A DNA stretch of 64,000 bases from Kribbella italica (GTDB taxonomy: Bacteria > Actinomycetota > Actinomycetes > Propionibacteriales > Kribbellaceae). Each line of letters begins with the position of its first letter. Positions within the stretch are counted from its first letter, which is position 1. The DNA lies in NCBI RefSeq assembly GCF_014205135.1, contig NZ_JACHMY010000001.1:8494001-8558000 (forward strand), given 5' to 3'. Shown here piece after piece: positions 1-64,000 of the stretch. A program made the position numbers and the translations under genes. The notes under the pieces were generated by a model. It ran no database searches. It saw only the letters and a list, made by a program, of their open reading frames with translations, and was not told where the DNA came from.

Positions 1-20
1 GGCTCCGGCCCGCCTCGTGA
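1..20 (+). CDS. 3' end of an upstream gene, possibly a sugar ABC permease (partial)
   Basis: One frame ends with a TGA at 18-20 after codons reading L-R-P-A-S. The next gene starts 16 bases later and is a sugar-binding lipoprotein, so an ABC permease reading into it would be normal. Only six codons are visible, so the identity is inferred from the neighbour alone. Confidence 0.3.
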
Positions 21-36
21 GGAAGGTCCACCCCTG

Positions 37-1044
37 ATGAAGATCCACAAGTTGTCCCTGGCCGTCGCGGCCGTCACTGCCCTGGTCCTGGCCGGCTGCG
101 GTACGACCAGCGAGCGGACCTCCGACGAGCCGCAGGCGCAGAGCTCCAAGGAGTGCAAGGGGGCCGACGGCAAGTACGTGATCGGGATGAGCCAGGCCAA
201 CGTCGCCGAGCCGTACCGGCAGCGGATGGACGACGACATCAAGGCGGCCGCCGCCGAGGTGCCGCAGTTCGAGGTGAAGTTCGCCGACGCCGCGCAGGAC
301 AACGCCAAGCAGGTCGCGGACGTCGACAACTACATCACCCAGCAGATCGACCTGCTGATCATCAGCCCGAACGAGGCCAAGCCGCTGACCGCGGTGGTGA
401 AGAAGGCCTTCGACAAGGGCATCCCGGTGCTGGTGCTGGACCGCAAGGTCGAGGGCGACGCGTACACCGGCTTCATCGGCGGCGACAACGTGCAGATCGG
501 TACCGAGGCCGGCAAGTACGTCGCGGAGAAGGTGCTGCCGAACGGCGGGTCGGTGGTCGAGCTCAAGGGCCTGGCCGGCGCGACGCCGCAGGCCGAGCGC
601 AACCAGGGCTTCGCGGCCGGGATCAAGGCGAACCCGAAGATCAAGATCATCGCGACCGCGAGCGGCGACTGGCTGCGGGAGAAGGGCCAGGCGCAGATGG
701 ACGCGCTGCTCAAGGCGAACCCGAAGATCGACGTGGTCTACGCGCACAACGACCCGATGGCCGAGGGCGCGTACCTGGCGGCGAAGGCGGTCGGCCGGGA
801 GAAGGAGATGAAGTTCATCGGCATCGACGCGCTGCCGATCCCGTCCGGCGGGATCAAGGCCGTCGAGCAGGGCCGGCTGACGGCGACCTTCACCTACCCG
901 ACCAACGGCAAGGAAGCGATCGCCGCGGCGAAGAAGATCCTGGTGGACTGCGGAACGGTCGAGAAGTCGCAGGTGCTGCCGACGCGGCTGATCGACAAGG
1001 CCAACGCGGCACAGATCTACGCCTTGGAGAACCCGAACGGCTGA
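37..1044 (+). CDS. Sugar ABC transporter substrate-binding lipoprotein (ribose-type)
   Basis: This is a 335-residue lipid-anchored binding protein that would deliver a sugar to an ABC importer at the outer face of the membrane. The N-terminus has a lipoprotein signal with lipobox LAGC (Cys21), followed by a linker and a periplasmic-binding-protein type 1 fold: IGMSQANVAEPYR near residue 48, DLLIISPNE near 105, VLDRKVEG near 135 and YAHNDPMAEGAY near 235 are typical of RbsB and related sugar binders. The ATG is preceded by GAGGAAGG at 19-26. The permease and ATPase genes must lie before the window. A LacI-type regulator faces it across a terminator and is the natural candidate regulator. The sugar cannot be named from sequence; a ribose, xylose or inositol-like ligand is plausible. 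Confidence 0.9.
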   Translation: MKIHKLSLAVAAVTALVLAGCGTTSERTSDEPQAQSSKECKGADGKYVIGMSQANVAEPYRQRMDDDIKAAAAEVPQFEVKFADAAQDNAKQVADVDNYITQQIDLLIISPNEAKPLTAVVKKAFDKGIPVLVLDRKVEGDAYTGFIGGDNVQIGTEAGKYVAEKVLPNGGSVVELKGLAGATPQAERNQGFAAGIKANPKIKIIATASGDWLREKGQAQMDALLKANPKIDVVYAHNDPMAEGAYLAAKAVGREKEMKFIGIDALPIPSGGIKAVEQGRLTATFTYPTNGKEAIAAAKKILVDCGTVEKSQVLPTRLIDKANAAQIYALENPNG

Positions 1045-1053
1045 GTGGTCCTG

Positions 1054-1087
1054 GCTCCCACCGTGGCTGCTCAGCCGCGGTGGGAGC
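1054..1087. terminator. Bidirectional hairpin terminator between convergent genes
   Basis: GCTCCCACCG (1054-1063) pairs with CGGTGGGAGC (1078-1087), and GGCTG pairs with CAGCC inside it. It lies just after the binding-protein stop, and the stop codon of the facing LacI gene (1071-1073) falls inside its loop, so it can serve both genes. No T-run follows, as is usual in high-GC actinobacteria. Confidence 0.7.
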
Positions 1088-2066
1088 TGCCGCGTTCGAT
1101 CAGGCGGGCGCCGAGCGTGGTCGTGGTCGGCGGACGGGTGCCGTCGGTGATCCTTGCCAGCAGCAACCGGGCGGCGACGGTGCCGATCTCGTACGCCGGT
1201 TGCGCGACGACCGACAGTGGGGGATCGACCAGCGCGGCCCAGGGGGCGTCGTCGAAGGCGACCATGCCGACGTCCTTGCCGGGCCGAATGCCCTTTTCTT
1301 GCAAGGCCTGGAGTACGCCGACTGCCATCGCGGAGTTGGCCACCAGCAACGCGTCCGGCGGGTCCTCCTGGCTGAGCACGTCCCGGGCCGCCTTGTGCGC
1401 ACCGGCGGCCTTGTACTCGGTACGGCGTACGAGCTTGGTGGAGCCGCGGCGCTTGGCGGCCTTGAGCGCGTCGCGGTAGCCGGCGAGCCGGTCGTCCGCC
1501 GTACGGACTCCTGATGGGCCGGTGATGCAGCCGATGCGTTGATAGCCCTGGGCTATCAAGTGCTCGGTCGCCTGCCGCGCCGCCAGGCGCGTGTCGACCA
1601 GGACGACGTCGCTGTCCTGCTGCGGCAACGGCCGGTCGACCGCGACGAACGCCGTCCCGCGGGCCGCGAGCTTGTCCACCGAGGACGTCGTGCCGGTGGG
1701 GGACAAGATGACCCCGGCAACCCTTTCCTGGATCGCGATGTCGATGTAACGGTTCTCCTTGCTCGCGCTCTCGTCGGAGTTGCACAGGACAACGGAGTAG
1801 CCGACCTCGTGCGCGACGTCCTCGACTCCGCGGGCGATCGCGGTGAAGAACGGGTTCTCCACGTCGGAGATGATCAGCGCGACCACCGCGGCCTCCTGCC
1901 GGCGCAGGTTGCGTGCCGGGCCGTTGGGCTGGTAGCCGAGCTCGTCCGCGGCCGTGCGCACCCGGGCGGCCAGGTCCGGATCGACCGTCGCCTTGCCGTT
2001 CAGGGCCCGCGACACGGTCGCCGTCGAAACGCCCGCGAGCGCCGCGACATCGCTGATCGTGGCCAT
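1071..2066 (-). CDS. LacI-family transcriptional regulator
   Basis: The 331-residue protein begins with a canonical LacI helix-turn-helix (MATISDVAALAGVSTATVSRA), a hinge helix region ending near residue 60, and a periplasmic-binding-like effector domain (VVALIISDVENPFF near 65; VAFDDAPWA near 270). It would repress or activate sugar genes in response to a sugar effector. It is convergent with the sugar-binding lipoprotein at 37-1044, and the two genes share a terminator, so control of that ABC operon is a reasonable inference. The short palindrome at 2103-2114 upstream of its start could be an autoregulatory operator. Length and domain order are normal for the family. Confidence 0.9.
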   Translation of the reverse strand: MATISDVAALAGVSTATVSRALNGKATVDPDLAARVRTAADELGYQPNGPARNLRRQEAAVVALIISDVENPFFTAIARGVEDVAHEVGYSVVLCNSDESASKENRYIDIAIQERVAGVILSPTGTTSSVDKLAARGTAFVAVDRPLPQQDSDVVLVDTRLAARQATEHLIAQGYQRIGCITGPSGVRTADDRLAGYRDALKAAKRRGSTKLVRRTEYKAAGAHKAARDVLSQEDPPDALLVANSAMAVGVLQALQEKGIRPGKDVGMVAFDDAPWAALVDPPLSVVAQPAYEIGTVAARLLLARITDGTRPPTTTTLGARLIERGSSHRG

Positions 2067-2102
2067 CGGTTCTCCCTCCGCTGGCCAGAGCCTAGCGGCC
2101 GA

Positions 2103-2114
2103 GTAAAGGATTAC
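2103..2114. promoter_or_regulatory. Candidate LacI-type operator
   Basis: GTAA-AGGA-TTAC is a small palindrome between the LacI regulator start (2066) and the malic enzyme gene. Position and symmetry fit an autoregulatory site, but the half-sites are only four bases, so the call is tentative. Confidence 0.35.
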
Positions 2115-2184
2115 CCAGTCGTTCCTCGTGGACGCAACGTACGGAACCTCCGGCCGTTACCGCGGCCATGAGAAGATCGCGGGC

Positions 2185-3621
2185 GTGACTGCCTTGCCGA
2201 GCGTTTCCTACTCCATCACCGTCCGGCTCGAGGTGCCTTCGGGCGGCTCGACGGTGAGCAAACTGACGACCGCGGTCGAGCAGGCCGGCGGCCTGGTGAC
2301 CGCGCTCGACGTGACCGCCTCCGGCCACGAGCGGCTGCGGATCGACGTGACCTGCGCCGCCGCCGACACCGCGCACGCCGGCCGGCTGGTCGAGGCGATG
2401 CGCGCGGTACCGGGTGTCGAGATCGGCCGGGTCTCCGACCGGACCTTCCTGATGCACCTCGGGGGCAAGATCTCGATGGAGGCCAAGCACCCGATCCGCA
2501 ACCGTGACGATCTCTCGATGATCTACACCCCGGGCGTGGCCCGCGTCTGCCTGGCGATCGCGGAGAACCCCGAGGACGCGCGCCGGCTGACCATCAAGCG
2601 CAACAGCGTCGCCGTCGTCACCGACGGGTCCGCCGTACTGGGCCTGGGCAACATCGGCCCGAAGGCCGCGCTGCCGGTGATGGAGGGCAAGGCCGCGCTG
2701 TTCAAGCGGTTCGCCGGGATCGACGCCTGGCCGCTGTGCCTGGACACCCAGGACCCCGACGAGATCGTCAAGATCGTCAAGGCGATCGCGCCGGGCTTCG
2801 CCGGCATCAACCTGGAGGACATCTCCGCGCCGCGCTGCTTCGAGATCGAGGCCCGGCTGCGCGAGGAGCTGGACATCCCGGTCTTCCACGACGACCAGCA
2901 CGGGACGGCGATCGTCGTGGTCGCCGCGCTCTACAACGCGCTGCGCGTGGTCGGCAAGGACATCAGCGAGGTCCGCGTCGTCCTGTCCGGAGCAGGGGCC
3001 GCCGGTACGGCGATCCTGAAGCTGCTGATCGAGGCCGGCGTGAAGGACACGGTCGTCGCCGACATCGCCGGCGTCATCCACCTGGACCGCGAAGGCCTGT
3101 CGCCGGAGCTGCGCTGGATCGCGGAGAACACCAACGCCGCGAAGTACAGCGGTGACCTGAAGGGCGCGGTGGCCGGGGCCGACGTGTTCATCGGGGTGTC
3201 CGCACCGAACATCCTGAACGGCGACGACATCGCCACGATGAACGACGACTCGATCGTGTTCGCGCTGGCCAACCCCGACCCCGAGGTCGACCCGGCGGCC
3301 GCCGGCGAGCACGCCGCGGTCGTCGCCACCGGACGCAGCGACTTCCCGAACCAGATCAACAACGTGCTGGTCTTCCCCGGCGTCTTCCGCGGTCTGCTCG
3401 ACGCGCAGTCGTCGAAGGTGTCGATCGAGATGGAACTGGCCGCCGCGAAGGCGCTGGCCGGTGTCGTCACCGACGACGAGCTGAACGCCAGCTACATCGT
3501 GCCCAGCGTCTTCCACCCGGAGGTGCACACGATGGTCGCGCACGCCGTACGGGACGCGGCCGGTGGCAAGGCGCCGGCGGCCGAGGTGTTCCCGGACGAC
3601 GCGCCGTCGCTGTCGCTGTAG
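2185..3621 (+). CDS. NAD-dependent malic enzyme with N-terminal ACT domain
   Basis: The enzyme oxidatively decarboxylates L-malate to pyruvate in the cytoplasm. Residues 1-80 form an ACT-like regulatory domain (ITVRLEVP...). The catalytic part shows the malic signature SVAVVTDGSAVLGLGNIGP near residue 140, the metal-site segment NLEDISAPRCFEIE near 210 and VFHDDQHGTAIV near 232, and a Rossmann loop VLSGAGAAGTA near 270. The frame is open further upstream to 2128, but GTG at 2185 gives the usual N-terminus at the ACT domain, so that start was chosen (478 residues). The VanZ-like gene starts on the last base of its stop codon, suggesting cotranscription. Confidence 0.92.
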   Translation: MTALPSVSYSITVRLEVPSGGSTVSKLTTAVEQAGGLVTALDVTASGHERLRIDVTCAAADTAHAGRLVEAMRAVPGVEIGRVSDRTFLMHLGGKISMEAKHPIRNRDDLSMIYTPGVARVCLAIAENPEDARRLTIKRNSVAVVTDGSAVLGLGNIGPKAALPVMEGKAALFKRFAGIDAWPLCLDTQDPDEIVKIVKAIAPGFAGINLEDISAPRCFEIEARLREELDIPVFHDDQHGTAIVVVAALYNALRVVGKDISEVRVVLSGAGAAGTAILKLLIEAGVKDTVVADIAGVIHLDREGLSPELRWIAENTNAAKYSGDLKGAVAGADVFIGVSAPNILNGDDIATMNDDSIVFALANPDPEVDPAAAGEHAAVVATGRSDFPNQINNVLVFPGVFRGLLDAQSSKVSIEMELAAAKALAGVVTDDELNASYIVPSVFHPEVHTMVAHAVRDAAGGKAPAAEVFPDDAPSLSL

Positions 3622-3974
3622 TGCGGGCCGTATGGGCCTGGCGGGCCGGCTTCGTGCTGGCCTGCCTGGTCCAGCTGTACGGGCTGTACTCGCCGCAGCA
3701 GGCCGGACCGGACACGGGCATCCCGTACGCCGACAAGGTGGCGCACTTCCTGATCTTCGCGGCGGTCGCATACTTGGGCCGGCGGGTGGGTGTCCCGGCG
3801 CGATGGTTGCTGGGGGCGCTGGTTCTGCAGGCGATCGGCAGCGAGTTCGTCCAGCACTACCTGCTGCCGGACCGCAGCGGCGATCCTTTCGACGCGCTCG
3901 CGGACCTGCTCGGTACGGCGACCGGAGCGTGGCTCGGGTTTCGCGCAGTACAAAAGTCCCGTGGCACGCCATGA
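3621..3974 (+). CDS. VanZ-family small membrane protein
   Basis: The 117-residue protein has three to four hydrophobic segments and the VanZ-like pattern of a buried acidic/polar stretch: YADKVAHFLIFAAVAYL near residue 36 and SGDPFDALADLLGTATGAW near 86, including the D-x-x-x-N/D type motif of VanZ-like proteins. The GTG start overlaps the malic enzyme stop (TAG/GTG share a base), so the two are coupled. The molecular function is unknown; VanZ itself affects teicoplanin resistance, but most homologues are uncharacterised. An envelope role is a guess. Confidence 0.8.
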   Translation: MRAVWAWRAGFVLACLVQLYGLYSPQQAGPDTGIPYADKVAHFLIFAAVAYLGRRVGVPARWLLGALVLQAIGSEFVQHYLLPDRSGDPFDALADLLGTATGAWLGFRAVQKSRGTP

Positions 3975-3981
3975 TGGGGTC

Positions 3982-4539
3982 ATGACCGCCTCGACCCTGA
4001 CCGGATCGTTGCTCGTGGCGACCCCGTTGCTCGACGAGCCACCCTTTCGGCGTTCGGTCATCCTGCTGCTGGACCACGACGAGGACGGTGCTCTCGGCGT
4101 GGTGGTCAACCGGGCCGCCGACCTCGAGGTCGACCAGGTGCTGCCGGACTGGTCGGAGACGGTGAACGAGCCGGGCGTGCTGTTCATGGGCGGCCCGGTC
4201 GGCACCGACAGCGCGCTCGCGGTCGCCGAGGTGATCGAGTCCGCCGACCCGCCCGGCTGGCGCGAGTGCTTCGGCCGGATCGGGCTGATCGACCTCGACG
4301 TCCCGCCCGCGCTGCTCGAGGGCGCGATCCAGCGGATGCGGATCTTCGCCGGGTACGCCGGCTGGTCCGGTGGGCAGCTCGAGGGCGAGATCACCGAGGG
4401 CGCCTGGTACGTCGTACCGTCCGAGCCCGACGACGTCTTCAGCCTGCGGCCCGAGGGGCTGTGGCGGCGCGTCCTGCGCCGCCAGAAGGACCAGATGGCC
4501 TACCTGGCGACGTACCCGGACGACCCGAGCCAGAACTGA
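3982..4539 (+). CDS. YqgE/AlgH family protein
   Basis: The 185-residue protein matches YqgE/AlgH throughout: GSLLVATPLLDEPPFRRSVILL at the N-terminus, GALGVVVNR near residue 36, VLFMGGPVG near 67, and IFAGYAGWSGGQLEGEI near 118. The family is a conserved cytoplasmic fold of unclear function. The ATG at 3982 was chosen because it starts the family consensus; an in-frame extension to 3790 only reads through the VanZ gene in another frame. It lies between the VanZ gene and DUF3039. The convergent stop of DUF3039 is 24 bases away. Confidence 0.9.
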   Translation: MTASTLTGSLLVATPLLDEPPFRRSVILLLDHDEDGALGVVVNRAADLEVDQVLPDWSETVNEPGVLFMGGPVGTDSALAVAEVIESADPPGWRECFGRIGLIDLDVPPALLEGAIQRMRIFAGYAGWSGGQLEGEITEGAWYVVPSEPDDVFSLRPEGLWRRVLRRQKDQMAYLATYPDDPSQN

Positions 4540-4563
4540 CCCGGGGCCCGCTGGGAGGCGGCC

Positions 4564-4833
4564 TTACTCCTTGTCGTCCCCGTCGTCGTCCCCGGGGTTG
4601 AGCGAGTCCCAGATCTCCTTGCACTCCGGGCAGACCGGGAACTTCTGCGGGTCCCGGCTCGGCACCCAGACCTTGCCGCAGAGCGCGACGACGGGCGTGC
4701 CCATCACCATCGCCTCGGTCAGCTTGTCCTTGGGCACGTAGTGCGAGAACCGCTCGTGGTCACCGTTGTCCAGCGACGGCTGCGTGCGCTCGTCGACAAC
4801 CGTCTCCGCACCCGGGCTCAACTGAGTACTCAT
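4564..4833 (-). CDS. DUF3039 small zinc-site protein
   Basis: The 89-residue protein matches DUF3039, an actinobacterial family of unknown role. It has a conserved block HYVPKDKLTEAMVMGTPVVALCGKVW and a following CPEC pair, so one Cys (in ALCGK) plus CPxC could hold a metal ion. The tail is very acidic (DDDGDD). The start at 4833 was chosen because a TACACT -10 element lies exactly six bases upstream, typical of a leaderless transcript, and upstream codons are not family-like. As far as I recall, DUF3039, YqgE and the helicase downstream are often neighbours in actinomycetes. Confidence 0.85.
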   Translation of the reverse strand: MSTQLSPGAETVVDERTQPSLDNGDHERFSHYVPKDKLTEAMVMGTPVVALCGKVWVPSRDPQKFPVCPECKEIWDSLNPGDDDGDDKE

Positions 4834-4839
4834 GGCACG

Positions 4840-4845
4840 AGTGTA
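4840..4845 (-). promoter_or_regulatory. Leaderless -10 element for the DUF3039 gene
   Basis: Read on the minus strand, TACACT lies six bases before the ATG at 4833, which places transcription start at or next to the start codon. No Shine-Dalgarno sequence is present. Confidence 0.55.
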
Positions 4846-4962
4846 GAACGACCGGTCCAGCGGGCGCCGCAACTTCTCCACAACGAAACTGCCCTGTGGA
4901 CAACGCTCGTGGCCGGGGCAGATCGCGGCATGTTCTTGGTGTGACCAACTCAAGGAGGCAGC

Positions 4963-5547
4963 ATGACACTCGTGGAACCCATCGAGACCCATCCCGACCC
5001 CGAATTCACCCTGCCCTGGGCACCGTTCCGTCCGATCACCAGAGCCGATCTGTACCGGGTGCCGAATGACGGCCATCGGTACGAGCTCATCGACGGGGTC
5101 CTGGTCATGACGCCGGCACCGTCGCTGCGACACCAGTTGGCGGCCGGGCGACTGTTCAGCCGCCTCACGCTGAACTGTCCTGACGACCTGTACGTTCTGT
5201 CGGCGCCGTTCGACGTCGCGCTCTCCGAGGACACCCTCGTACAGCCCGACATCCTCGTCGCGCCACGGGCTGACTTCACCGAACGGGACCTGCCGAAGGC
5301 GCCCTTGCTGGCGGTCGAAGTTCTCTCACCGAGCACCCGGCGGATCGACCTCATGCTGAAGTTCTCCCGGTACGAAGCCGCCGGGTGCCCGTCCTACTGG
5401 GTGGTCGATCCCGACACGCCGACCCTGATCGTCTGGGAGATGCAGGACGGGGCATATGCGCAGGTCGCGAAGGTCACCGGTGACGAGATCGCGCGGCTGA
5501 CCAGCCCGTACGACGTCGAGGTGGTGCCCGCCGATCTGATTGTCTGA
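4963..5547 (+). CDS. Uma2-family (DUF820) restriction-endonuclease-fold protein
   Basis: The 194-residue protein has the Uma2 pattern: YELIDGVLVM near residue 43, VQPDILVAP near 90, LLAVEVLSPSTRRIDLMLKFSRYEAAGCPSYW compressed near 108-148. The acidic residues in ELIDG, PDIL and AVEV with Lys in LKFSRYE make up a PD-(D/E)xK-like site, so nuclease activity is predicted; no member's cellular role is firmly known to me. A strong AAGGAGG lies 6 bases before the ATG. It sits between DUF3039 and the helicase, which are usually adjacent in relatives, so it may be a local insertion. A link with the helicase is not shown by the sequence. Confidence 0.85.
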   Translation: MTLVEPIETHPDPEFTLPWAPFRPITRADLYRVPNDGHRYELIDGVLVMTPAPSLRHQLAAGRLFSRLTLNCPDDLYVLSAPFDVALSEDTLVQPDILVAPRADFTERDLPKAPLLAVEVLSPSTRRIDLMLKFSRYEAAGCPSYWVVDPDTPTLIVWEMQDGAYAQVAKVTGDEIARLTSPYDVEVVPADLIV

Positions 5548-5598
5548 GCGTTGTCGGGTAACGTTCCTGCACGGCCGACAGTCGAGTATCGGGGGAGT

Positions 5599-7398
5599 AT
5601 GCCGTCCGTGGATTCGCACGTGCCAGCACCACCAGCCGTGCTTCCTCCGGCCTACCCGGACCGGGCAGCCTGGGGTACCGCCAGCAAGCTGCGCGCCTGG
5701 CAGGCGGAAGCTCTGCAGCAGTACATGGACAAGCAACCGCGGGACTTCCTCGCGGTCGCGACGCCGGGCGCCGGCAAGACGACGTTCGCGCTGACCGTCG
5801 CCGCCGAGCTGCTGCACCGGCGGGTGATCGACCGGATCACCGTGGTGACGCCGACCGAGCACCTGAAGATCCAGTGGGCCGAGGCGGCCGACCGGGCCGG
5901 GATCGCGATCGACCCCGCGTTCTCCGGCGGCAAGGGGCGGACCAACAAGGACTTCCAGGGCGTCGCGGTGACGTACGCCGGGGTCGCGGTGAACCCGCTG
6001 GCCTTCCGCGTCCGGACCGAGCGGTTCCGCACGCTGGTGATCCTCGACGAGGTGCACCACGGCGGTGACGCGCTCAGCTGGGGTGACGGGATCAAGGAAG
6101 CGTTCGAGCCGGCCACGCGGCGGCTCGCGCTGACCGGGACGCCGTTCCGCAGCGACGACAACCCGATCCCGTTCGTCACCTACGAGCACGGGCACGACGG
6201 CGCGGCCCGGAGCCAGGCCGACTACACCTACGGGTACGGGCACGCCCTGCGCGACCACGTCGTCCGCCCGGTGATCTTCATGTCGTACTCCGGCGAGATG
6301 CGCTGGCGCACCAAGGCCGGCGACGAGGTCGCGGCGCGCCTGGGCGAGCCGCTGACCAAGGACCTGACCGCGCAGGCGCTGCGCACCGCGCTCGACGCGA
6401 CCGGTGAGTGGATGCCCGCCGTCCTGGCCGCCGCGGACAAGCGGCTGACCGAGGTCCGGCGGCACATGCCGGACGCGGGCGGACTGGTGATCTCCGGTGA
6501 CCAGAACACGGCGCGCGCGTACGCGAAGGTGCTGCGCGAGCTGACCGGCGAGGCGCCGACCGTCGTGCTGTCCGACGAGAAGGCGGCGAGCAAGAAGATC
6601 GCGAAGTTCTCCGGCGACGAGTCGCGCTGGATGGTCGCGGTCCGGATGGTCAGTGAGGGCGTCGACGTACCGCGGCTGGCGGTCGGGGTCTACGCGACGC
6701 CGACCTCGACGCCGCTGTTCTTCGCGCAGGCCGTCGGACGCTTCGTTCGCGCCCGCAAGCGCGGCGAGACCGCGTCGGTGTTCGTCCCGTCGGTGACCCG
6801 GCTGCTCGGCTTCGCCGCCGAGATGGAGGTCGAGCGCGACCACGTCCTCGGCCGCCGGAACAGCACCGAGGACGGCGACATCTTCGCCCTCGAGGACGAC
6901 CTGATCAAGCAGGCCAACCAGGCCGAAGGCGCCAGCGACGAGCTGGACGCGAAGTTCGAGGCCCTCGGCTCCGACGCCAGCTTCGACCGCGTCGTCTTCG
7001 ACGGCGGCGACTACGGCACCGGCGGCGACCTCGCCTCCGACGAGGAGATGGACTTCCTGGGCCTACCCGGCCTGCTGGAGCCCGACCAGGTCCGCGAGCT
7101 GCTCAACAAACGCCAGGCCAAGTCGATCGCCCAGCAAAAACGCTCCCAACGAGGAACCGGCGCGACCGCCGACCCAACTCCCCCCGAGCTGGCCACCCAC
7201 GAACAGGTCGCCCTCCTCCGCCGCGAACTCAACGGCCTGGTCGCCGCCTGGCACCACCGCACCGGCCAGCCCCACGGCGTCATCCACAACGACCTCCGCC
7301 GCAAACTAGGCGGCCCCGCCGCAGCCCACGCCTCCTCCACCCAGCTGAAGGAACGCATAGAACTGATCCGCGACTGGGCCACCCAACGCCGAGCCTGA
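5599..7398 (+). CDS. DEAD/DEAH-box (superfamily 2) helicase
   Basis: A two-RecA-domain helicase or translocase of about 600 residues. Motif I is ATPGAGKTT (about residues 53-61), motif II is DEVHH (Asp150), motif III-like LTGTPF follows, and motif VI is QAVGRFVRAR near residue 378. The C-terminal 180 residues are an acidic linker (DGDIFALEDD) and a basic tail. It most resembles the actinobacterial helicases found beside DUF3039. ATG 5599 has the GGGGGAG ribosome site only one base away, while the in-frame GTG at 5608 has it at 10 bases, so translation may really begin at 5608. Its role in DNA or RNA metabolism is not defined. Confidence 0.9.
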   Translation: MPSVDSHVPAPPAVLPPAYPDRAAWGTASKLRAWQAEALQQYMDKQPRDFLAVATPGAGKTTFALTVAAELLHRRVIDRITVVTPTEHLKIQWAEAADRAGIAIDPAFSGGKGRTNKDFQGVAVTYAGVAVNPLAFRVRTERFRTLVILDEVHHGGDALSWGDGIKEAFEPATRRLALTGTPFRSDDNPIPFVTYEHGHDGAARSQADYTYGYGHALRDHVVRPVIFMSYSGEMRWRTKAGDEVAARLGEPLTKDLTAQALRTALDATGEWMPAVLAAADKRLTEVRRHMPDAGGLVISGDQNTARAYAKVLRELTGEAPTVVLSDEKAASKKIAKFSGDESRWMVAVRMVSEGVDVPRLAVGVYATPTSTPLFFAQAVGRFVRARKRGETASVFVPSVTRLLGFAAEMEVERDHVLGRRNSTEDGDIFALEDDLIKQANQAEGASDELDAKFEALGSDASFDRVVFDGGDYGTGGDLASDEEMDFLGLPGLLEPDQVRELLNKRQAKSIAQQKRSQRGTGATADPTPPELATHEQVALLRRELNGLVAAWHHRTGQPHGVIHNDLRRKLGGPAAAHASSTQLKERIELIRDWATQRRA

Positions 7399-7567
7399 CC
7401 GGATTCGTCAACCGCCCAGCAGCCCCAGCCCCGTCAGCCGACAGACGACTTCCAGCGGGCCAGTCGCCCCACAATCCGAGCCGGTCGGCCACAGGCAACC
7501 TCAGCCGGTCAGCCCAGAGGCAACCTCAGCCGGTCAGCCCACAGGCAACCCCAGGCCCCCACCCAGC

Positions 7568-8294
7568 CGCCGACCACCGAAGCCCACAGGTGCGCACCTC
7601 ACCCACCGGCACCTCCCCGCACCCGACCGCCGAGCCCGCGGGCGAGGCCCGACCCAGGGGAGCCTGCCCGCCGAGCGCCCCGCCACTGCCAGGTCAGCCG
7701 ACCAGCACTCAGCCCGAGCCAGCTAGCCGACGTGCGGCGTCGGCCTAAGCCGGTGAGCCGACGAGTGCCTCCAGTCAAGCCGGTCAGCCCACGGACAACC
7801 CCAACCGGTCAGCCGACTGGCAACCTCAGCCCAGCCGCGACCACCGAGGCCACAGGTGAGCAACTCACCCGCTGGCACCTCCCCGCACCCGACCGCCGAG
7901 CCCGCAGCCGGCGCCGCGACGCCCGACCAAGGCGAGCCTGCCCGCCGAGCGCCCGCCACTGCCCGAACAGCCTCCAGCTGAACCAGCAAGTCAACGAGCG
8001 GCCCAGCCCGAGCCGGCAAGCCGACGAGCGGCGTCGGCCCCAGCCGCCGACCACCGAAGCCAAGGTGAGTAAGCCGGTGAGTGGACGAGTGGCTCCGGTC
8101 CGAGCCGGTTAGCCGACAGGCAATCCCACCCGGTCGGCCCACAGGCGACCCAGCCCCCGCCGACCACCGAAGCCGCAGGTAGCACCTCATCCACTAGCAC
8201 CTCCCCATACCCGACCGCCGAGCCCGCAGCTGGCGGCGCGAGGTCCGACCCAGGCGAGCCTGCCCACCGAGCGCCGCCACTGCGCGGTCAGCCG
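7568..8294. repeat. Three diverged copies of a ~135-bp block in non-coding DNA
   Basis: Block copies lie at about 7568-7702, 7838-7973 and 8161-8294 (135, 136 and 134 bp). Each opens with CGACCACCGA, continues through CACCTCCCC, ACCCGACCGCCGAGCCCGC and GAGCCTGCCC, and ends near GCCACTGC. A fragment of the opening recurs at 8048-8070. Between blocks are degenerate copies of the 31-bp motif (GCCGGTCAGCC-like). The whole 7399-8710 stretch has no ORF with family-like sequence; frames across it are Pro/Arg/Ser-rich low complexity. No function is evident. Confidence 0.75.
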
Positions 8295-8709
8295 AAAAGC
8301 ACCCCGACCTAAGCCGGCGAACCGGCGAGCGGTCCCGGATCGAGTCGGCCAGCCGACGAGCAGCATCGGCTTAAGCCGACGAGTGGTTCCGGCCCGGGCC
8401 GGTCAGCCGACTAGCGGCGTCGGCCCCAGCCGATCAGGCGGCCCACCTGATGCGATCCCGACGCCCGCGCTCTTAGCGTCACCGGGGTATAGCGATCGGA
8501 GCGAGGTACCAGCCCAAACCGGCCAGCCGATCAGCGGCTCGTGCCCAAGCCGCCAGCCGACGAGTGGACCTAGCCCAAGCCGGCCAGCCGATCAGCGGCT
8601 CCTGCCCGAGCCGGTTAGTCGACGAGTGGCGTCGGCCCGAGGCGGTTAGCCGACCAGCGGTGTCAGCCCAAGCCGCTCAGCCGCTGGCGGCGGCGTGGGG
8701 CTCAAGTCG

Positions 8710-8715
8710 GTTAGC
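8710..8715. repeat. Target site duplication, left copy (GTTAGC)
   Basis: GTTAGC directly precedes the IS481 left end, and the same six bases follow the right end at 9833-9838. Removing the element and one copy restores a normal 31-bp minisatellite unit, which confirms the junctions. Confidence 0.85.
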
Positions 8716-9709
8716 TGTACTGCCCAGGCAGGTTGGTTAACCGGCTGATGGGTGGTTGGTTTCCGATGGCGGTGTGGAGTCGGTGGTGATTGTAGTAGTG
8801 GAGCCAGGGTGCGAGGGCTGAGTTGCGTTCTTGGTTGCTGGTGTAGAAGCGGTTGTAGGCCCAGCCGTCGGCGAGGGTGCGGTGGAAGCGTTCGATCTTG
8901 CCGTTGGTCTGGGGTCGGTAGGGCCGGGTTTTCTTGGGTGTGATGCCGAGTTCGGTGCAGGCGTCGTTCCAGGCGCGGGATCGGTAGGCCGAGCCGTTGT
9001 CGGACAGGACTCGTTCGGTAGTGATGCCGCGGGCGGCGAACCAGGCGACGGCTCGGTGCAGTACGCCGATCGCGGTGGCGGCTTTTTCGTCGGTGTGGAT
9101 TTCGGCGTAGGCGACGCGGGAGTGGTCGTCGATGACGGTGTGGATGTGAGCTACTCCGACCAGCGCACGGTGGTTGTGTCCGCGTTGTCCGGTGCGGTGA
9201 GCTGTTGTGAGGCCGTTCTTCTTGCCTTGGGCTCGGCCGAGGTAGCGGTGGCCGCCGCCGTCGGGGATCTGACCGAACTTGGTGACATCGACGTGCAGCA
9301 TCGCGCCCGGGTGCGGGTGTTCGTAGCGGCGGATCGGCTCGCCGGTGACGCGGTCGATGTGGCGTAACCGGTTGATCCGGCAGCGCACCAGTACGGCGTG
9401 AACGGTCGAGGATGCCATGGCCAGTCGGCCGGCGATCTGGACAGGGCCGAGCCGCATACGCCACCGCAACCGCACGATCTGTCGCACAGACGCCGGTGGT
9501 GTCTTGGCCGGACTGTGATGCGGTCGCGATGACCGGTCGGACATCGCGGTCGGACCCGCGGCGGCATAGCGGCTGGACCAGCGGTTCGCGGTCGGCCACG
9601 ACACCTGGAACATCTTGGCGGCCATCGAAACCGACCAGCCCTCATCCACAACCAGACGCGCCAGCCGCAGGCGCGCGCGAGGGGTCAATGCAGCGTTAGC
9701 GTGGGACAC
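8711..9709 (-). CDS. IS481-family DDE transposase
   Basis: The 332-residue transposase has an N-terminal helix-turn-helix (residues 10-55, ending TANRWSSRYAAAG), then an rve integrase core: first Asp in HVDVTKFGQ, second Asp in HTVIDDHSRVAYAEI or the following LSDNGSAY, and the catalytic Glu in NGKIERFHRT. All acidic positions are present, so the protein looks active. The GTG start at 9709 has AGGAGG eight bases upstream, but this site is base-paired in a long hairpin. The reading frame runs through the left inverted repeat, and its TAA stop (8711-8713) lies in the host target duplication, outside the element proper. Confidence 0.92.
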   Translation of the reverse strand: MSHANAALTPRARLRLARLVVDEGWSVSMAAKMFQVSWPTANRWSSRYAAAGPTAMSDRSSRPHHSPAKTPPASVRQIVRLRWRMRLGPVQIAGRLAMASSTVHAVLVRCRINRLRHIDRVTGEPIRRYEHPHPGAMLHVDVTKFGQIPDGGGHRYLGRAQGKKNGLTTAHRTGQRGHNHRALVGVAHIHTVIDDHSRVAYAEIHTDEKAATAIGVLHRAVAWFAARGITTERVLSDNGSAYRSRAWNDACTELGITPKKTRPYRPQTNGKIERFHRTLADGWAYNRFYTSNQERNSALAPWLHYYNHHRLHTAIGNQPPISRLTNLPGQYS

Positions 9710-9832
9710 GAAGGCCTCCTGGCCGTGAAGCGGTTACTCGACATCTCCACTTCACGCCGGGAGGCCTTCACCCATCAATCACATTCACAACGTGTCATCA
9801 CAAAACTTCAACCAACCTGCCTGGGCAGTACA
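8716..9832. mobile_element. IS481-family insertion sequence, complete, 1117 bp
   Basis: The element begins TGTACTGCCC and ends GGGCAGTACA with 23-bp perfect terminal inverted repeats (8716-8738 and 9810-9832). It carries one intact DDE transposase on the minus strand and is flanked by 6-bp duplications of GTTAGC. IS481 of Bordetella is known to make 6-bp duplications at NCTAGN; NTTAGN here is a close variant. Intact repeats, intact transposase and a perfect duplication point to a recent insertion. It interrupts only the minisatellite. Confidence 0.9.
9710..9769 (-). promoter_or_regulatory. Hairpin that can sequester the transposase ribosome-binding site
   Basis: On the minus strand, an arm at 9769-9750 pairs with an arm at 9730-9710: 10 bp (GAAGGCCTCC with GGAGGCCTTC) plus 7 bp (CGTGAAG with CTTCACG), separated by a small internal loop, with a 19-base apical loop. 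The AGGAGG of the transposase (9715-9720) lies in the paired part directly before the GTG. In an RNA containing both arms the ribosome site would be closed. Confidence 0.7.
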
Positions 9833-9838
9833 GTTAGC
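9833..9838. repeat. Target site duplication, right copy (GTTAGC)
   Basis: The six bases match 8710-8715 and continue into CGACGTGCGG, the rest of the interrupted 31-bp unit. Confidence 0.85.
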
Positions 9839-10021
9839 CGACGTGCGGCGTCGGCATAGGCCGACGGGCCGACTAGCTGCGTCGGCCTATGCGGCGGGCC
9901 GGTTGGCGTCTCTAGCTCAAGCCCGCCAGCCGGCCGCGGTCCCTGCTCGAGCTGGCCAGTGGTGTTGGCTTCGGGTGCCTTGGCCCATCACGGGCCAGCT
10001 GGTGTTGGCTGGCTCGGTCGG

Positions 10022-10867
10022 TTAGGTCTGGCTGGTTAGGGACTGGGTGCCGATGACTTCGAGCAGTCTGAGGGCCTGGTCCGAGGGGGAGCCGTGTTCG
10101 GCGGTGTAGAGGATGACTCGCTGGTCGCGTTCTGGGATCAGCAGGACCTCGCAGACGACGTCTATGCGGCCGACCAGTGGGTGGTGGAGGGTTTGGCACA
10201 TCGTCTGTTGGGTGCCGACCTCGTGTAGCGTCCAGATTCGGGCGAACTCCTCGCTGCCGGCGCGGAGGTCGGTGACGAGGGCCCGGAGTGACTTGTCGTC
10301 CGGGTATCTGCTGGTCGCGGCGCGGAGGTCTGCGGCGGCTTCGCGGGCGAACTCGGCGGTCTGTTCCTCGCCGAAGAGGTCGCTCTGCGTGGTACCGCTG
10401 AGGAAGCGCAGGCGCAGCAGGTTGCGGTCGCGGGTGGGGATTGCGGAGAAGTCGGTGATGAGGGCGGCGGCGAGTGGGTTCCACGCCAGGACGTCGTACT
10501 TGGCGTCGAGGACCAGACCGGGGACGTCGAGGCGGGCGAGCATGCGGAGTACGCCGGGGCGGACGTCGGTGGGTGGGCCTGGTGGTGGCCCGGGTTGTTC
10601 GCCGGCGAGGCGGAAGAGGTGGTCGCGCTCGGCGGTGGAGAGTTGGAGTGCTCGGGCGAGACCGGTGAGGACCGCTCGCGACGGGTGCGGGCCGCGGGCC
10701 TGTTCGAGGCGGGTGTAGTAGTCGGTCGACATGGTCGCGAGCGAGGCGACCTCCTCGCGGCGCAGGCCCGGCGTACGGCGGCGGAGCCCGGCGGGCAGAC
10801 CGGCGTCTTCCGGACGGAGTCGTTCGCGTCGGATCCGGAGGAAGTCTGCGAGCTGGGCCCTGTCCAC
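10022..10867 (-). CDS. Helix-turn-helix regulator with MmyB-like C-terminal domain
   Basis: The 281-residue protein has an XRE-type helix-turn-helix (residues 8-75, including GLRREEVASLATMSTDYYTRLEQ compressed as LRREEVA...YTRLEQ) and a C-terminal MmyB/PAS-like ligand domain with DVLAWNPLAAAL near residue 125 and the DLR/EFARIW segment near 210. Such regulators are commonly divergent from a short-chain dehydrogenase gene they control, exactly the arrangement here with the SDR at 11188. The GTG at 10867 starts the family consensus; GGAGG lies almost directly before it. An 11-bp perfect inverted repeat at 10896-10924 in the 320-bp spacer is a likely operator. Confidence 0.88.
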   Translation of the reverse strand: MDRAQLADFLRIRRERLRPEDAGLPAGLRRRTPGLRREEVASLATMSTDYYTRLEQARGPHPSRAVLTGLARALQLSTAERDHLFRLAGEQPGPPPGPPTDVRPGVLRMLARLDVPGLVLDAKYDVLAWNPLAAALITDFSAIPTRDRNLLRLRFLSGTTQSDLFGEEQTAEFAREAAADLRAATSRYPDDKSLRALVTDLRAGSEEFARIWTLHEVGTQQTMCQTLHHPLVGRIDVVCEVLLIPERDQRVILYTAEHGSPSDQALRLLEVIGTQSLTSQT

Positions 10868-10895
10868 ACCTCCAGAATCCCAGGTCGCCGAGGAG

Positions 10896-10924
10896 CCAGC
10901 CAGGGACGCCCGATCCCTGGCTGG
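10896..10924. promoter_or_regulatory. Perfect 11-bp inverted repeat, candidate operator
   Basis: CCAGCCAGGGA and TCCCTGGCTGG are separated by seven bases in the 10868-11187 spacer between the divergent regulator and SDR genes. It lies 29 bases before the regulator start. The rest of the spacer is G-rich low complexity in which I see no gene or clear promoter. Confidence 0.55.
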
Positions 10925-11187
10925 TACGGCGAGGGCGGCCCGGCGCCGGCGACAGGGGATGAGCTGGTGTGGGCGGCCGGCGAGTGGGGTGGCTGGTCCG
11001 GGAATTGGGCGGGGCGGCTGGCGAGCTCGCCGGGCCGGAACCGGTGTGGGTGAGTGGGGCGTGCGGTGGGGGGCGGTTGGCGAGCGGGGTCGTCGGGCCA
11101 GGGAGTCGGGGACAGCTGGGGAGGAGTGGGCGTCCCTGGATTCAGCCGCTCTGCCAGGGGTGGGGATTGCGGCTGAGGGTTGGGGGC

Positions 11188-11916
11188 ATGACTCAGCAGA
11201 AGATCGTGCTTGTGACCGGGGCGACGAAGGGGATCGGGCGGGAGATCGCTCGGCAGTTCGGGGAGCTTGGGTGGATCGTGCTCGTCGGTGGGCGGGATCT
11301 CGCCCGGGCCGAGACGGTGGTGAAGGAGCTTGCGGCGGACGGCGGCGAGGCGGCGGCGGTGCGGGTGGAGGTGACTGACGAGACCTCGGCCAGGCAGGCC
11401 GCGGAGTGGATCGAGCAGCAGTACGGGCGGCTCGACGTACTGGTGAACAACGCGGCGATCATCCCCGAGGGGGACGGGCCGGTGAGTGCGGTGTCGATCG
11501 AGTCGTTGCGGGCGGGCTTTGAGACGAATGTGCTTGGGCTGGTCGCGACGGCCCAGGCGATGCTGCCGCTGCTTCGGCGGGCCGAGGCCGCGCGGGTCGT
11601 GAACCTGTCGACCGAGCTGTCGTCGATGACCCGCGTGGGTGATCCCGAGTCGCGGATGTCGACGGTGTTCACCACCGGGTACAACACGTCCAAGGCGGCG
11701 GTGAACATGGTGACCGTCATGCTCGCCAACGAGCTGCGGTCCGAGGGCATCCTGGTCAACGCCGCCGACCCCGGCAACTGTGCCACGGACATGGGCGGCT
11801 GGGACGCGCCCAGGACGCCGGCCCAAGGCGCGGCGGTCGCCGTACGCCTGGCGACGCTGCCCGCCGATGCCCCCACCGGCCAGCTCCATGCAGAAGAGGG
11901 CCGCCTGCCCTGGTGA
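11188..11916 (+). CDS. Short-chain dehydrogenase/reductase
   Basis: A 242-residue classical SDR. The cofactor loop TGATKGIGREI is at residues 10-20, NNAA at about 89-92, and the active-site Ser/Tyr/Lys appear as LSTELSS and YNTSKAA near 140-165. The N-terminal GGRD arginine suggests NADP(H). The ATG was chosen because it begins the Rossmann strand at the usual distance; the frame extends further upstream only as low complexity. It is divergent from the MmyB-type regulator, which probably controls it. The substrate is unknown. The TGA is directly followed by the stop of the convergent zinc-ribbon gene. Confidence 0.9.
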   Translation: MTQQKIVLVTGATKGIGREIARQFGELGWIVLVGGRDLARAETVVKELAADGGEAAAVRVEVTDETSARQAAEWIEQQYGRLDVLVNNAAIIPEGDGPVSAVSIESLRAGFETNVLGLVATAQAMLPLLRRAEAARVVNLSTELSSMTRVGDPESRMSTVFTTGYNTSKAAVNMVTVMLANELRSEGILVNAADPGNCATDMGGWDAPRTPAQGAAVAVRLATLPADAPTGQLHAEEGRLPW

Positions 11917-12099
11917 TCAGTCGAAGTCGAAGATCGAGTTCTTGTCGTAGAAGTGCAGCACGTACCGGCAGTTCTGGCAGACCAGCAGCGTCATCCGGTG
12001 GGACGTGAAGCCCCATCGGGAGTCGCTGCGGGCCTCCTCCTGCTGGAACTGGGGGCAGCTGCACAACGGACAGGTCAGCGAAGGGGCTTGGTTCGTCAT
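11917..12099 (-). CDS. Small zinc-ribbon protein, function unknown
   Basis: This 60-residue protein has two cysteine pairs, CPLC (about residues 10-13) and CQNC (about 41-44), the spacing of a zinc ribbon, and an aromatic C-terminus (YVLHFYDKNSIFDFD). I do not recognise a named family, though the cysteine pattern is under clear constraint. It is convergent with the SDR with no gap. The spacer between it and the MFS gene is only 82 bases. Confidence 0.65.
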   Translation of the reverse strand: MTNQAPSLTCPLCSCPQFQQEEARSDSRWGFTSHRMTLLVCQNCRYVLHFYDKNSIFDFD

Positions 12100-12155
12100 A
12101 CGGAGATGGACGCAGCGCCGCGGCGATCGGTGCCCGCGACCTCCTGGTAAGGCAC

Positions 12156-12168
12156 GTCACGTCGTGAC
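12156..12168. promoter_or_regulatory. Small palindrome before the MFS gene
   Basis: GTCAC-GTC-GTGAC lies just upstream of the TAGGTT -10 element of the MFS gene, in the position of a -35 box or operator. Only five-base arms, so tentative. Confidence 0.35.
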
Positions 12169-12169
12169 A

Positions 12170-12175
12170 TAGGTT
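12170..12175 (+). promoter_or_regulatory. Leaderless -10 element for the MFS gene
   Basis: TAGGTT lies six bases before the GTG at 12182 and no Shine-Dalgarno sequence is present, so the transcript probably starts at the start codon. Confidence 0.55.
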
Positions 12176-12181
12176 ACGTCT

Positions 12182-13417
12182 GTGCCTCGCCTGCTGACCG
12201 ATCTCCGACCGCTCAAGGAGTCGCCGGACTTTCGGCGGCTGTGGATGGGGTCGACGGTTTCGCAGCTCGGGCAGCAGATGACCGCGGTGACGGTGTCGAT
12301 CCAGGTGTACGCGCTGACCGGGTCGACGTTCGCGGTCGGGCTGGTGGGGTTGTTCGCGCTGGTGCCGCTGATCGTCTTCGGCCTGTACGGCGGGGCGATG
12401 GCGGACGCGATCGACCGCCGGACGCTCGCGCTGGTGAGCTCGGGTGGCCTCTGGTTGCTCTCGATGGTGCTGGTCGTGCAGTCGGTGCTGGAGTGGGAAC
12501 AGGTCTGGGTCCTGTACGCCGTCGTGGCGGTGCAGTCGGCCTGTTTCGCGGTGAACAACCCGGCGCGCTCGGCGATCATCCCGCGGCTGGTCCGGCCCGA
12601 GTTGTTGCCGGCGGCCAATACCCTGAGCCAGGCGGCGTTCAACCTCGGGTTCACCGCGGGGCCGTTGCTCGGGGCCACGGTGATCGCCTGGCACGGGTTC
12701 GGGGCGGCGTACCTGGTCGACGTCGTCACGTTCACGGCCGCGCTGTACGCGCTGTTCCGGCTGCCGCCGGTGCCGCCGACCGGCGAGGTCCGGCGGGCCG
12801 GGATCCGCTCGGTGCTCGAAGGGTTCACGTTCCTCCGGGCAGCACCCGCGCTGCTGGCGACGTTCCTGGCCGACATCCTCGCGATGGTGTTCGCGCAGCC
12901 GCGGGCGCTGTTCCCGGCGGTGGCCGGATCGTTCTTCGCCGGTGGGGTGAAGACGGTCGGGCTGCTGCAGGCGGCGCCCGCGATCGGGGCGCTGCTCGGC
13001 GTCGTGTTCTCCGGCTGGGTCAGCCGGGTCCGGCGGCAGGGGATCGCGATCGTGGTCGCGATCACGGCGTACGCCGCGGCGGTCGGGCTGTTCGGCTTCG
13101 CCCGGTCGATCTGGCTCGGGGTCGCGCTGCTGGCGATGTCCGGGATGGCCGACATGGTCAGCTCGGCGTACCGGAACACCGTCCTGCAGTCGGCGGCGCC
13201 GGACGCGATGCGCGGGCGCCTGCAGGGCGTGTTCATCGTGGTCGTCGCCGGTGGACCGCGGCTCGGCGACTTCGTGGCCGGTACGACGGCCGACCTGACC
13301 ACCCCGACGATCGCGCTCGCCGGCGGCGCCTGCGTGTGCATCGTCGGTCTGCTGATCCTGCTCGCCCGCAACCGCCCGTTCCGCGAGTACGACGCCGAGG
13401 TCCGCGCCCTGCGCTGA
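12182..13417 (+). CDS. MFS transporter (MFS_3, EntS-like exporter group)
   Basis: The 411-residue protein has about twelve membrane segments. The N-terminal LRPLKESPDFRRLWMGSTVSQLGQQM and the A-motif-like loop YGGAMADAIDRRT (about residue 70) are characteristic of the MFS_3/enterobactin-exporter group. Substrate is unknown; members export siderophores, drugs or other small molecules. GTG 12182 is the first codon after a leaderless-type promoter. The stop overlaps a short palindrome shared with the convergent gene (GCTGA-GGC-TCAGC at 13413-13425). Confidence 0.88.
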   Translation: MPRLLTDLRPLKESPDFRRLWMGSTVSQLGQQMTAVTVSIQVYALTGSTFAVGLVGLFALVPLIVFGLYGGAMADAIDRRTLALVSSGGLWLLSMVLVVQSVLEWEQVWVLYAVVAVQSACFAVNNPARSAIIPRLVRPELLPAANTLSQAAFNLGFTAGPLLGATVIAWHGFGAAYLVDVVTFTAALYALFRLPPVPPTGEVRRAGIRSVLEGFTFLRAAPALLATFLADILAMVFAQPRALFPAVAGSFFAGGVKTVGLLQAAPAIGALLGVVFSGWVSRVRRQGIAIVVAITAYAAAVGLFGFARSIWLGVALLAMSGMADMVSSAYRNTVLQSAAPDAMRGRLQGVFIVVVAGGPRLGDFVAGTTADLTTPTIALAGGACVCIVGLLILLARNRPFREYDAEVRALR

Positions 13418-13420
13418 GGC

Positions 13421-14170
13421 TCAGCCTCCGGTGACGAGCTTCTTCAGGACCGTCGGCCAGGAGTCCAGGTCCGGGTTGATCCGCTGCAGTTCCTTGCCGT
13501 CGACGGTGACCAGTTTGCGGTCGCCGAGGGGTTCCTTCAGCTTGATCGGGGTCAGCGAGATGTCGTCGTCGACCGGGCACGGCTGGTCCATGTCGATCAC
13601 CGTGGTGATCTTGTCCTTGCCCTGCTCGACCTTCAGGTCGAGCACACATTCGCCGGCGACGCCGATCAGCAGGTCGCCGTCGTCGTACGACGGCCGGTTC
13701 TGGACCCACTTCAGGTACTTCGGTTTCTTGTCACCCATCAGCTGGTACGCCGCCACCGGTTGCGGGTTGTCGCCGGTGACCGCGCCGGCGCCGTCGCCGA
13801 TGAACGTGCCGTAGATCATCGAGATGCACGGGTCGTCGCTGGTGCGCTTCTGGTTGCCGGCCGGTGGGCGGTCGACCGCGCCCCAGGCGGTGGCCGCCTG
13901 GTAGCAGCCGTTCGCCTCGCGGTTGAGCGAGATGTTGAACCCGACCAGCCCGAGCGCGACCACGACGAGCAGTCCGGCGAGCATCCGGCGGGACTGGATC
14001 CGCTTGGGCGTCATCCGGCGGCCGGCCGGATCGGCGTCCTCGGGGTGCTGCTGGAACAGCCCGAGCACGGTGGTCGTCCACTGCGGATTGATCAGCGTCG
14101 GCACGGCGTACAGCAGGATCAGGACGACCGCGACGGCGATGGCCGGGAGGAGTGACCAGTAATTTCGCAC
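13421..14170 (-). CDS. Two-helix membrane protein of unknown function
   Basis: The protein (249 residues from GTG 14170) has two membrane segments, at about residues 5-25 and 62-80, joined by a cytoplasmic-looking loop (QQHPEDADPAGRR), and an exported-looking C-terminal domain of about 170 residues with four cysteines (GCYQA, DDPC, GECVLD, QPCPVD) that could form two disulfides. I do not recognise the family. An in-frame ATG exists at 14191, but a TATCTT -10 element sits six bases before the GTG, which favours a leaderless start at 14170. It is divergent from the IclR gene. Confidence 0.7.
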   Translation of the reverse strand: MRNYWSLLPAIAVAVVLILLYAVPTLINPQWTTTVLGLFQQHPEDADPAGRRMTPKRIQSRRMLAGLLVVVALGLVGFNISLNREANGCYQAATAWGAVDRPPAGNQKRTSDDPCISMIYGTFIGDGAGAVTGDNPQPVAAYQLMGDKKPKYLKWVQNRPSYDDGDLLIGVAGECVLDLKVEQGKDKITTVIDMDQPCPVDDDISLTPIKLKEPLGDRKLVTVDGKELQRINPDLDSWPTVLKKLVTGG

Positions 14171-14176
14171 GGGAGC

Positions 14177-14182
14177 AAGATA
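14177..14182 (-). promoter_or_regulatory. Leaderless -10 element for the membrane protein gene
   Basis: On the minus strand TATCTT lies six bases upstream of the GTG at 14170. Confidence 0.55.
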
Positions 14183-14213
14183 CGGCGCCATCGGTCCGCG
14201 CCCGAAAAGCGGA

Positions 14214-14219
14214 TACGCT
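14214..14219 (+). promoter_or_regulatory. Leaderless -10 element for the IclR gene
   Basis: TACGCT lies six bases upstream of the GTG at 14226, with no ribosome-binding site between. Confidence 0.55.
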
Positions 14220-14225
14220 TCGGCT

Positions 14226-14870
14226 GTGCCGGCAGAGACGTCCCAGACGCTCGATCGGGGGCTGACGGTCCTCGAGCTACTGGCGGACGCCCCGGACGGG
14301 CTGTCGATCACCGAACTGGCGGCGTCGCTCGGGGTCAGCCGCACGGTGGTGTACCGGCTGGTCAACACGCTGGAGCTGCACCGGCTGGTACGGCGGGACA
14401 GCGAGGGGCGGGCCCGGCTCGGTCTCGCGGTGCTGCACTACAGCCGGCGGGTCCAGCCGACGCTGCGGGACGCCGCGCTGCCGGTGCTGCGGTCGCTCGC
14501 CGAGGACACCGGAGCCACCGCGCACCTGACCGTCGCCGACGGTGAGGAGGCGCTCGCGATCGCGGTGATCGAGCCGAGCTGGACCGACTTCCACGTGTCG
14601 TACCGGATGGGTTCGCGGCACGCGCTCGACCAGGGCGCGGCGGGCAAGGCGATCCTGGCGGGGCGCCGGAAGCCTGATCCGGCCGGGCGGCCGTTCGTGA
14701 TCACCGCGGGTGAGCTGCAGGCGGGTGCGCAGGGAGTGTCGTCGCCGGTGCTGGGGGTGCCTGGTGTGGAGGCGAGCATCGGTGTGGTCGTTCTGGGGAA
14801 GCTCGACCGGGATTTCGTCGGGCCGAGAGTCGCCCGAGCCGCGGTCGAAGTCGCCAAACGCCTCGCGTGA
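14226..14870 (+). CDS. IclR-family transcriptional regulator (short form)
   Basis: The 214-residue protein has the IclR winged helix-turn-helix (TLDRGLTVLELLADAPDG... LGVSRTVVYRLVNTLE, residues 7-55) followed by an effector-binding domain that is shorter than the usual 160-180 residues: the AGKAIL segment near 140 is present, but the segment between it and the terminal GVVV strand is reduced. A small-molecule effector is expected but not predictable. It is divergent from the two-helix membrane protein, and both promoters look leaderless. The target genes are not obvious from context. Confidence 0.85.
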   Translation: MPAETSQTLDRGLTVLELLADAPDGLSITELAASLGVSRTVVYRLVNTLELHRLVRRDSEGRARLGLAVLHYSRRVQPTLRDAALPVLRSLAEDTGATAHLTVADGEEALAIAVIEPSWTDFHVSYRMGSRHALDQGAAGKAILAGRRKPDPAGRPFVITAGELQAGAQGVSSPVLGVPGVEASIGVVVLGKLDRDFVGPRVARAAVEVAKRLA

Positions 14871-14871
14871 A

Positions 14872-14950
14872 CTACTTGCAGTAGGTCCTGTGCCCCGGGC
14901 CGGCTACTTGAAGTAGGCCTTACGCCCCGGGCGACTACTTGGAAGTTGCC
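14872..14950. repeat. Imperfect 31/32-bp tandem repeat with embedded hairpins
   Basis: Unit 1 (14872-14903) and unit 2 (14904-14934) share CTACTTG-N-AGTAGG and GCCCCGGGC; a third start (CTACTTGGAAGT) runs into the 3' end of the Lrp gene, whose TAG stop is the first CTA of that copy. Each unit contains CTACT/AGTAG and GCCC/GGGC palindromes, so the array may act as a bidirectional terminator between the convergent IclR and Lrp genes. Confidence 0.6.
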
Positions 14951-15405
14951 GCCCGGAGCAGCGGTAGTACCCGGTGGGGGATCTGTTCGGCGAGCGCGAT
15001 CACCGTCGACGCGCGCTGGATGCCGTGGACGATGACGACCTGGTCGATCACGCGTTGCAGGTCCGCGTTGGAGCGGGCGACGATGCGGCACCAGAGGTCC
15101 TCGGCGCCGGTGATGGTGTGGACCTCGAGCACCTCGGGGATGGCGGCCAGCGCGGCGGCGACCGTCGTATGACCGGAGCCCTGCTCGATCTGCAGGGTGG
15201 CGAAGGCGGTGACCGGGTAGCCGATGGCGGCGGTGTCGACGTCCGGGCCCCAGCCGCGGACGACGCCGTCGCGCTGGAGGCGGTCGAGGCGGGCCTGGAC
15301 CGTGCCTCGCGCGACGCCGAGGCGGCGGGACGCCTCCAGGACACCGACCCGGGGCTCGGCGGCGAACAGGTCGAGGATCTCGGCGTCCAGGGCGTCGACC
15401 GGCAC
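14935..15405 (-). CDS. Lrp/AsnC-family transcriptional regulator
   Basis: The 156-residue protein has the Lrp N-terminal helix-turn-helix (PVDALDAEILDLF...LGVARGTVQARLDRLQRDGVV) and a C-terminal RAM domain (ATLQIEQGSG, VHTITGAEDLWCRIVARS) that senses amino acids or related acids. GTG 15405 was chosen because GGAGG lies five bases upstream and it begins the family consensus; the frame stays open to 15513. It is divergent from hpd, so control of tyrosine or phenylpyruvate catabolism is the likely role, inferred from position. A symmetric site at 15422-15436 lies just upstream of its start. Confidence 0.9.
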   Translation of the reverse strand: MPVDALDAEILDLFAAEPRVGVLEASRRLGVARGTVQARLDRLQRDGVVRGWGPDVDTAAIGYPVTAFATLQIEQGSGHTTVAAALAAIPEVLEVHTITGAEDLWCRIVARSNADLQRVIDQVVIVHGIQRASTVIALAEQIPHRVLPLLRAATSK

Positions 15406-15421
15406 GGCAGCCTCCAAGCAG

Positions 15422-15436
15422 TGGTCAGGGTGACCA
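15422..15436. promoter_or_regulatory. Candidate Lrp operator TGGTCA-GGG-TGACCA
   Basis: A perfect 6-bp inverted repeat with a 3-base centre lies in the lrp-hpd spacer. A related half-site, TGACCAGT, occurs at 15473-15480. Position and symmetry fit a dimeric regulator. Confidence 0.5.
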
Positions 15437-15449
15437 AATAGTCCAATGA

Positions 15450-16763
<1,314 letters not shown>

Positions 16764-16907
16764 GGCACCGGTGACCGACACGCTGGGTACCGCCCCCGAT
16801 ACCGACCGTTCAATGTCCGATTACCGGATTGACTGTCAGGTCAGGGGCGGTTCGCGTACGCTGCCCAGTGGACGGGCGTCGGGGCGCACGTCCAGGAAGG
16901 GTTTCCG

Positions 16908-17378
16908 ATGAAGACACTGGGCATTCTGCTCAGCACCGCGGGCCTGGCCGGAGCGGGCGCAATCGCTCTGGCCTCACCAGCACAGGCCGTCGAAGAGGCC
17001 AACTGCCCGGGTGCCAGACCGATCTCGTCAGCGCAGATCTTTCGCGACAACAAGCCGCCCGGCTGGGGCGACATCAAGCTGGTGCGGGACAACTGCTCGC
17101 AGTACTGGGCCGAGGTCGTGATGGACGCGAAGCTGCCGAGGTACGCGATGAGTACCGCGATCCTGGTGCAGACCGGCGGGTCCAACAACGGCCGGACACT
17201 GACCTGCGACAGCAGCGGTGGCACCGGCGCGGTGGTGGCCGGGCAGCGCACCTGCCGGACTCCGAAGGTGAAGTCGCTGGACACGAGTACGACGTTCACG
17301 GCGATCGCCCGGGAGTACCACAACTTCGGCAGCGGCTGGAGCAAGATCTCGGAGAACCGGACCGCCCGGACCCGCTAA
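16908..17378 (+). CDS. Small secreted protein with paired cysteines
   Basis: This 156-residue protein starts with a Sec signal peptide cleaved near ASPAQA-VEE (about residue 27), followed by a compact domain with six cysteines (ANCPG, DNCSQ, LTCDS, RTCRT among them) likely disulfide-bonded outside the cell. I do not recognise the family. GGAAGGG precedes the ATG by six bases. The upstream spacer (16764-16907) contains a TTGACT that could be a -35 box, but no matching -10 at normal spacing. Its TAA is immediately followed by the first base of the palindromic repeat at 17379. Confidence 0.7.
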   Translation: MKTLGILLSTAGLAGAGAIALASPAQAVEEANCPGARPISSAQIFRDNKPPGWGDIKLVRDNCSQYWAEVVMDAKLPRYAMSTAILVQTGGSNNGRTLTCDSSGGTGAVVAGQRTCRTPKVKSLDTSTTFTAIAREYHNFGSGWSKISENRTARTR

Positions 17379-17540
17379 GGGCGTGTCTCCCGCTTCCCGC
17401 CTACTGCGCGGCACTCGGCACGGCACCTCAGCGCACTGGAGCAAAGACCACGATGGAAAAACATCGAGGCCTTCACTCCAGCACGCTGAGCTACCGCACC
17501 GAGCACCTGCTCGCTACGGCGGGAAGCGGGAGACACGCCC
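17379..17540. repeat. Covarying hairpin repeat, copy 1 (162 bp)
   Basis: A perfect 23-bp inverted repeat (17379-17401 and 17518-17540) encloses a 116-bp core (17402-17517) that is itself foldable: GGCACTCGG-type stem, CTCAGCG/CGCTGAG, CTGGAG/CTCCAG and an apical CGATG-GAAAAA-CATCG hairpin. A second copy is at 46608-46771. The cores differ at seven bases, all in paired positions and all preserving pairing on the minus-strand RNA. The terminal arms differ between copies, yet each copy is perfectly self-complementary. It begins at the base after the stop codon of the secreted-protein gene. Short frames across it look like shadows, not genes. Confidence 0.85.
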
Positions 17541-17590
17541 TGGCCGACACCACCGCACGGCGACAAGCTGCCATGGCACCGGACGGCCAC

Positions 17591-17596
17591 TAGGCT
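17591..17596 (+). promoter_or_regulatory. Leaderless -10 element for the GlcD-type oxidase gene
   Basis: TAGGCT lies seven bases before the ATG at 17604 and no ribosome site is seen. Confidence 0.55.
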
Positions 17597-17603
17597 CGAC
17601 GGC

Positions 17604-18980
17604 ATGAGTGAGGTCGTCGAGCGGTTGCGTCAGGTCCTGCCTCCGGAGGCGTTGGTCACCGATCCGGACCGGATGGAGAGCTTCCGGTACGACCGGGCGA
17701 TGTTCTGCCCGGCCGGGGTGCCGGCGGCCGTCGTCCTGGCCCGGGAGACGGCGCACGTGCAGGCCGCGGTGCGAGCCGCGGCCGAGTTCGGCGTGCCCGT
17801 GGTTCCGCAGGGCGCGCGGTCCGGCCTGTCCGGTGCCGCGAACGCGCTGGACGGCTGCGTCGTGATCTCGCTGGAGAAGATGGACAAGATCCTCGAGATC
17901 CAGCCGGTCGACCGGTACGTCGTGACGCAGCCCGGGGTCTTCAACGCCGTGTTGTCGCGTGCGGTCGCCGAGCAGGGACTGTTCTACCCGCCGGACCCGT
18001 CCAGCTGGGAGTTCTGCTCGATCGGCGGCAACCTGTCGACCAACTCGGGCGGCCTGTGCTGCGTGAAGTACGGCGTGACCACGGACTACGTGCTCGCGCT
18101 CGAGGTCGTGCTCGCGAACGGCGAGATCCTGCGTACCGGCCGCCGGACCGTGAAGGGCGTGGCCGGGTACGACCTGACCAAGCTGATCGTCGGCAGCGAG
18201 GGCACGCTCGGGATCATCACCGAGGCCACGCTGGCGCTACGGCCGGCGACGGCCAAGCCGCGGACGATGGCCGCGCTGTTCGGCTCCGGGGTCGCGGCCG
18301 GCGAGGCGATCGTCGAGATCATCCGGTCCGGTGTCTCGCTGAGTCTGCTGGAGATCATGGACCGGACCACGATCCGCGCGGTCAACGCCTACAAGCGGAT
18401 GGACCTGCCGGAGGACGCGGCGGCGATGCTGATCGCGCAGTCCGACGCGGGCGGTGCCGCGGGCGCGGCCGACATCGCGACGGTGGCCAAGCTGTGCCGC
18501 GAGAACGCCGCGATCGAGTGCATCGAGGCCGACGACGAGGCCGAGGGCGACCTGCTGCTGGAGGCCCGGCGGGCGGCGCTGCTCGCGCTCGACGAGCTCG
18601 GCACGACGATGATCGACGACGTCTGCGTACCGCGGTCCCGGCTGGCCGACTTCATCGGCGCGACCGAGAAGGTCGCGCGGGATCTGGACATCACCGTCGG
18701 TGTGCTCGGCCACGCCGGCGACGGCAACATGCACCCGACGGTCGTGTTCGACGCGACCGACCCCGAGCAGGCCCGGCGGGCGCAGGTGGCGTTCGACAAG
18801 ATCATGGAGATCGGTCTGGAGCTGGGCGGAACGATCACCGGGGAGCACGGCGTCGGAGTGCTGAAGCGCGACTGGCTGGCCCAGGAGATCGGCCCGGTGG
18901 CGCTGTCGGTGCACCGTTCGATCAAGGCCGCGCTCGATCCGCAGAACTTGCTGAATCCGGGCAAGGTGGTCGTGAGCTGA
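17604..18980 (+). CDS. FAD-linked oxidase, GlcD/D-lactate dehydrogenase type
   Basis: The 458-residue flavoenzyme has an N-terminal FAD-binding domain of the vanillyl-alcohol-oxidase fold (VVPQGARSGLSGAANA near residue 70, GGNLSTNSGGLCCVKYG near 143, SEGTLGIITEATLAL near 195) and a C-terminal FAD-oxidase domain ending GTITGEHGVGVLKR...LNPGKVV. The HGVG motif is typical of 2-hydroxyacid oxidation. GlcD (glycolate oxidase subunit) or a D-lactate dehydrogenase are the best readings; no GlcE/GlcF partners are adjacent, which favours a stand-alone dehydrogenase. The promoter looks leaderless. Confidence 0.88.
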   Translation: MSEVVERLRQVLPPEALVTDPDRMESFRYDRAMFCPAGVPAAVVLARETAHVQAAVRAAAEFGVPVVPQGARSGLSGAANALDGCVVISLEKMDKILEIQPVDRYVVTQPGVFNAVLSRAVAEQGLFYPPDPSSWEFCSIGGNLSTNSGGLCCVKYGVTTDYVLALEVVLANGEILRTGRRTVKGVAGYDLTKLIVGSEGTLGIITEATLALRPATAKPRTMAALFGSGVAAGEAIVEIIRSGVSLSLLEIMDRTTIRAVNAYKRMDLPEDAAAMLIAQSDAGGAAGAADIATVAKLCRENAAIECIEADDEAEGDLLLEARRAALLALDELGTTMIDDVCVPRSRLADFIGATEKVARDLDITVGVLGHAGDGNMHPTVVFDATDPEQARRAQVAFDKIMEIGLELGGTITGEHGVGVLKRDWLAQEIGPVALSVHRSIKAALDPQNLLNPGKVVVS

Positions 18981-19146
18981 GAGTTGTTCCACCTTTTGTG
19001 ACTCAACCGCAACGGAACTGCCGAGGCCACTGGACGATTGTGGCCACCGGTTGTGACGTCGGGGCCGCACTATGGAAGGTAGTTGTCCGAATCACGGGGA
19101 CACGGGGGAAAGAAGCTGTTCGGTGAGGCATTTCAGGAGGCGACCC

Positions 19147-19764
19147 ATGCGAGCTAGGCAGATCCTGCCGGCGGCGCTGGCCGTGGTCGCCCTGACGCTT
19201 GCCGCCGGCTGCGCGAACGGCACCGGCCTGCGGGTCGAGGGTGCCGAGCCGGCCGCCGGTCCGTCGCCCGCGCCGTCCGCTTCGCCGAGCATCAAGGGTT
19301 TCGGCGAGACCCAGACACCGGACCCCCGCCGGACACCGCCGGTGACGGTCAGCCTCGCCCAGGTCCGGCTGAAGCTGCTGGCCGACAAGAAGCTCGAAAC
19401 CTTCTTCCGGGACATCCTCAAGAGCTGCACACTGGTCGAGCGCTGCATGAGCCGCGGCCCGACACTGAACGTCACCAAGTCGGCGTACCCGCAACTCGTG
19501 GTCTACATCCACACGGCCGACCTGGATTTCAACTACGGTGCTGTCCTGATGGCCGCCGAGCCCACCGGTCCGCGCCGGATTTGGGGTCTCAGGGCCGAGC
19601 AGACCAAGATCAGTGCCAGCCAGAGCGGCAAGCTCGTCGTGGAGTCGGGCGTGTACGCCGCGGACGACAAAGTTTGCTGCCCATCTGTAACCCGGATCCA
19701 GGTCTACCGTTGGACTGGTCGGCAGATGATCTTGGAGAGCTCGCAGGACCAAAAGGGAGACTGA
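19147..19764 (+). CDS. Lipoprotein, CseA-like position
   Basis: The 205-residue protein has a lipobox (LAAGC, Cys22) and a Pro/Ser-rich linker (AAGPSPAPSASPS), then a domain with a cysteine pair (SCTLVERCMS) and a second (VCCPS). AGGAGG precedes the ATG. It is seven bases before a CseB-type response regulator and shares the layout of Streptomyces cseA-cseB-cseC, where the lipoprotein CseA dampens envelope-stress signalling. Sequence alone does not prove homology to CseA; the order lipoprotein, regulator, kinase is the main reason for the comparison. Confidence 0.75.
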   Translation: MRARQILPAALAVVALTLAAGCANGTGLRVEGAEPAAGPSPAPSASPSIKGFGETQTPDPRRTPPVTVSLAQVRLKLLADKKLETFFRDILKSCTLVERCMSRGPTLNVTKSAYPQLVVYIHTADLDFNYGAVLMAAEPTGPRRIWGLRAEQTKISASQSGKLVVESGVYAADDKVCCPSVTRIQVYRWTGRQMILESSQDQKGD

Positions 19765-19770
19765 ACTTCA

Positions 19771-20469
19771 GTGGTACCGGAAGAACCGGCAGCGCGCATC
19801 CTGATGGTCGAGGACGACGCGGTGATCCGTGAGGCGACCCAGTTGACCCTCGAGCGGCACGGCTACGACGTCACCACGGCCGAGGACGGCCTGGAGGCGA
19901 TCGAGAGTTTCGAGAAGATCCACCCCGACGCCGTGATGCTGGACATCATGCTGCCCGGCCTGGACGGCATCTCCGTGTGCCGCCGGATCCGGGAGACCAG
20001 CCTGGTCCCGATCGTGATGGTGTCGGCCCGCGGTGACGCGCTGGACGTCGTCCTCGGCCTGGAGGCCGGCGCCGACGACTACGTGACCAAGCCGTTCGAC
20101 ACGCAGGTCCTGGTCGCCCGGCTGCGTGCGGTGATGCGGCGCGCGGTGGCGGACCCGGAGCGGCCAAGCCCGGCGACGGGAGCCGGCATCGAGTCGTTCG
20201 GCGACCTGGAGCTGGACCGGGAGGCTCTGGAGGTACGCCGGGGCGGAAGCACCGTCCAGCTGACGCCGACCGAGCTCAAGCTGCTGATCGAGTTCGCGAA
20301 CAACCCGGGTGTGGTCCTGAGCCGCAGCACGCTGCTGCAGCGCGTCTGGGACTACGAGTGGGGTGGCGACGGCCGGCTGGTCGACGTCCATCTGCAGCGG
20401 CTGCGCACCAAGATCGGCGCCGACCGCATCGAGACCGTCCGCGGGTTCGGATACAAGCTTCGCGCGTGA
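19771..20469 (+). CDS. OmpR/PhoB-type response regulator, CseB-like
   Basis: The 232-residue protein has a receiver domain with acidic pocket EDD (residues 13-15), phospho-acceptor Asp58 in VMLDIMLPG, and Lys in VTKPFDTQ near 110, then an OmpR-type winged helix (LTPTELKLLIEFANNPGVVLSR, YEWGGDGRLVDVHLQRLRTKIG). It would be phosphorylated by the kinase at 20542. Six bases separate it from the lipoprotein gene. The stop codon overlaps the start of a strong hairpin at 20468, so expression of the kinase may be reduced relative to it. Confidence 0.92.
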   Translation: MVPEEPAARILMVEDDAVIREATQLTLERHGYDVTTAEDGLEAIESFEKIHPDAVMLDIMLPGLDGISVCRRIRETSLVPIVMVSARGDALDVVLGLEAGADDYVTKPFDTQVLVARLRAVMRRAVADPERPSPATGAGIESFGDLELDREALEVRRGGSTVQLTPTELKLLIEFANNPGVVLSRSTLLQRVWDYEWGGDGRLVDVHLQRLRTKIGADRIETVRGFGYKLRA

Positions 20470-20505
20470 GGGGGTGTCTCCCGGTTCCCCGGGAGACACC
20501 CCCTC
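20468..20505. terminator. Perfect 17-bp hairpin between regulator and kinase genes
   Basis: GAGGGGGTGTCTCCCGG (20468-20484) and its exact complement (20489-20505) flank a TTCC loop. It starts within the regulator stop codon and lies inside an operon, so it may attenuate transcription or protect the upstream mRNA. The arm shares GGTGTCTCCCG-N-TTCCC with the outer arm of the covarying repeat at 17379. Confidence 0.7.
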
Positions 20506-20541
20506 ATCCACCGCACCTGACCTCGAGGACGGAGGACACCC

Positions 20542-21810
20542 GTGGGGCTGCGGAGCAAGCTCGGCCTGATCTTCCTGCTGGTCTCCTCGCTGGCGATCCT
20601 CGTGCTCTGCGTGGCGGTCTACACGCAGGCCGAGTCGTCGCGGCTGGACCGGACCCGGGGGCTGGCCGACGAACGGATCAAGGCGGCGGCGGACACCTAC
20701 AACCTCAACGAGGTCGAGGTGCTCGGGTCGCAGCTGGACGACCCCGCCGTACCGGACCAGTTGCTCGAGGCGGTCCGGGAGGGCAAGCGGGCGACGTTCA
20801 AGACCGGTTCGCCGAACCCGAAGATGTGGGCCGCGGTCGGCGTCAAGGGGGGCAAGGTCCTGTCGATCGTGCAGGACTACGACAACGAGGACGCCTCGAT
20901 GCGGGCGCTCCGGCGCGCCCTCATCATCGGCGGCATCGGGACGGTCGCGATGGTGGCGCTGGTGAGCGTGGTCGCGGCCGGCAGCCTGTCGCGGCGGATC
21001 GTCGCCGTGGCGGGCTCGGCGCGCAGGATCGCGGGTGGTGACCTGGACGCTTCGGCGGTCGAGACGATCGGCAAGCGCGACGGCAAGGTGGGCAGTCGCA
21101 ACAAGGACGAGGTGCACGCGCTCGCGACGGCGATCGACTCGATGGCCAGTTCGCTGCGTGGGCAGCTGGAGGCCGAGCGGCGGTTCACCGCCGACGTCGC
21201 GCACGACCTCCGTACGCCGGTCACCGGGCTCCTGACGGCGGCCGAGCTACTGCCGCCCAGCCGACCGAGCGAGCTGGTGCGCGACCGGGCCAAGGTGCTC
21301 CGCGGCCTGGTCGAGGACCTGCTGGAGATCGCGCGGTTCGACTCCGGGGTCGAGCAGGCCGATCTGGAGCACATCGGCCTCGGCGCGTTCGTCGCGTCGG
21401 CGGTCGGCCGGCTGCGGATGCAGCAGGCGATCGCGCCGGACAGCGTCGTCGTACGGCTGACCGGGACCGACGCGACGGTGTCGACCGACTCGCGCCGGGT
21501 CGAGCGGATCCTGGCCAACCTGATCGTCAACGGGCTGCGGCACGGCCGGCCGCCGATCGAGGTGACCGTGCAGGGCCGGACCGTCGAGGTGGTCGACCAC
21601 GGCTCCGGGTACCCGGAGGAACTGATTGCCGAGGGCCCCCGACGGTTCCGCTCCGGGATGGCCGAGCGTGGTGCCGGGCACGGGCTCGGGCTGACCATCG
21701 CGGCGGGGCACGCGAAGGTGCTCGGCGCCGAGCTGACCTTCGGGGCCGCGCCGACCGGTGGTGCGCTGGCCCGGCTGGTGCTGCCGCCGTCACCTGAGAC
21801 GGATTCTTAA
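20542..21810 (+). CDS. Sensor histidine kinase, CseC-like
   Basis: The 422-residue kinase has a membrane segment at residues 5-25, a short extracellular domain to about 130, a second membrane segment at 133-153, a HAMP linker, a HisKA domain with phospho-acceptor His221 (FTADVAHDLRTPVTG) and an ATPase domain with N-box NLIVNGLRHG, VVDHGSGYP and GAGHGLGL. It pairs with the response regulator at 19771. Upstream is a perfect hairpin. Signals sensed are unknown; in Streptomyces the CseBC pair responds to cell-envelope damage and drives sigE. Confidence 0.9.
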   Translation: MGLRSKLGLIFLLVSSLAILVLCVAVYTQAESSRLDRTRGLADERIKAAADTYNLNEVEVLGSQLDDPAVPDQLLEAVREGKRATFKTGSPNPKMWAAVGVKGGKVLSIVQDYDNEDASMRALRRALIIGGIGTVAMVALVSVVAAGSLSRRIVAVAGSARRIAGGDLDASAVETIGKRDGKVGSRNKDEVHALATAIDSMASSLRGQLEAERRFTADVAHDLRTPVTGLLTAAELLPPSRPSELVRDRAKVLRGLVEDLLEIARFDSGVEQADLEHIGLGAFVASAVGRLRMQQAIAPDSVVVRLTGTDATVSTDSRRVERILANLIVNGLRHGRPPIEVTVQGRTVEVVDHGSGYPEELIAEGPRRFRSGMAERGAGHGLGLTIAAGHAKVLGAELTFGAAPTGGALARLVLPPSPETDS

Positions 21811-21893
21811 CACAACTTCTGCCGCCGGGGCAGCGTCTCCTCTCACGTCGGGTTCACCGGAATCCGTTCCATACGAGGGGAAATCAGAAGATC

Positions 21894-22316
21894 ATGCGCG
21901 TTCGTTCTCAGCTCGTCCGTCGTTCCGTCGCCGTGCTCGCGGGCCTCACCGTGGCCGGCGGAGCCGTTGCCCTGAGCACCGTTCAGGCCCAGGCCGCGCA
22001 GTCCGGCCCGAGTGCCCAGGTGTCCTCGAGCGTCGCGGCCGCGCCGACGATCAGCATCAAGTCCGACAAGGCCACCGCCAAGGCGTGGGCGAAGGTTTCC
22101 TTCACCGGCAAGACCACCGGGATCGCGGCGAACACCAAGGTCCAGGTGCAGCGGCTGGAGAACGGCAAGTGGGTCAACTTCCCGGCCACCACCAAGGTGA
22201 CCTCGAAGGCCACCTACTCGGTGTGGGTGCAGAGCGGCCGCGTCGGCGTGAACAAGTTCCGGGTCGTCACCGCCAAGGCCGCCAGCGCCGCGGTGAGCGT
22301 CAACGTCACCAAGTGA
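21894..22316 (+). CDS. Small secreted Ig-like protein
   Basis: The 140-residue protein has a signal peptide (cleavage near TVQAQA-AQS, about residue 35) and a single beta-rich domain (ISIKSDKATAKAWAKVSFTG... VTTKVTSKATYSVWVQ) resembling bacterial Ig-like or peptidoglycan-surface domains found in actinobacterial secreted proteins. GAGGGG precedes the ATG at moderate distance. It follows the kinase on the same strand at 83 bases and may be read through from it, though no evidence ties them. Function is unknown. Confidence 0.7.
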   Translation: MRVRSQLVRRSVAVLAGLTVAGGAVALSTVQAQAAQSGPSAQVSSSVAAAPTISIKSDKATAKAWAKVSFTGKTTGIAANTKVQVQRLENGKWVNFPATTKVTSKATYSVWVQSGRVGVNKFRVVTAKAASAAVSVNVTK

Positions 22317-22322
22317 TCCCGC

Positions 22323-22362
22323 GCAGCGGCGCCACCTCCCGGGGGAGAGGTGGCGCCGCTGC
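22323..22362. terminator. Bidirectional hairpin terminator
   Basis: A 16-bp perfect stem (22323-22338 with 22347-22362; arm GCAGCGGCGCCACCTC) and 8-base loop lies between the convergent small secreted protein and the GH101 gene. Confidence 0.8.
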
Positions 22363-22369
22363 CGTCGTA

Positions 22370-25300
22370 CTAGCGCGTGCCGTACACGTTCAGCTCGGCG
22401 GCCGAGCCGAACACGGCGCCGTTGAGCGAACTGGTGCCGACGAACTTCACGTACCGGCCGGTGACCGCGGGGAACTCGAGCCGCTGCACGGCGGTCGAGT
22501 TGGGGAACTCACCGGTCTTCACCGGCGTACCCCAGTTCTGCCCGTCGGTGCTGACGTACAGCTCGTAGCCCTTGAACATCCCGTTCGTGCCGGACTGCCG
22601 GGGCAGGTAGCTGAAGCCGTCCACCGCGTACGACGTCCCGAGGTCGAGCGTCAGGTGATGCGGGTACGTCGCCGGCGTCGGCACCTCGGACCAGGCGGTG
22701 TGCCACAGCGTGCTCGGGTTTCCGTCCAGCGCCGCGGTCGCCGGGCCGTCGGTTCCGGGGTCCTCGCTGGAGACCTCGGTGATCTTGATCCGCGACTGCG
22801 GGACGATCCCCGGCGGCAGCAGGGTCGCCTCCGCCGCCGTGGTCGCGCGCCCGCCGGTGGCGGTCAGCGGGTACTTGCCCTCCGGCGTACCGGTGGGCGG
22901 GGTGACCGCGAAGACGGTCTTCACACTGGTGCCGGCGGCAACCGATGCGTGGGTCGCCGGGGTCGTTGCCTCGACGGTCCATCCGGTCGGCGCCTGCAGC
23001 GCGAGCGTGATGTTCTTCGCGGCGACCGTGTCGTTGTTGGTGAAGGTCGAGGTGACGTCGTTGGCCTCGCCGGAGACCAGGCCGTTGACGCCGGTCAGCG
23101 CCAGCGACGTGCAGTCCGCGGCCTCGGACGACTTGCCGAGATCGGTGACGGCGAAGTTGTCCATCACGAAGTCCGCCTGGTCGCCGCCGCCGGTGAGCTT
23201 GCGCAGCCCGACCCAGTAGTCGCCACCACAACCGGCGACGAACTCCTGGTCGAACCTCGCCTTGGTCCGCTGGGCACCGATCGGAGTCGCCTTCACCTCA
23301 ATCGAAGCTGGTACCTCGACGGAGGTCGGGCGATCGACACCTTGCACCCAGGCGTAGTGCCCGGCCTGGCCGCTCTCGTAGTCGAAGCTCACCTTGTACT
23401 TGTGCCCCGGCGTGAACGGCACGGTCGCCGGCGTCGTCCGGTAGACCACGCCCTGGTTCTCCTCGTGCGACTTCAGCGACCAGTCGCCGTCGAGCACGTC
23501 GTCGACCAGCTTGCCGTTCCAGCCCGCCTGCGTGTACGGCGCGTGCTTGCGGGCGAGGCTCGTCCGCGGGTCCGTCGTACCGCCGGAGTCGCCCTTCACG
23601 AACGGGCCCCAGCCCTGGTCGACGTTCTCGAAGTCGTCCACCAGCCCGGCGGCCGGGCGCTTGGTCTCGACGACCCGGACGTCGTCGATCCGGACCCGCG
23701 CCGACCCGGACGCGGCCGCGACGGTCAGGTCGGTGCTGTTGCCGGTGGCATCGAAGACGACGCGGGCGCGCTGGTAGTACGCGCCGCTCTTGTCGTCCGA
23801 GGCGACCCGGTTCTGGGCGGTCGAGCGGCTGATCGTGTTGCTCACACCGCCCGCGCTGATCGTCGTACGGCGTGACTTGCCCGGTTCGATCTCGATCCAG
23901 GCCGAGGCGCTGTAGGTCTTTCCACGGGTCAGGCCCGTGATCCGCTGCTTCAGCGAGGTCGGCTCGGGACCGAGCACGGCGACGTGCTGGCCGGTGCCGA
24001 GGGCATCGATCTTGGCGTAACCGGTCGGGCTCCAGGCCTTCAGGTCACCGGCGTTGAAGCCGGGGTCCTTGAGGTGGCTGCCTTCGCCCCAGTTCGCGGC
24101 CGCCTGCTGCGGGGCCTTGTCGGGGTACAGGACGTACGGCTGCCCGGCGACGGCGTCGAGGGTGACCACGCCCTTGCGGACCGGGGCCGTGGTGACCTTC
24201 ACGCGACCGGTGTCGGTCAGCTTGTAGACGGTGAACTTGGTCGCGCCGGCCAGCTGGGCCGGGACGCGCCAAGCGGTCAGGCCGCCCTCGGGGTTGTAGT
24301 GGTAGAGCTTCTTGTTGCGGTCCCAGGGGAGCAGGTACTTGTCGCCGTCGAGGACTTTGGCGTCACCGGCGTACACGGTCCGCTTGCCGTTCTCGACCGT
24401 GCCGCGGACGCCGCCGGTGAAGCGGATGTCGCCGGCGTTCCAGTCGGTGATCTTCTGCTGCTGGAGGAACTTGGCCGGCAGGTTCTTCTGCCAGACGTTG
24501 GCGTAGAACTTGTTCCAGTCGGTCTCGCCGGTCCAGCCCTCGAACTCGACCAGCGAGCTCTGGCCGAGGATCGGGTCGGCGTTCCAGACGTCCTTCTCGT
24601 GGTTGCGGACGAAGCGGATGATCCGGGAGTTCAGGCCCTTGTTGGTCGCGCCGCCGTAGTCCAGGTCGTTGGCCCAGTGCGACCACAGCGAGGTGCGCTC
24701 GTGCCGGTCGGCCCACTCGGTCGAGATCTGCCAGCCCTGGTCGGCGAGCTGCCGGGTCAGGCCGTCGGCCAGCCAGCCGGACTGGTAGTAGACGTCGATA
24801 TAGAGCTGCTGCAGGTTCTTGTCGGTCTCGTTCCGTAGCTGCTGGAAGCGCTTGATGATGTTGCTCGAGGCAAGATCTGGCCGCTGCTTGATGTAGTAGC
24901 TCTGGTTCAGCCAGTTCCAGCCCTTGCCGGCCTTGTCGACCAGGTCCTCGCTGAAGGCGTTCGCCTCGGGGTAGGACTCGGTCGCGTTGACGTGCACGCC
25001 GAACGCGGCGTTCCAGCCCTTGCCCTTCTTCAGCAGCGTGTTGAGATCGGTCAGACCGCCGGCGCGAAGGTTGTAGTTGCCGCCGTAGTCCGGGTGCGCC
25101 GAGTCGTGGCCCTCCGAGCCGTAGCCCTTGAGCAGCGCGAGCTGGCCGAGGCCGTCGGTGGCGAGCGAGATCCGCTTGACGTCGTCGAGCGTGCGCAGGA
25201 ACGGGTGCGTGGCCTGGCTGGCGAAGTTGAACGGGATGTGGGTGATCACCCGGTCCTTGACCAGCTCACCGCCCTTCGGCTCGGTCATGATCGCGCGGAA

Positions 25301-26155
25301 CGCGAGCGCGCCGTCCTGCCAGTCGACCGTCTTGTCCTTGTTCGCGTCCGGGGTCACCACGACCTTGGCCCAGGGCAAGGGCTCCGTGTACGGCGAGGTG
25401 TCGGCGCGGTAGGTCCACTGGCCGCTCCACACACCGACCCGGGTACTGCCGTCGGCGGCCTTGCGGGCGCGGTGCCAGAACCGGGCGCCGTCGTCGACGG
25501 ACTGACCGGCCGGCTTGTCGTACGTCGAGTTGGACTCGATCCCGGCGGCCAGGCCGCTGGTGCTGACGAACGCGTACGCCGCTCCGGTGGGCGCGGTCTC
25601 CGCCGGGGTGGCTGCGGTGACCGGGGTGATCTTGTCGGCGGTGCGGGTGGAGTCGGGGTCGAGCGTCGTGAACGCGGTGGTCGCGCCGGCCTCCGTGCTC
25701 GCGACCGAGACGAGGTCGTGGTCGGGGATGTCGATCGTGCCGACCCGGCTGGCCTCGGTGTCGCGGACGGCGTCGATCGCGAAGGTGGTGACGCGGCCGG
25801 TGAGCGCGAGGCTGGCGTCCAGCTCGACGCCGGGCAGCGCGTCGAAGGCGAGGTGGTAGACGGCCTTGGCGCCCTCGACGGTGGGCGCGCTCTTGAGGTG
25901 CGCCGTCCGGGCCGTGCCGTTGATCGTCACGGTCGAGATCGCGTCCGGCTGACCGCCGAGGATCCGGCCGGAGGCGTTGTCGGCGTACTGGACGACGCGG
26001 GGGAAGTCGGCGGCGACGGTGACGGTCAGCTCGGTGGAGCTGAGGGTCAGCGGGCCGGTGGTCTGGGCCGCGGTGGCACCGGCTGACGGTGCCGCGAGCA
26101 GTGCCGCGGTCAGCGCGAGAGCAGCGGTGGCGGCCGCTGGACGGATGGGAATCAC
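22370..26155 (-). CDS. Secreted GH101 endo-alpha-N-acetylgalactosaminidase, multidomain
   Basis: The protein (1261 residues) would release O-glycans such as Gal-GalNAc from mucin-type glycoproteins. It has a Sec signal peptide ending near ATAAQT, an N-terminal beta domain, a (beta/alpha)8 GH101 core with candidate nucleophile Asp454 (LYIDVYYQSG) and acid/base Glu480 (ISTEWADRHERT), carbohydrate-binding beta domains, a NEW3-type domain (VAAKNITLALQAPTGW) and a C-terminal F5/8-type C domain (HHLTLDLGTSYAVDGFSYLPR, GRYVKFVG). GTG 26155 was chosen because GAGGAG lies eight bases upstream; the frame continues to 26215. GH101 is best known from gut and pathogenic bacteria, so a soil actinomycete copy presumably attacks other glycoconjugates. 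Confidence 0.9.
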   Translation of the reverse strand: MIPIRPAAATAALALTAALLAAPSAGATAAQTTGPLTLSSTELTVTVAADFPRVVQYADNASGRILGGQPDAISTVTINGTARTAHLKSAPTVEGAKAVYHLAFDALPGVELDASLALTGRVTTFAIDAVRDTEASRVGTIDIPDHDLVSVASTEAGATTAFTTLDPDSTRTADKITPVTAATPAETAPTGAAYAFVSTSGLAAGIESNSTYDKPAGQSVDDGARFWHRARKAADGSTRVGVWSGQWTYRADTSPYTEPLPWAKVVVTPDANKDKTVDWQDGALAFRAIMTEPKGGELVKDRVITHIPFNFASQATHPFLRTLDDVKRISLATDGLGQLALLKGYGSEGHDSAHPDYGGNYNLRAGGLTDLNTLLKKGKGWNAAFGVHVNATESYPEANAFSEDLVDKAGKGWNWLNQSYYIKQRPDLASSNIIKRFQQLRNETDKNLQQLYIDVYYQSGWLADGLTRQLADQGWQISTEWADRHERTSLWSHWANDLDYGGATNKGLNSRIIRFVRNHEKDVWNADPILGQSSLVEFEGWTGETDWNKFYANVWQKNLPAKFLQQQKITDWNAGDIRFTGGVRGTVENGKRTVYAGDAKVLDGDKYLLPWDRNKKLYHYNPEGGLTAWRVPAQLAGATKFTVYKLTDTGRVKVTTAPVRKGVVTLDAVAGQPYVLYPDKAPQQAAANWGEGSHLKDPGFNAGDLKAWSPTGYAKIDALGTGQHVAVLGPEPTSLKQRITGLTRGKTYSASAWIEIEPGKSRRTTISAGGVSNTISRSTAQNRVASDDKSGAYYQRARVVFDATGNSTDLTVAAASGSARVRIDDVRVVETKRPAAGLVDDFENVDQGWGPFVKGDSGGTTDPRTSLARKHAPYTQAGWNGKLVDDVLDGDWSLKSHEENQGVVYRTTPATVPFTPGHKYKVSFDYESGQAGHYAWVQGVDRPTSVEVPASIEVKATPIGAQRTKARFDQEFVAGCGGDYWVGLRKLTGGGDQADFVMDNFAVTDLGKSSEAADCTSLALTGVNGLVSGEANDVTSTFTNNDTVAAKNITLALQAPTGWTVEATTPATHASVAAGTSVKTVFAVTPPTGTPEGKYPLTATGGRATTAAEATLLPPGIVPQSRIKITEVSSEDPGTDGPATAALDGNPSTLWHTAWSEVPTPATYPHHLTLDLGTSYAVDGFSYLPRQSGTNGMFKGYELYVSTDGQNWGTPVKTGEFPNSTAVQRLEFPAVTGRYVKFVGTSSLNGAVFGSAAELNVYGTR

Positions 26156-26376
26156 GAGCGCACTCCTCGGACGACGGGCGGGTGTGCCTCGGATTCTCTG
26201 CTCAAGAGCGAGCATGAGTCAATAGAAACGAACAGCTATGAACAAAATGGTCGCAGAACCCAACTGGTGAGAAACCGCCTATCGATTCGTCGCAAGGTGT
26301 TGAAATCTGGCGACAGGCAGTGTTTGACTGACGACTTCCTGTAGCAAAGGCAATCCCTGAGCGAAAGGCAGACCCT

Positions 26377-26553
26377 ATGACTCCGACCGCGTTCGATCTC
26401 GACCTCGACGTCATCCCCGTCTCCGACCCGACCCGGGACAAGGAGGCGGTCAGCCCCGACGAGGCCAAGGAAGTCGACGAGAAGTGCAGCCTCACCCCCG
26501 GCACGGTGAACACCTATCCGGTGGGCATCGCAGCCTGTTACCTGTGCTGCTGA
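26377..26553 (+). CDS. lanA: Class I lanthipeptide precursor (FxLD type)
   Basis: This 58-residue peptide carries the leader box F6-D-L-D-L at its N-terminus, the docking motif for class I dehydratases, an acidic leader (residues 11-36) and a Cys-rich C-terminus ending C54-Y-L-C57-C58. Dehydratable residues in the likely core are Ser38, Thr40, Thr43 and Thr46, with Cys at 37, 54, 57 and 58. The terminal C-x-x-C-C recalls NAI-107/planosporicin-type lantibiotics, but the rest of the core is different. It lies ten bases before lanB and a weak GAAAGG precedes it. The 26156-26376 spacer is markedly A/T-richer than its surroundings. Leader cleavage site and ring pattern are unknown. Confidence 0.88.
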   Translation: MTPTAFDLDLDVIPVSDPTRDKEAVSPDEAKEVDEKCSLTPGTVNTYPVGIAACYLCC

Positions 26554-26563
26554 CGAGGCGGCC

Positions 26564-29479
26564 CTGACCGATACCCCGTCCGGCCCGTCCCTGTTCCGGG
26601 CCGGACGCTTCGCGGTCCTCCGCCTGTCCACCGGTACGCCGCCCACCGGCACCGGCGTGGACCCGGCGGAGCTGACCACCGAGCAGCTGCGCGCCTCGGT
26701 GGCCGAACTGAGCTCCGATCCGCTGCTGCGCGAGGCGATCGAGGTCTCCAGCGGCTCCTTGGCCCGAAGCCTCGACCGGGTCGCTGAACTCGATCGGTCC
26801 AAGCTCGAGCGGGCGCTGCTCTCGGCGACCCGCTATCGGCTGCGGATGGGCGGCCGGCCAACGCCGTTCGGACTGCTCGCCGGGGTCGGCCTGGTCGAGA
26901 TCGGGGACGCGGCGAAGGTTGCCATCGGCGACCACTCGGTGAAGGTCGTCCAGCCGGACGCCGGCTGGCTGCACCAGGTGACCCGCGACCTCCTGCGTGA
27001 CCCTGACCTGCGCGTCCGCTGCGCCGTCGTGGTCAACAACCTCTGCGAGGTCCGCGCGGACCGCGTCGTCCTGACGTACCTCCGGCAGCTCGACGAGTCC
27101 GGCCGCTCGCTCTCGATCGCCAACGGACCCGTCGTCCAGGCGGCGATGGCTGCCGCGCGCCAACCGATCCCGTACGGCGTACTGCACGCCCAGCTGCTCG
27201 CGGCCTTCGAGGAAGGTACGCCGGAACACGTCGACGCCCTGCTCGGCCAGCTGATCGAGCGCGAGATCCTCCTCACCGACTTCGATGCCCTCGGCCACGA
27301 TCCGCTCCGCCCCGTCGTCGAGCTGCTCGGCGCTTACGCGCAAGCCGAGGTCGGCCAAGGTCTCCCTGTCTGGCGGCAACTGACGCACGCCATGCGTGCC
27401 GTCGCTCCCGCGGACAGGCCGCCGGTGCAGGTCGACCTCCGCGCCGACGCCGAGGTCGTCCTGCCGCAGGACGTGCTGGACGAGGCCGCCCGCGCCGGGG
27501 AAGTGCTGTGGCGACTGGCTCCGCACGGCGACGCGCTGCCGAACCTCAAGGCCTACCACCACGAGTTCCTCGAGCGGTACGGCGTCGACCACGTGGTCGG
27601 AGTCCGCGAGCTCCTGGATCCGCACCTGGGCCTGGGCGCGCCGTCGGAGTACCGGCAGCCACCGACCGAGCGCAACAAGATCCCGACGCCCGGAAACCCC
27701 TACCCTGCCTGGCGGGACGAGTTGCTCGGTGAGGTGCTGGACGGCGGTGAGCTGCGGCTGACGCCCGAGCTGGTCGATCAGCTGGCCGATGACGACGACG
27801 AGGTCCCGCCGGACTCGCTGGACCTGTGCCTGCAGCTGCTCGCGGAGTCGGCCGACGCCGTGACCCGCGGAGACTTCACACTGGTCGCCGCCGGAGGTGC
27901 GGGCGCCGTGAGCGCGGGCGCGATGGCGGGTCGCTTCGCCGAGCTGCTGGATGCCCAGGAGCAGCTGGCCGAGCTGCAGCAGACCGCTCCGGACGGCCCG
28001 CATCCGGTCCAGCTCGACTTCCTGCCCGCCGATCCGCGGTTCGGCAACGTTCTGCGCGTGCCGCGGCTGCTGCCGGATGTCCTTGCTGTCGGCACCTTCC
28101 CGGGACCGGGTGCGCTCGGCATCGACCAGCTGGTGGTCGGCAGTAACGGGGAACGCTTCCTCCTGTTTGCTCCCGGCATCGATCGTGAGCTGCAGGTGGT
28201 CCGCCCGCACATGGTCAACATGGCCACCGCCGCGCCGAACGCGGCCCGCTTCGTCGCTGGACTCGCTCTCGCCGGCCGCCGCCTGTGGACGCCCTGGCAC
28301 TGGGGTCGTCTCGACGCGCTCGCCCAGCTGCCGCGCGTCCGCCACCGTCGTACCGTCCTGGCCCTCGCACGCTGGCGAGCGCCGCGGTCCCTGGCCGACG
28401 AAACCCTCTCCACCAAGCGCTGGTCCGACGAACTGTCCCGCTGGCAGGACCGTCACGAGGTGCCCGACCAGCTCCGGATCTCTATCGCCGACCACCACCT
28501 CGATCTCGACCTGCGCGACCCGCTGCATCGGCGGCTGCTCCGCGACCAGTTGCGACGTTCCCGCATCGTCACCGAGGCACCCACGACTCTCGGCAGCCTG
28601 GACGTCACGGCCCAGCACGCCAACGAGCTCGTCGTACCGCTGCTCAGCAACCGGCCGCGTCCCGCGATCCGTTCCACCCGCGCGTGGTCGCGGCCGGCCC
28701 GTCGGCACCAGCCCGGCGGTGAGTGGCTCTACGCCAAGGTCTACGCCCTGCCGGACACGCAGGACTCGCTGCTCGTCCGGCGCGTCAGCGGGCTGGTCCA
28801 GCAGTTGCCGGTCTCAGTGGATCGCTGGTTCTTCCTGCGCTACAAGGATCCTGAGGCCCATCTGCGGCTGCGCATCCACGGGCCGTCGGCGGACATTCTG
28901 CCGGTCCTGCACGACTGGACGACGGCCGCGGTGGAGGCGGGCGTGATCCGGTCCGTCGTCCTCGACGGCTACGCCCCCGAGATCGCCCGGTACGGCGGTG
29001 AGGACGCGATGCCGGTCGCGGAGCGGTTGTTCCAGGCCGACAGCGTCGCGGTGATCGACCAGCTCACCCTCCGCGCGGCCCGGCAGCTCGACCTGCCGAT
29101 CGAGACGCTGGTCGCGGTCAACTGCGCGGACCTGCTCGCCTCGCTCGGCGACTGGGACTGGCGGCGCTGGGTCCTCGACGCCTTCGCGATCGACCTGTCG
29201 AACGACGTCCCGCCCGCGGTTCGCCGGGAGGCCTTGCCCTACTTGTCGGGCGAGGTCCTCCCGCCAGGGCTGCTTGGTCCACGCCGGGAGGCGGCCCGCG
29301 AGTACGGCGTACAGATCGGTATCGGCACCGACGAGGTACAGCATCAGGCGATCGGCGCCGTGCTGCACCTGCACGCGAACCGGCTGCTCGGGACGGACCG
29401 GACGGCCGAGCAGCGCGCGTACGGGCTGCTGCGAGCCGCCGTACGACGGCAGGTCGGCGCGCGGGAGCACCGCCGATGA
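26564..29479 (+). CDS. lanB: Class I lanthipeptide dehydratase LanB, full length
   Basis: LanB glutamylates Ser/Thr of the precursor using glutamyl-tRNA, then eliminates glutamate to give Dha/Dhb. The N-terminal two thirds are the glutamylation domain (YRLRMGGRPTPFGLLAGVG near residue 105 is diagnostic), and the last 260 residues are the elimination (SpaB_C/thiopeptide-type) domain, starting near EWLYAKVYALPD and including WFFLRYKDPEAHLRLRIHG. The conserved N-terminal piece (SLFRAGRFAVLRLS) lies before the first GTG (26657), and the only upstream start codons in frame are CTG, best at 26564 with GAGG eight to nine bases before it. So either CTG initiation is used or the start is really 26657 and the N-terminus is lost. 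lanC overlaps its stop. Confidence 0.9.
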   Translation: MTDTPSGPSLFRAGRFAVLRLSTGTPPTGTGVDPAELTTEQLRASVAELSSDPLLREAIEVSSGSLARSLDRVAELDRSKLERALLSATRYRLRMGGRPTPFGLLAGVGLVEIGDAAKVAIGDHSVKVVQPDAGWLHQVTRDLLRDPDLRVRCAVVVNNLCEVRADRVVLTYLRQLDESGRSLSIANGPVVQAAMAAARQPIPYGVLHAQLLAAFEEGTPEHVDALLGQLIEREILLTDFDALGHDPLRPVVELLGAYAQAEVGQGLPVWRQLTHAMRAVAPADRPPVQVDLRADAEVVLPQDVLDEAARAGEVLWRLAPHGDALPNLKAYHHEFLERYGVDHVVGVRELLDPHLGLGAPSEYRQPPTERNKIPTPGNPYPAWRDELLGEVLDGGELRLTPELVDQLADDDDEVPPDSLDLCLQLLAESADAVTRGDFTLVAAGGAGAVSAGAMAGRFAELLDAQEQLAELQQTAPDGPHPVQLDFLPADPRFGNVLRVPRLLPDVLAVGTFPGPGALGIDQLVVGSNGERFLLFAPGIDRELQVVRPHMVNMATAAPNAARFVAGLALAGRRLWTPWHWGRLDALAQLPRVRHRRTVLALARWRAPRSLADETLSTKRWSDELSRWQDRHEVPDQLRISIADHHLDLDLRDPLHRRLLRDQLRRSRIVTEAPTTLGSLDVTAQHANELVVPLLSNRPRPAIRSTRAWSRPARRHQPGGEWLYAKVYALPDTQDSLLVRRVSGLVQQLPVSVDRWFFLRYKDPEAHLRLRIHGPSADILPVLHDWTTAAVEAGVIRSVVLDGYAPEIARYGGEDAMPVAERLFQADSVAVIDQLTLRAARQLDLPIETLVAVNCADLLASLGDWDWRRWVLDAFAIDLSNDVPPAVRREALPYLSGEVLPPGLLGPRREAAREYGVQIGIGTDEVQHQAIGAVLHLHANRLLGTDRTAEQRAYGLLRAAVRRQVGAREHRR

Positions 29480-30765
29480 GGACCCAGGCGGCGCAGATCG
29501 TCGCGGAACTGGCCGAGCGGCTGGCCGACCCCGAGAAGGTGATCGCGGCAACGACCGCCAACGGGACGCAGATCGACATCGGCAACGTCCCGTGCCCGCC
29601 GTGGGATCCGCCGACGCTGTCGCGCGGGCCGGGAGCGCCGGCGATGCTGTTCGCCGAGCTCGGCGGCGACGAGCACCGCGCGCACGCGCACCGCTATCTC
29701 CAGCTCGCGATGGCCGCCAGCGCGAGTCTGCCGCTGGACGGCCCTTTCGAGGGGCTCGGGTCGCTCGTGTCCGCGACCCGGGTCGCGGGCGCCCGCGGGG
29801 AGTACGGCGCCGTCCTCGAACGTCTCGACCTCCGGGTCGCCGAGCAGGCGCGTTACCTGATCGCCGTGCACGAGGCGGCGCGCCGCGACGGCCGGCCGAC
29901 GACCGCGGCGGTGGTCGACGTGATCGGTGGGCTGAGCGGGATCGGGCGGTACCTGTTGCACCGGCGGTCCGACGTACTGCCGGAGGTCCTCAGCAGCCTG
30001 GTGACGTTGCTGGAGCCGGTCGAGGTCGGCGGGGTGAAGGTGCCCGGATGGTGGTACGACGGGACGACCAAGACCATGGTCGGTGAGGGTTTCGAGCGAG
30101 GTCAGCTCAACTTCGGGCTCGCGCACGGGGTCCCGGGACCGCTCGGGGTGCTGTCGCTCGCCTGGTCGCAGGGTGTGCGGGTGCCCGGTCAGGACGTGGC
30201 GATCGCGGCGATGGCCGACTGGCTGGTCGAGTGGCGGGAGATCGATGCCTACGGCCCCTACTGGACCGGGTACGTGAACCTGGACTACTACGCGCGGCGG
30301 GACCGGAGCAGGCAACCGAAGCCGGCCCGAGCGTCCTGGTGCTACGGCGCTCCCGGCATCGCCCGCGCGCTGGAGCTGGCAGCGACGGCGTTGGAGCGTC
30401 CCGACCTGAACGCCGCCGGACTGGAGGCGGTCAAGTCGTTGCTGGCTCGGCCCGTCGACGACTGGGCGGTGACCGACGACATGCTGTGTCACGGGTGGGC
30501 CGGGTTGTTGCACATGTTCGCCGGCCTCGATCGGCGTCAGCCGGGAGCGGTGGGTCCGGTGGTCGACGAGATCGCCGAGCGGCTGGTGTCGTCGTACGAC
30601 CCGACCGCGCCGTTCGGGTACCGGTACTACCAGCCGATGGCCGACCTCTGGCTCGACCTGCCCGGTCTGATGGAGGGCGCGACCGGGATCGCGCTCGCTC
30701 TGGACTCCTACGCGCGCGACGCCGACCCGATCACCGGCTGGGACTCCCTGCTGCTGCTCAGCTGA
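29476..30765 (+). CDS. lanC: Lanthionine synthetase cyclase LanC
   Basis: LanC adds cysteine thiols to dehydrated residues to close the lanthionine rings. The 429-residue protein keeps all known catalytic positions: His217 in LAHGVPGPLG, zinc ligand Cys289 in WCYGAPG, and Cys338-His339 in LCHGWAG. Gly-rich repeats of the alpha/alpha toroid are visible. ATG 29476 overlaps the lanB stop (ATGA), so translation is coupled. The 3' end overlaps the convergent fumarylacetoacetase gene by eight bases, so the lan operon ends here: no transporter, protease, immunity or tailoring gene follows. Confidence 0.93.
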   Translation: MRTQAAQIVAELAERLADPEKVIAATTANGTQIDIGNVPCPPWDPPTLSRGPGAPAMLFAELGGDEHRAHAHRYLQLAMAASASLPLDGPFEGLGSLVSATRVAGARGEYGAVLERLDLRVAEQARYLIAVHEAARRDGRPTTAAVVDVIGGLSGIGRYLLHRRSDVLPEVLSSLVTLLEPVEVGGVKVPGWWYDGTTKTMVGEGFERGQLNFGLAHGVPGPLGVLSLAWSQGVRVPGQDVAIAAMADWLVEWREIDAYGPYWTGYVNLDYYARRDRSRQPKPARASWCYGAPGIARALELAATALERPDLNAAGLEAVKSLLARPVDDWAVTDDMLCHGWAGLLHMFAGLDRRQPGAVGPVVDEIAERLVSSYDPTAPFGYRYYQPMADLWLDLPGLMEGATGIALALDSYARDADPITGWDSLLLLS

Positions 30766-31960
30766 CCGCCGGTGCGATCCGGCCGGTGACCTCGCCGAGG
30801 CCGATCCTCGCGCCGCCGGAGGCGGTGGCCCAGCCGGTGATGGTGACCTCGTCGCCGTCCTGGAGGAACGTGCGTTCTTCGCCGTTGACGGTGATCGGCT
30901 CGCGGCCGCCCCAGGAGAGCTCGATGAACGAGCCGCGCTGGTCCTTGGCGTTGCCGCTGACCGTGCCGGAGGCGTACAGGTCGCCGGTGCGCACGGAGGC
31001 GCCGTTGACCGAGAGGTGGGCGAGCATCTGCGCGGGGGACCAGTACATTTCGCTGTACGGCGGGGTGCTGACGAGCTGGCCGTTCCAGTGGACCTCGAAG
31101 GTGATGTCCGGGTTCTTGAGATCGCCTTGGAGGTAGGGGAGGACCGGCGGGTCCTGCCGCGGGAGCGGGACGGTCGCGTCCTTCAGCGCCTCCAGCGACA
31201 CCACCCATGGCGAGATCGAGGTCGCGAACGACTTGCCGAGGAAGGGCCCGAGCGGCACGTACTCCCACGCCTGCAGGTCGCGCGCCGACCAGTCGTTCAC
31301 CAGCACCACGCCGTACACGTGGTCCTCGAACGCGTCGACGGAGACCGGCGTCCCGAGCTTCGATGGCGTACCGACGACGAAGCCGAGCTCGACCTCGATG
31401 TCGAGGCGCTGGGACGGGCCGTACGTCGGGGTGTCGGCCGTCGGGGGTTTGCGCTGGCCTGACGGGCGCACGATGTCGGTGCCGCTGGCAACGACCGTGC
31501 CGGCCCGGCCGTGGTAGCCGACCGGGAGGTGCTTCCAGTTCGGCAGCAGGGGTTCGGAATCGGGGCGGAACAGGCGGCCGAGGTTGGTCGCGTGCACCTC
31601 GGAGGCGTAGAAGTCGACGTAGTCGGCGACCTCGAACGGCAGCAGCATCGTCACCGCCGAACGCGGGACGAGGTGCGGCTCGACGGCGTCGCGGTTGTTC
31701 TCGTTGCGGACCAGGTCGATCAGCCACTCGCGGGTCGCCTTCCAGGCCGGGCGGCCGAGCGCGAGGAACGCGTTCAGGGTGGGCTGGTTGAACAGTTGCG
31801 ACCCGTCCAGCATCTGCGCCGACGCGACCGGCGCCAGGTCGATCAGGTGGTCGCCGATCGCGGCGCCGATCCGCGGCTCCTCGTCGCCGAGCCGGAACAC
31901 GCCGAGCGGCAGGTTGTCCGGGCCGAACGGCGTGCCGTCGGGAAGGTCGATCCAGGTCAC
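30758..31960 (-). CDS. fahA: Fumarylacetoacetase
   Basis: The enzyme hydrolyses fumarylacetoacetate to fumarate and acetoacetate, the last step of tyrosine breakdown. The 400 residues follow the eukaryotic-type family: an N-terminal SH3-like domain (TPFGPDNLPLGVF) and a catalytic domain with DFYASEVHATNLGRLFRP near residue 120, the acidic metal site in DIEVELGFVVG near 195 and NDWSARDLQAWEYVPLGPFLGKSF near 230. GTG 31960 has GGAG six bases upstream. The gene follows the 282-residue unknown gene by 14 bases, and both face away from hmgA. Confidence 0.93.
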   Translation of the reverse strand: MTWIDLPDGTPFGPDNLPLGVFRLGDEEPRIGAAIGDHLIDLAPVASAQMLDGSQLFNQPTLNAFLALGRPAWKATREWLIDLVRNENNRDAVEPHLVPRSAVTMLLPFEVADYVDFYASEVHATNLGRLFRPDSEPLLPNWKHLPVGYHGRAGTVVASGTDIVRPSGQRKPPTADTPTYGPSQRLDIEVELGFVVGTPSKLGTPVSVDAFEDHVYGVVLVNDWSARDLQAWEYVPLGPFLGKSFATSISPWVVSLEALKDATVPLPRQDPPVLPYLQGDLKNPDITFEVHWNGQLVSTPPYSEMYWSPAQMLAHLSVNGASVRTGDLYASGTVSGNAKDQRGSFIELSWGGREPITVNGEERTFLQDGDEVTITGWATASGGARIGLGEVTGRIAPAVS

Positions 31961-31974
31961 AGGGCGCTCCGGTT

Positions 31975-32823
31975 TCAGCTGAGGAGGTCGAGGGCGTGCA
32001 GGTCGTCGTACGGCTCGGTGATGCTGCAGGAGCCGTACGCCGTGAACCAGCGGCGGGTGCTCTCGGCCTGCTGGTCGGTGAGGGTTTTCGCTGTGGTGGC
32101 CAGGGTTTCGCCGTCGCGCTCGTCGAGCAGGGCCCTGAGGTCGTCCAGACCGGCGCCGTCGAGGGACGCGCGGGTGGCGAGCAGGACGTTGAGGAAGCCG
32201 TGGTGCTCGAAGCCGGTGCCGGCGGCGGTGTGCCGTACGGCGTTGTGCAGCCCGGCCGTGCACTTGAACGCGACCTCGCGGTCGAGGCAGGCGGTGATGA
32301 ACGCGGCGACCTGGTCGCTCGTTGGGAAGAGGGAGGCGTCGAGGCCGCCGGTGCGGAGTTTGGCGTTGTAACCGGCGTCGGCCACGACGTCGAGGGCGCG
32401 CTCCCAGGCGCCGGCCAGGCCGATCTCGACGTAGGCGATCTCCTCGTCGAGGCAGTCGTCGCAGGCGCGGACGACGCGGAGTGCGTTGCGGGACAGGTCG
32501 TCCTCGTCGCGGAGGCGGACCTCGATCGCGGTGACGTCGATGTCGGGTGAGCGGTCGCCGTACCGAACCGCGGGCTCGATGCCGCCGGCGCCTCCGGTGA
32601 TCACCACGGAGACGGTGAGCGGGACTTCGCCTGCCTTCGAGGTTTCCGCGGCGACCTTCATCAGGTCCTCGTCGGACGTGATGAACGCGCCGACGAGGTC
32701 GGCGTACGGCGTACCGGCGTGAGCGCGGTGAGCGGGCACGGCCTCGGGCAGTGGGAGGTTGCCCGGCGGGAACATCGAGGCGTCGTCGACCAGGTGCCGG
32801 AACAGCGCGGGGACGGTTGACAT
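31975..32823 (-). CDS. Unidentified conserved protein in the homogentisate pathway operon
   Basis: The 282-residue protein has no signal peptide or membrane segment and reads like a soluble alpha/beta enzyme: alternating strands and helices (VPLTVSVVITGG, VTAIEVRLRD, EEIAYVEIGLAG, NAKLRTGGLD, VAFKCTAGLHNAVRHT) suggest a TIM-barrel. Conserved-looking polar residues include K and H in FKCTAGLHNAVRH and Cys in ACDDCLDEE. I do not recognise the family. It is directly upstream of fumarylacetoacetase and divergent from homogentisate dioxygenase. The missing maleylacetoacetate isomerase step is one speculative role. The promoter looks leaderless (TAGGCT seven bases before the ATG). Confidence 0.75.
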   Translation of the reverse strand: MSTVPALFRHLVDDASMFPPGNLPLPEAVPAHRAHAGTPYADLVGAFITSDEDLMKVAAETSKAGEVPLTVSVVITGGAGGIEPAVRYGDRSPDIDVTAIEVRLRDEDDLSRNALRVVRACDDCLDEEIAYVEIGLAGAWERALDVVADAGYNAKLRTGGLDASLFPTSDQVAAFITACLDREVAFKCTAGLHNAVRHTAAGTGFEHHGFLNVLLATRASLDGAGLDDLRALLDERDGETLATTAKTLTDQQAESTRRWFTAYGSCSITEPYDDLHALDLLS

Positions 32824-32830
32824 GGCTCCG

Positions 32831-32836
32831 AGCCTA
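32831..32836 (-). promoter_or_regulatory. Leaderless -10 element for the fahA operon
   Basis: On the minus strand TAGGCT lies seven bases before the ATG at 32823. Confidence 0.55.
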
Positions 32837-32854
32837 ACGGATGCTTTCGGTAAG

Positions 32855-32870
32855 CGGACAGTTGTGTCCG
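32855..32870. promoter_or_regulatory. Palindromic operator CGGACA-GTTG-TGTCCG
   Basis: A perfect six-base inverted repeat sits in the middle of the 74-bp spacer between the divergent fahA operon and hmgA, overlapping where both promoters must lie. It is a natural site for one regulator controlling both directions. Confidence 0.6.
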
Positions 32871-32897
32871 ATAAACGGCGATGCGGAAGCAGGAGTC

Positions 32898-34088
32898 ATG
32901 GCGTACTACCGGCAGGTCGGGCAGGTCCCGCCGAAGCGGCACACCCAGTTCCGGAACCCGGACGGCGCGCTGTACTACGAGGAACTGATGGGCGAGGAGG
33001 GGTTCTCGTCGGACTCGTCGCTGCTGTACCACGCGGGCGTGCCGTCGGCGATCGTCGACAGCCAGGTGTGGGACCTGCCGGAGCTGTCGACCGTGGCCAA
33101 CCATCCGCTGACGCCCCGGCACCTGAAGCTGCACGATCTGTTCTCGGGGCCTGCCGGGTTCAATGCCGTCGAGCACCGGCGGCTCGTGCTCGGGAACGGG
33201 GACGTCCGGATCTCGTACGTCGCGGCGGCCGAGCCGTCGCCGTACTACCGGAACGCGATCGGCGACGAGTGCGTGTACGTCGAGAAGGGGTCGGCGACGG
33301 TCGAGACGGTCTTCGGCGTGCTCGAGGCCCGCGAGGGCGACTACGTGCTGATCCCGCGCGCGACGACGCACCGGTGGCTGCCGGGTCCTGACGGCGTGCA
33401 CGCCTACTGCATCGAGGCGAACAGCCACATCGCGGCACCGAAGCGGTACCTGTCGCGGTACGGGCAGTTCCTGGAGCACGCGCCGTACTGCGAGCGCGAT
33501 CTGGTGACGCCGGCGACGCCGTACGTCGTGGACGGTGTGGACGTCGAGGTCCTGGTGAAGCACCGGGGGAACGGGCCGGGCGGGATCGTCGGGTCGCGGA
33601 TGACGTACGCGACCCATCCCTTCGACGTGGTCGGGTGGGACGGGTGTCTCTACCCGTACACCTTCAACGTGAGCGACTTCGAGCCCATCACCGGGCGGAT
33701 CCACCAGCCGCCACCGGTCCACCAGGTCTTCGAGGGCCACAACTTCGTCATCTGCAACTTCGTCCCCCGCAAGGTCGACTACCACCCGCTCTCGGTGCCG
33801 GTGCCGTACTACCACTCGAACGTCGACTCCGACGAGGTCATGTTCTACTGCGGCGGCGACTACGAGGCGCGCAAGGGCTCGGGCATCGGCCTTGGCTCGA
33901 TCTCGCTGCACCCGGGCGGTTACGCCCACGGGCCCCAGCCGTCCGCGATCGAAGCGTCTCTGGGCGCCGAGTCCTTCGAGGAGTTGGCCGTCATGGTCGA
34001 CACCTTCCGCCCGCTGGAACTCGGCGAGGGCGGCACGGCGGTGGACGACGGCGTCTATGCCTGGACGTGGGCCGGGCGACGCCTCTAA
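32898..34088 (+). CDS. hmgA: Homogentisate 1,2-dioxygenase
   Basis: The iron enzyme opens homogentisate to maleylacetoacetate. The 396-residue cupin-fold protein shows KRHTQF at the N-terminus, GDYVLIPRATTHRW near residue 155 and HPFDVVGWDGCLYPY near 240, and the C-terminal metal-site segment VDSDEVMFYCGGDYEARKGSG...LHPGGYAHGPQP. The ATG has AGGAG two to three bases upstream, rather close, so an alternative weak start is possible, but the family N-terminus fits. Together with hpd and fahA it covers three steps of tyrosine degradation. Confidence 0.94.
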   Translation: MAYYRQVGQVPPKRHTQFRNPDGALYYEELMGEEGFSSDSSLLYHAGVPSAIVDSQVWDLPELSTVANHPLTPRHLKLHDLFSGPAGFNAVEHRRLVLGNGDVRISYVAAAEPSPYYRNAIGDECVYVEKGSATVETVFGVLEAREGDYVLIPRATTHRWLPGPDGVHAYCIEANSHIAAPKRYLSRYGQFLEHAPYCERDLVTPATPYVVDGVDVEVLVKHRGNGPGGIVGSRMTYATHPFDVVGWDGCLYPYTFNVSDFEPITGRIHQPPPVHQVFEGHNFVICNFVPRKVDYHPLSVPVPYYHSNVDSDEVMFYCGGDYEARKGSGIGLGSISLHPGGYAHGPQPSAIEASLGAESFEELAVMVDTFRPLELGEGGTAVDDGVYAWTWAGRRL

Positions 34089-34117
34089 ATTCCGGTGCAT
34101 CGGTGAACCGTGCGCCC

Positions 34118-34123
34118 TAGATT
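34118..34123 (+). promoter_or_regulatory. Leaderless -10 element for the phosphotransferase gene
   Basis: TAGATT lies seven bases before the GTG at 34131, which supports that start over the in-frame GTG at 34110. Confidence 0.5.
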
Positions 34124-34130
34124 GCTTGGG

Positions 34131-35063
34131 GTGATTGCAGAGGTGCCCTCCGGGCTTGGTGTGCCGGTTGGGCCGATGGTTCGGGTGGATGGCGGGTTCG
34201 CCAATCGGATGTACCGGCTCGACACCGATCAGGGGTCGTTCGCGGTGAAGGAGCTCAACCTTGTCGACCGTCGCTCGGCCTACCACCTTGAGGACGTGTT
34301 CAGGCTCGAGCGGGCGGCCTTCGCCGCGGGGATTCCGATGCCGGAGCCGGTCTCGGCCGGTGACGGCACGCTCGTCCATCGGTGGGTCGAGGGGGAGAAG
34401 CTGCCCGAGGCGCCCGTGCCGGCGGCGTACGGGTTCGAGGTCGGGGAGATTCTTGCGCGGCTCCATGCGCTCGACGTCGAGTGGACCGGCGGGGTGAGCG
34501 AGGAGCCGGTGGCGCGGGACTGGGCTGAGCTCGCTGAGCGGGCGACGGCGACCGGGCAGCCGTGGGCCGACGAGCTCGCGTCCCAGGTTGAGACGTTCCT
34601 CGCGATCGCCCGCTTCGTCGACACCTGCGAACGGCCGGGCCCCGTTGTACTGACCCATCGCGACATCCAGCCGTGGAACCTGCTCGTGCGCGACGGTCGG
34701 CCGGTGGTGCTCGACTGGGAACTCTCGGGGACGCTCGACCTGGCCGGTGAGCTCGGCTCGACCGCGCTGAGCCTCGCGAAGGGGCCTGGCTTCGACGGCA
34801 TCGAGCCCGCGATCTTCCGCTCGGTCCTCGACGGGTACGTCGCCGGGGGCGGAGTGCTGCCGCCGCCGGGGCCGAGCTGGTTCGTGTTCCTGATCGGCGG
34901 CTGGCTGGGGTTCACGCGGTGGAACATCCTCCGCTGCCTCGCCGGTGCCGAGGCGAGTACCGGGCCGGACCTTGCGCTGTCGCACGAGTCCGCGCGCGAC
35001 GGCGTACGCGGTCTTCCTGATCTGTTCGGCCGGCTGCCGGAGCTCGAGGCGCTGCTCGGCTGA
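34131..35063 (+). CDS. Aminoglycoside-phosphotransferase-fold kinase
   Basis: The 310-residue protein has the APH/choline-kinase fold: FAVKELN (ATP-binding Lys) near residue 33, the catalytic loop LTHRDIQPWNLL near 174 with Asp and Asn, and the metal-binding VLDWELSG near 192. Substrate cannot be told; small amino sugars, antibiotics or metabolites are all possible. It follows hmgA on the same strand at 42 bases but has its own leaderless-type promoter. Codons between GTG 34110 and 34131 are not needed for the fold. Confidence 0.85.
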   Translation: MIAEVPSGLGVPVGPMVRVDGGFANRMYRLDTDQGSFAVKELNLVDRRSAYHLEDVFRLERAAFAAGIPMPEPVSAGDGTLVHRWVEGEKLPEAPVPAAYGFEVGEILARLHALDVEWTGGVSEEPVARDWAELAERATATGQPWADELASQVETFLAIARFVDTCERPGPVVLTHRDIQPWNLLVRDGRPVVLDWELSGTLDLAGELGSTALSLAKGPGFDGIEPAIFRSVLDGYVAGGGVLPPPGPSWFVFLIGGWLGFTRWNILRCLAGAEASTGPDLALSHESARDGVRGLPDLFGRLPELEALLG

Positions 35064-35160
35064 CAGAAATCTTCGGGCCGGTTGTCGGAAGCTGGACGGG
35101 CGGTTCGTAGACAGGGTGAGAGACCGGCAACGGGCCGGTCCGGCACGAGGAGTCAACCAG

Positions 35161-35982
35161 ATGGACAGCGTGGCGCGGCAGCTCAAGGACCTGTTCGTAC
35201 CGATCCATGAGGTCGCCTACATGGCCGAGGAGCCGGACGAAGAGCTGCAGGCACTCGGGTACGAGGGCTATTGGCCCTTGTACTTCGCCTCCCGGTCGGC
35301 GCCGTTGGGCAAGGTGCCGGCTGAGGTCGTCGACGCGTTGTTCTACAACTTCGCGCCGGGCGAGGTCGCCGCTTGCGTCCCGAGCTGCTGGGAGGTCGCC
35401 ACACCGGAAGCCGTCCTCGCCGCCCGTGAGCGCGGCTGCGTCAAGGCGCTGTGCGGGATCCTCGGGGATCTGGCCGACGACCCGGTCGTTGCGCGGGCGG
35501 GGGAGCTGTTCGTGAAGGCTGCGTTCAGTGTGCCGGTGGAGGGGCGAATGCTGTTCGCCGGGCTCCGGTCGCTGCCGGTGCCCGAGGAGCCGATGGCCCG
35601 CTTGTGGCACGGGGCGACTTTACTGCGGGAGCATCGAGGGGACGGGCATCTGGCCGCCCTGGTCGCCGCCGGGATCAGCGGTCAGGAGTCGCATGTACTC
35701 CAGGCCCTCCTCTGGGACCTGAAGCCCCGAGCCTTCGGCCGCCTCGACCCGCTCAGCGATGAGCAACTGGAGACCGTGGTCGACGGCCTGCGGAGCCGCG
35801 GGCTGGTGAACGACGAGGGCTGGTTCACGCCCGCCGGCCGGAAGCTCCGGACCGAGATCGAGGAGCTCACGGACGAGGTCGCAGCCCCGGCGTACGCCTG
35901 CCTCGAGGCGGATGAGGTCGAGGAGCTGATCACCGGGCTCGGGCCGATCGTCGCGAAGATCAACGCCGCCCGACCGTTCTGA
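35161..35982 (+). CDS. SalK/SCO6745-like protein
   Basis: The 273-residue protein resembles the SCO6745/SalK group of actinobacterial proteins: an N-terminal helical part with GYEGYWPLYFASRSAPLG near 40, VVDALFYNFAP near 60, and a C-terminal winged-helix-like region (LDPLSDEQLETVVDGLRSRGLV...FTPAGRKLRTEIEELTD) that looks like a MarR-type fold. No enzymatic function is established. GAGGAG precedes the ATG by about eight bases. The recognition is from memory of the family pattern, so treat the name as provisional. Confidence 0.7.
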   Translation: MDSVARQLKDLFVPIHEVAYMAEEPDEELQALGYEGYWPLYFASRSAPLGKVPAEVVDALFYNFAPGEVAACVPSCWEVATPEAVLAARERGCVKALCGILGDLADDPVVARAGELFVKAAFSVPVEGRMLFAGLRSLPVPEEPMARLWHGATLLREHRGDGHLAALVAAGISGQESHVLQALLWDLKPRAFGRLDPLSDEQLETVVDGLRSRGLVNDEGWFTPAGRKLRTEIEELTDEVAAPAYACLEADEVEELITGLGPIVAKINAARPF

Positions 35983-35999
35983 GCGCCGCCGGCCGACAT

Positions 36000-36087
36000 G
36001 CACCACTGGTCAACCCCTGCCGATCCGCGGCCATCACGCTCAACCAGGCGCCGGCGAAGGGCATCTGAGGAGGTTGATCAGTGGTGC
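36000..36087. repeat. 88-bp inverted-repeat element in an intergenic gap
   Basis: GCACCACTGGTCAACC (36000-36015) and GGTTGATCAGTGGTGC (36072-36087) are complementary at 15 of 16 positions and enclose 56 bases. No target duplication flanks it. The rest of the 35983-36261 spacer holds no recognisable gene. It could be a degraded mobile-element end pair or an RNA hairpin. Confidence 0.5.
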
Positions 36088-36261
36088 GCGTCGGCGCCAT
36101 GACCAGCTCGGCATTCTCACTCGTCGTACCGGCGCAGGTCGGCCGCCCCAGTCCACTGTCCCGGGTGCGGCCGTGCCTGTTCCAGGGGCCAGGCACTCAC
36201 CTCGGCTGTTCTTCAGAGGTGTCGGGAGGCGAGTCGGCTGGTGGCCTGGGAGGCTAGGGGG

Positions 36262-36888
36262 ATGAGCGAGCAGGTTCCGGTGCAGACGTTTGTGGTCGGC
36301 ATCGATCGGGAGGCGGTGTTGCGGCGGCGGGGGCGGGTGCGGGCGGGGCTGCGGCAGGGGGCTTGGGTGACCGCCGGGATCGGGGCCTTGGGCATCGGGA
36401 TCGCGGTGTACGCGCTGGTGGCGTTCCAGGGGTCGGGGATGTGGCCGTTCATGCTGCTGCTGGTCGCGAGTATGGCGCCGTTGGTGGCGAGTTCGGTGCT
36501 GGCGTTGCGGCTGGTGAAGGAGCGGGAGCAGTGGTTCGCGGCGAACGAGCTGCAGCCGGTGGCTCTGCGGATGTCGCCGAAGGCGCTCGAGCTGGCGTGC
36601 GAGGGAGCGTCGTACGCCGTGATGCTGCCGTGGGCGTCGGTGCGGGGGTTTCAGCAGGTGAAGATCTTCGGGCAGTACGTGCTGGAGCTGAAGTTGCAGC
36701 CGGGCGTGGGCGCGACGACCGCGGGGGTGCGGGGGCTGGATCAGCCGGCCGTTCGGGCCGTGGTGAAGCCGCATCCGCTGCTCCGGCCGACGGGGATGTT
36801 CGCGGTCAACGCGCTGGACCAGCCGATCCACGTGATCGACCAGGCGCTGCAGCACTATTCCGGTGGGAAGACGGCGATGCTCCGCTAG
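36262..36888 (+). CDS. Two-helix membrane protein with PH-like C-terminal domain
   Basis: The 208-residue protein has a short N-terminal cytoplasmic part rich in Arg (VLRRRGRVRAGLRQG), two adjacent membrane segments at about residues 33-52 and 56-78, and a cytoplasmic C-terminal domain of about 110 residues (LRMSPKALELACEGASYAVMLPWASVRGFQQVKIFGQYVLEL) with the strand pattern of YcxB-like/PH-like domains. I do not know a function. Its TAG shares CTAG with the TAG of the convergent deacetylase gene. Confidence 0.7.
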   Translation: MSEQVPVQTFVVGIDREAVLRRRGRVRAGLRQGAWVTAGIGALGIGIAVYALVAFQGSGMWPFMLLLVASMAPLVASSVLALRLVKEREQWFAANELQPVALRMSPKALELACEGASYAVMLPWASVRGFQQVKIFGQYVLELKLQPGVGATTAGVRGLDQPAVRAVVKPHPLLRPTGMFAVNALDQPIHVIDQALQHYSGGKTAMLR

Positions 36889-37664
36889 CAGGGCAGCGAG
36901 CGGAAGACGTAGCCCTTCGACGACAGTTTGGTGAGGGCTCGATCCAGCGCGGCGACGGTTTGGGCGCGGTTGCCGCCGCCGTCGTGCATGAGGAAGATCG
37001 CGCCGGGGCGGGCGCCGCGCAGCAGCGCGCGTTCGATGGCCGGTACGCCGGGCTTCTCCCAGTCGCGGGTGTCGACGTCCCACAGGACCTGGTGCTGGTG
37101 GTACTGCGCGGCGACGGCCGCGACGTGGGCGTTGGTGTCGCGGAACGGCGGGCGGAAGCACTTCGACTTCACGCCGGTGGAGATCTCCTGGCGCAACCGC
37201 GTGGGCGTCAGCTTGGTGAGCATCGGGTGGTCCCACGTGTGGTTGCCGATGTGGTGGCCGGCCCGGCGGGTCGTCTCGACCAGCGCCGGATGCGCGGCGG
37301 CCTCGCGGCCGAGCACGAAGAACGTGGCCTGGGCGTGGTGCTTGGCCAGGACGGCGAGCACCTTCGGCGTGTACACCGGCTGCGGCCCGTCGTCGAAGGT
37401 CAGGTATAGCACCTTCCCGCCGGCCGGGACGGTCCAGGGCGCATCGGTCCGCTGGTTCTTCCGCGTCACCGGCGGCTTCTTCGCGGCGGGTTTCCGCTCA
37501 GCTGCCGGCAGCTGGACGGCGAGCGGACCGTGGGCCGCGGCGGTCCGCATCGGCGGGGCGGCGACGGTCGACGGGTGGGCGGAGGGCTGGGCGGCCTGGG
37601 CGAGGGCGGCCCCGAGGAGGACGGCGGCAGCGAGCAGGAGCTTGCCGGGCGGCGGCACGGGCAT
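36885..37664 (-). CDS. Secreted polysaccharide deacetylase (NodB domain)
   Basis: The 259-residue protein has a signal peptide, a Lys/Pro-rich linker (ERKPAAKKPPVTRKN) and a NodB deacetylase domain: motif 1 TFDDGPQ, motif 2 HHIGNHTWDHP, motif 3 RPPFRDTN, motif 4 DVDTRDW and motif 5 FLMHDGG, all intact. It would remove acetyl groups from chitin oligomers, peptidoglycan or other N-acetylated sugars outside the cell. ATG 37664 has GAGAGG nine bases upstream; ATG 37673 is an alternative. The gene is divergent from the secreted nucleotidase at 37768. Confidence 0.9.
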   Translation of the reverse strand: MPVPPPGKLLLAAAVLLGAALAQAAQPSAHPSTVAAPPMRTAAAHGPLAVQLPAAERKPAAKKPPVTRKNQRTDAPWTVPAGGKVLYLTFDDGPQPVYTPKVLAVLAKHHAQATFFVLGREAAAHPALVETTRRAGHHIGNHTWDHPMLTKLTPTRLRQEISTGVKSKCFRPPFRDTNAHVAAVAAQYHQHQVLWDVDTRDWEKPGVPAIERALLRGARPGAIFLMHDGGGNRAQTVAALDRALTKLSSKGYVFRSLPC

Positions 37665-37767
37665 GAGCGGCATCCTCTCGCAGGCCCCGGGCCAACCCGG
37701 CGTCATCACGGCGCGTGTCGCCCGTATCGTGGCGGGCGTTGTGACCAACGACGCGTGAGGCGGAGAG

Positions 37768-39624
37768 ATGACGGACAACGGTGACCGGACGATGGGCAGG
37801 CGCACGATGATCTCGGGCGCGGCGGCGACCGCACTGGTGGCTGCGGGGTACCAGGCGGCCCCGGCGTACGCCGGTGAGCAGCACGGGCACGGCCACAAGA
37901 CCGTGCGGCTGAGCGTGCTCGGCACCACCGACCTGCACGGCAACGTCTTCAACTGGGACTACTTCAAGAACGCCGAGTACGACGACTCCGCGCACAACGA
38001 CATCGGTCTCGCGAAGATCTCCACCCTGGTCAAGGCGGCCCGCGCCGAGATCGCCGAGGACCGGCGCCGCCCGGCCCCGCTGCTGCTGGACGCCGGCGAC
38101 ACCATCCAGGGCACGCCACTGGCCTACTACTACGCGAAGATCGAGCCCATCACCGGCGGGCACATCCACCCGATGGCCGCCGCGATGAACGCGATCGGGT
38201 ACGACGCCGCGGCCCTCGGCAACCACGAGTTCAACTACGGACTCGATATCCTGCGCAAGTTCCAGCGGCAGCTGCGGTTCCCGCTGCTCGGCGCGAACGC
38301 GCAGGACTGGACCACCGGGCTGCCCGTCTTCCCGCCGTACGTGCTGAAGCGCGTGCACGTCCCCGGTGCCGGCCGGCCGATCACGGTCGGCATCCTCGGC
38401 CTGACCAACCCGGGTATCGCGATCTGGGACAAGGCGACGGTCGAGAACAAGATCAAGTTCGGCGGCATCGTCGAGCTGGCCAAGTACTGGGTGCCGCGGG
38501 TCCGCCGCGCGGGCGCCGACGTCGTCATCGTGTCCGCGCACAGCGGCATCGACCTTAGTTCGTCGTACGGCGACGCGCTGCCGGTGCCGGAGAACGCGGC
38601 CGGCCCGATGGCCGAGCAGGTGCCCGGCATCGACGCCGTCCTGGTCGGCCACGCGCACCAGGAGGTCGCCGAGCGGTTCGTCACCAACCAGCAGACCGGC
38701 GAGCAGGTCGTGCTGGTCGAGCCGCTGAAGTGGGGCATGCGGCTGGCGCAGATCGACCTCGACCTACGGCAGCAGCGCGGCCGGTGGAAGGTCGTCGCGC
38801 GGCACAGCCAGGTGCTCAACGCGAACACGGTCGAGGCCGACCCGAAGGTGGTCCGGCTGCTGCAGAAGGACCACGACACCGTGGTCGGGTACGTGAACTC
38901 CAAGATCGGCACCTGTACGACGGCGATGTCGGCCGCGACGGCGCCCTGGGAGGACACCGCCGCGCTCGACTTCGTGAACTTCGTCCAGGCCGACGCCGTC
39001 GCCAAGGCGATCGCCGGTACGCCGGAGGCGACGCTGCCGGTGCTCGCGATCGCGGCGCCGTTCAACCGCGCGGCCGCGATCCCGGCCGGCGACGTGTCGG
39101 TGCGCGACGTCGCCGGGCTGTACATCTTCGACAACACGTTGCTGGCGGTGAAGATGACCGGCGCGCAGGTGCAGGAGTACCTGGAGTTCAGCGCGCAGTA
39201 CTTCAAGCAGGTCAGCGGCACCGGGCCGTTCACGCCGGACCAGGTGACCAACGCCCCGACCCCGACCGCGCCGACCGGTACGCCGGACTACAACTACGAC
39301 ATCCTCGGCGGCCTGACCAAGCCGCTCGTCTACAAGATCGACCTCGCCAAGCCGGTCGGCTCGCGGATCACCGGCCTGTCGTACGACGGCGCGCCGGTCG
39401 CCGCGGACCAGCAGTTCGTCGTTGCCGTCAACAACTACCGCCAGTCCGGCGGCGGCAACTTCCCGCACGTCTCGAAGGCGCCGGTCCTGTACAACCAGCA
39501 GGTCGAGATCCGCCAGCTGATGATCGACTACGTCACCGCCACCGGCTCGGTCGACCCGGCCGCGTTCGCGACGACCGACTGGTCGCTGGTGTCGAACGGC
39601 GCACCGATCGTCGTCACGGCGTAA
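37768..39624 (+). CDS. Secreted 5'-nucleotidase / 2',3'-cyclic phosphodiesterase family protein
   Basis: The 618-residue protein has a twin-arginine-type signal (MGRRTMISGAAATALVAAG), a metallophosphatase domain with TTDLHGNVF near residue 50, DAGDTIQGT near 112, ALGNHEFNYGLD near 150 and SAHSGID/GHAHQE near 255-295, and a C-terminal 5'-nucleotidase domain (FDNTLLAVKMTGAQVQEYLE, VAVNNYRQSGGGNFP). It would dephosphorylate nucleotides or cyclic nucleotides outside the cell, scavenging phosphate or nucleosides. GGAGAG precedes the ATG. Confidence 0.92.
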   Translation: MTDNGDRTMGRRTMISGAAATALVAAGYQAAPAYAGEQHGHGHKTVRLSVLGTTDLHGNVFNWDYFKNAEYDDSAHNDIGLAKISTLVKAARAEIAEDRRRPAPLLLDAGDTIQGTPLAYYYAKIEPITGGHIHPMAAAMNAIGYDAAALGNHEFNYGLDILRKFQRQLRFPLLGANAQDWTTGLPVFPPYVLKRVHVPGAGRPITVGILGLTNPGIAIWDKATVENKIKFGGIVELAKYWVPRVRRAGADVVIVSAHSGIDLSSSYGDALPVPENAAGPMAEQVPGIDAVLVGHAHQEVAERFVTNQQTGEQVVLVEPLKWGMRLAQIDLDLRQQRGRWKVVARHSQVLNANTVEADPKVVRLLQKDHDTVVGYVNSKIGTCTTAMSAATAPWEDTAALDFVNFVQADAVAKAIAGTPEATLPVLAIAAPFNRAAAIPAGDVSVRDVAGLYIFDNTLLAVKMTGAQVQEYLEFSAQYFKQVSGTGPFTPDQVTNAPTPTAPTGTPDYNYDILGGLTKPLVYKIDLAKPVGSRITGLSYDGAPVAADQQFVVAVNNYRQSGGGNFPHVSKAPVLYNQQVEIRQLMIDYVTATGSVDPAAFATTDWSLVSNGAPIVVTA

Positions 39625-39631
39625 GCACGAT

Positions 39632-39657
39632 GGCCGCCGCCCAGACGGGCGGCGGCC
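39632..39657. terminator. Bidirectional hairpin terminator
   Basis: GGCCGCCGCCC (39632-39642) and GGGCGGCGGCC (39647-39657) around an AGAC loop lie between the convergent nucleotidase and PLDc_N-like genes. Confidence 0.8.
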
Positions 39658-39663
39658 GTCAAC

Positions 39664-39891
39664 TCAGGCGTACGCGCTGCGTTTGCCGAACAGGAACCAC
39701 AGCAGGCTGCCGATGAACGGGGCCACGACGATGAAGACGAGCCAGACCAGCTTCATGCCGCCGGACTGCGGAGCGGTCAGGGAGCTGAACAGCGCGCCGA
39801 GGACGAGTAGGACGTAGGCGGCCAGGATCGCGATGATGCCGGCGCCGCCGAGGGCTCCGAGGGTGTCGTTCGAGACGGTGAGGGTGAGCAT
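39664..39891 (-). CDS. Small two-helix membrane protein (PLDc_N-like)
   Basis: The 75-residue protein has two membrane helices (LGGAGIIAILAAYVLLVLGALF compressed and MKLVWLVFIVVAPFIGSLLWFLFG) and a short basic tail, the layout of PLDc_N-type small membrane proteins. The ATG overlaps the stop of the M1 peptidase gene (TGATG), so it is translationally coupled to it. Function is unknown. Confidence 0.75.
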   Translation of the reverse strand: MLTLTVSNDTLGALGGAGIIAILAAYVLLVLGALFSSLTAPQSGGMKLVWLVFIVVAPFIGSLLWFLFGKRSAYA

Positions 39892-41369
39892 CAGGAGGCC
39901 TTCCAGTCGGGGTGGCCGGGCATTGGCGGGGTGGTCGGGGAGTAGATCCAGTTCTCGATGTACGCCGTGAGGTCGCGGCCGGAGACCTGGTTGGCGACCG
40001 TGATGTAGTCGGCGGTGGAAGCGACGCCGTCGCGGCGGCGGTCGTAGAAGGTCTGCTCGATGCGCCGGAAGGTGGCTTCGCCGACGAGGGTGTTCAGGCC
40101 GGTGAGCATCAGCTGGCCGGGGACGTCGGTGTCGAACAGCACCGACCCGGCGTTCTTCAACCGGCCCGCCGGGCCCTGCTCGTTGCGGTTGCGCTGGTCG
40201 GCCGCATACGAAGCGTGCAGCTCGGCGTTCAGGTCGATGAGACCGCGGGCGGCGGCGTACTTGCGTTCGTAGTACCGGGCGTGGCCCTCGCTGATCCACA
40301 GGTCGTCCCAGTTGCGGATGGCAACGGAATCGCCGAAGTACTGGTGGGCCAGCTCGTGCACCAGCGTCGGCGCCTCGTCCTTGGGCGGCAGCGACAGGCC
40401 GCCGCCGAAGGTGGACAGGGTCGCGGTCTCCAGTGCGACGCCGTTGTAGGCGCTGATCAGGCCGAGTACGCCGTACCGCTCGTACGGGAACGGCCGGCCG
40501 AGCTGCTGCTCGAGCCAGCTGAGCTGCGCCGGCGTCTCGCGAGTGGTCCGTTCCATCGCGTCGGCGTAGTACTTGCCGTCCGGAGCCTTCTCGAGCGTGA
40601 CGTAGCTCCGCACCGGGAGTCCGTGCGGGCCGGTCTGCTCGATCTCGCGGAACCGGCCGACCGCGATCGGCAGCACGTCGGGCTTGATCGGGTGGTCGGT
40701 CCGGTAGATCCAGGTCGTCTCACCGCCGTGCTTGTACGACGCCAGCAGGCGTCCCGCCGACACCGCGGTCCGGTCGCTGGGCGCGGTCAGACGGACGGTG
40801 TAACGGGCCTTGTCGCTCGGGTAGTCGTTCGACGGGAAGACCTGGTGGGCGCGGTTCGGCTGACCGAACGTCGCGAAGCCGTCGGGAGTCTTCACCCACG
40901 CCTCGATCGGCCAGTCGACGCCCGGCGGCAGTGTGGTGCCGGGCGGCGCCGGGTTCTTCGAGCAGTCGACGACGTATTCGATCGCAACCGCGAAGATCGC
41001 TTCACGAGGGATCCGTGCGGTGACGATCAGCTTCTCGGCCGCGGGGTCGAGCCGGTACGGGACCGCGCGCCCGTCGACGCGGACGGCGGTGATCTGCTGG
41101 GCGACCGAGTCGAGGCTGAACGACGACAGGGCTTGCGTGGCCAGAGCGCGCACGGTGACGGAGGCGGCCATCGTCGTCCGGTCGAGCTGGTACCGCAGGC
41201 TGAGGTCGTAGTCCTGGGCGTCGTAGCCGCCGTTGCCGAGGGTGGGGAACAGCCGGTCGCCGGCGCTCTGGGCGCCCGGGGTGAAGGGGGTCGCAACCGC
41301 GACGCCGGTGGTCAGCGTGAGTCCGATGGTTGCTGCCAGCAACGCCGTGATGCGGTGAGGAGTGGACAT
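39891..41369 (-). CDS. Secreted M1-family zinc metallopeptidase
   Basis: The 492-residue protein has a signal peptide ending near ATPFTPG, an N-terminal beta domain (DYDLSLRYQLDRTTMAASVTV), and a gluzincin domain with the zinc motif HELAHQ (near residue 330), the distal Glu in WISEGHARYYE and a catalytic-type Tyr further on. The GAMEN-type exopeptidase motif appears as NGVALETATLS, less canonical than usual. It would cleave peptides outside the cell. The start at 41369 is the ATG of the signal peptide; the open frame above it is not needed. Confidence 0.9.
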   Translation of the reverse strand: MSTPHRITALLAATIGLTLTTGVAVATPFTPGAQSAGDRLFPTLGNGGYDAQDYDLSLRYQLDRTTMAASVTVRALATQALSSFSLDSVAQQITAVRVDGRAVPYRLDPAAEKLIVTARIPREAIFAVAIEYVVDCSKNPAPPGTTLPPGVDWPIEAWVKTPDGFATFGQPNRAHQVFPSNDYPSDKARYTVRLTAPSDRTAVSAGRLLASYKHGGETTWIYRTDHPIKPDVLPIAVGRFREIEQTGPHGLPVRSYVTLEKAPDGKYYADAMERTTRETPAQLSWLEQQLGRPFPYERYGVLGLISAYNGVALETATLSTFGGGLSLPPKDEAPTLVHELAHQYFGDSVAIRNWDDLWISEGHARYYERKYAAARGLIDLNAELHASYAADQRNRNEQGPAGRLKNAGSVLFDTDVPGQLMLTGLNTLVGEATFRRIEQTFYDRRRDGVASTADYITVANQVSGRDLTAYIENWIYSPTTPPMPGHPDWKAS

Positions 41370-41474
41370 GAACCCACCCTCGCCGAACCGGCCTGGACCG
41401 CACATCGGTCCCAGGACCCGGCCGGGGCCCTACGGAAGTGGTACGCCGCCGAGGTCTTGACGGGTCGAAAGGCT

Positions 41475-41498
41475 AAGTGATTTAGTCACTTTGTGACT
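41475..41498. promoter_or_regulatory. Triple half-site operator overlapping the GntR start codon
   Basis: AAGTGA-TTT-AGTCAC-TTT-GTGACT reads as two overlapping palindromes: AAGTGA/TCACTT (41475-41491) and AGTCAC/GTGACT (41484-41498). The GTG start of the regulator is part of the last half-site. A TTTAGT at 41481 could be the -10 of a leaderless transcript. Confidence 0.65.
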
Positions 41499-42185
41499 TA
41501 CTCAACCGCGGAGACTCCGAGCCTGTCCGATCGCCTGACCGAGGCGATCCTGGGGATCATCCGGGACCAGGACCTCGGGCCGGGGGACGCGATTCCGTCT
41601 GCCCGGGAGCTGGCGAAGCGGTTCGAGTTGACCACGCCGACCATTCGCGAGGCGCTGCGCAAGCTGGAGGCGACCGGTGCGGTCGAGTTCCGGCACGGGT
41701 CCGGGACGTACGTCGGGCCGACGATCAACAACGTCGTCCTGGCCAACCCGCACCGTCCGCCGATCACCAAGGAGTCGGTGCTGCAGCTGATCGGCGCCCG
41801 CCTGGTGATCGAGCCGGCCGTCGCGCGCCAGTCGGCGCTCGCGCGTGGCGCGGAGAACCTGGAGCGCCTCGAAGCCGCGGTGACCAACGCGCTGGTGCCG
41901 CCCGGCGGGCCGGCGTTCGCGCTGAACTTCCACGTCGAGCTGGCCGCTGCCTCGGGCAACCCGTTGCTGGAGGAGGTCCTGGCCTCCCTGCTGAAGGTCC
42001 GGCTGCGTGAGCAGCAGCAGATCCGGCAGCTGTACGACAACCGCAACCGCGACCACGAGGAGCACCGCGCGATCCTGGACGCCGTCCGCGCGCAGGACGC
42101 CGCGGAGGCCGAGCGCCTCACCCGCGAGCACCTCGACAACATCCGCGCCGCGGTCCAGTCCGCCACCTTCCCGGAAGGCCTCTGA
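41493..42185 (+). CDS. GntR-family regulator, FadR/FCD subgroup
   Basis: The 230-residue protein has a GntR winged helix (LTEAILGIIRDQDLGPGDAIPSARELAKRFELTTPTIREALRKLEATG) and an all-helical FCD ligand domain with metal-type His residues (NFHVELAAASGNPLL, NRDHEEHRAILDAV, REHLDN). Ligands of such regulators are usually small acids. It is the first gene of a likely operon with the creatininase (start overlaps its stop), esterase and AbgT genes. Palindromic sites cover its own start codon, suggesting tight autoregulation. Confidence 0.9.
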   Translation: MTYSTAETPSLSDRLTEAILGIIRDQDLGPGDAIPSARELAKRFELTTPTIREALRKLEATGAVEFRHGSGTYVGPTINNVVLANPHRPPITKESVLQLIGARLVIEPAVARQSALARGAENLERLEAAVTNALVPPGGPAFALNFHVELAAASGNPLLEEVLASLLKVRLREQQQIRQLYDNRNRDHEEHRAILDAVRAQDAAEAERLTREHLDNIRAAVQSATFPEGL

Positions 42186-42934
42186 TGACCAACCGACTCG
42201 CCGAGATGACCACCGACCAGGCCAAGGACGCGGTCCGTACGGCGCCGCTGGCGATCATTCCGGTCGGCGCCCAGGAGCAGCACGGCGGCGGGATGGCGAT
42301 GTCGACCGACACCGTTCGCGCGGTCGGCGTGGCCGAGCTGGTCGCCGAGCGGCTCGCCGGACGGGCCGTGGTCGCACCACCGCTGACGTACGGCGTCTCG
42401 CCGCACCACATGGCGTTCGCCGGCACGATGACGTTGTCCCCGGCAACCTTCGCGGCCGTCGTTCGCGAGCTGGTCGACAGCCTGTACCAGCACGGCTGGC
42501 GGCAGTTCCTGGTCGTCACCGGGCATGGCGGCAACAACGCCGCGCTGTCGGTGCTGGCCCAGGAGTACGTGCACAGCGACCTCACCTTCGCCTGGACCCC
42601 GCTGACCGAGATCGTCTCCGACCTGATCACCGACGTCAGCGAGGTGCACGGCCACGCAGGTGAGGCGGAGACCTCGCAGATGCTGTACCTGGCGCCCGAG
42701 CTGGTTCACTCCGAGCAGTTGGAGCCCGGCGCCCTGACGTTCGACGAACTGAGCACCCCGGCCCGCCTGTCCCGCACCAAGCAGGGACCACGGATGTCGG
42801 TCGGGTTCGACGTGTACCACAAGCGTGGCGTCCTGGGAGATCCCCGACGCGCCACCGCTGAGCAGGGTCGTCTCCTGGTCGAGACGGCCGCCGACCGGAT
42901 CGCAGCCTTCGCCGACGAGCTCCTCTCGGCCTGA
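42185..42934 (+). CDS. Creatininase-family amidohydrolase
   Basis: The 249-residue protein matches the creatininase family: an N-terminal IIPVGAQEQHGGGMAMSTDTV with Glu, His and Asp metal ligands near 30-42, PLTYGVSPHHMAFAGTMTL near 62, and GHGGNNAALSVL near 120 with a His ligand, then EVHGHAGEAETSQML near 155. Family members hydrolyse creatinine, formamides or act in cofactor pathways. The ATG overlaps the GntR stop. With the downstream transporter and esterase it probably handles one amide-containing substrate, which is unknown. Confidence 0.9.
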   Translation: MTNRLAEMTTDQAKDAVRTAPLAIIPVGAQEQHGGGMAMSTDTVRAVGVAELVAERLAGRAVVAPPLTYGVSPHHMAFAGTMTLSPATFAAVVRELVDSLYQHGWRQFLVVTGHGGNNAALSVLAQEYVHSDLTFAWTPLTEIVSDLITDVSEVHGHAGEAETSQMLYLAPELVHSEQLEPGALTFDELSTPARLSRTKQGPRMSVGFDVYHKRGVLGDPRRATAEQGRLLVETAADRIAAFADELLSA

Positions 42935-43060
42935 CCGCACCACCGCACCGGTCCGGCACCGCCGCGACCGGCCGAATCCGCACACTCACTGGACACGCCC
43001 GATGCGTTCCAGGCGCGAGCCTGCCCGCCCGCAGGCCGCACGCCCGAGGAGGCACCCCTG

Positions 43061-44032
43061 ATGAATCTCCATCGCCTTGCCCTCGCCGGCCTGGTCACGG
43101 CCGGCCTGGTGACCGCCGTGGCCAGCTCGCCGTTGCTTCCGGCCACCGCCGCCCCGGCGGCCGGGAACGCCCAGGAACAGCAGGACGCCGCGGCCGACCG
43201 CAGTACTGGTTGCTTCAAGCAAGCAGCGCAGCAGCCCGGGACCGGTGCCGACTACACGCTGGTCAGCGGCGGGATCGAGCGCACCTACCGGCTGCACCTG
43301 CCCGCCAAGTACGACGCGAAGAAGGCCCAGCAGCTGATCGTCGTCTACCACGGCCGGGGCAAGACCGGTGAGTTCACCGAGGGCTTCTCCGACCTGTCGA
43401 AGCTCGACGCGATCGTTGCCTACCCCAACGGTGTGCTCGGCGACGAGGACAAGCAGGCGTGGCAGGGTGCGCCGTACGCGAAGAAGGGGGTCGACGACGT
43501 AAAGTTCACCGCTGACCTGCTGGACAGCCTGGAGGCGTCGTACTGCGTCGACAAGAAGGCGGTCTACGCGACCGGCAAGTCCAACGGCGCCGGCTTCACG
43601 GGGATCCTGGCCTGCACCATGGCCGACCGCTTCGCCGCGATCGCTCCGGTGGCCGGCGCGTTCTACATCGAGGGTGGCCGCTGCGCCCCGAGCCGGCCGG
43701 TCCCGGTCCTGGCGATCCACGGCACCGGCGACACCACCATCCCGTACGGTGGCGACGGCTCGCGCGACCTGCCGAGCGTGCAGACCTGGGTCCGCGACTG
43801 GGCCGTCCGCGACCACTGCGACCCGGAGCCGCGGCTGAGCACCAAGGGCGACGACGTCCTGACCGCGACGTACAAGGGCTGCAAGGCCGATGTCGTGCAC
43901 GTCGCCGTGACCGACGGCGGGCACAGCTGGCCGGGGTCGGACGCGGCGTCCGGTCCTGGCTACGTCACCCAGACCTTCGAGGCGCACGAGTTGATCGGTT
44001 CGTTCTTCCGCGCGCACAAGCTGAGGAGCTGA
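43061..44032 (+). CDS. Secreted alpha/beta-hydrolase esterase (PHB depolymerase/LpqC type)
   Basis: The 323-residue protein has a signal peptide (cleavage near TAAPAAG) and an alpha/beta-hydrolase fold of the LpqC/feruloyl-esterase type: QLIVVYHGRGKTGE near residue 85, the nucleophile elbow GKSNGAGFTG near 175, and the catalytic-type His in DGGHSWPG near 290. Two cysteine pairs probably form disulfides. GAGGAGG precedes the ATG. It shares an operon with creatininase (126-bp gap) and AbgT (starts two bases after its stop), suggesting that the substrate is cleaved outside before uptake. Confidence 0.88.
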   Translation: MNLHRLALAGLVTAGLVTAVASSPLLPATAAPAAGNAQEQQDAAADRSTGCFKQAAQQPGTGADYTLVSGGIERTYRLHLPAKYDAKKAQQLIVVYHGRGKTGEFTEGFSDLSKLDAIVAYPNGVLGDEDKQAWQGAPYAKKGVDDVKFTADLLDSLEASYCVDKKAVYATGKSNGAGFTGILACTMADRFAAIAPVAGAFYIEGGRCAPSRPVPVLAIHGTGDTTIPYGGDGSRDLPSVQTWVRDWAVRDHCDPEPRLSTKGDDVLTATYKGCKADVVHVAVTDGGHSWPGSDAASGPGYVTQTFEAHELIGSFFRAHKLRS

Positions 44033-44033
44033 G

Positions 44034-45569
44034 ATGAGTACGGCGACCGACCAGACCAAGGAGCTGCCACGCCTGGTTCGGGCGATGGCGGTGATCGAGA
44101 AGGCGGGCAACGCGCTGCCGCACCCGTTCTGGCTGTTCTGGATCCTGTCCGCGATCCTCGCGGTGGTCAGCTGGATCCTGTCGGTGCTGGACGTGTCGGT
44201 GGTCTCGCCGAAGGACGGCAAGACCGTCGCGGTGCAGAACCTGCTGTCCGGCGACGGCCTGCAGATGGCGGTCTCGACGGCGATCTCGAACTTCGCCGAG
44301 TTCCCGCCGATGGCGACCATCGTGGTGGTCATCATGGGCGTCGCGCTGGCCGAGCGGACCGGGTTCCTGCAGTCGCTGATGAAGGTCAGCGTCTCCCGGG
44401 TGCCGACCTCGATGGTGGTGTTCGCGGTCGCCTTCGCCGGCACCATGGCGCACGTCGCGTCGGCCGCGGCGTACATCATCCTGGTCCCGCTCGGCGGGCT
44501 GGCCTTCCGGGCCGTCGGCCGGTCGCCGATCCTCGGCATCGTGGTGGCCTACACCGCGATCGCCTCCGGGTACGACGCCAGCCCGATCCCGACCCCGAAC
44601 GACGCGATCTTCGCCGGCATCACCGAGGCGGCCGCCAAGACGGTCGACCCGGACGCGTCGATCTCGCCGCTGTCGAACTGGTTCTTCAACATCGCCTCGT
44701 CGATCCTGCTGTCGCTGGTGATCACGCTGGTGGTCCGCCTGGTGCTGAGCAAGCGGACCGACCTGGACGCCGACCCGGACGCGCCGGGCGACGACCCGGA
44801 CGCACTGCAGCTGGCGGACCGCGAGCGGACCGGTCTGCGCCGGGCCGGGATCGTGTTCCTGGTCGCCGCGGTCGCGATCGTCGCGATGCTGCTGCCGCAC
44901 AACTCGCCGTTGCGCGGTGAGAACGGCAGCATCGTCGAGTCGCCGTTCCTGGACGGCATCGCGATGGTGGTCGCCGTGCTGTTCGGCCTGGTCGGCATCA
45001 CGTACGGCGTCACCGTCGGCGCGATCAAGACCGGCGGCGACGTCCCGAAGCTGATGGCCGAGGGGATCAAGCAGATGGCGCCGGTGCTGGTGCTGTTCTT
45101 CGCGATCGCGCAGTTCCTGGCCTACTTCAGCTGGAGCAAGATCGGCGACCTGCTGTCGGCCGAGTCGGCCCGCTGGCTGGGTGAGATCGGCGCGCCGACG
45201 GTGGTGATCTTCCTCGGCATCCTGGTGCTGCTGACGCTGATCAACATCCTGGTCACCAGCGGCTCGGCGATGTGGTCGCTGACCGCGCCGATCCTGGTGC
45301 CGATGATGCTGCTGCTGAACGTCCCGGCCGAGACGACGCAGGCGCTGTTCCGGATCGCGGACTCGGGGTCGACGGCGATCACGCCGATGAGCCCGTACTT
45401 CGTGATGGCGCTCGGGTTCCTGCAGCGCTACCGCAAGGACGCCGGCGTCGGCACGCTCGCGTCGTACACGGTGCCGCTGGCGGTCGCGATGACGATCGCC
45501 TGGACGCTGCTCTTCCTGGCCTGGTGGGCGCTCGGCATCCCGCTCGGTCCCGGAGCGCCGGTCAGGTAA
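44034..45569 (+). CDS. AbgT-family transporter
   Basis: The 511-residue membrane protein matches the AbgT family (p-aminobenzoyl-glutamate importer, also sulfonamide efflux): GNALPHPFWLFWILSAIL at the start, then about ten further membrane segments with SGSAMWSLTAPILVPMMLLL and RIADSGSTAITPMSPYFVMALGFLQRY near the C-terminus, which are family signatures. GAGGAG lies before the ATG. In this operon its substrate may be a dipeptide-like or amidated acid acted on by the creatininase-family enzyme. Confidence 0.9.
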   Translation: MSTATDQTKELPRLVRAMAVIEKAGNALPHPFWLFWILSAILAVVSWILSVLDVSVVSPKDGKTVAVQNLLSGDGLQMAVSTAISNFAEFPPMATIVVVIMGVALAERTGFLQSLMKVSVSRVPTSMVVFAVAFAGTMAHVASAAAYIILVPLGGLAFRAVGRSPILGIVVAYTAIASGYDASPIPTPNDAIFAGITEAAAKTVDPDASISPLSNWFFNIASSILLSLVITLVVRLVLSKRTDLDADPDAPGDDPDALQLADRERTGLRRAGIVFLVAAVAIVAMLLPHNSPLRGENGSIVESPFLDGIAMVVAVLFGLVGITYGVTVGAIKTGGDVPKLMAEGIKQMAPVLVLFFAIAQFLAYFSWSKIGDLLSAESARWLGEIGAPTVVIFLGILVLLTLINILVTSGSAMWSLTAPILVPMMLLLNVPAETTQALFRIADSGSTAITPMSPYFVMALGFLQRYRKDAGVGTLASYTVPLAVAMTIAWTLLFLAWWALGIPLGPGAPVR

Positions 45570-45584
45570 GCGCCGGTCAGGTAA
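45555..45584. repeat. 15-bp perfect tandem duplication at convergent gene ends
   Basis: GCGCCGGTCAGGTAA occurs twice back to back (45555-45569, 45570-45584). Each copy carries a TAA on the plus strand and a TGA on the minus strand, so both the AbgT stop and the facing isochorismatase stop lie in the duplication. Confidence 0.8.
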
Positions 45585-46152
45585 GCACCACTCCCGCCGC
45601 GCGCAGCTCGACGAGCGTCTGCTCGGTGCTGGCCGGTGCCACCCCCGCGGTAAGCCCGGTCAGCACCGTCGTCGTGAAGCCCTCGCGGTGCGCGTCCAGC
45701 GCGGTCGCGCGGACGCAGTAGTCGGTTGCGATCCCGCACACCTCGACGTCGGTGACGCCCTGGTCCCGCAGCCAGGCGGCCAGCCCGTCGCCGTCGTGCG
45801 ACTTGCCCTCGAAGCCCGAGTACGCCGCGGCGTACTCGCCCTTGTCGAAGATCGCGTCGAACGGCTGGGGATCCAGGTTCGGGTGGAAGCCGACCCCGTC
45901 GGTGCCGGCCACGCAGTGCCTGGGCCAGGAGTTCACGAAGTCGGGGGTGTCGGAGAAGTGGTCGCCCGGCTCGATGTGGTGGTCGCGGGTGGCGACGACG
46001 TACCCGTACCGGCGGTCCTTCGCGTCGGCTTCGTGCCAGTCGTGCAGCAGCTGCCCGATCCGGAACGCGACGTCCGCGCCTCCGGCGACGGCCAGGCTGC
46101 CGCCCTCACAGAAGTCGTTCTGCACGTCGACCACGATCAGCGCCCGTGTCAT
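45577..46152 (-). CDS. pncA: Isochorismatase-family amidase (nicotinamidase-like)
   Basis: The 191-residue protein has the catalytic triad of nicotinamidases: Asp in VDVQNDFCEGG (about residue 10), Lys in FDKGEYAAAYSGF (about 110) and Cys in GIATDYCVRATALDA (about 150), with metal-site Asp/His in TRDHHIEPGDHF. It would deamidate nicotinamide to nicotinate for NAD salvage. The gene symbol is a best fit and other amides are possible. ATG 46152 has GGAG 8 bases upstream. It overlaps the upstream membrane-protein gene by 47 bases on the same strand. Confidence 0.85.
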   Translation of the reverse strand: MTRALIVVDVQNDFCEGGSLAVAGGADVAFRIGQLLHDWHEADAKDRRYGYVVATRDHHIEPGDHFSDTPDFVNSWPRHCVAGTDGVGFHPNLDPQPFDAIFDKGEYAAAYSGFEGKSHDGDGLAAWLRDQGVTDVEVCGIATDYCVRATALDAHREGFTTTVLTGLTAGVAPASTEQTLVELRAAGVVLT

Positions 46153-46579
46153 CGCGGGACTCCTCTCTCCTGCCCCCACGGTACAAGCCGCGGTCCCGGA
46201 TCGCCGTGAGGAGGAGCACGAGCAGGCCCAGTACGGCGAACAGCGCGTTGCCGGTGGTCAGCAGGACCGCCTCGCCGACGGTCGCGTTCTCCAGGTTGGT
46301 GACGTGGAAGAAGAAGTGCGGGATCGCGAACGCGGTGTAGGCGAGCCCGGCCGGGATCAGGTAGTGGGCACGCGGCCTGACCAGTGCGATCCCGCAGATG
46401 ATCGCCAGCCCGAGCATCGTCGCGCCGAAGTCGCGCGCGAAGTGCTCGCTGTACGGCGGGTTGAGGTCGACGGTCGGGAAGTCGGTGTAGAAGCTCCTGG
46501 GCGCGACCGTGGTCCAGCCGCCGACCACGAGGACCTCGAGGAACAGCAGGCCGAGCACAAGGCGAATGGCGCGGGTCAT
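46106..46579 (-). CDS. Four-helix membrane protein of unknown function
   Basis: The 157-residue protein has four predicted membrane helices (LVLGLLFLEVLVVGGW, ATMLGLAIICGIALV, LIPAGLAYTAFAIPHFFFH, ALFAVLGLLVLLLT) and a conserved-looking loop RSFYTDFPTVDLNPPYSEHFARDFGA compressed near residues 28-52. It resembles uncharacterised DoxX/DUF4345-like actinobacterial proteins, but I cannot name the family. GAAGGAGAG precedes the ATG. Its last 16 codons overlap the amidase gene. The covarying repeat copy 2 lies directly upstream, so it would form part of its leader if transcribed with it. Confidence 0.75.
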   Translation of the reverse strand: MTRAIRLVLGLLFLEVLVVGGWTTVAPRSFYTDFPTVDLNPPYSEHFARDFGATMLGLAIICGIALVRPRAHYLIPAGLAYTAFAIPHFFFHVTNLENATVGEAVLLTTGNALFAVLGLLVLLLTAIRDRGLYRGGRREESRDDTGADRGRRAERLL

Positions 46580-46607
46580 CAGAACTCTCTCCTTCGGGTG
46601 GTTGTTT

Positions 46608-46771
46608 GGGCAGGTCTCCGAATCCCTCGCCTACTGCGCGGCACCCGGCACGGCACCTCGAAGCACTGGAGCAAAGACCACGATGGAAAAACATCGAGGC
46701 CTTCACTCCAGCACTCCGAGCTACCGCACCGGGCACCTGCTCGCTACGGCGAGGGATTCGGAGACCTGCCC
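46608..46771. repeat. Covarying hairpin repeat, copy 2 (164 bp)
   Basis: A perfect 24-bp inverted repeat (46608-46631 and 46748-46771) encloses a 116-bp core nearly identical to that at 17402-17517. The differing positions form compensated pairs (T-A to C-G, A-T to G-C, C-G to A-T; one G-C becomes a wobble if the minus strand is transcribed). It lies between two divergently transcribed genes, 13 bases before the ribosome site of the minus-strand membrane-protein gene. Confidence 0.85.
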
Positions 46772-46874
46772 TAGTCCTGACCGCGCAGCCCGTTGATTCG
46801 TGACACGGTCGGCGGTGTCACGAATCGCGCGGCTGTCCGGTCATCACCGCAGAGGACCGGAGGAGAGGACTGTG

Positions 46875-47609
46875 ATGACGAAGTTCCTGGTGACGGGATC
46901 GACCGGGCAGGTCGGGCGGCCGGCGACTGAGGCTCTGCGGGCGACCGGGGCCGAGGTGGTCGGTCTGACCCGGCGCGGCGGACCGGGCGCGGTGGCGGCC
47001 GACCTGGTCAGTGGGCAGGGCCTGACCGGGGCGCTGGCCGGTGTCGACACCGTCGTACACCTTGCCGCGGGCAACAACAAGCGGGACCTGCCGATGATGC
47101 GGAACCTGACCACCGCGGCCGCCGAGGCCGGGATCAAGCACCTGGTGATGGTCTCGATCGTCGGGTGCGACCGGGTGCCGCTCGGCTTCTACCGGCAGCG
47201 GGTGGAGCTCGAGGAGATCGCGCTCGCGTCCGGCGTACCGCTCACGATCCAGCGGGCGACGCAGTTCCACTCGCTGGTCGAGCAGGTGTTCACGGCGCAG
47301 AGGTTCCTGCCGGTGGTGTTCGGCCCGGACTGGCCGTACCAGCCGATCGCGATGCAGGAGGTCGGCGCGCGGATGGCGGAGCTGGCGACGGGCGCGCCGC
47401 AGGGCCGCGCCGACGACATCGGCGGGCCGGTCCGGCAGACGGTGCGTGAGCTGCACGCGATCTGGAAGCGGGTGACCGGGAGCAAACGGCGCGGCGTGAT
47501 CTTCAAGCCGCCGGGCAAGATGTCGGCGGCGTTCGCTGCCGGGTACCACCTCGCGCCCGGGTCGTCGTACGGGCAACAGATGTTCGAGCAGTACCTGCAA
47601 GCGCGATGA
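46875..47609 (+). CDS. NAD(P)-binding, NmrA/atypical SDR protein
   Basis: The 244-residue protein has an N-terminal Rossmann motif VTGSTGQVGRPATEAL and an arginine after the second strand (LTRRGG) favouring NADP(H), then DTVVHLAAGNNKRDL and HLVMVSIVGCDRVPLGFYRQRVELE, matching the NmrA-like/NAD(P)H-binding SDR group that often acts as a redox sensor or quinone reductase. AGGAGAGG precedes the ATG by six bases. It overlaps the CopC gene (ATGA), so the two are coupled. Confidence 0.88.
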   Translation: MTKFLVTGSTGQVGRPATEALRATGAEVVGLTRRGGPGAVAADLVSGQGLTGALAGVDTVVHLAAGNNKRDLPMMRNLTTAAAEAGIKHLVMVSIVGCDRVPLGFYRQRVELEEIALASGVPLTIQRATQFHSLVEQVFTAQRFLPVVFGPDWPYQPIAMQEVGARMAELATGAPQGRADDIGGPVRQTVRELHAIWKRVTGSKRRGVIFKPPGKMSAAFAAGYHLAPGSSYGQQMFEQYLQAR

Positions 47610-48100
47610 GATGGATCGCCGGAGTGCTCCTGACCGTTGTGGTGATGGGCTGGCCACTGACCGCCTCGGCGCACGGCGGAGTGGCGGGAACGACGCCCGG
47701 GGCGGGTTCGCGGCTCGCCGATGCGCCCTCCCAGGTGCGGGTCGAGTTCACCGTCCCGGTCGTGCGCGGGACCCTGGTGCTGGAAGATGCCTTGGGCAAG
47801 GATTGGTCGGCCGGCGCGGTCCGGGTCGAGGGCGTGCTGCTCGAGCGGGCGGTCGGCGCCAGGCTGGCGGACGGGAACTACCTCGCGCGCTGGTCGGCGG
47901 TGACCGACGACGGTACGCCGCTGAACGGCGTCCTGCGGTTCCGTGTCGGGGTCGTCCCGGACGACGGGAACCCGTTCGACGACGTGATCACGCCGCACGG
48001 GATCGACCAGGTGCGCAACGCCGCGATCGTCGGCATCGGGCTGTTGACACTCGTCACCGGCGCCGCGCTCGCCGGAACCTATACCCACGCACGCCGCTGA
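47606..48100 (+). CDS. CopC-domain copper-resistance-like protein
   Basis: The 164-residue protein has a signal peptide directly followed by AHGGVAGTTPGAGSRLADAPSQVRVEFTVPV, the CopC signature with N-terminal His as a copper ligand, ending with YLARWSAVTDDGTPLNGVLRFRV and a C-terminal membrane anchor (NAAIVGIGLLTLVTGAALAG). It would bind copper outside the membrane. A CopD partner is not adjacent. The ATG overlaps the stop of the NmrA-like gene. Confidence 0.88.
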   Translation: MRWIAGVLLTVVVMGWPLTASAHGGVAGTTPGAGSRLADAPSQVRVEFTVPVVRGTLVLEDALGKDWSAGAVRVEGVLLERAVGARLADGNYLARWSAVTDDGTPLNGVLRFRVGVVPDDGNPFDDVITPHGIDQVRNAAIVGIGLLTLVTGAALAGTYTHARR

Positions 48101-48114
48101 GGGATGATTGAAAC

Positions 48115-49059
48115 ATGAACCCGATCACGCCGCACGGCCTGCACCACGTCACCGCGGTCGCGACCGATCCGCAGCGCAACCTCGACTTCTACACGACGGT
48201 GCTGGGCCTGCGGCTGGTCAAGCAGACGGTCAACTTCGACCGGCCCGAGCTGTACCACCTGTACTACGGGGACGAGGCCGGGCGGCCGTCGACGCTGCTG
48301 ACCTTCTTCCCGTGGCCGGAGGCGCCGGACGGCAAGCAGGGGACCGGGCTGGCGACGGCGACCGCGTTCAGCATCCCGCCGGAGAGCCTCGGGTGGTGGC
48401 AGCAGCATCTGGCCGGGCTCAAGGTCGACGCGGACGCGCCGGTCCGGCGTACGGACGAAGAGGTGATCGCGTTCCGTGACCCCGACGGGCTGGTGATCGA
48501 GCTGGTCGCGGCCGAGGGCGACGCGCGGTCGGGCTGGGACGGCGCGGCCGGGATTCCGGCCGAGCACGCGGTGCGCGGGCTGCACGCGATCACGGTGACC
48601 GAGGCGGACTTGGAGCCGACCGCGGAGCTGCTGGCCGGGATGCTCGGGATGACGCTCGGTGAAGAGAGTGGCGGGCGGGCCCGGTTCACGATGCCGGGAG
48701 ACAACCCGGGCACGGTGGTCGACGTCGCCGCCGGCGCGGGCGACAAGGGGCTGCAGGCGGGCGGTACGGTCCATCACGTCGCGTTCCGGGCGCCCGACCG
48801 GGAGACCCAGGCGCTGTGGCGCGAGCAGATGATCGAGGCGGGGTCCGAGGTGACCGAGATCCTGGACCGGCAGTACTTCACGTCGATCTACTTCCGCGAG
48901 CCCGGTGGCGTGCTGTTCGAGATCGCGACCGACCAGCCGGGGTTCACCGTCGACGAACCGCTGCTGGAGCTGGGCCGCAAGCTCAAGCTGCCGCCGTGGC
49001 TGGAGCCGGACCGGGAACAGATCGAGAACTCGCTGCCGTCCCTGGAGCTGCCCAGCTGA
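48115..49059 (+). CDS. VOC-family ring-cleaving dioxygenase (MhqO-like)
   Basis: The 314-residue protein holds two vicinal-oxygen-chelate modules: GLHHVTAVATDPQRNLDFYTTVLGLRLVKQTVNFDRPELYHLYYGD at the start and VRGLHAITVTEADLEPTAELLAGMLGM near residue 150, with metal His and Glu residues in each (HHV, HHVAFRA, GGVLFEIATDQPGF). It resembles MhqA/MhqO-type hydroquinone-cleaving dioxygenases. The actual phenolic substrate is unknown. It starts 14 bases after the CopC gene and ends at a clear terminator. Confidence 0.88.
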   Translation: MNPITPHGLHHVTAVATDPQRNLDFYTTVLGLRLVKQTVNFDRPELYHLYYGDEAGRPSTLLTFFPWPEAPDGKQGTGLATATAFSIPPESLGWWQQHLAGLKVDADAPVRRTDEEVIAFRDPDGLVIELVAAEGDARSGWDGAAGIPAEHAVRGLHAITVTEADLEPTAELLAGMLGMTLGEESGGRARFTMPGDNPGTVVDVAAGAGDKGLQAGGTVHHVAFRAPDRETQALWREQMIEAGSEVTEILDRQYFTSIYFREPGGVLFEIATDQPGFTVDEPLLELGRKLKLPPWLEPDREQIENSLPSLELPS

Positions 49060-49075
49060 AAGGACCGGCTGCGGA

Positions 49076-49096
49076 CCGGATCCTGACAGGATCCGG
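49076..49096 (+). terminator. Hairpin terminator of the VOC dioxygenase gene
   Basis: CCGGATCCT-GAC-AGGATCCGG followed by AAAAGTCTTCG, 17 bases after the stop codon. Confidence 0.75.
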
Positions 49097-49149
49097 AAAA
49101 GTCTTCGCCAGCCTGTGACTCGATCCATTCCCGAGTCATAAGGAACCGC

Positions 49150-51072
49150 ATGTCACGCCTTCTCTTCCTGACCGGCGCGGTGGCCGCCGGCCTGTTCGGT
49201 AGTGCCCTTCCAGCCGGAGCCGTCGGTGGGCCGGTGGCCGCGCTGCAGGGGGACCAGCTGAGTGGTCCCGTGCTGTTCCTCGCCAACCTGGACGACGACG
49301 CCGAGCGGTGCCGGGCCAAGGCGCGGACCGTGGCGAAGGACGCGGTCGCGCAGGAGGCGGCGTACGACGATGCCTTCTACCAGCGCAAGGCCGAGCTGGA
49401 GAAGGAGCCGGACAAGGAGAAGGCGGAGAAGCTTTACCAGGAGCTCGTTCGCACGTACCAGCGGCAGAAGAACGCGGCGGACCGGACGATGGCCGCCTGC
49501 AACGACGCGGCCGACGCGGTGGTCAACGGGGCTCAGGACGCGAAGGACCTGGCCCGGGTGCGGACGCAGCCGTGGGTCGGTGCGCCGGCGGGTGCGACTG
49601 GCCGGATCACGGTGTCGACCGATCGGGTGCGGGTGTTCGTGAAGCGGGGTTCGGGATGGTCGGCCTCGACCGTACTGACGGCCGATGAGGTACGGCGTGG
49701 TGTCGAGCTGGGGATCGAGGGCCGGGACATCGTCCGGAACTCGGCTGTCTGGGACGGTACGGCGTCGCTGAAGCTGGTTGTCAGCGGCAACGGATCGACG
49801 GCGACCGCTTCGCTGGCACTGAAGGAGGCGCCGGTGCTGACGCAGCCGAACACGCAGCGGGTGCAGAAGGTTTTCGCGGGAGTCGCGGGGGACAGCGACA
49901 AGGTGGGGACGGCTTGGCGGAAGCAGGTCGACAAGGTGGTCAAGCAGACCGGCGTACCGGGCGGGGTGCAGCTGCTCGATCAGGGGGACGACAGCTGGAC
50001 GCAGGATCTGTTCGAGCCGGCGTACATGTCGATCCCTGGGCCGGGTGGCAAGCCGCAGGGGATGAAGGTGCTGCTCGGGTCGGTGAACGACTCGCGGCGC
50101 GTGGGGTCGCGGGTGATCTTCACCGAGCTGGCCGGTGCCGATGTCGCGGCGGTGCACGTGGAGCACGTGCCGGTGCCGGAGGAGAACGACAGCTACGACT
50201 CGATGGGGAACCTGGAGACGATTCCGCCGACGCCCGCGCATCCGGTGGGGCGGATCGTGATCGGGGGTGACGGGTTCGACCACGGGAAGACCGGGCCGGC
50301 ACCGGAGATGGTGACGCTGCTGAAGTCGCAGGGGATGCAGGATCCGCTGGGGCTCGACACGTCGTGGCTGACGGTTGGGCATGTCGACGAGTTCCTGCAG
50401 TTCGTGGCGGTGCCGGGGAGCCGGCTGGGATGGAAGGCGTTGGTTGCCGATCCCGCCGCTGGGTTGGAGCTGCTGCGCGGCGTACAGAAGAGCGGGCGCG
50501 GCGGGGAGATCATGCACGGCGGGCTGCCGAAGCTGGAGTGGCCGTACGACCTGCGGATCGATCAGCGGAGCACGTCCGAGTTCCTCGCGGACCGGCAGTT
50601 CGTGGAGACGAACGAGCGGGCCGCGGCCAAGATCCAGGCGAACGTCGAGGTGCTGAAGGCGCAGGCCGGGCTGACCGACGCGGAGCTTGTCCGGGTGCCG
50701 TCGCTGTTCACGGCGAAGTCGATGGACTACGGGATGCTCGAGACCGAGATCAGTCAGCTGGAGCCCGGGCCGGAGAAGGACCAGGCGATCGCGAAGCTGC
50801 ACGCGATGCGGGACGCGGTGGCGGAGATCCCGGGTCCGGTGAACGGGCTGGTGCTGAACGGCGGCCGGTACGTCGCGCCGAAGCCGTACGGACCTGTTGT
50901 CAACGGCAAGGACGTCTTCGCGACGGCGATCTCGAAGGCGCTGGGTGGGATCGGCTACCAGGTCGCGTACGCCGACGATCTCACGTCGGAGCACGTCTCC
51001 GAGGGGGAGATCCACTGTGCGACGAATACGTTGCGGGATTCGCTCAGCACACGGTGGTGGACGGGAAGCTAG
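49150..51072 (+). CDS. Secreted protein-arginine deiminase (PAD) family protein
   Basis: The 640-residue protein would convert peptidyl-arginine to citrulline, a calcium-dependent reaction in the animal enzymes. It has a signal peptide (cleavage near AGAVGG, about 27), a coiled-coil region rich in Lys/Glu (about residues 45-125), a linker beta domain, and a PAD catalytic domain from about 240. All four catalytic positions of the family are present: Asp286 in DSWTQDLF, His411 and Asp413 in VGHVDEFL, and Cys623 in GEIHCATNT. PAD-like genes are known in some bacteria but rare. The N-terminus is not the PAD_N cupredoxin domain. The stop shares CTAG with the convergent carboxyltransferase gene. 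Confidence 0.9.
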   Translation: MSRLLFLTGAVAAGLFGSALPAGAVGGPVAALQGDQLSGPVLFLANLDDDAERCRAKARTVAKDAVAQEAAYDDAFYQRKAELEKEPDKEKAEKLYQELVRTYQRQKNAADRTMAACNDAADAVVNGAQDAKDLARVRTQPWVGAPAGATGRITVSTDRVRVFVKRGSGWSASTVLTADEVRRGVELGIEGRDIVRNSAVWDGTASLKLVVSGNGSTATASLALKEAPVLTQPNTQRVQKVFAGVAGDSDKVGTAWRKQVDKVVKQTGVPGGVQLLDQGDDSWTQDLFEPAYMSIPGPGGKPQGMKVLLGSVNDSRRVGSRVIFTELAGADVAAVHVEHVPVPEENDSYDSMGNLETIPPTPAHPVGRIVIGGDGFDHGKTGPAPEMVTLLKSQGMQDPLGLDTSWLTVGHVDEFLQFVAVPGSRLGWKALVADPAAGLELLRGVQKSGRGGEIMHGGLPKLEWPYDLRIDQRSTSEFLADRQFVETNERAAAKIQANVEVLKAQAGLTDAELVRVPSLFTAKSMDYGMLETEISQLEPGPEKDQAIAKLHAMRDAVAEIPGPVNGLVLNGGRYVAPKPYGPVVNGKDVFATAISKALGGIGYQVAYADDLTSEHVSEGEIHCATNTLRDSLSTRWWTGS

Positions 51073-52499
51073 CTGCCGAGAGGCCGACTGGAGAGGTGCT
51101 GGGCGATCTCGGCCGCGAGGGCTGTGGTGAGTGACTCGGCGGTGTCCGCGGGGAGTTCCGGTACGACGTGGTGGACGATGCCGGCGTCGCGGAGGTCGGT
51201 GGCGGCGATGCGTTGGGCGGTCGCGAGCGTCGGCGCGTGGGTCGTGTCGCCGTACATGATCGCGCTGGCGCCCTCGGGTGGCAGCGGCGCGAGCCAGGCG
51301 TGGCCGGCGGCAAGGACTGTTGTTGCCGGGAGCAACGCCAGTGCGCCGCCGCCGGTGCCTTGGCCGAGCAGGACGGAGACGGTGGGGACGGTCAGCGTGC
51401 TCATGGTCGCGATGCACTGGGCGATCTCGCCGGCCAGGCCGCCTTCTTCCGCGGCGCGGGAGAGTTCCGCACCGGCGGTGTCGATGAGGGTGACGAGGGG
51501 GAGGCCGAGGTCTTCGGCCAGGCGCATGCCGCGGCGGGCTGATCGGAGGGCGGCGGGGCCGAGGGGGCGGTCGGACTCGCGATCCTGGCCGACGAGGACG
51601 CAGGGGCGACCGTCGACGCGAGTGAGGGCGACCAGCACGCTCGCGTCCGCGGAGGTCAGGCGGACGGTGCCGGTGCAGGCGAAGCGGAGGAACTCGCGGA
51701 CGCCGGCGCGATCGTCACTTCGGGTCGAGAGCACTGCGTCCCAACCGTTCACTGCAGTTGAGTGTTCAGTGCGGCGTACGAGTTGTGGAAGCGTTGGAGG
51801 ATCGACCAGGATGCCGAGGGCTCGATCGAGGAGGACGGGGAGATCTACGGATTCGACGACGCCGTCGATGACGCCGTGCTCGGCGAGGTTCTCCGCGGTT
51901 TGTACGTCGGTGGGGAACGGCTCGTCGTACAGGGCTTGGTAGACCTTCGGGCCGAGGAAGCCGACCAGCGCGCCGGGCTCGGCGACGGTGACGTGGCCCA
52001 GCGATCCCCACGAGGCGAAGACCCCGCCGGTGGTCGGGTGACGCAGGTGGACGAGGTACGGCAGGCCGGCGGCCTTGTGCGCCATCAGGGCGCGGGAGAT
52101 CCGGACCATCTCGAAGAACGCCGGGGCGCCTTCCTGCAGGCGCGTTCCGCCCGACGCCGTCGACGCGAGGATCGGTAAGCCTTCCGCGGTCGCACGGCGT
52201 ACGGCGGACGTGATCCGCGCCGCGGCGGCGCGCCCGATCGACCCGGCCAGGAACGCGAACTCACTCACCAGCACGGCGACCGGCCGGCCCCGCATCAGCC
52301 CGCGCCCGGTCAGCACCGACTCGTCGGCCCCCGACCGCTCGGCCGCGACGGCGAGCTGCTGCACGTAGTCCGGCGAATGTCCGCTCAGGTCGGCCGCCTC
52401 GTCCCAGGACTCGAAGGATCCCGGATCGAGCACGACCTCGATCAACTCCCGCGCACTCGGCCGCCCGCGCCCCGAGGCCGCGCCGCTCACGAGACCCAC
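51069..52499 (-). CDS. Acyl-CoA carboxyltransferase (fused beta/alpha subunit)
   Basis: The 476-residue protein has two crotonase-like halves: an AccD-like N-terminal half (RGRPVAVLVSEFAFLAGSIGRAAAARI, STASGGTRLQEGAPAFFEM) and an AccA-like C-terminal half (DTAGAELSRAAEEGGLAGEIAQCIA, VPTVSVLLGQGTGGGALALL). It transfers a carboxyl group between biotin and an acyl-CoA. There is no biotin carboxylase or biotin carrier gene beside it, so it either uses partners encoded elsewhere or works as a decarboxylase on a malonyl-type CoA. It is in an operon with a CoA-transferase and a MatC-like carrier. Confidence 0.88.
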   Translation of the reverse strand: MGLVSGAASGRGRPSARELIEVVLDPGSFESWDEAADLSGHSPDYVQQLAVAAERSGADESVLTGRGLMRGRPVAVLVSEFAFLAGSIGRAAAARITSAVRRATAEGLPILASTASGGTRLQEGAPAFFEMVRISRALMAHKAAGLPYLVHLRHPTTGGVFASWGSLGHVTVAEPGALVGFLGPKVYQALYDEPFPTDVQTAENLAEHGVIDGVVESVDLPVLLDRALGILVDPPTLPQLVRRTEHSTAVNGWDAVLSTRSDDRAGVREFLRFACTGTVRLTSADASVLVALTRVDGRPCVLVGQDRESDRPLGPAALRSARRGMRLAEDLGLPLVTLIDTAGAELSRAAEEGGLAGEIAQCIATMSTLTVPTVSVLLGQGTGGGALALLPATTVLAAGHAWLAPLPPEGASAIMYGDTTHAPTLATAQRIAATDLRDAGIVHHVVPELPADTAESLTTALAAEIAQHLSSRPLGS

Positions 52500-53632
52500 C
52501 TCCGGATGTCCTCCCCGTGCTGATCCAGCGTCGGCGGCGCCCCATGATCCCGCCGAGTCCTCTCCTCCCCGTCAGCACCGAAGAACCGCAACGGCGGCCC
52601 CGGCAACCGCACCGCCCCGAGCGTCGAATGCTCGACGTCGATCAGCAGCCCCTGGCTCGCCGTCTGCTCCCACTCGTACACCTCGTCCAGCCCCCGCACC
52701 TTGCCCGCGGGCACCCCGACCTCGTCCAGCCGAGCCAGCAACCGCTCCGCGGACCACTCGGCAAACGCCCCTTCGACCACCGCGATCACCCGGCCCCGAT
52801 CGGCCACCCGCAACGCGTTCGTCTCCAGCCCCGTCTCGTCCAACCCGAACGCCGTGACCAATCGTTGCCACAGGCCCTCACTCCCGACCGCGATCTGCAC
52901 CGAACCGTCAGCGCAGTGGAACAACCCGTACGGCGCGATCGACGGATGATGATTGCCCTGGGCGACTCCAACCTCCCCGGCCACCGTGTACCGCGTCCCT
53001 TGGAACGCGTGCACCCCGACCACCGCCGCCAGCAATGAGGTCCGCACCACCTGACCGACCCCGGTCAGGTCCCGCTCCCGCAAAGCCGCCAGTACGCCGT
53101 ACGCGCCGTACATCCCCGCGAGCAGATCCCCGATCGGCACCCCGACTCGCTGCGGATCCGCAGGCCCGGACCCGGTCAGCGACATCAACCCGGCCTCACC
53201 CTGCGCGATCTGGTCGTACCCCGCGCGCCCACCCTCCGGCCCGTCGTGCCCGAACCCGGTGATGGACAGCGCAATCAGCCGCGGATTCCTGGCCTGCAAC
53301 GATTCCAGGCCGAGCCCGAGCCGCTCCAGCACCCCGGTCCGGAAGTTCTCGACCAGTACGTCGGCCCGGTCGACCAGCCGCAGCAGCACCTCCCGATCTG
53401 CGGGATCCTTCAGATCGAGGGCGATCGACTCCTTGTTCCGGTTCGCCGACAGGAAGTACGTCGACTCGTCACCGGCGAACGGCGGTCCCCACCCGCGGGT
53501 GTCGTCGCCCCGCCCCGGCGCCTCGACCTTGATCACCCGCGCGCCGAGATCACCGAGCATCATCGTCGCGTGCGGCCCGGCCAGCGCCCGCGACAGATCG
53601 ACCACCAGTACGCCGTCCAGCGGGCCACTCAT
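52487..53632 (-). CDS. CaiB/BaiF-family CoA-transferase
   Basis: The 381-residue class III CoA-transferase shows the family blocks GVLVVDLSRALAGPHATMMLGDLGARVIKVE at the N-terminus, YFLSANRNKESIALDLKD near 60 and GYDQIAQGEAGLMSLTG near 140, where the catalytic Asp lies. It moves CoA between carboxylic acids. It overlaps the carboxyltransferase gene by 13 bases and follows the carrier gene by four, so the three form one operon for uptake and activation of an acid, plausibly a dicarboxylate. Confidence 0.9.
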   Translation of the reverse strand: MSGPLDGVLVVDLSRALAGPHATMMLGDLGARVIKVEAPGRGDDTRGWGPPFAGDESTYFLSANRNKESIALDLKDPADREVLLRLVDRADVLVENFRTGVLERLGLGLESLQARNPRLIALSITGFGHDGPEGGRAGYDQIAQGEAGLMSLTGSGPADPQRVGVPIGDLLAGMYGAYGVLAALRERDLTGVGQVVRTSLLAAVVGVHAFQGTRYTVAGEVGVAQGNHHPSIAPYGLFHCADGSVQIAVGSEGLWQRLVTAFGLDETGLETNALRVADRGRVIAVVEGAFAEWSAERLLARLDEVGVPAGKVRGLDEVYEWEQTASQGLLIDVEHSTLGAVRLPGPPLRFFGADGEERTRRDHGAPPTLDQHGEDIRRWVS

Positions 53633-53636
53633 CGGC

Positions 53637-54953
53637 TCACCATCCCGGCAGGACCAGCGCGGCCCAGACCAGCAGCGGACCGGCCAGGACGACGATCATG
53701 CTGTAGGTCAGGATCTGCTTGTAGTACGCGGGTTCGCTGATCGTGTCCGGCCTGTTCGCCAGCATCAGGGCGCCGTTGGTCGAGAAGGGGCTGACATCGA
53801 CGATCGTCGACGCGATCGCCAGCGCGGCGACGAACAGGCCGGCGCTGATGCCGCCGTTCGCGATCAGCGGGACGGCGATCGGGATGATCACCGGCAGCAG
53901 CGCGGTCGACGACGCGAACGCCGACACCACCCCGCCGACGTAGCAGAGCACCAGCGCGCCGATCGCGACCGCGCCCAGCCCGGCCGCCCAGTTCCCGACG
54001 AACTCCGGCGAACCGGCCTCGGTCAGGATCGCGGCGTACGTGCTGACGCCGGCCACCAGCAGGACGGTGGGCCAGGCGATCTGCTTGACCGCGTCCTTGT
54101 GCTCCTTCGGCGCCAGCATCGCGAGGATCACCGCGGCGGTGATCGCGACGAAGCCGATGTTCTTGTCGAAGGCCAGCGCGACCACGGCGACCCCGACGAA
54201 CGCGACCAGCGTGAGCACCTGGTCCCGCCGTACGCCGAGCGCCTGCGTACCGGTCGGGGCGGACGCGCCCTGGCCGCGCGCCGGCACCGTCGCACCGCCA
54301 CGATGGAGGTCTTCGGTCAACGAGTCGTCGTCGGGGTCGACCCGCTGGGCCATCAGCCGGCGGCCGCCGAACAGCACGAACAGGATCGCCGCCATCACCA
54401 GGTTGACGGCCAGGCTGGCCAGGAACACCGTCATCTCGCTCGACGGCAGGTTGTTGTCCTCCATCACCGAGTTGGTGATCGTGCCGTAGATGCTGATCGG
54501 GGAGAACCCGCCGCCCTGGGCGCCGTGCACGACGAACATGCCCATCATCAGCGGGTTGATCTTGTACCGGGCGGCGAAGCCGAGCGCGATCGGGCCGATG
54601 ATCGCGCAGGCGGCCGGGCTGGCGGCGCCGATCGCGGTCAGCAGCGCGGTCACCGCGAACATCACCCACGGGATCAGCGCGACCCGGCCGCCGACCGCGC
54701 GGACCGCCGATCTGACGATCAGGTCCACGGTGCCGTTGTTCTTGGCGATCGCGAACAGGTAGGTGACGCCGATCAGCGTCAGGATCAGGTCACCGCTGAC
54801 CCCGCCGAGAATCTCCTTCTCGCTCAGGTCGAGCGAGAACATGCCGACCAGCCACGCCGCGACGTACGCGAGCGCTCCCATGTTGATCGGCAGCAGCGTG
54901 CCGATCACGAACAAGGCGACCAGCGCCAGGATCGCTACCCATTCGGGACCCAT
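53637..54953 (-). CDS. MatC-like dicarboxylate carrier
   Basis: The 438-residue protein has about eleven membrane segments in two halves, each with a re-entrant motif (ASPAACAIIGPIALG and SSTALLPVIIPIAVP; NSVMEDNN and VDVSPFSTNGALML), like MatC_N/ion-transporter superfamily carriers for malonate and other dicarboxylates. ATG 54953 has GGAGAG six bases upstream; the longer frame to 54995 lacks such a site. It heads the operon with the CoA-transferase and carboxyltransferase and is divergent from a GntR regulator. Confidence 0.88.
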   Translation of the reverse strand: MGPEWVAILALVALFVIGTLLPINMGALAYVAAWLVGMFSLDLSEKEILGGVSGDLILTLIGVTYLFAIAKNNGTVDLIVRSAVRAVGGRVALIPWVMFAVTALLTAIGAASPAACAIIGPIALGFAARYKINPLMMGMFVVHGAQGGGFSPISIYGTITNSVMEDNNLPSSEMTVFLASLAVNLVMAAILFVLFGGRRLMAQRVDPDDDSLTEDLHRGGATVPARGQGASAPTGTQALGVRRDQVLTLVAFVGVAVVALAFDKNIGFVAITAAVILAMLAPKEHKDAVKQIAWPTVLLVAGVSTYAAILTEAGSPEFVGNWAAGLGAVAIGALVLCYVGGVVSAFASSTALLPVIIPIAVPLIANGGISAGLFVAALAIASTIVDVSPFSTNGALMLANRPDTISEPAYYKQILTYSMIVVLAGPLLVWAALVLPGW

Positions 54954-54997
54954 CGTGTTCTCTCCAAAAATGTGGGGCAACGAGATCACAATCACAG

Positions 54998-55031
54998 TTG
55001 GCTCAGTGGCCTAGCCAATAGCTCAGTGAGC
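54998..55031. promoter_or_regulatory. Paired GntR-type sites between divergent genes
   Basis: GCTCAGTG occurs at 55001-55008 and again at 55021-55028, exactly 20 bp apart. The first lies within TTGGCT-N9-AGCCAA (54998-55018) and the second within GCTCA-G-TGAGC (55021-55031). Two sites two helical turns apart between a regulator and its likely target operon suggest cooperative binding. Confidence 0.55.
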
Positions 55032-55041
55032 CGGTTGTCAA

Positions 55042-55047
55042 TACATT
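55042..55047 (+). promoter_or_regulatory. Leaderless -10 element for the GntR gene
   Basis: TACATT lies seven bases before the ATG at 55055. It is the best TANNNT match near this start. Confidence 0.55.
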
Positions 55048-55054
55048 GGTTCTC

Positions 55055-55792
55055 ATGGACGACTCGCCGCGCTTTCCCCGTCCCGTTCTGCGGACCCGCC
55101 TCTACGAGCAGGTCGCCGAGCAGCTCACCGGGTGGATCGCGGAGAACGGGCTGAGGGCCGGTGATCGGCTGCCGCCCGAGCGTGAGCTTGCCGTCCGGCT
55201 CGGGGTGAGCCGGGCGACGCTGAGCCAGGCGCTGGTCGCGCTGGAGGTGATCGGCGTGGTCGTCGTACGGCACGGGGACGGGACGGTGCTGACCGAGCGG
55301 GCCCGGACCGCGCCGGTGATCGAGGCGATCCGGGCGCACGCCGACCGGTTGCCGGAGATCATCGAGGCGCGGGACGCGCTGGAGTCGAAGCTCGCGGCCT
55401 TGGCCGCCGTACGGCGTACTGATGCTGATGTGGTCGCGATCCAGGCGGCGTTGGCCGCGATGGAGCGCGACATCGCGGCCGGCGGGCGCGGTGTCGAGGC
55501 GGACGAGCAGTTCCACGGCGCGGTGACCACGGCGGCCCGGTCGGAGCTGCTGGGGCAGATGATGGCGGCGATCCACGACCTGATCCGGGAGACGCGGATC
55601 GAGTCGCTGTCGCAGCCCGGCCGGCCGAAGGACTCGCTGGCCGGGCACCGCAAGGTCGCGGAGGCGATCATCGCGGGCGATCCGGCCGCCGCGGCGCAGG
55701 CGATGCACGAGCACGTGATGCTGGTCAGCGACGTCGCGCTGCTGCGTGAGCAGGACCGCGGGACCGCCGACCAACGGGTCGAGCAGTCGTGA
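55055..55792 (+). CDS. GntR-family regulator, FadR/FCD subgroup
   Basis: The 245-residue protein has a GntR winged helix (LYEQVAEQLTGWIAENGLRAGDRLPPERELAVRLGVSRATLSQALVALEVIG) and an FCD ligand domain (EIIEARDALESKLAALAA, EADEQFHGAVTTAARSELL, HRKVAEAIIAGDPAAAAQAMHEHV). It is divergent from the MatC-like carrier operon and likely controls it through the paired sites at 54998-55031. An upstream in-frame TTG at 55046 is possible, but the leaderless promoter points to 55055. The TauE gene overlaps its stop. Confidence 0.9.
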   Translation: MDDSPRFPRPVLRTRLYEQVAEQLTGWIAENGLRAGDRLPPERELAVRLGVSRATLSQALVALEVIGVVVVRHGDGTVLTERARTAPVIEAIRAHADRLPEIIEARDALESKLAALAAVRRTDADVVAIQAALAAMERDIAAGGRGVEADEQFHGAVTTAARSELLGQMMAAIHDLIRETRIESLSQPGRPKDSLAGHRKVAEAIIAGDPAAAAQAMHEHVMLVSDVALLREQDRGTADQRVEQS

Positions 55793-56550
55793 CGGGCGCC
55801 GAGCATCTGATCGTCATCGCTGCCGGGCTCGGCGCCGGGCTGCTCACGTCGACCGTCGGGGTCGCCTCGCTGGTGAGTTTCCCCGTCCTGATCGCCCTCG
55901 GCATCCCGCCGGTGGTCGCCAACGCGTCGAACACCGTCGGGCTCATCCCCGCCGGCCTCGGCGGATCGCTGGGCTATCGCCGTGAACTGAAAGAGCAACC
56001 CGCTGTCACCTGGCTGGTCGTCGCGACCTGCGCGTTCGGCTCGATCGGCGGCGCCGTCCTGCTGCTCGCCCTGCCGCCCGGCGTCTTCGAGGCGATCGTG
56101 CCCTGGCTGATCCTGTTCACCTGCCTGCTGGTCGGCGCGACCCCGACGATCTCCAAGTGGTTGCGCTCCCGCCAGCCCGACGAGGTCGCACCCCGGACGA
56201 AGATGTCGCCGCTGACGACCTTCTTCGCCGCGCTGACCGGCGTGTACGGCGGTTACTTCGGTGCCGGCTCCGGCGTGATGATGATGGCCGTGCTCGGCCT
56301 CGGCCTGGACCTCGAGCTCCGCATCGTCAACGCGCTCAAGACGCTGGCCGTGCTGGCGGCGAACATCGTCGCCGGCCTGATCTTCGTCTTCGTCGCCGAC
56401 CTCGACTACACCGCGGTCGGCCTGCTCGCGATCGGCTCGGTCGTCGGCGGCTACACCGGCGCCCACCTCGGCCGCGTGCTCCCGCCGACGCTGCTCCGGA
56501 TCCTGATCGTGCTGGCCGGCATCATCGCCGCGGTGACGATGCTCACCTGA
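55789..56550 (+). CDS. TauE/SafE-family anion exporter
   Basis: The 253-residue membrane protein has seven to eight helices with the TauE/SafE pattern: GLGAGLLTSTVGVASLVSFPVLIALGIPPVVANASNTVGLIPAG at the N-terminus and GVYGGYFGAGSGVMMMAVLGLGLDLELRIVNALKTLAV near 145. Members move sulfite, sulfoacetate or other organosulfonates. The GTG overlaps the GntR stop (GTGA). It may extend the regulon of that GntR. Its last eight bases overlap the convergent unknown gene. Confidence 0.88.
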   Translation: MTGAEHLIVIAAGLGAGLLTSTVGVASLVSFPVLIALGIPPVVANASNTVGLIPAGLGGSLGYRRELKEQPAVTWLVVATCAFGSIGGAVLLLALPPGVFEAIVPWLILFTCLLVGATPTISKWLRSRQPDEVAPRTKMSPLTTFFAALTGVYGGYFGAGSGVMMMAVLGLGLDLELRIVNALKTLAVLAANIVAGLIFVFVADLDYTAVGLLAIGSVVGGYTGAHLGRVLPPTLLRILIVLAGIIAAVTMLT

Positions 56551-57304
56551 CCGGCGGAGTCAGCCCTGTCGTCAGGTCCGCGACCTCGTCGGTTTCGACC
56601 TTCTCGTACTTGCTGTTCCGCAACTCCTGCAGGGCGACCGCGGCCAGCCCGACGACGCCGGCCTTCGCCGCCTCGGCGAGCTTCGGGTCGCCTTCGGTCA
56701 ACGCACCGAGGGGCGCCGCGGCACCCGCGATCGACACCAGGACGACGATCCGCAGCGCCGAGTCGAGAAAGGCGTCGAGTTGCTCGTGGTCGACCTGCCG
56801 AAGCTGCTCGCGCAACTCCTCCGCCTGCGCGATCGCCTCTTCCGTCGGCCCGGCGTACCCGCGGTCGGTCAGCTCGTCGACGATCTCGACCACGTCCTCG
56901 CCGTCGAGATCGAGGAAGCCGGCCGCGGCATCCAGCGGCTTGTACTCCGCCGTGTCGACCAGTACCGGCACCGCCTCGACGACCCGCTCCCGCGCTTTCG
57001 CGTGCTCGACACCCCGTAGCAGTAGGACGGCGGTCGTGAGGGCGACGTCCAGGTCCGCGACCACGTTCTTCAGCTCGCGCTCACCGTCCGAGCCCGCCGC
57101 GAGGGCCGCCGCCCGCTCCGCCTCGTGCTCGAACAACCGCCGAGGCATCGGCACCGCCGCGATCACCGGCTGGAACGCGCCCACCGACAACGCGGCCGTC
57201 CGGTCCACCGGCGCCTTCTCCCCGGGCTTCACCGGGGCACCGGCCCCCTTGCCGGGAACCTTGAAGAAATCCTCACGCCGCGGACCACCAGAGGTAAGAC
57301 TCAC
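56543..57304 (-). CDS. Soluble protein of unknown function
   Basis: The 253-residue protein has a basic, Pro-rich N-terminus (RREDFFKVPGKGAGAPVKPGEKAP), then a helix-rich domain with many Glu/Asp/Ala residues (AEELREQLRQVDHEQLDAFLDSALRIVVLVSIAGAAAPLGALTEGD) that includes one moderately hydrophobic stretch. I do not recognise the family. The GTG at 57304 has a TAGGGT -10 element six bases upstream, so a leaderless start is likely. It overlaps the convergent TauE gene by eight bases. Confidence 0.65.
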   Translation of the reverse strand: MSLTSGGPRREDFFKVPGKGAGAPVKPGEKAPVDRTAALSVGAFQPVIAAVPMPRRLFEHEAERAAALAAGSDGERELKNVVADLDVALTTAVLLLRGVEHAKARERVVEAVPVLVDTAEYKPLDAAAGFLDLDGEDVVEIVDELTDRGYAGPTEEAIAQAEELREQLRQVDHEQLDAFLDSALRIVVLVSIAGAAAPLGALTEGDPKLAEAAKAGVVGLAAVALQELRNSKYEKVETDEVADLTTGLTPPVR

Positions 57305-57310
57305 CCGTTC

Positions 57311-57316
57311 ACCCTA
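57311..57316 (-). promoter_or_regulatory. Leaderless -10 element for the unknown gene at 56543-57304
   Basis: On the minus strand TAGGGT lies six bases before the GTG at 57304. Confidence 0.5.
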
Positions 57317-57322
57317 ACGAAC

Positions 57323-58321
57323 TCAGAACAGCCGGGCGAAGGAGCTCAGGAGGATCAGGCCGATGATGATGCCGTTGGCGAGCTTGTGGTCGGCCAGGAC
57401 GGCGATGAACTCGCGGATCGTGGCGCTGGGCCAGAAGTACAACGCGGTGGGGGAGCCGAGGACCTGGCCGTTGACGTCGGCCTTGCGGGCGGTGAAGGCG
57501 GCGCGCAGGGCGTGGAAGTTGTTGGTGACGATCAGGCAGCGGTACTTCGGCTTCCGCTCCGCCATGAGCGTGGCGCTGAAGGTGAGGTTCTCGAACGTCG
57601 TCGTCGACCGGTCCTCCCGCAGGACGGCGTCCGCCGGTACGCCGTGGTCGACCAGGTAGTCGGCCATCGCGACCGCCTCGGCGACCTCCTCGCCGGGACC
57701 CTGGCCGCCCGAGGTGATCAGCAGCGGCGTCCGGCCCTTGTCGCGTTCCTTCTGCCAGACCGTCTGCGCCTTGTCGAGCCGGCTCGCGAGCAGCGGCGGG
57801 ACCCGGCGGCCGCGCAGGCCCGAACCGAGGACGACGACGAAGTCGGGCCGGCGGAAGAAGCGGATCCTGGCGTAGACGAACGCGTACGCCAGGAAGCAGA
57901 CGAACAGGAACGAGACGTAGCCGATCACGCCGAGCAGGGCGGTGTTCACGGCGGCCAGGAACGACGAGCCGGTCTGCTGCACGATCAGGGTGAACACGAC
58001 GAAGGCGAAGAACCCGGCACCGGCCGCCAGCGACAGCAGGTTCGCCGGCCGGCGGCCCTCGCGGCGCAGCATGACGACCCCGTTGCCGACCAGGGCGAAC
58101 GCGAGCACGACGATGGTCAGCGGGAGCCCCAGCAGCACGAGCGCGATCAGCAGGCTGGCGGCCCGGTCGTTGATCTCGGCCAGCGCGAAGACCGTGCCGA
58201 TCCCGGCGAACAGCACGGTCAGGACCAGGTAGATGCCGTTGCGCAGCACCCGCCGGTCGCGCAGGAAGCTGACCACGAACAGCACGAACCAGAACGCCGC
58301 GATGCCGAACCCGAAGATCAT
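57323..58321 (-). CDS. YdcF/DUF218-family membrane protein
   Basis: The 332-residue protein has about five membrane helices in its first 150 residues, then a cytoplasmic or extracytoplasmic DUF218 domain: FVVVLGSGLRGRRVPPLLASRLDKA near residue 160, LITSGGQGPGEEVAEAVAMADYLVDHGVP near 195 and STTTFENLTFSATLM near 235, ending with one more helix. Family members are linked to envelope or vancomycin-related phenotypes (SanA, ElyC), with an unknown reaction. The ATG at 58321 overlaps the PAP2 gene stop, so the two are coupled. Confidence 0.85.
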   Translation of the reverse strand: MIFGFGIAAFWFVLFVVSFLRDRRVLRNGIYLVLTVLFAGIGTVFALAEINDRAASLLIALVLLGLPLTIVVLAFALVGNGVVMLRREGRRPANLLSLAAGAGFFAFVVFTLIVQQTGSSFLAAVNTALLGVIGYVSFLFVCFLAYAFVYARIRFFRRPDFVVVLGSGLRGRRVPPLLASRLDKAQTVWQKERDKGRTPLLITSGGQGPGEEVAEAVAMADYLVDHGVPADAVLREDRSTTTFENLTFSATLMAERKPKYRCLIVTNNFHALRAAFTARKADVNGQVLGSPTALYFWPSATIREFIAVLADHKLANGIIIGLILLSSFARLF

Positions 58322-59226
58322 CCGCGCGCCCGCACACTCTCCGGTACGACGGCCGCGGCCGGCCGCCGTACGGGCGGGATCTCGAGGCGGCGCCAGCTGG
58401 CCCAGAAGATCAGCGCGCTGATCGCCGACCCGGCCGACGCCAGCGCCCCGGCGCCGAGGTAGAGCGGCCACTGGCTCTCGGCGACCGCCTGCTGCAGGCC
58501 TTCGGCGACCAGCGGGCCACCCCACAGGATGCCGCCGAGTACGAGCCACGCGGCGACGTACAAGCAGATGAGGACGACGAAGGCGACGCGGAGGGGGTGC
58601 CGCTTGCCGTCGTACGGCTGAACCGCGCCGCGGCGCGCGAGCCACCACGACGCCAGGCAGGCCAGGCCGAGCGCGACCGCGTCGGCGGCGATCGTGTCGG
58701 AGAGCCGGTGCCACTTCGCGGTCAGCGTGTAGGCGCCGATCCCGGTCGCCCAGGTCAGCGTGAAGAACATCGCGACGCCGCGCCACCGGTACGGGACCAC
58801 GATCAGCGCGGCGAACAGCACGGTCATCGCGATCGTGGTGTGGCCGCTCGGCAGGCTGTTGCCCTTGAAGTCGCCGGTGACGTCGACCAGCTCGGGGCGG
58901 ACCAGCAGGAAGCGCTTGAGCCCCTGGGTGACGACCTGGCCGGCGAAGATCACGCCGACCGCGGCGACCGCGAGGTCGAGCCGGCGGCGCAGCAGCCCGA
59001 TCAGGCCGATCAGCACGCAGGCGCCGATCAGCGAGTAGAGGGTGATCTGGTCGAGAGCGTTGTTCGCGGCAACGAACTCGCTGCGGTTCGCGGAGTCGTC
59101 GGCGCCGCGCAGGGCGGCGTTCTCCAGCTCCTGACCGGTGGCCGTGCGGACGGCGAGCAGGTAGGTCGCGACCAGGGTCACCGCGCAGGCCCCCGCGATC
59201 AGCAACCAGCGCCGAGGGGGTGCCAC
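58318..59226 (-). CDS. PAP2-family membrane phosphatase
   Basis: The 302-residue membrane protein carries the three phosphatase motifs of the type 2 phosphatidic acid phosphatase family: KRFLLVRP (near residue 105), PSGHT (near 125) and a K-W-H-R-L-S-D motif near 175. It likely acts on a lipid phosphate such as undecaprenyl diphosphate. GTG 59226 was chosen because AAGGAG lies 8-9 bases upstream; the in-frame GTG 59247 would place that site inside the gene. It is cotranscribed with the YdcF-like gene. Confidence 0.88.
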   Translation of the reverse strand: MAPPRRWLLIAGACAVTLVATYLLAVRTATGQELENAALRGADDSANRSEFVAANNALDQITLYSLIGACVLIGLIGLLRRRLDLAVAAVGVIFAGQVVTQGLKRFLLVRPELVDVTGDFKGNSLPSGHTTIAMTVLFAALIVVPYRWRGVAMFFTLTWATGIGAYTLTAKWHRLSDTIAADAVALGLACLASWWLARRGAVQPYDGKRHPLRVAFVVLICLYVAAWLVLGGILWGGPLVAEGLQQAVAESQWPLYLGAGALASAGSAISALIFWASWRRLEIPPVRRPAAAVVPESVRARG

Positions 59227-59377
59227 GCTACGTGTCTCCTTGATCACCGGCGGATGCGAGCGCTCGTATCAAACCATGGACGGTGCTGGTCGGCTCGTGC
59301 TGGCTCGCCGCCGGTGACGGAAACTTGCCGGGATCGGGTGTGGAAGGCTCGGGGTGGATCTCGGCGAGAGGAACCGG

Positions 59378-60610
59378 ATGAAGAACTGGGCAGGCAACAT
59401 CACGTTCTCCGCGCAGGACCTGCGGCGGCCGCGGTCGGTGGAGGAGCTGCAGGAACTGGTCGGCGGCAGCGAGCGGGTCCGCGTGCTCGGCACCGGCCAC
59501 TCGTTCAACCGGATCGCCGACACCGCGGGCACGCTGGTCTCGGTGCTCGACCTGCCGAAGACGATCGAGATCGCGGCCGACCGGCGCAGCGTGCGGGTCG
59601 CCGGCGGACTCCGGTACGGCGAGGTGACGGCCGCGCTCCAGGCCGACGGGCTCGCGCTGCACAACCTCGGTTCGCTGCCGCACATCTCGGTCGCGGGCGC
59701 CTGCTCGACGGGGACGCACGGTTCGGGTGACACGAACGGGACGCTCGCGTCGGCCGTCGTACGGATCGAGTTCGTCGGCGCGGACGGGGCGCTGGTGTCG
59801 CTCGACCGGTCGGACGACGACTTCGACGGGGCGATCATCGCGCTCGGGGCGCTGGGTGTGACGACGCATCTCACGCTCGCGGTCGAGCCGTCGTACGAGA
59901 TCAGTCAGGTGGTGTACGACGGCCTGCCGGTCGAGCGGCTGGGCTCGTCGTTCGACGAGGTGTTCGCGAGCGCGTACAGCGTGAGCGCGTTCACCGACTG
60001 GGTCGATCCGGAGGTGATGGTGTGGCGCAAGGCCAAGCAGATCTCCCTCGACCCCGAATGGCTCGGCGCCCGCCTGGCGGACGGCGCACGGCACCCGATC
60101 AAGACGATGCCGGCTGATTTCGCCACCCAGCAAGGCGGCGTCCCCGGCCCGTGGAACGCGCGGCTCCCACACTTCCGCCTGGAGTTCACACCGTCGAACG
60201 GCGAGGAGCTGCAGTCGGAGTACTTCGTCCCGCGCACCCAGGCCGCCGCCGCGATCGACCAAATGCGTGCTCTGGGCAACGAAATGGCCTCCGTCATCCA
60301 GGTCTCCGAGCTGCGCACGATCGCCGCCGACACCCTCTGGCTCAGCCCGAGCCAGGGCCGCGACACCGTCGCCTTCCACTTCACCTGGATCCAGGACGAA
60401 ACAGCGGTCCGCCCGGTCGTCGAGGCCCTCGAGAACGCACTCCTGCCCCTGGGCGCCCGCCCCCACTGGGGCAAGGTCTTCACCGCCAACGCGGCCACCC
60501 TCGCGACGTGCTACCCGAAGGTCCCGGACTTCATCGCCCTGGCGGCCCGCCACGACCCCGACGGCAAGTTCCGCAACGACTACCTGAGCACCTACCTGCC
60601 GCGCGGATGA
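59378..60610 (+). CDS. FAD-linked alditol oxidase / aldonolactone oxidase family
   Basis: The 410-residue flavoprotein belongs to the vanillyl-alcohol-oxidase group: the segment VLGTGHSFNRIADTAGTLV near residue 37 carries the His that binds FAD covalently in alditol oxidases, followed by SVAGACSTGTHGSGD near 100, and a C-terminal ARHDPDGKFRNDYLS typical of the ALO domain. It would oxidise a sugar alcohol or aldonolactone with oxygen. AldO from Streptomyces is the closest known type. GAGAGGAA precedes the ATG. A short terminator follows. Confidence 0.9.
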   Translation: MKNWAGNITFSAQDLRRPRSVEELQELVGGSERVRVLGTGHSFNRIADTAGTLVSVLDLPKTIEIAADRRSVRVAGGLRYGEVTAALQADGLALHNLGSLPHISVAGACSTGTHGSGDTNGTLASAVVRIEFVGADGALVSLDRSDDDFDGAIIALGALGVTTHLTLAVEPSYEISQVVYDGLPVERLGSSFDEVFASAYSVSAFTDWVDPEVMVWRKAKQISLDPEWLGARLADGARHPIKTMPADFATQQGGVPGPWNARLPHFRLEFTPSNGEELQSEYFVPRTQAAAAIDQMRALGNEMASVIQVSELRTIAADTLWLSPSQGRDTVAFHFTWIQDETAVRPVVEALENALLPLGARPHWGKVFTANAATLATCYPKVPDFIALAARHDPDGKFRNDYLSTYLPRG

Positions 60611-60624
60611 CCGGCCTGCCTTCT

Positions 60625-60639
60625 GCCCGCTGAGCGGGC
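60625..60639 (+). terminator. Short hairpin after the alditol oxidase gene
   Basis: GCCCGC-TGA-GCGGGC, 14 bases after the stop codon. Confidence 0.55.
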
Positions 60640-60645
60640 GGGGCA

Positions 60646-60674
60646 TTGACGCCGCCGGAGCGCTCTCCTACGGT
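60646..60674 (+). promoter_or_regulatory. Promoter of the GH31 gene
   Basis: TTGACG (60646-60651) and TACGGT (60669-60674) are separated by exactly 17 bases, matching the housekeeping sigma factor consensus. The operator follows directly. Confidence 0.75.
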
Positions 60675-60694
60675 TTGTCGAAACGCTTCGACAA
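60675..60694. promoter_or_regulatory. LacI-type operator at the GH31 promoter
   Basis: TTGTCGAA-ACGC-TTCGACAA is a perfect 8-base inverted repeat whose centre CGAAACGCTTCG matches the usual LacI-family half-site form in actinobacteria. It begins right after the -10 box, where a bound repressor would block initiation. Confidence 0.8.
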
Positions 60695-60736
60695 TCGGCT
60701 GCGCGGCCGAGCCGCGGCCAGGCAGAGAGGCAGTCG

Positions 60737-62958
60737 ATGAAGTTCACTGACGGCTACTGGCAGTTGCGGCCGGGGCTGACCCGGTTGCGTCCGGCCGCGG
60801 TCGAGAGCGTGGAGGCGACCGAACGATCCCTCGTCGTCTACGCGCCGGCCAAGCAGATCGCCGGCCGGGGCGACACGTTGAACCAGCCGTTGTTCACCGT
60901 CACCCTCAGCTCGCCCGCGCCCGACGTCATCGGTGTGACGATCGAGCACCACAGCGGTGGGCTGCCGGCCCGGCCGGCGTTCGGGCTGGCGACCGGCGAC
61001 GACCATCCGGTGAAGGTCGAGATCGATCAGGAGACGGCGCGGTTGACCAGCGGTGACCTCACCGCCGTGGTCCGGCTGGAGGGCCCGTGGAACCTGCGCT
61101 TCGAGCGTGACGGCAAGGCACTCACCGACTCCAGCGCCCGCAGCGTCGGGCTGATCACCGACCAGCAAGGGCGGCAGTACCTGCACGAGCAGCTGGCCCT
61201 CGGAGTCGGAGAGACGGTGTACGGCCTCGGCGAGCGGTTCGGCCCGTTGGTGAAGAACGGCCAGGTCGTCGACATCTGGAACGCCGACGGCGGGACGTCC
61301 AGCGAGCAGGCGTACAAGAACGTGCCCTTCTACCTGAGCAGTGCCGGGTACGGCGTACTGGTGGACACGCCGGCGCACGTGTCGTTCGAGGTCGGTTCGG
61401 AGGTCGTCTCCCGCAACCAGTTCAGCGTCGAGGGCCAGCAGCTGACGTACTTCGTGATCGGCGGCCCGGAACCGAAGGACGTCCTGCGTCGCTACACCGC
61501 ACTCACCGGGCGCCCGGCCCGGGTGCCGGCCTGGTCGATGGGCCTGTGGCTCTCGACCTCGTTCACCACCGACTACACCGAGGAGACGACGAGCAGCTTC
61601 GTCGAGGGGATGGCGTCGCGCGACCTGCCGCTGAGCGTCTTCCACTTCGACTGCTTCTGGATGCGCCAGTTCCACTGGTGCGACTTTCTCTGGGACCCGG
61701 TCGCGTTCCCCGATAGGCCGGGATGGTGCGCCGGCTGAAGGACCGCGGGCTGCGGGTGAGTCTGTGGATCAACCCGTACATCGCCCAGCGGTCGGTGCTG
61801 TTCGAGGAGGGCCGACGGCTCGGCTACCTGCTGAAGCGGCCCGACGGTTCGGTCTGGCAGTGGGACCTGTGGCAGGCCGGAATGGCGATCGTGGACTTCA
61901 CCAACCCGGCGGCGACGGCCTGGTTCCGGTCCAAGCTGCAGGTGCTGACCGACCTCGGCGTCGATTGTTTCAAGACCGACTTCGGCGAACGGATCCCGGC
62001 CGAGGACGTGGTCTGGTTCGACGGCTCGGACCCCGGCCGGATGCACAACTACTACCCGCACCTCTACAACCGAGCGGTCTTCGACCTGCTGACCGAGCAG
62101 CGCGGCGACGGCGACGCCGTCCTGTTCGCCCGCTCGGCGACGGTCGGCGGCCAGCAGTTCCCGGTCCACTGGGGTGGCGACTGCGAGTCGACCTTCGAAG
62201 CGATGGCCGAGTCCCTGCGCGGCGGGCTCTCGCTGGCGTCGTCGGGATTCGGTTACTGGAGTCATGACATCGGTGGCTTCGAAGGGACCCCGGACGCCGC
62301 GGTGTTCAAGCGGTGGGTGCCGTTCGGCCTGCTGTCGTCACACTCCCGGCTGCACGGATCGAGCTCGTACCGGGTGCCGTGGGCCTTCGACGAGGAAGCT
62401 GTCGGCGTACTGCGCAAGTTCACCAAGCTGAAGCTGTCCCTGATGCCGTACCTGGCGGCTGCCGCCGAGGAGGCTCACACCGCCGGTACGCCGATGATGC
62501 GGCCGATGGTGCTGGAATTCCCGGCCGACCCCGGTGTCGCCTATCTCGAGCGCCAGTACATGCTGGGCCCCGACCTGCTGGTGGCGCCGGTGATGAGCCA
62601 GGACGGCGAGGTGCGCTTCTACCTTCCCGACGGGAACTGGACGCACCTGCTGACCGGCGAGCGAGTGGCCGGCAGCCGCTGGGTGACCGAGACGCACGGG
62701 TTCGACAGCCTGCCGGTGCTGGTCCGGGAAGGGGCCGTGATCGCGGTCGGTGCGGTGGACGACCGCCCGGACTACGACTGGGCCGACGGCGTCGAGCTGC
62801 GGTGGTTCGCCCCGTCGGAAGGGCAGTCGCGGCGGATCGGCCTTCCCGGTCCGGGCGGCGCGACGGTTGCGACGATCGAGGTGACCCTGACCGACGGGCG
62901 GCCGGTCGCCCGGGTGCTCGAGGGCACCTGCGACCGGTTCACCGTCACCGTTGTCTAG
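60737..62958 (+). pseudogene. GH31 glycosidase (alpha-xylosidase-like), broken by one frameshift
   Basis: Two frames together encode one GH31 enzyme of about 740 residues. The first (60737-61738) holds the N-terminal beta domain and the start of the barrel (LYGLGERFGP-like VYGLGERFGPL, FHFDCFWMRQFHWCDFLWDP). The second (open from 61723 to 62958) continues MVRRLKDRGLRVSLWINPYIAQRS with the nucleophile Asp in KTDFGERI and the acid/base region FDGSDPG, then the C-terminal beta domains. The break lies at about 61711-61717, where two bases (AG) stand between GAT and GCC instead of three, a one-base loss in a conserved FPDP-G stretch. The rest is intact, so the mutation is recent or is a sequencing error. 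Confidence 0.88.
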
Positions 62959-64000
62959 GGCGTGAACGTCAGCTTCTCCAGCGAGATCGCCGCGCTGGAG
63001 AAGACGACGTACAAGGCTCTGACGCCGTCGGCCGCGGCGAGGGAGACGTCGACGTCGGTCCAGGTGTGGCGGTGACCGGTCAGTGGTACGTCGACAACGC
63101 CGAGCAGCATCCCGTGCAGCGGGTCGTCGAGCCTGAGCTCGAGTGACGCCGGCCCCGGCTGCTCCGACGCGACCGTCGCGGTGCAGCGGCCGATTCCGGC
63201 GGCGAGGGCGGTGTCCTCGAAGAGCAGCCACGCACCGGCTTCCAGCGACCGTACGGCGTCGCCGCGGACGGGCGTCGTGTCGGTCAGCGTGATCGCGCAG
63301 TACTCGTCGAACGCCGTCGCGGCCAGTGGCCCGGCACTGACATCCCGCGGCGGGATGCGCTCGCCGTGCACGTCGAAGGAGGCCGTCAGCCGGGTGTCGG
63401 TGCAGGATCGCCCGACCAGGACGTTGTACCTGGCCGTTTCGACGCAGCGCCGGTTCCTGGTGACGTCGAAGGACGCGAGGTCCGGTGCCGGCAGTGCGAA
63501 CTCGACCTCGACGCTTTCGCCGCCCGCCAGGGAGATCCGCCGGAAGTCGCGCAGCTGCCGCAACGGCTGCTTCGTCCGGGACCGCTGCTGGTGGGTGTAC
63601 AGCTGCACTACTTCCTGGCCGGCGCGGGAGCTGGTGTTGGTGACGGTCAGGCTCACCAGGAGCTCGCCGTCGGACGGCACGGACGTGGAACTGAGCCGCA
63701 GGTCGGAGTACGCGAAGGTGGCGTAGCTCAGGCCGTGGCCGAACGGGTACAGCGGCGTTCCCCGGTAGTACAGGTACGTCGCATCGGTCGCGACGATGTC
63801 GTAGTCGAGCAGATCGGGCAGGTCCGCGGCCGACCGGTACCAGGTCTGTGGCAGCCGTCCGGCCGGATCCGCGTCGCCGAACAGGACGTCCGCCAGCGCC
63901 CGGCCGTACTCCTGGCCGCCGTGGGCCGACCACAGCACCGCTGGGAGCTGCTGGTCTGCCCACTCCACCGAGAACGGGTAGCTGCTGGACATCACCAGGA
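62955..64000 (-). CDS. GH3 beta-glycosidase, C-terminal part (runs past window end)
   Basis: The visible 348 codons are the C-terminal part of a family 3 glycoside hydrolase: the end of the alpha/beta sandwich domain (VLWSAHGGQEYGRALADVLFGDADPAGRLPQTW, YLYYRGTPLYPFGHGLSY), a fibronectin-III-like domain (SLTVTNTSSRAGQEVVQLYTHQ, RRISLAGGESVEVEF) and an unusually long tail of about 150 residues that looks like a CBM6-type carbohydrate-binding domain. The catalytic N-terminal barrel lies beyond 64000. Its TAG stop shares CTAG with the GH31 stop. Together they form a small glycan-degradation locus. Confidence 0.88.
   Translation of the reverse strand, partial: LVMSSSYPFSVEWADQQLPAVLWSAHGGQEYGRALADVLFGDADPAGRLPQTWYRSAADLPDLLDYDIVATDATYLYYRGTPLYPFGHGLSYATFAYSDLRLSSTSVPSDGELLVSLTVTNTSSRAGQEVVQLYTHQQRSRTKQPLRQLRDFRRISLAGGESVEVEFALPAPDLASFDVTRNRRCVETARYNVLVGRSCTDTRLTASFDVHGERIPPRDVSAGPLAATAFDEYCAITLTDTTPVRGDAVRSLEAGAWLLFEDTALAAGIGRCTATVASEQPGPASLELRLDDPLHGMLLGVVDVPLTGHRHTWTDVDVSLAAADGVRALYVVFSSAAISLEKLTFTP

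Follow-up and report, generated by a model that had tools for sequence, protein, structure and literature searches.

A hairpin that occurs twice in a 64,000-nt stretch of the Kribbella italica genome (contig NZ_JACHMY010000001.1, positions 8,494,001 to 8,558,000; called the window hereafter) belongs to a repeat family. The family, its structure, its covariation, its preference for G.U over A.C pairs, its polarity relative to replication, its polymorphic insertion and its identical copies at CTAG are directly supported by the sequences compared. They are probably the marks of a non-autonomous mobile hairpin that inserts at CTAG with a polarity fixed by the replication fork, and whose arms are kept paired by template switching together with selection on the folded strand. 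Such a mobile hairpin is a better fit than a plain regulatory RNA or a terminator. The original prediction, made from the window sequence, was incomplete: mobility with a CTAG target and replication-linked orientation were missing from it.

Two hairpin copies in the window and the genes beside them

The two predicted copies are real, with ends about one base from those given earlier. They and their neighbours are listed below; for the hairpins, minus is the well-folding strand.

17378..17541, minus strand: hairpin element copy 1 (G000:8511376-8511543, minus, 182.9 bits)
approximately 17378-17400 and 17519-17541: outer arms of copy 1
46608..46771, minus strand: hairpin element copy 2 (G000:8540605-8540774, minus, 189.6 bits)
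16908..17378, plus strand: 156-aa open reading frame ending at copy 1, picked by codon use among overlapping frames
17376..17378, plus strand: TAA stop codon of a plus-strand gene, its final base being the first paired base of copy 1
17604..18980, plus strand: next gene after copy 1, 458 aa
46106..46579, minus strand: small gene, 157 aa, with its start 28 nt from copy 2
46875..47609, plus strand: divergent gene beyond copy 2, 735 nt, 100 nt away, its start chosen inside the 46800-47609 frame

The copies form a 124-nt repeat family with 94% identity, the longest direct-repeat unit listed in the window. When the sequences are compared, exactly seven differences are found in the core, all of them in the stem, just as had been counted: they include three double exchanges (T-A to C-G, A-T to G-C and C-G to A-T), and the seventh is a change from G-C to A-C on the plus strand, which is G.U on the minus strand. 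The outer arms are unlike between the two copies, each pairing with itself. In predicted RNA folds, both copies show near-unbroken pairing on the minus strand and A.C bubbles on the plus strand; with 8-10 bases of flank, the energies are -148.1 (minus) versus -117.1 (plus) kcal/mol for copy 1 and -143.5 versus -108.6 kcal/mol for copy 2. CTAG is present on the right side of copy 2 (46771-46774).

In gene calling, the upstream neighbour of copy 1 is 471 nt long and lies at -3. The gene that follows copy 1 presumably encodes a FAD-linked oxidase of the GlcD type, which its product resembles, and the product of the divergent gene beyond copy 2 looks, by eye, like a protein of NAD(P)-binding type (MTKFLVTGSTGQVG...). 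Since the small minus-strand gene starts 28 nt away, copy 2 is located just upstream of its probable ribosome-binding site. Elsewhere in the window (7478-9901) are degenerate tandem repeats with units of 25 and 31/62 nt and a 36-nt inverted repeat pair (8703-8738 / 9810-9845), neither with a visible tie to the hairpin.

Structure, covariation and strand bias

In the element, of about 164-165 nt, the outer arms (about 23-25 pairs) vary. The asymmetric internal loop, in which GCCGTAGCGAGC faces GCGCAGTAGGC, and the inner stem, which contains tandem G.U pairs, are conserved, and the apex can be replaced. The tandem G.U pairs and the internal loop are kept in relatives. GTAG motifs are found within the internal loop of many copies and are replaced in a subset (GTCG with GCAC). 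Older Kribbella copies have unlike end sequences (AGGTCCT, AGAGGGG, AAGCCGT and so on), which are nevertheless paired.

Covariation in the hairpin is beyond chance. An alignment of 51 copies contains 292 cells with two-sided changes, versus 66.5 +/- 7.9 after shuffling and 22-61 when the structure is slid by 1-3 columns; two-sided changes are seen in 33 of the 64 pairs, and none of 500 shuffles attains the observed score, where the structure came from the same 51-copy alignment and relatedness of the copies is uncorrected. The earlier suggestion of a structure under constraint is thus supported by massive covariation. The outer 23 pairs of 218 distinct copies (5014 arm cells) are 95.6% Watson-Crick, with 4795 Watson-Crick, 122 G.U, 16 A.C and 81 other cells, 47 of the last falling at one position; these copies are Kribbella loci plus L189, selected by at least 16 Watson-Crick pairs out of 23, and they are related, so that p-values are guides only. 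Taking one copy per orthologous site (192 copies) gives 4221 Watson-Crick, 107 G.U, 13 A.C and 75 other cells. Among the 51 copies, G.U and A.C cells number 496 and 2 in the inner stem, and 25 and 5 in the outer arms. The excess of G.U sits on the window minus strand, which is the best-folding strand.

Further copies that lose their pairing, which the original prediction named as evidence to the contrary, were not seen: pairing persists in almost every full-length copy that was located. In a relaxed check of 304 loci, in which several sites were fetched twice, 284 have at least 16 pairs with one bulge allowed and 20 have fewer. The low-pairing loci include one full-length element with bulged arms (L331), internal deletions or half copies (L145, L147, L187, L194), elements cut by the locus end (L171, L196, L226, L228), half or mini copies (L025, L082, L083), and scars, fragments or unclear ends (L230, L232-L235); the remaining three (L169, L218, L237) are unclassified.

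Is the hairpin then a structured RNA, whose minus-strand transcript would serve as a regulator, a processing site or a stability element, with selection on RNA alone? Both the one-strand preference for G.U over A.C (122 vs 16 in the arms, 496 vs 2 in the inner stem) and the conserved tandem G.U pairs and internal loop in relatives agree with this idea. As described below, however, the folding strand tracks replication (135 of 137 listed copies) and not transcription (77 antisense versus 26 sense in tandem contexts), insertions are polymorphic with identical copies at unrelated CTAG sites, and half of the double exchanges are transversions, so that we regard RNA selection alone as unlikely. A role as RNA is possible, but it does not explain the polarity, and for an intergenic hairpin of bacteria, strong covariation alone does not prove RNA function.

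The family in Kribbella

A covariance model built from 51 copies found many further copies, far beyond the two of the window. It detects 22 full copies, one shortened copy and one 56-nt mini copy in the own genome, and also matches four members of a sister family there; two half copies were seen by DNA search. The sister hairpins (L078-L081; G000:4025882, 1043514, 530811 and 5121390) have other arms, e.g., AGTGTCC...GGACACT, and similar tandem G.U motifs, and all four follow replication polarity. By DNA search, the family is present in 36 of 37 genomes of the genus, the exception being G029, with one marginal match among 21 other genomes. Of 147 genomes from the order, the covariance model matches 50, which comprise 38 from the same genus and 12 from other genera; that 38 of 38 Kribbella match holds among the genomes listed, as 77 genomes without a match are not itemised by genus, and in four genomes of the genus (G001, G025, G029, G036) all matches are weaker. 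The genus is taken to be Kribbella because loci in it are identical to those of named Kribbella records. When named genomes were scanned for the pattern, 88 stretches came up, of which 87 carry the label Kribbella and one the label Streptomyces sp. SID13031. The sequence of this last record (L189) is of the Kribbella type, and it is possibly a mislabelled Kribbella.

Rfam has 0 matches at gathering score in the window. The matches below it, at E up to 1, are to miRNA-precursor models only (MIR898, 33.6 of 75 bits; mir-2110, 21.2 of 90 bits), which we read as generic long hairpins. No published description of this hairpin family was found in the literature searched, that is, one library with the terms used. 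The earlier statement that no described element matches therefore needs to be divided: the hairpin resembles REPINs and ERIC/MITE-like repeats, so that "undescribed" may hold for the family, apparently, but not for the kind.

Polarity relative to replication

Among the copies listed from 11 Kribbella genomes, which are not all copies and include none from G029, 135 of 137 are oriented the same way with respect to the replication fork (p about 1e-37), with dnaA as the origin marker, the terminus taken as opposite, and the better-scoring or listed strand taken as the element strand. The two exceptions, G014:647855 and G002:2770215, are an orthologous pair (L096/L111), and thus probably reflect one event. 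The 56-nt mini copy (G000:8653146), not among the 137, is on the unexpected strand, though its sequence is almost a perfect palindrome. In the prevailing polarity, the strand that folds well serves as the leading-strand template, which has the same sequence as the nascent lagging strand. Ten G012 copies whose sites are empty in relatives are all of the expected polarity, and therefore the polarity is set at or soon after insertion. Orientation bias relative to genes (77 versus 26 in tandem contexts) is weaker than that relative to replication, and since genes are mostly on the leading strand, a bias relative to genes would follow. A proportion of 135 in 137 is far above the expectation for an ordinary repeat, and it suggests that single-stranded DNA at the fork is the source or the target of insertion, which would proceed here without a Y1 enzyme visible to Pfam.

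Insertion, target site and gene context

In G186, a related draft genome, seven byte-identical copies (L385-L391) occupy seven sites, each as CTAG...CTAG. They are likely the product of a very recent burst, and this genome is likely the best place to look for a mobilising enzyme. Empty sites are available for comparison in other genomes: for 10 of 16 G012 sites tried, one or more relatives have a spanning empty allele, the remaining 6 having no spanning allele among the fetched loci, and five further empty sites are known outside these ten. The L256 site, for instance, is empty in six other genomes; the empty alleles of G013 and G014 read GTCTAGTTCG, and the occupied site reads GTCTAGG...CCTTAGTTCG. 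A seventh genome holds a different short insert at this site: L365 (G018:C5:117748-117902) is palindromic (CCTAGCCTCGATCCACGGATCGAGGCTTAG), lies at CTAG/TTAG, and perhaps belongs to another family with the same target. At L253 (three relatives) and L112 (two relatives), the empty allele has TGA where the occupied allele has TAG at the element. Older sites show irregular joints without uniform duplication. A target duplication of TA, of CTAG or none at all was considered, and no single reading fits all empty sites; the CTAG on both sides of the seven identical G186 copies is a candidate duplication.

Genes around the copies were called with a simple, unvalidated gene caller, which found both neighbours for 198 of 218 copies, 20 being without one. 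A stop codon lies within 6 nt of an element end in 82 of the 198; TAG accounts for 37 of 42 such stops on the left-hand side and 32 of 59 on the right. Forty copies are located between convergent genes, 19 of them with stops at both ends. Such an arrangement could suggest a bidirectional terminator or stop-codon cassette kept as a separator of convergent genes, for which the frequent stops at element ends would speak. But 55 of the 198 copies have divergent and 103 have tandem neighbours (of the latter, 77 carry the hairpin strand antisense and 26 sense to the genes), polarity follows replication, and the element is absent from relatives at ten examined sites; we consider this role very improbable. 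No gene spans a whole copy in 129 loci by the same kind of simple calling, and some gene ends overlap copies.

Copies are apparently lost as well. A 17-nt scar, TAGGGYGTGTCTCCCTA, is found at three sites, L080 (G000:529534), L230 (G000:3475638) and L231 (G000:6894226), where the hairpin was apparently deleted between its CCC repeats. Internal deletions, half copies and a mini copy also occur, as expected of palindromes. One half copy (L025 1501-1550; G000:3320136-3320185) seems to provide the 3' end of an open frame, its final codons and TAG stop included; the frame looks, by eye, like that of a LacI-type regulator, and part of the repeat may have turned into coding sequence.

How the arms change

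Comparison of 33 orthologous pairs, which represent 20 separate sites, gives 106 double Watson-Crick exchanges, 53 transitions and 53 transversions, together with 29 single changes between Watson-Crick and G.U, 1 single A.C, 11 other doubles and 9 other singles. With one pair per site, there are 42 transition and 40 transversion doubles, 18 G.U, 1 A.C, 10 other doubles and 6 other singles. It is to be noted that some of these "orthologous" pairs could be independent insertions at one spot, as the immediate flanks of L054 and L219 are unlike. Copies from different sites that resemble each other most closely often show mirrored pairs as their differences, with 0-2 changes in the core; single G.U steps and mismatches are seen too. 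These patterns, read from aligned arms, suggest that templated mirroring acts in addition to selection. Mirroring alone does not account for the excess of G.U, and selection alone would hardly give equal numbers of transversions; thus two processes are needed. A change of the arms at each transposition was considered as well, but it does not fit the identical arms of the seven fresh G186 copies. Gene conversion that homogenises the core was another candidate reading.

Could mirroring still suffice, without any selection, if replication corrects any long palindrome by template switching? The mutational background can be examined in the flanks, where the folding strand has a slight excess of C over G (mean GC skew -0.018; 141 of 218 copies have a negative value). 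The leading strand has a known C to T bias. As the folding strand is C-rich in its flanks, C to T is not favoured there, and mutation bias should give A.C, not G.U. The mirrored transversions are in accord with correction alone, and a mechanism is published: template switching has been proposed as a source of compensatory pairs (PMC8794818), and a strand bias has been reported for quasipalindrome mutation in E. coli (PMC7202029). Against this idea stands the strand-specific excess of G.U, where the C-rich flanks predict A.C instead, and correction without selection seems quite unlikely. Arm-to-arm template correction, which the original prediction had offered as one explanation, stays a good part of the account. 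Studies of RNA evolution have left open whether compensatory changes come about step by step, via G.U, or simultaneously by template switching, and the arms may be viewed as a natural assay of this question.

How can a mobile hairpin keep its arms complementary? The element would insert at CTAG or a similar sequence, often at a stop codon, through a single-stranded step associated with the fork, and its polarity on insertion would put the best-folding strand on the leading-strand template. The arms would then drift yet stay complementary, because template switching inside the hairpin at forks would mirror mutations from arm to arm, and selection on a well-folded single strand, either a DNA intermediate or RNA, would remove pairs that are neither Watson-Crick nor G.U. 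Within this scheme, we infer the single-stranded intermediate, the template switching and a trans-acting enzyme. If so, the family offers a natural setting in which to study the movement and self-repair of single-stranded hairpins.

Which enzyme may move the hairpin

No mobile-looking gene recurs within 3 kb of copies when neighbour clusters are judged by eye; ordinary enzymes, transporters and orthologous neighbours seem to make up the largest ones. The strongest rival to our reading is a MITE derived from an ordinary DDE insertion sequence that has a YTAR/CTAG target and is coupled to the fork. IS5- or IS701-like elements have such a target, and TnsE of Tn7 gives fork-linked polarity. Fresh copies with CTAG at both ends agree with such a MITE, and so do the shortness, intergenic location and many copies of the element. 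The older Kribbella ends, however, are unlike in sequence yet paired, and a transposase that reads sequence needs no such pairing. In addition, an end-pattern scan of the own genome for an autonomous partner gave, besides hairpins, eight unpaired ends, which are fragments, scars or unclear within the 200 nt inspected and not recognisable as transposon ends, although this is weak evidence, with ORFs listed at one of the eight loci. On balance, we hold a DDE origin to be somewhat doubtful.

A Y1 (HUH) transposase of the IS200/IS605 type, acting on single-stranded DNA, could move the hairpin as it does a REPIN/REP or PATE. Y1_Tnp (PF01797) matches 1 of 12 genomes, partially and in G029, and all 12 match the element model. 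REPIN/RAYT and IS200/IS605-derived elements have a conserved GTAG/GGAG tetranucleotide at the hairpin foot, whereas GTAG here belongs to the internal loop, and a subset of copies has another sequence in its place. If activity resided on the lagging-strand template, as is the case for IS200/IS605, that strand should fold better, but the better fold is found on the other one, which counts against this explanation even though orientation is tied to replication in both. On the other side, the mobile unit is a hairpin with fork polarity and GTAG in many internal loops, REPINs show compensatory changes too (PMC3116915), and Y1 enzymes target the lagging strand (PMC6006769). With a single partial enzyme match among 12 genomes, a replaceable GTAG and the best fold on the wrong strand, a Y1 transposase appears improbable.

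Several known systems share traits with the family. Integron attC sites keep structure over sequence, have one active strand and are often just behind a stop codon; in these traits they are alike, but no cassette array was seen at copies, and length and target differ. ERIC is palindromic and is said to insert at TA, in contrast to CTAG here, and we know of no report of replication polarity or arm drift in it. ERIC and RU-type elements likewise have 103-168 bp and multiple intergenic copies and are MITE-like (PMC2759123). The REPIN, mobilised by RAYT transposase, is also a short, non-autonomous, palindromic extragenic unit in many copies, with a predicted hairpin in single-stranded DNA or mRNA and compensatory changes (PMC3116915). 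It has highly conserved ends and a variable spacer, unlike the variable outer arms and conserved internal loop found here, where Y1/RAYT matches are confined to 1 of 12 genomes and fork polarity is near-absolute. PATE and SMR of Haloquadratum are transposase-free mobile palindromic or inverted-repeat elements as well, and mobilisation of SMR is called enigmatic (PMC3119063); PATEs are related to IS605-type ends, SMRs target other mobile elements, and host and target differ.

Relatives beyond Kribbella

Weaker matches extend across the class, in 32 of 345 genomes and 11 of 127 genera with the own genome and Kribbella counted in, at most 8 candidates being scored per genome and the listed or better-scoring strand being taken as that of the element. 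Relatives in other genera, among those inspected, mostly have ends of the CTAGGG...CCCTAG type, the loop GCCGT(A/C)GCGAGC / GCGCAG(T/C)AGG(C) and another apex; in some (L379, L383) the loop is missing or the ends differ, and G045 copies end in AGGAGGG. In G045, of another family, 9 of 9 copies have the same polarity. Four further genomes show 17 of 23 with the expected polarity (p 0.03), and polarity is weak in some other genera (5 of 8 in G272; 4 of 6 in G386, treated as linear). G290, which has a dnaA match and four contigs, is outside the 23; counted by hand, its dnaA contig has 3 of 4 on the expected strand. It is conceivable, and we propose it tentatively, that single-stranded hairpins throughout Actinomycetia are moved by a non-Y1 enzyme, and that their arms are continually rewritten from one another by template switching within the hairpin, each insertion thus holding a self-correcting record; entry into the nascent lagging strand at forks would then fix their polarity.

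Viral contigs gave 0 matches to the element pattern, and no plasmid or phage carrying the window copy was found. The G186 copy, used as a query against plasmids, has 2 partial matches. With a Streptomyces-like copy as the query against 72,556 plasmid records, 71 match, 66 of them from Streptomyces, and 18 cover at least 80% of the query; no transposase is annotated in three of the neighbourhoods matched by this copy. These 71 plasmids hold 133 places with relatives, ten of which are on Embleya NZ_CP108777.
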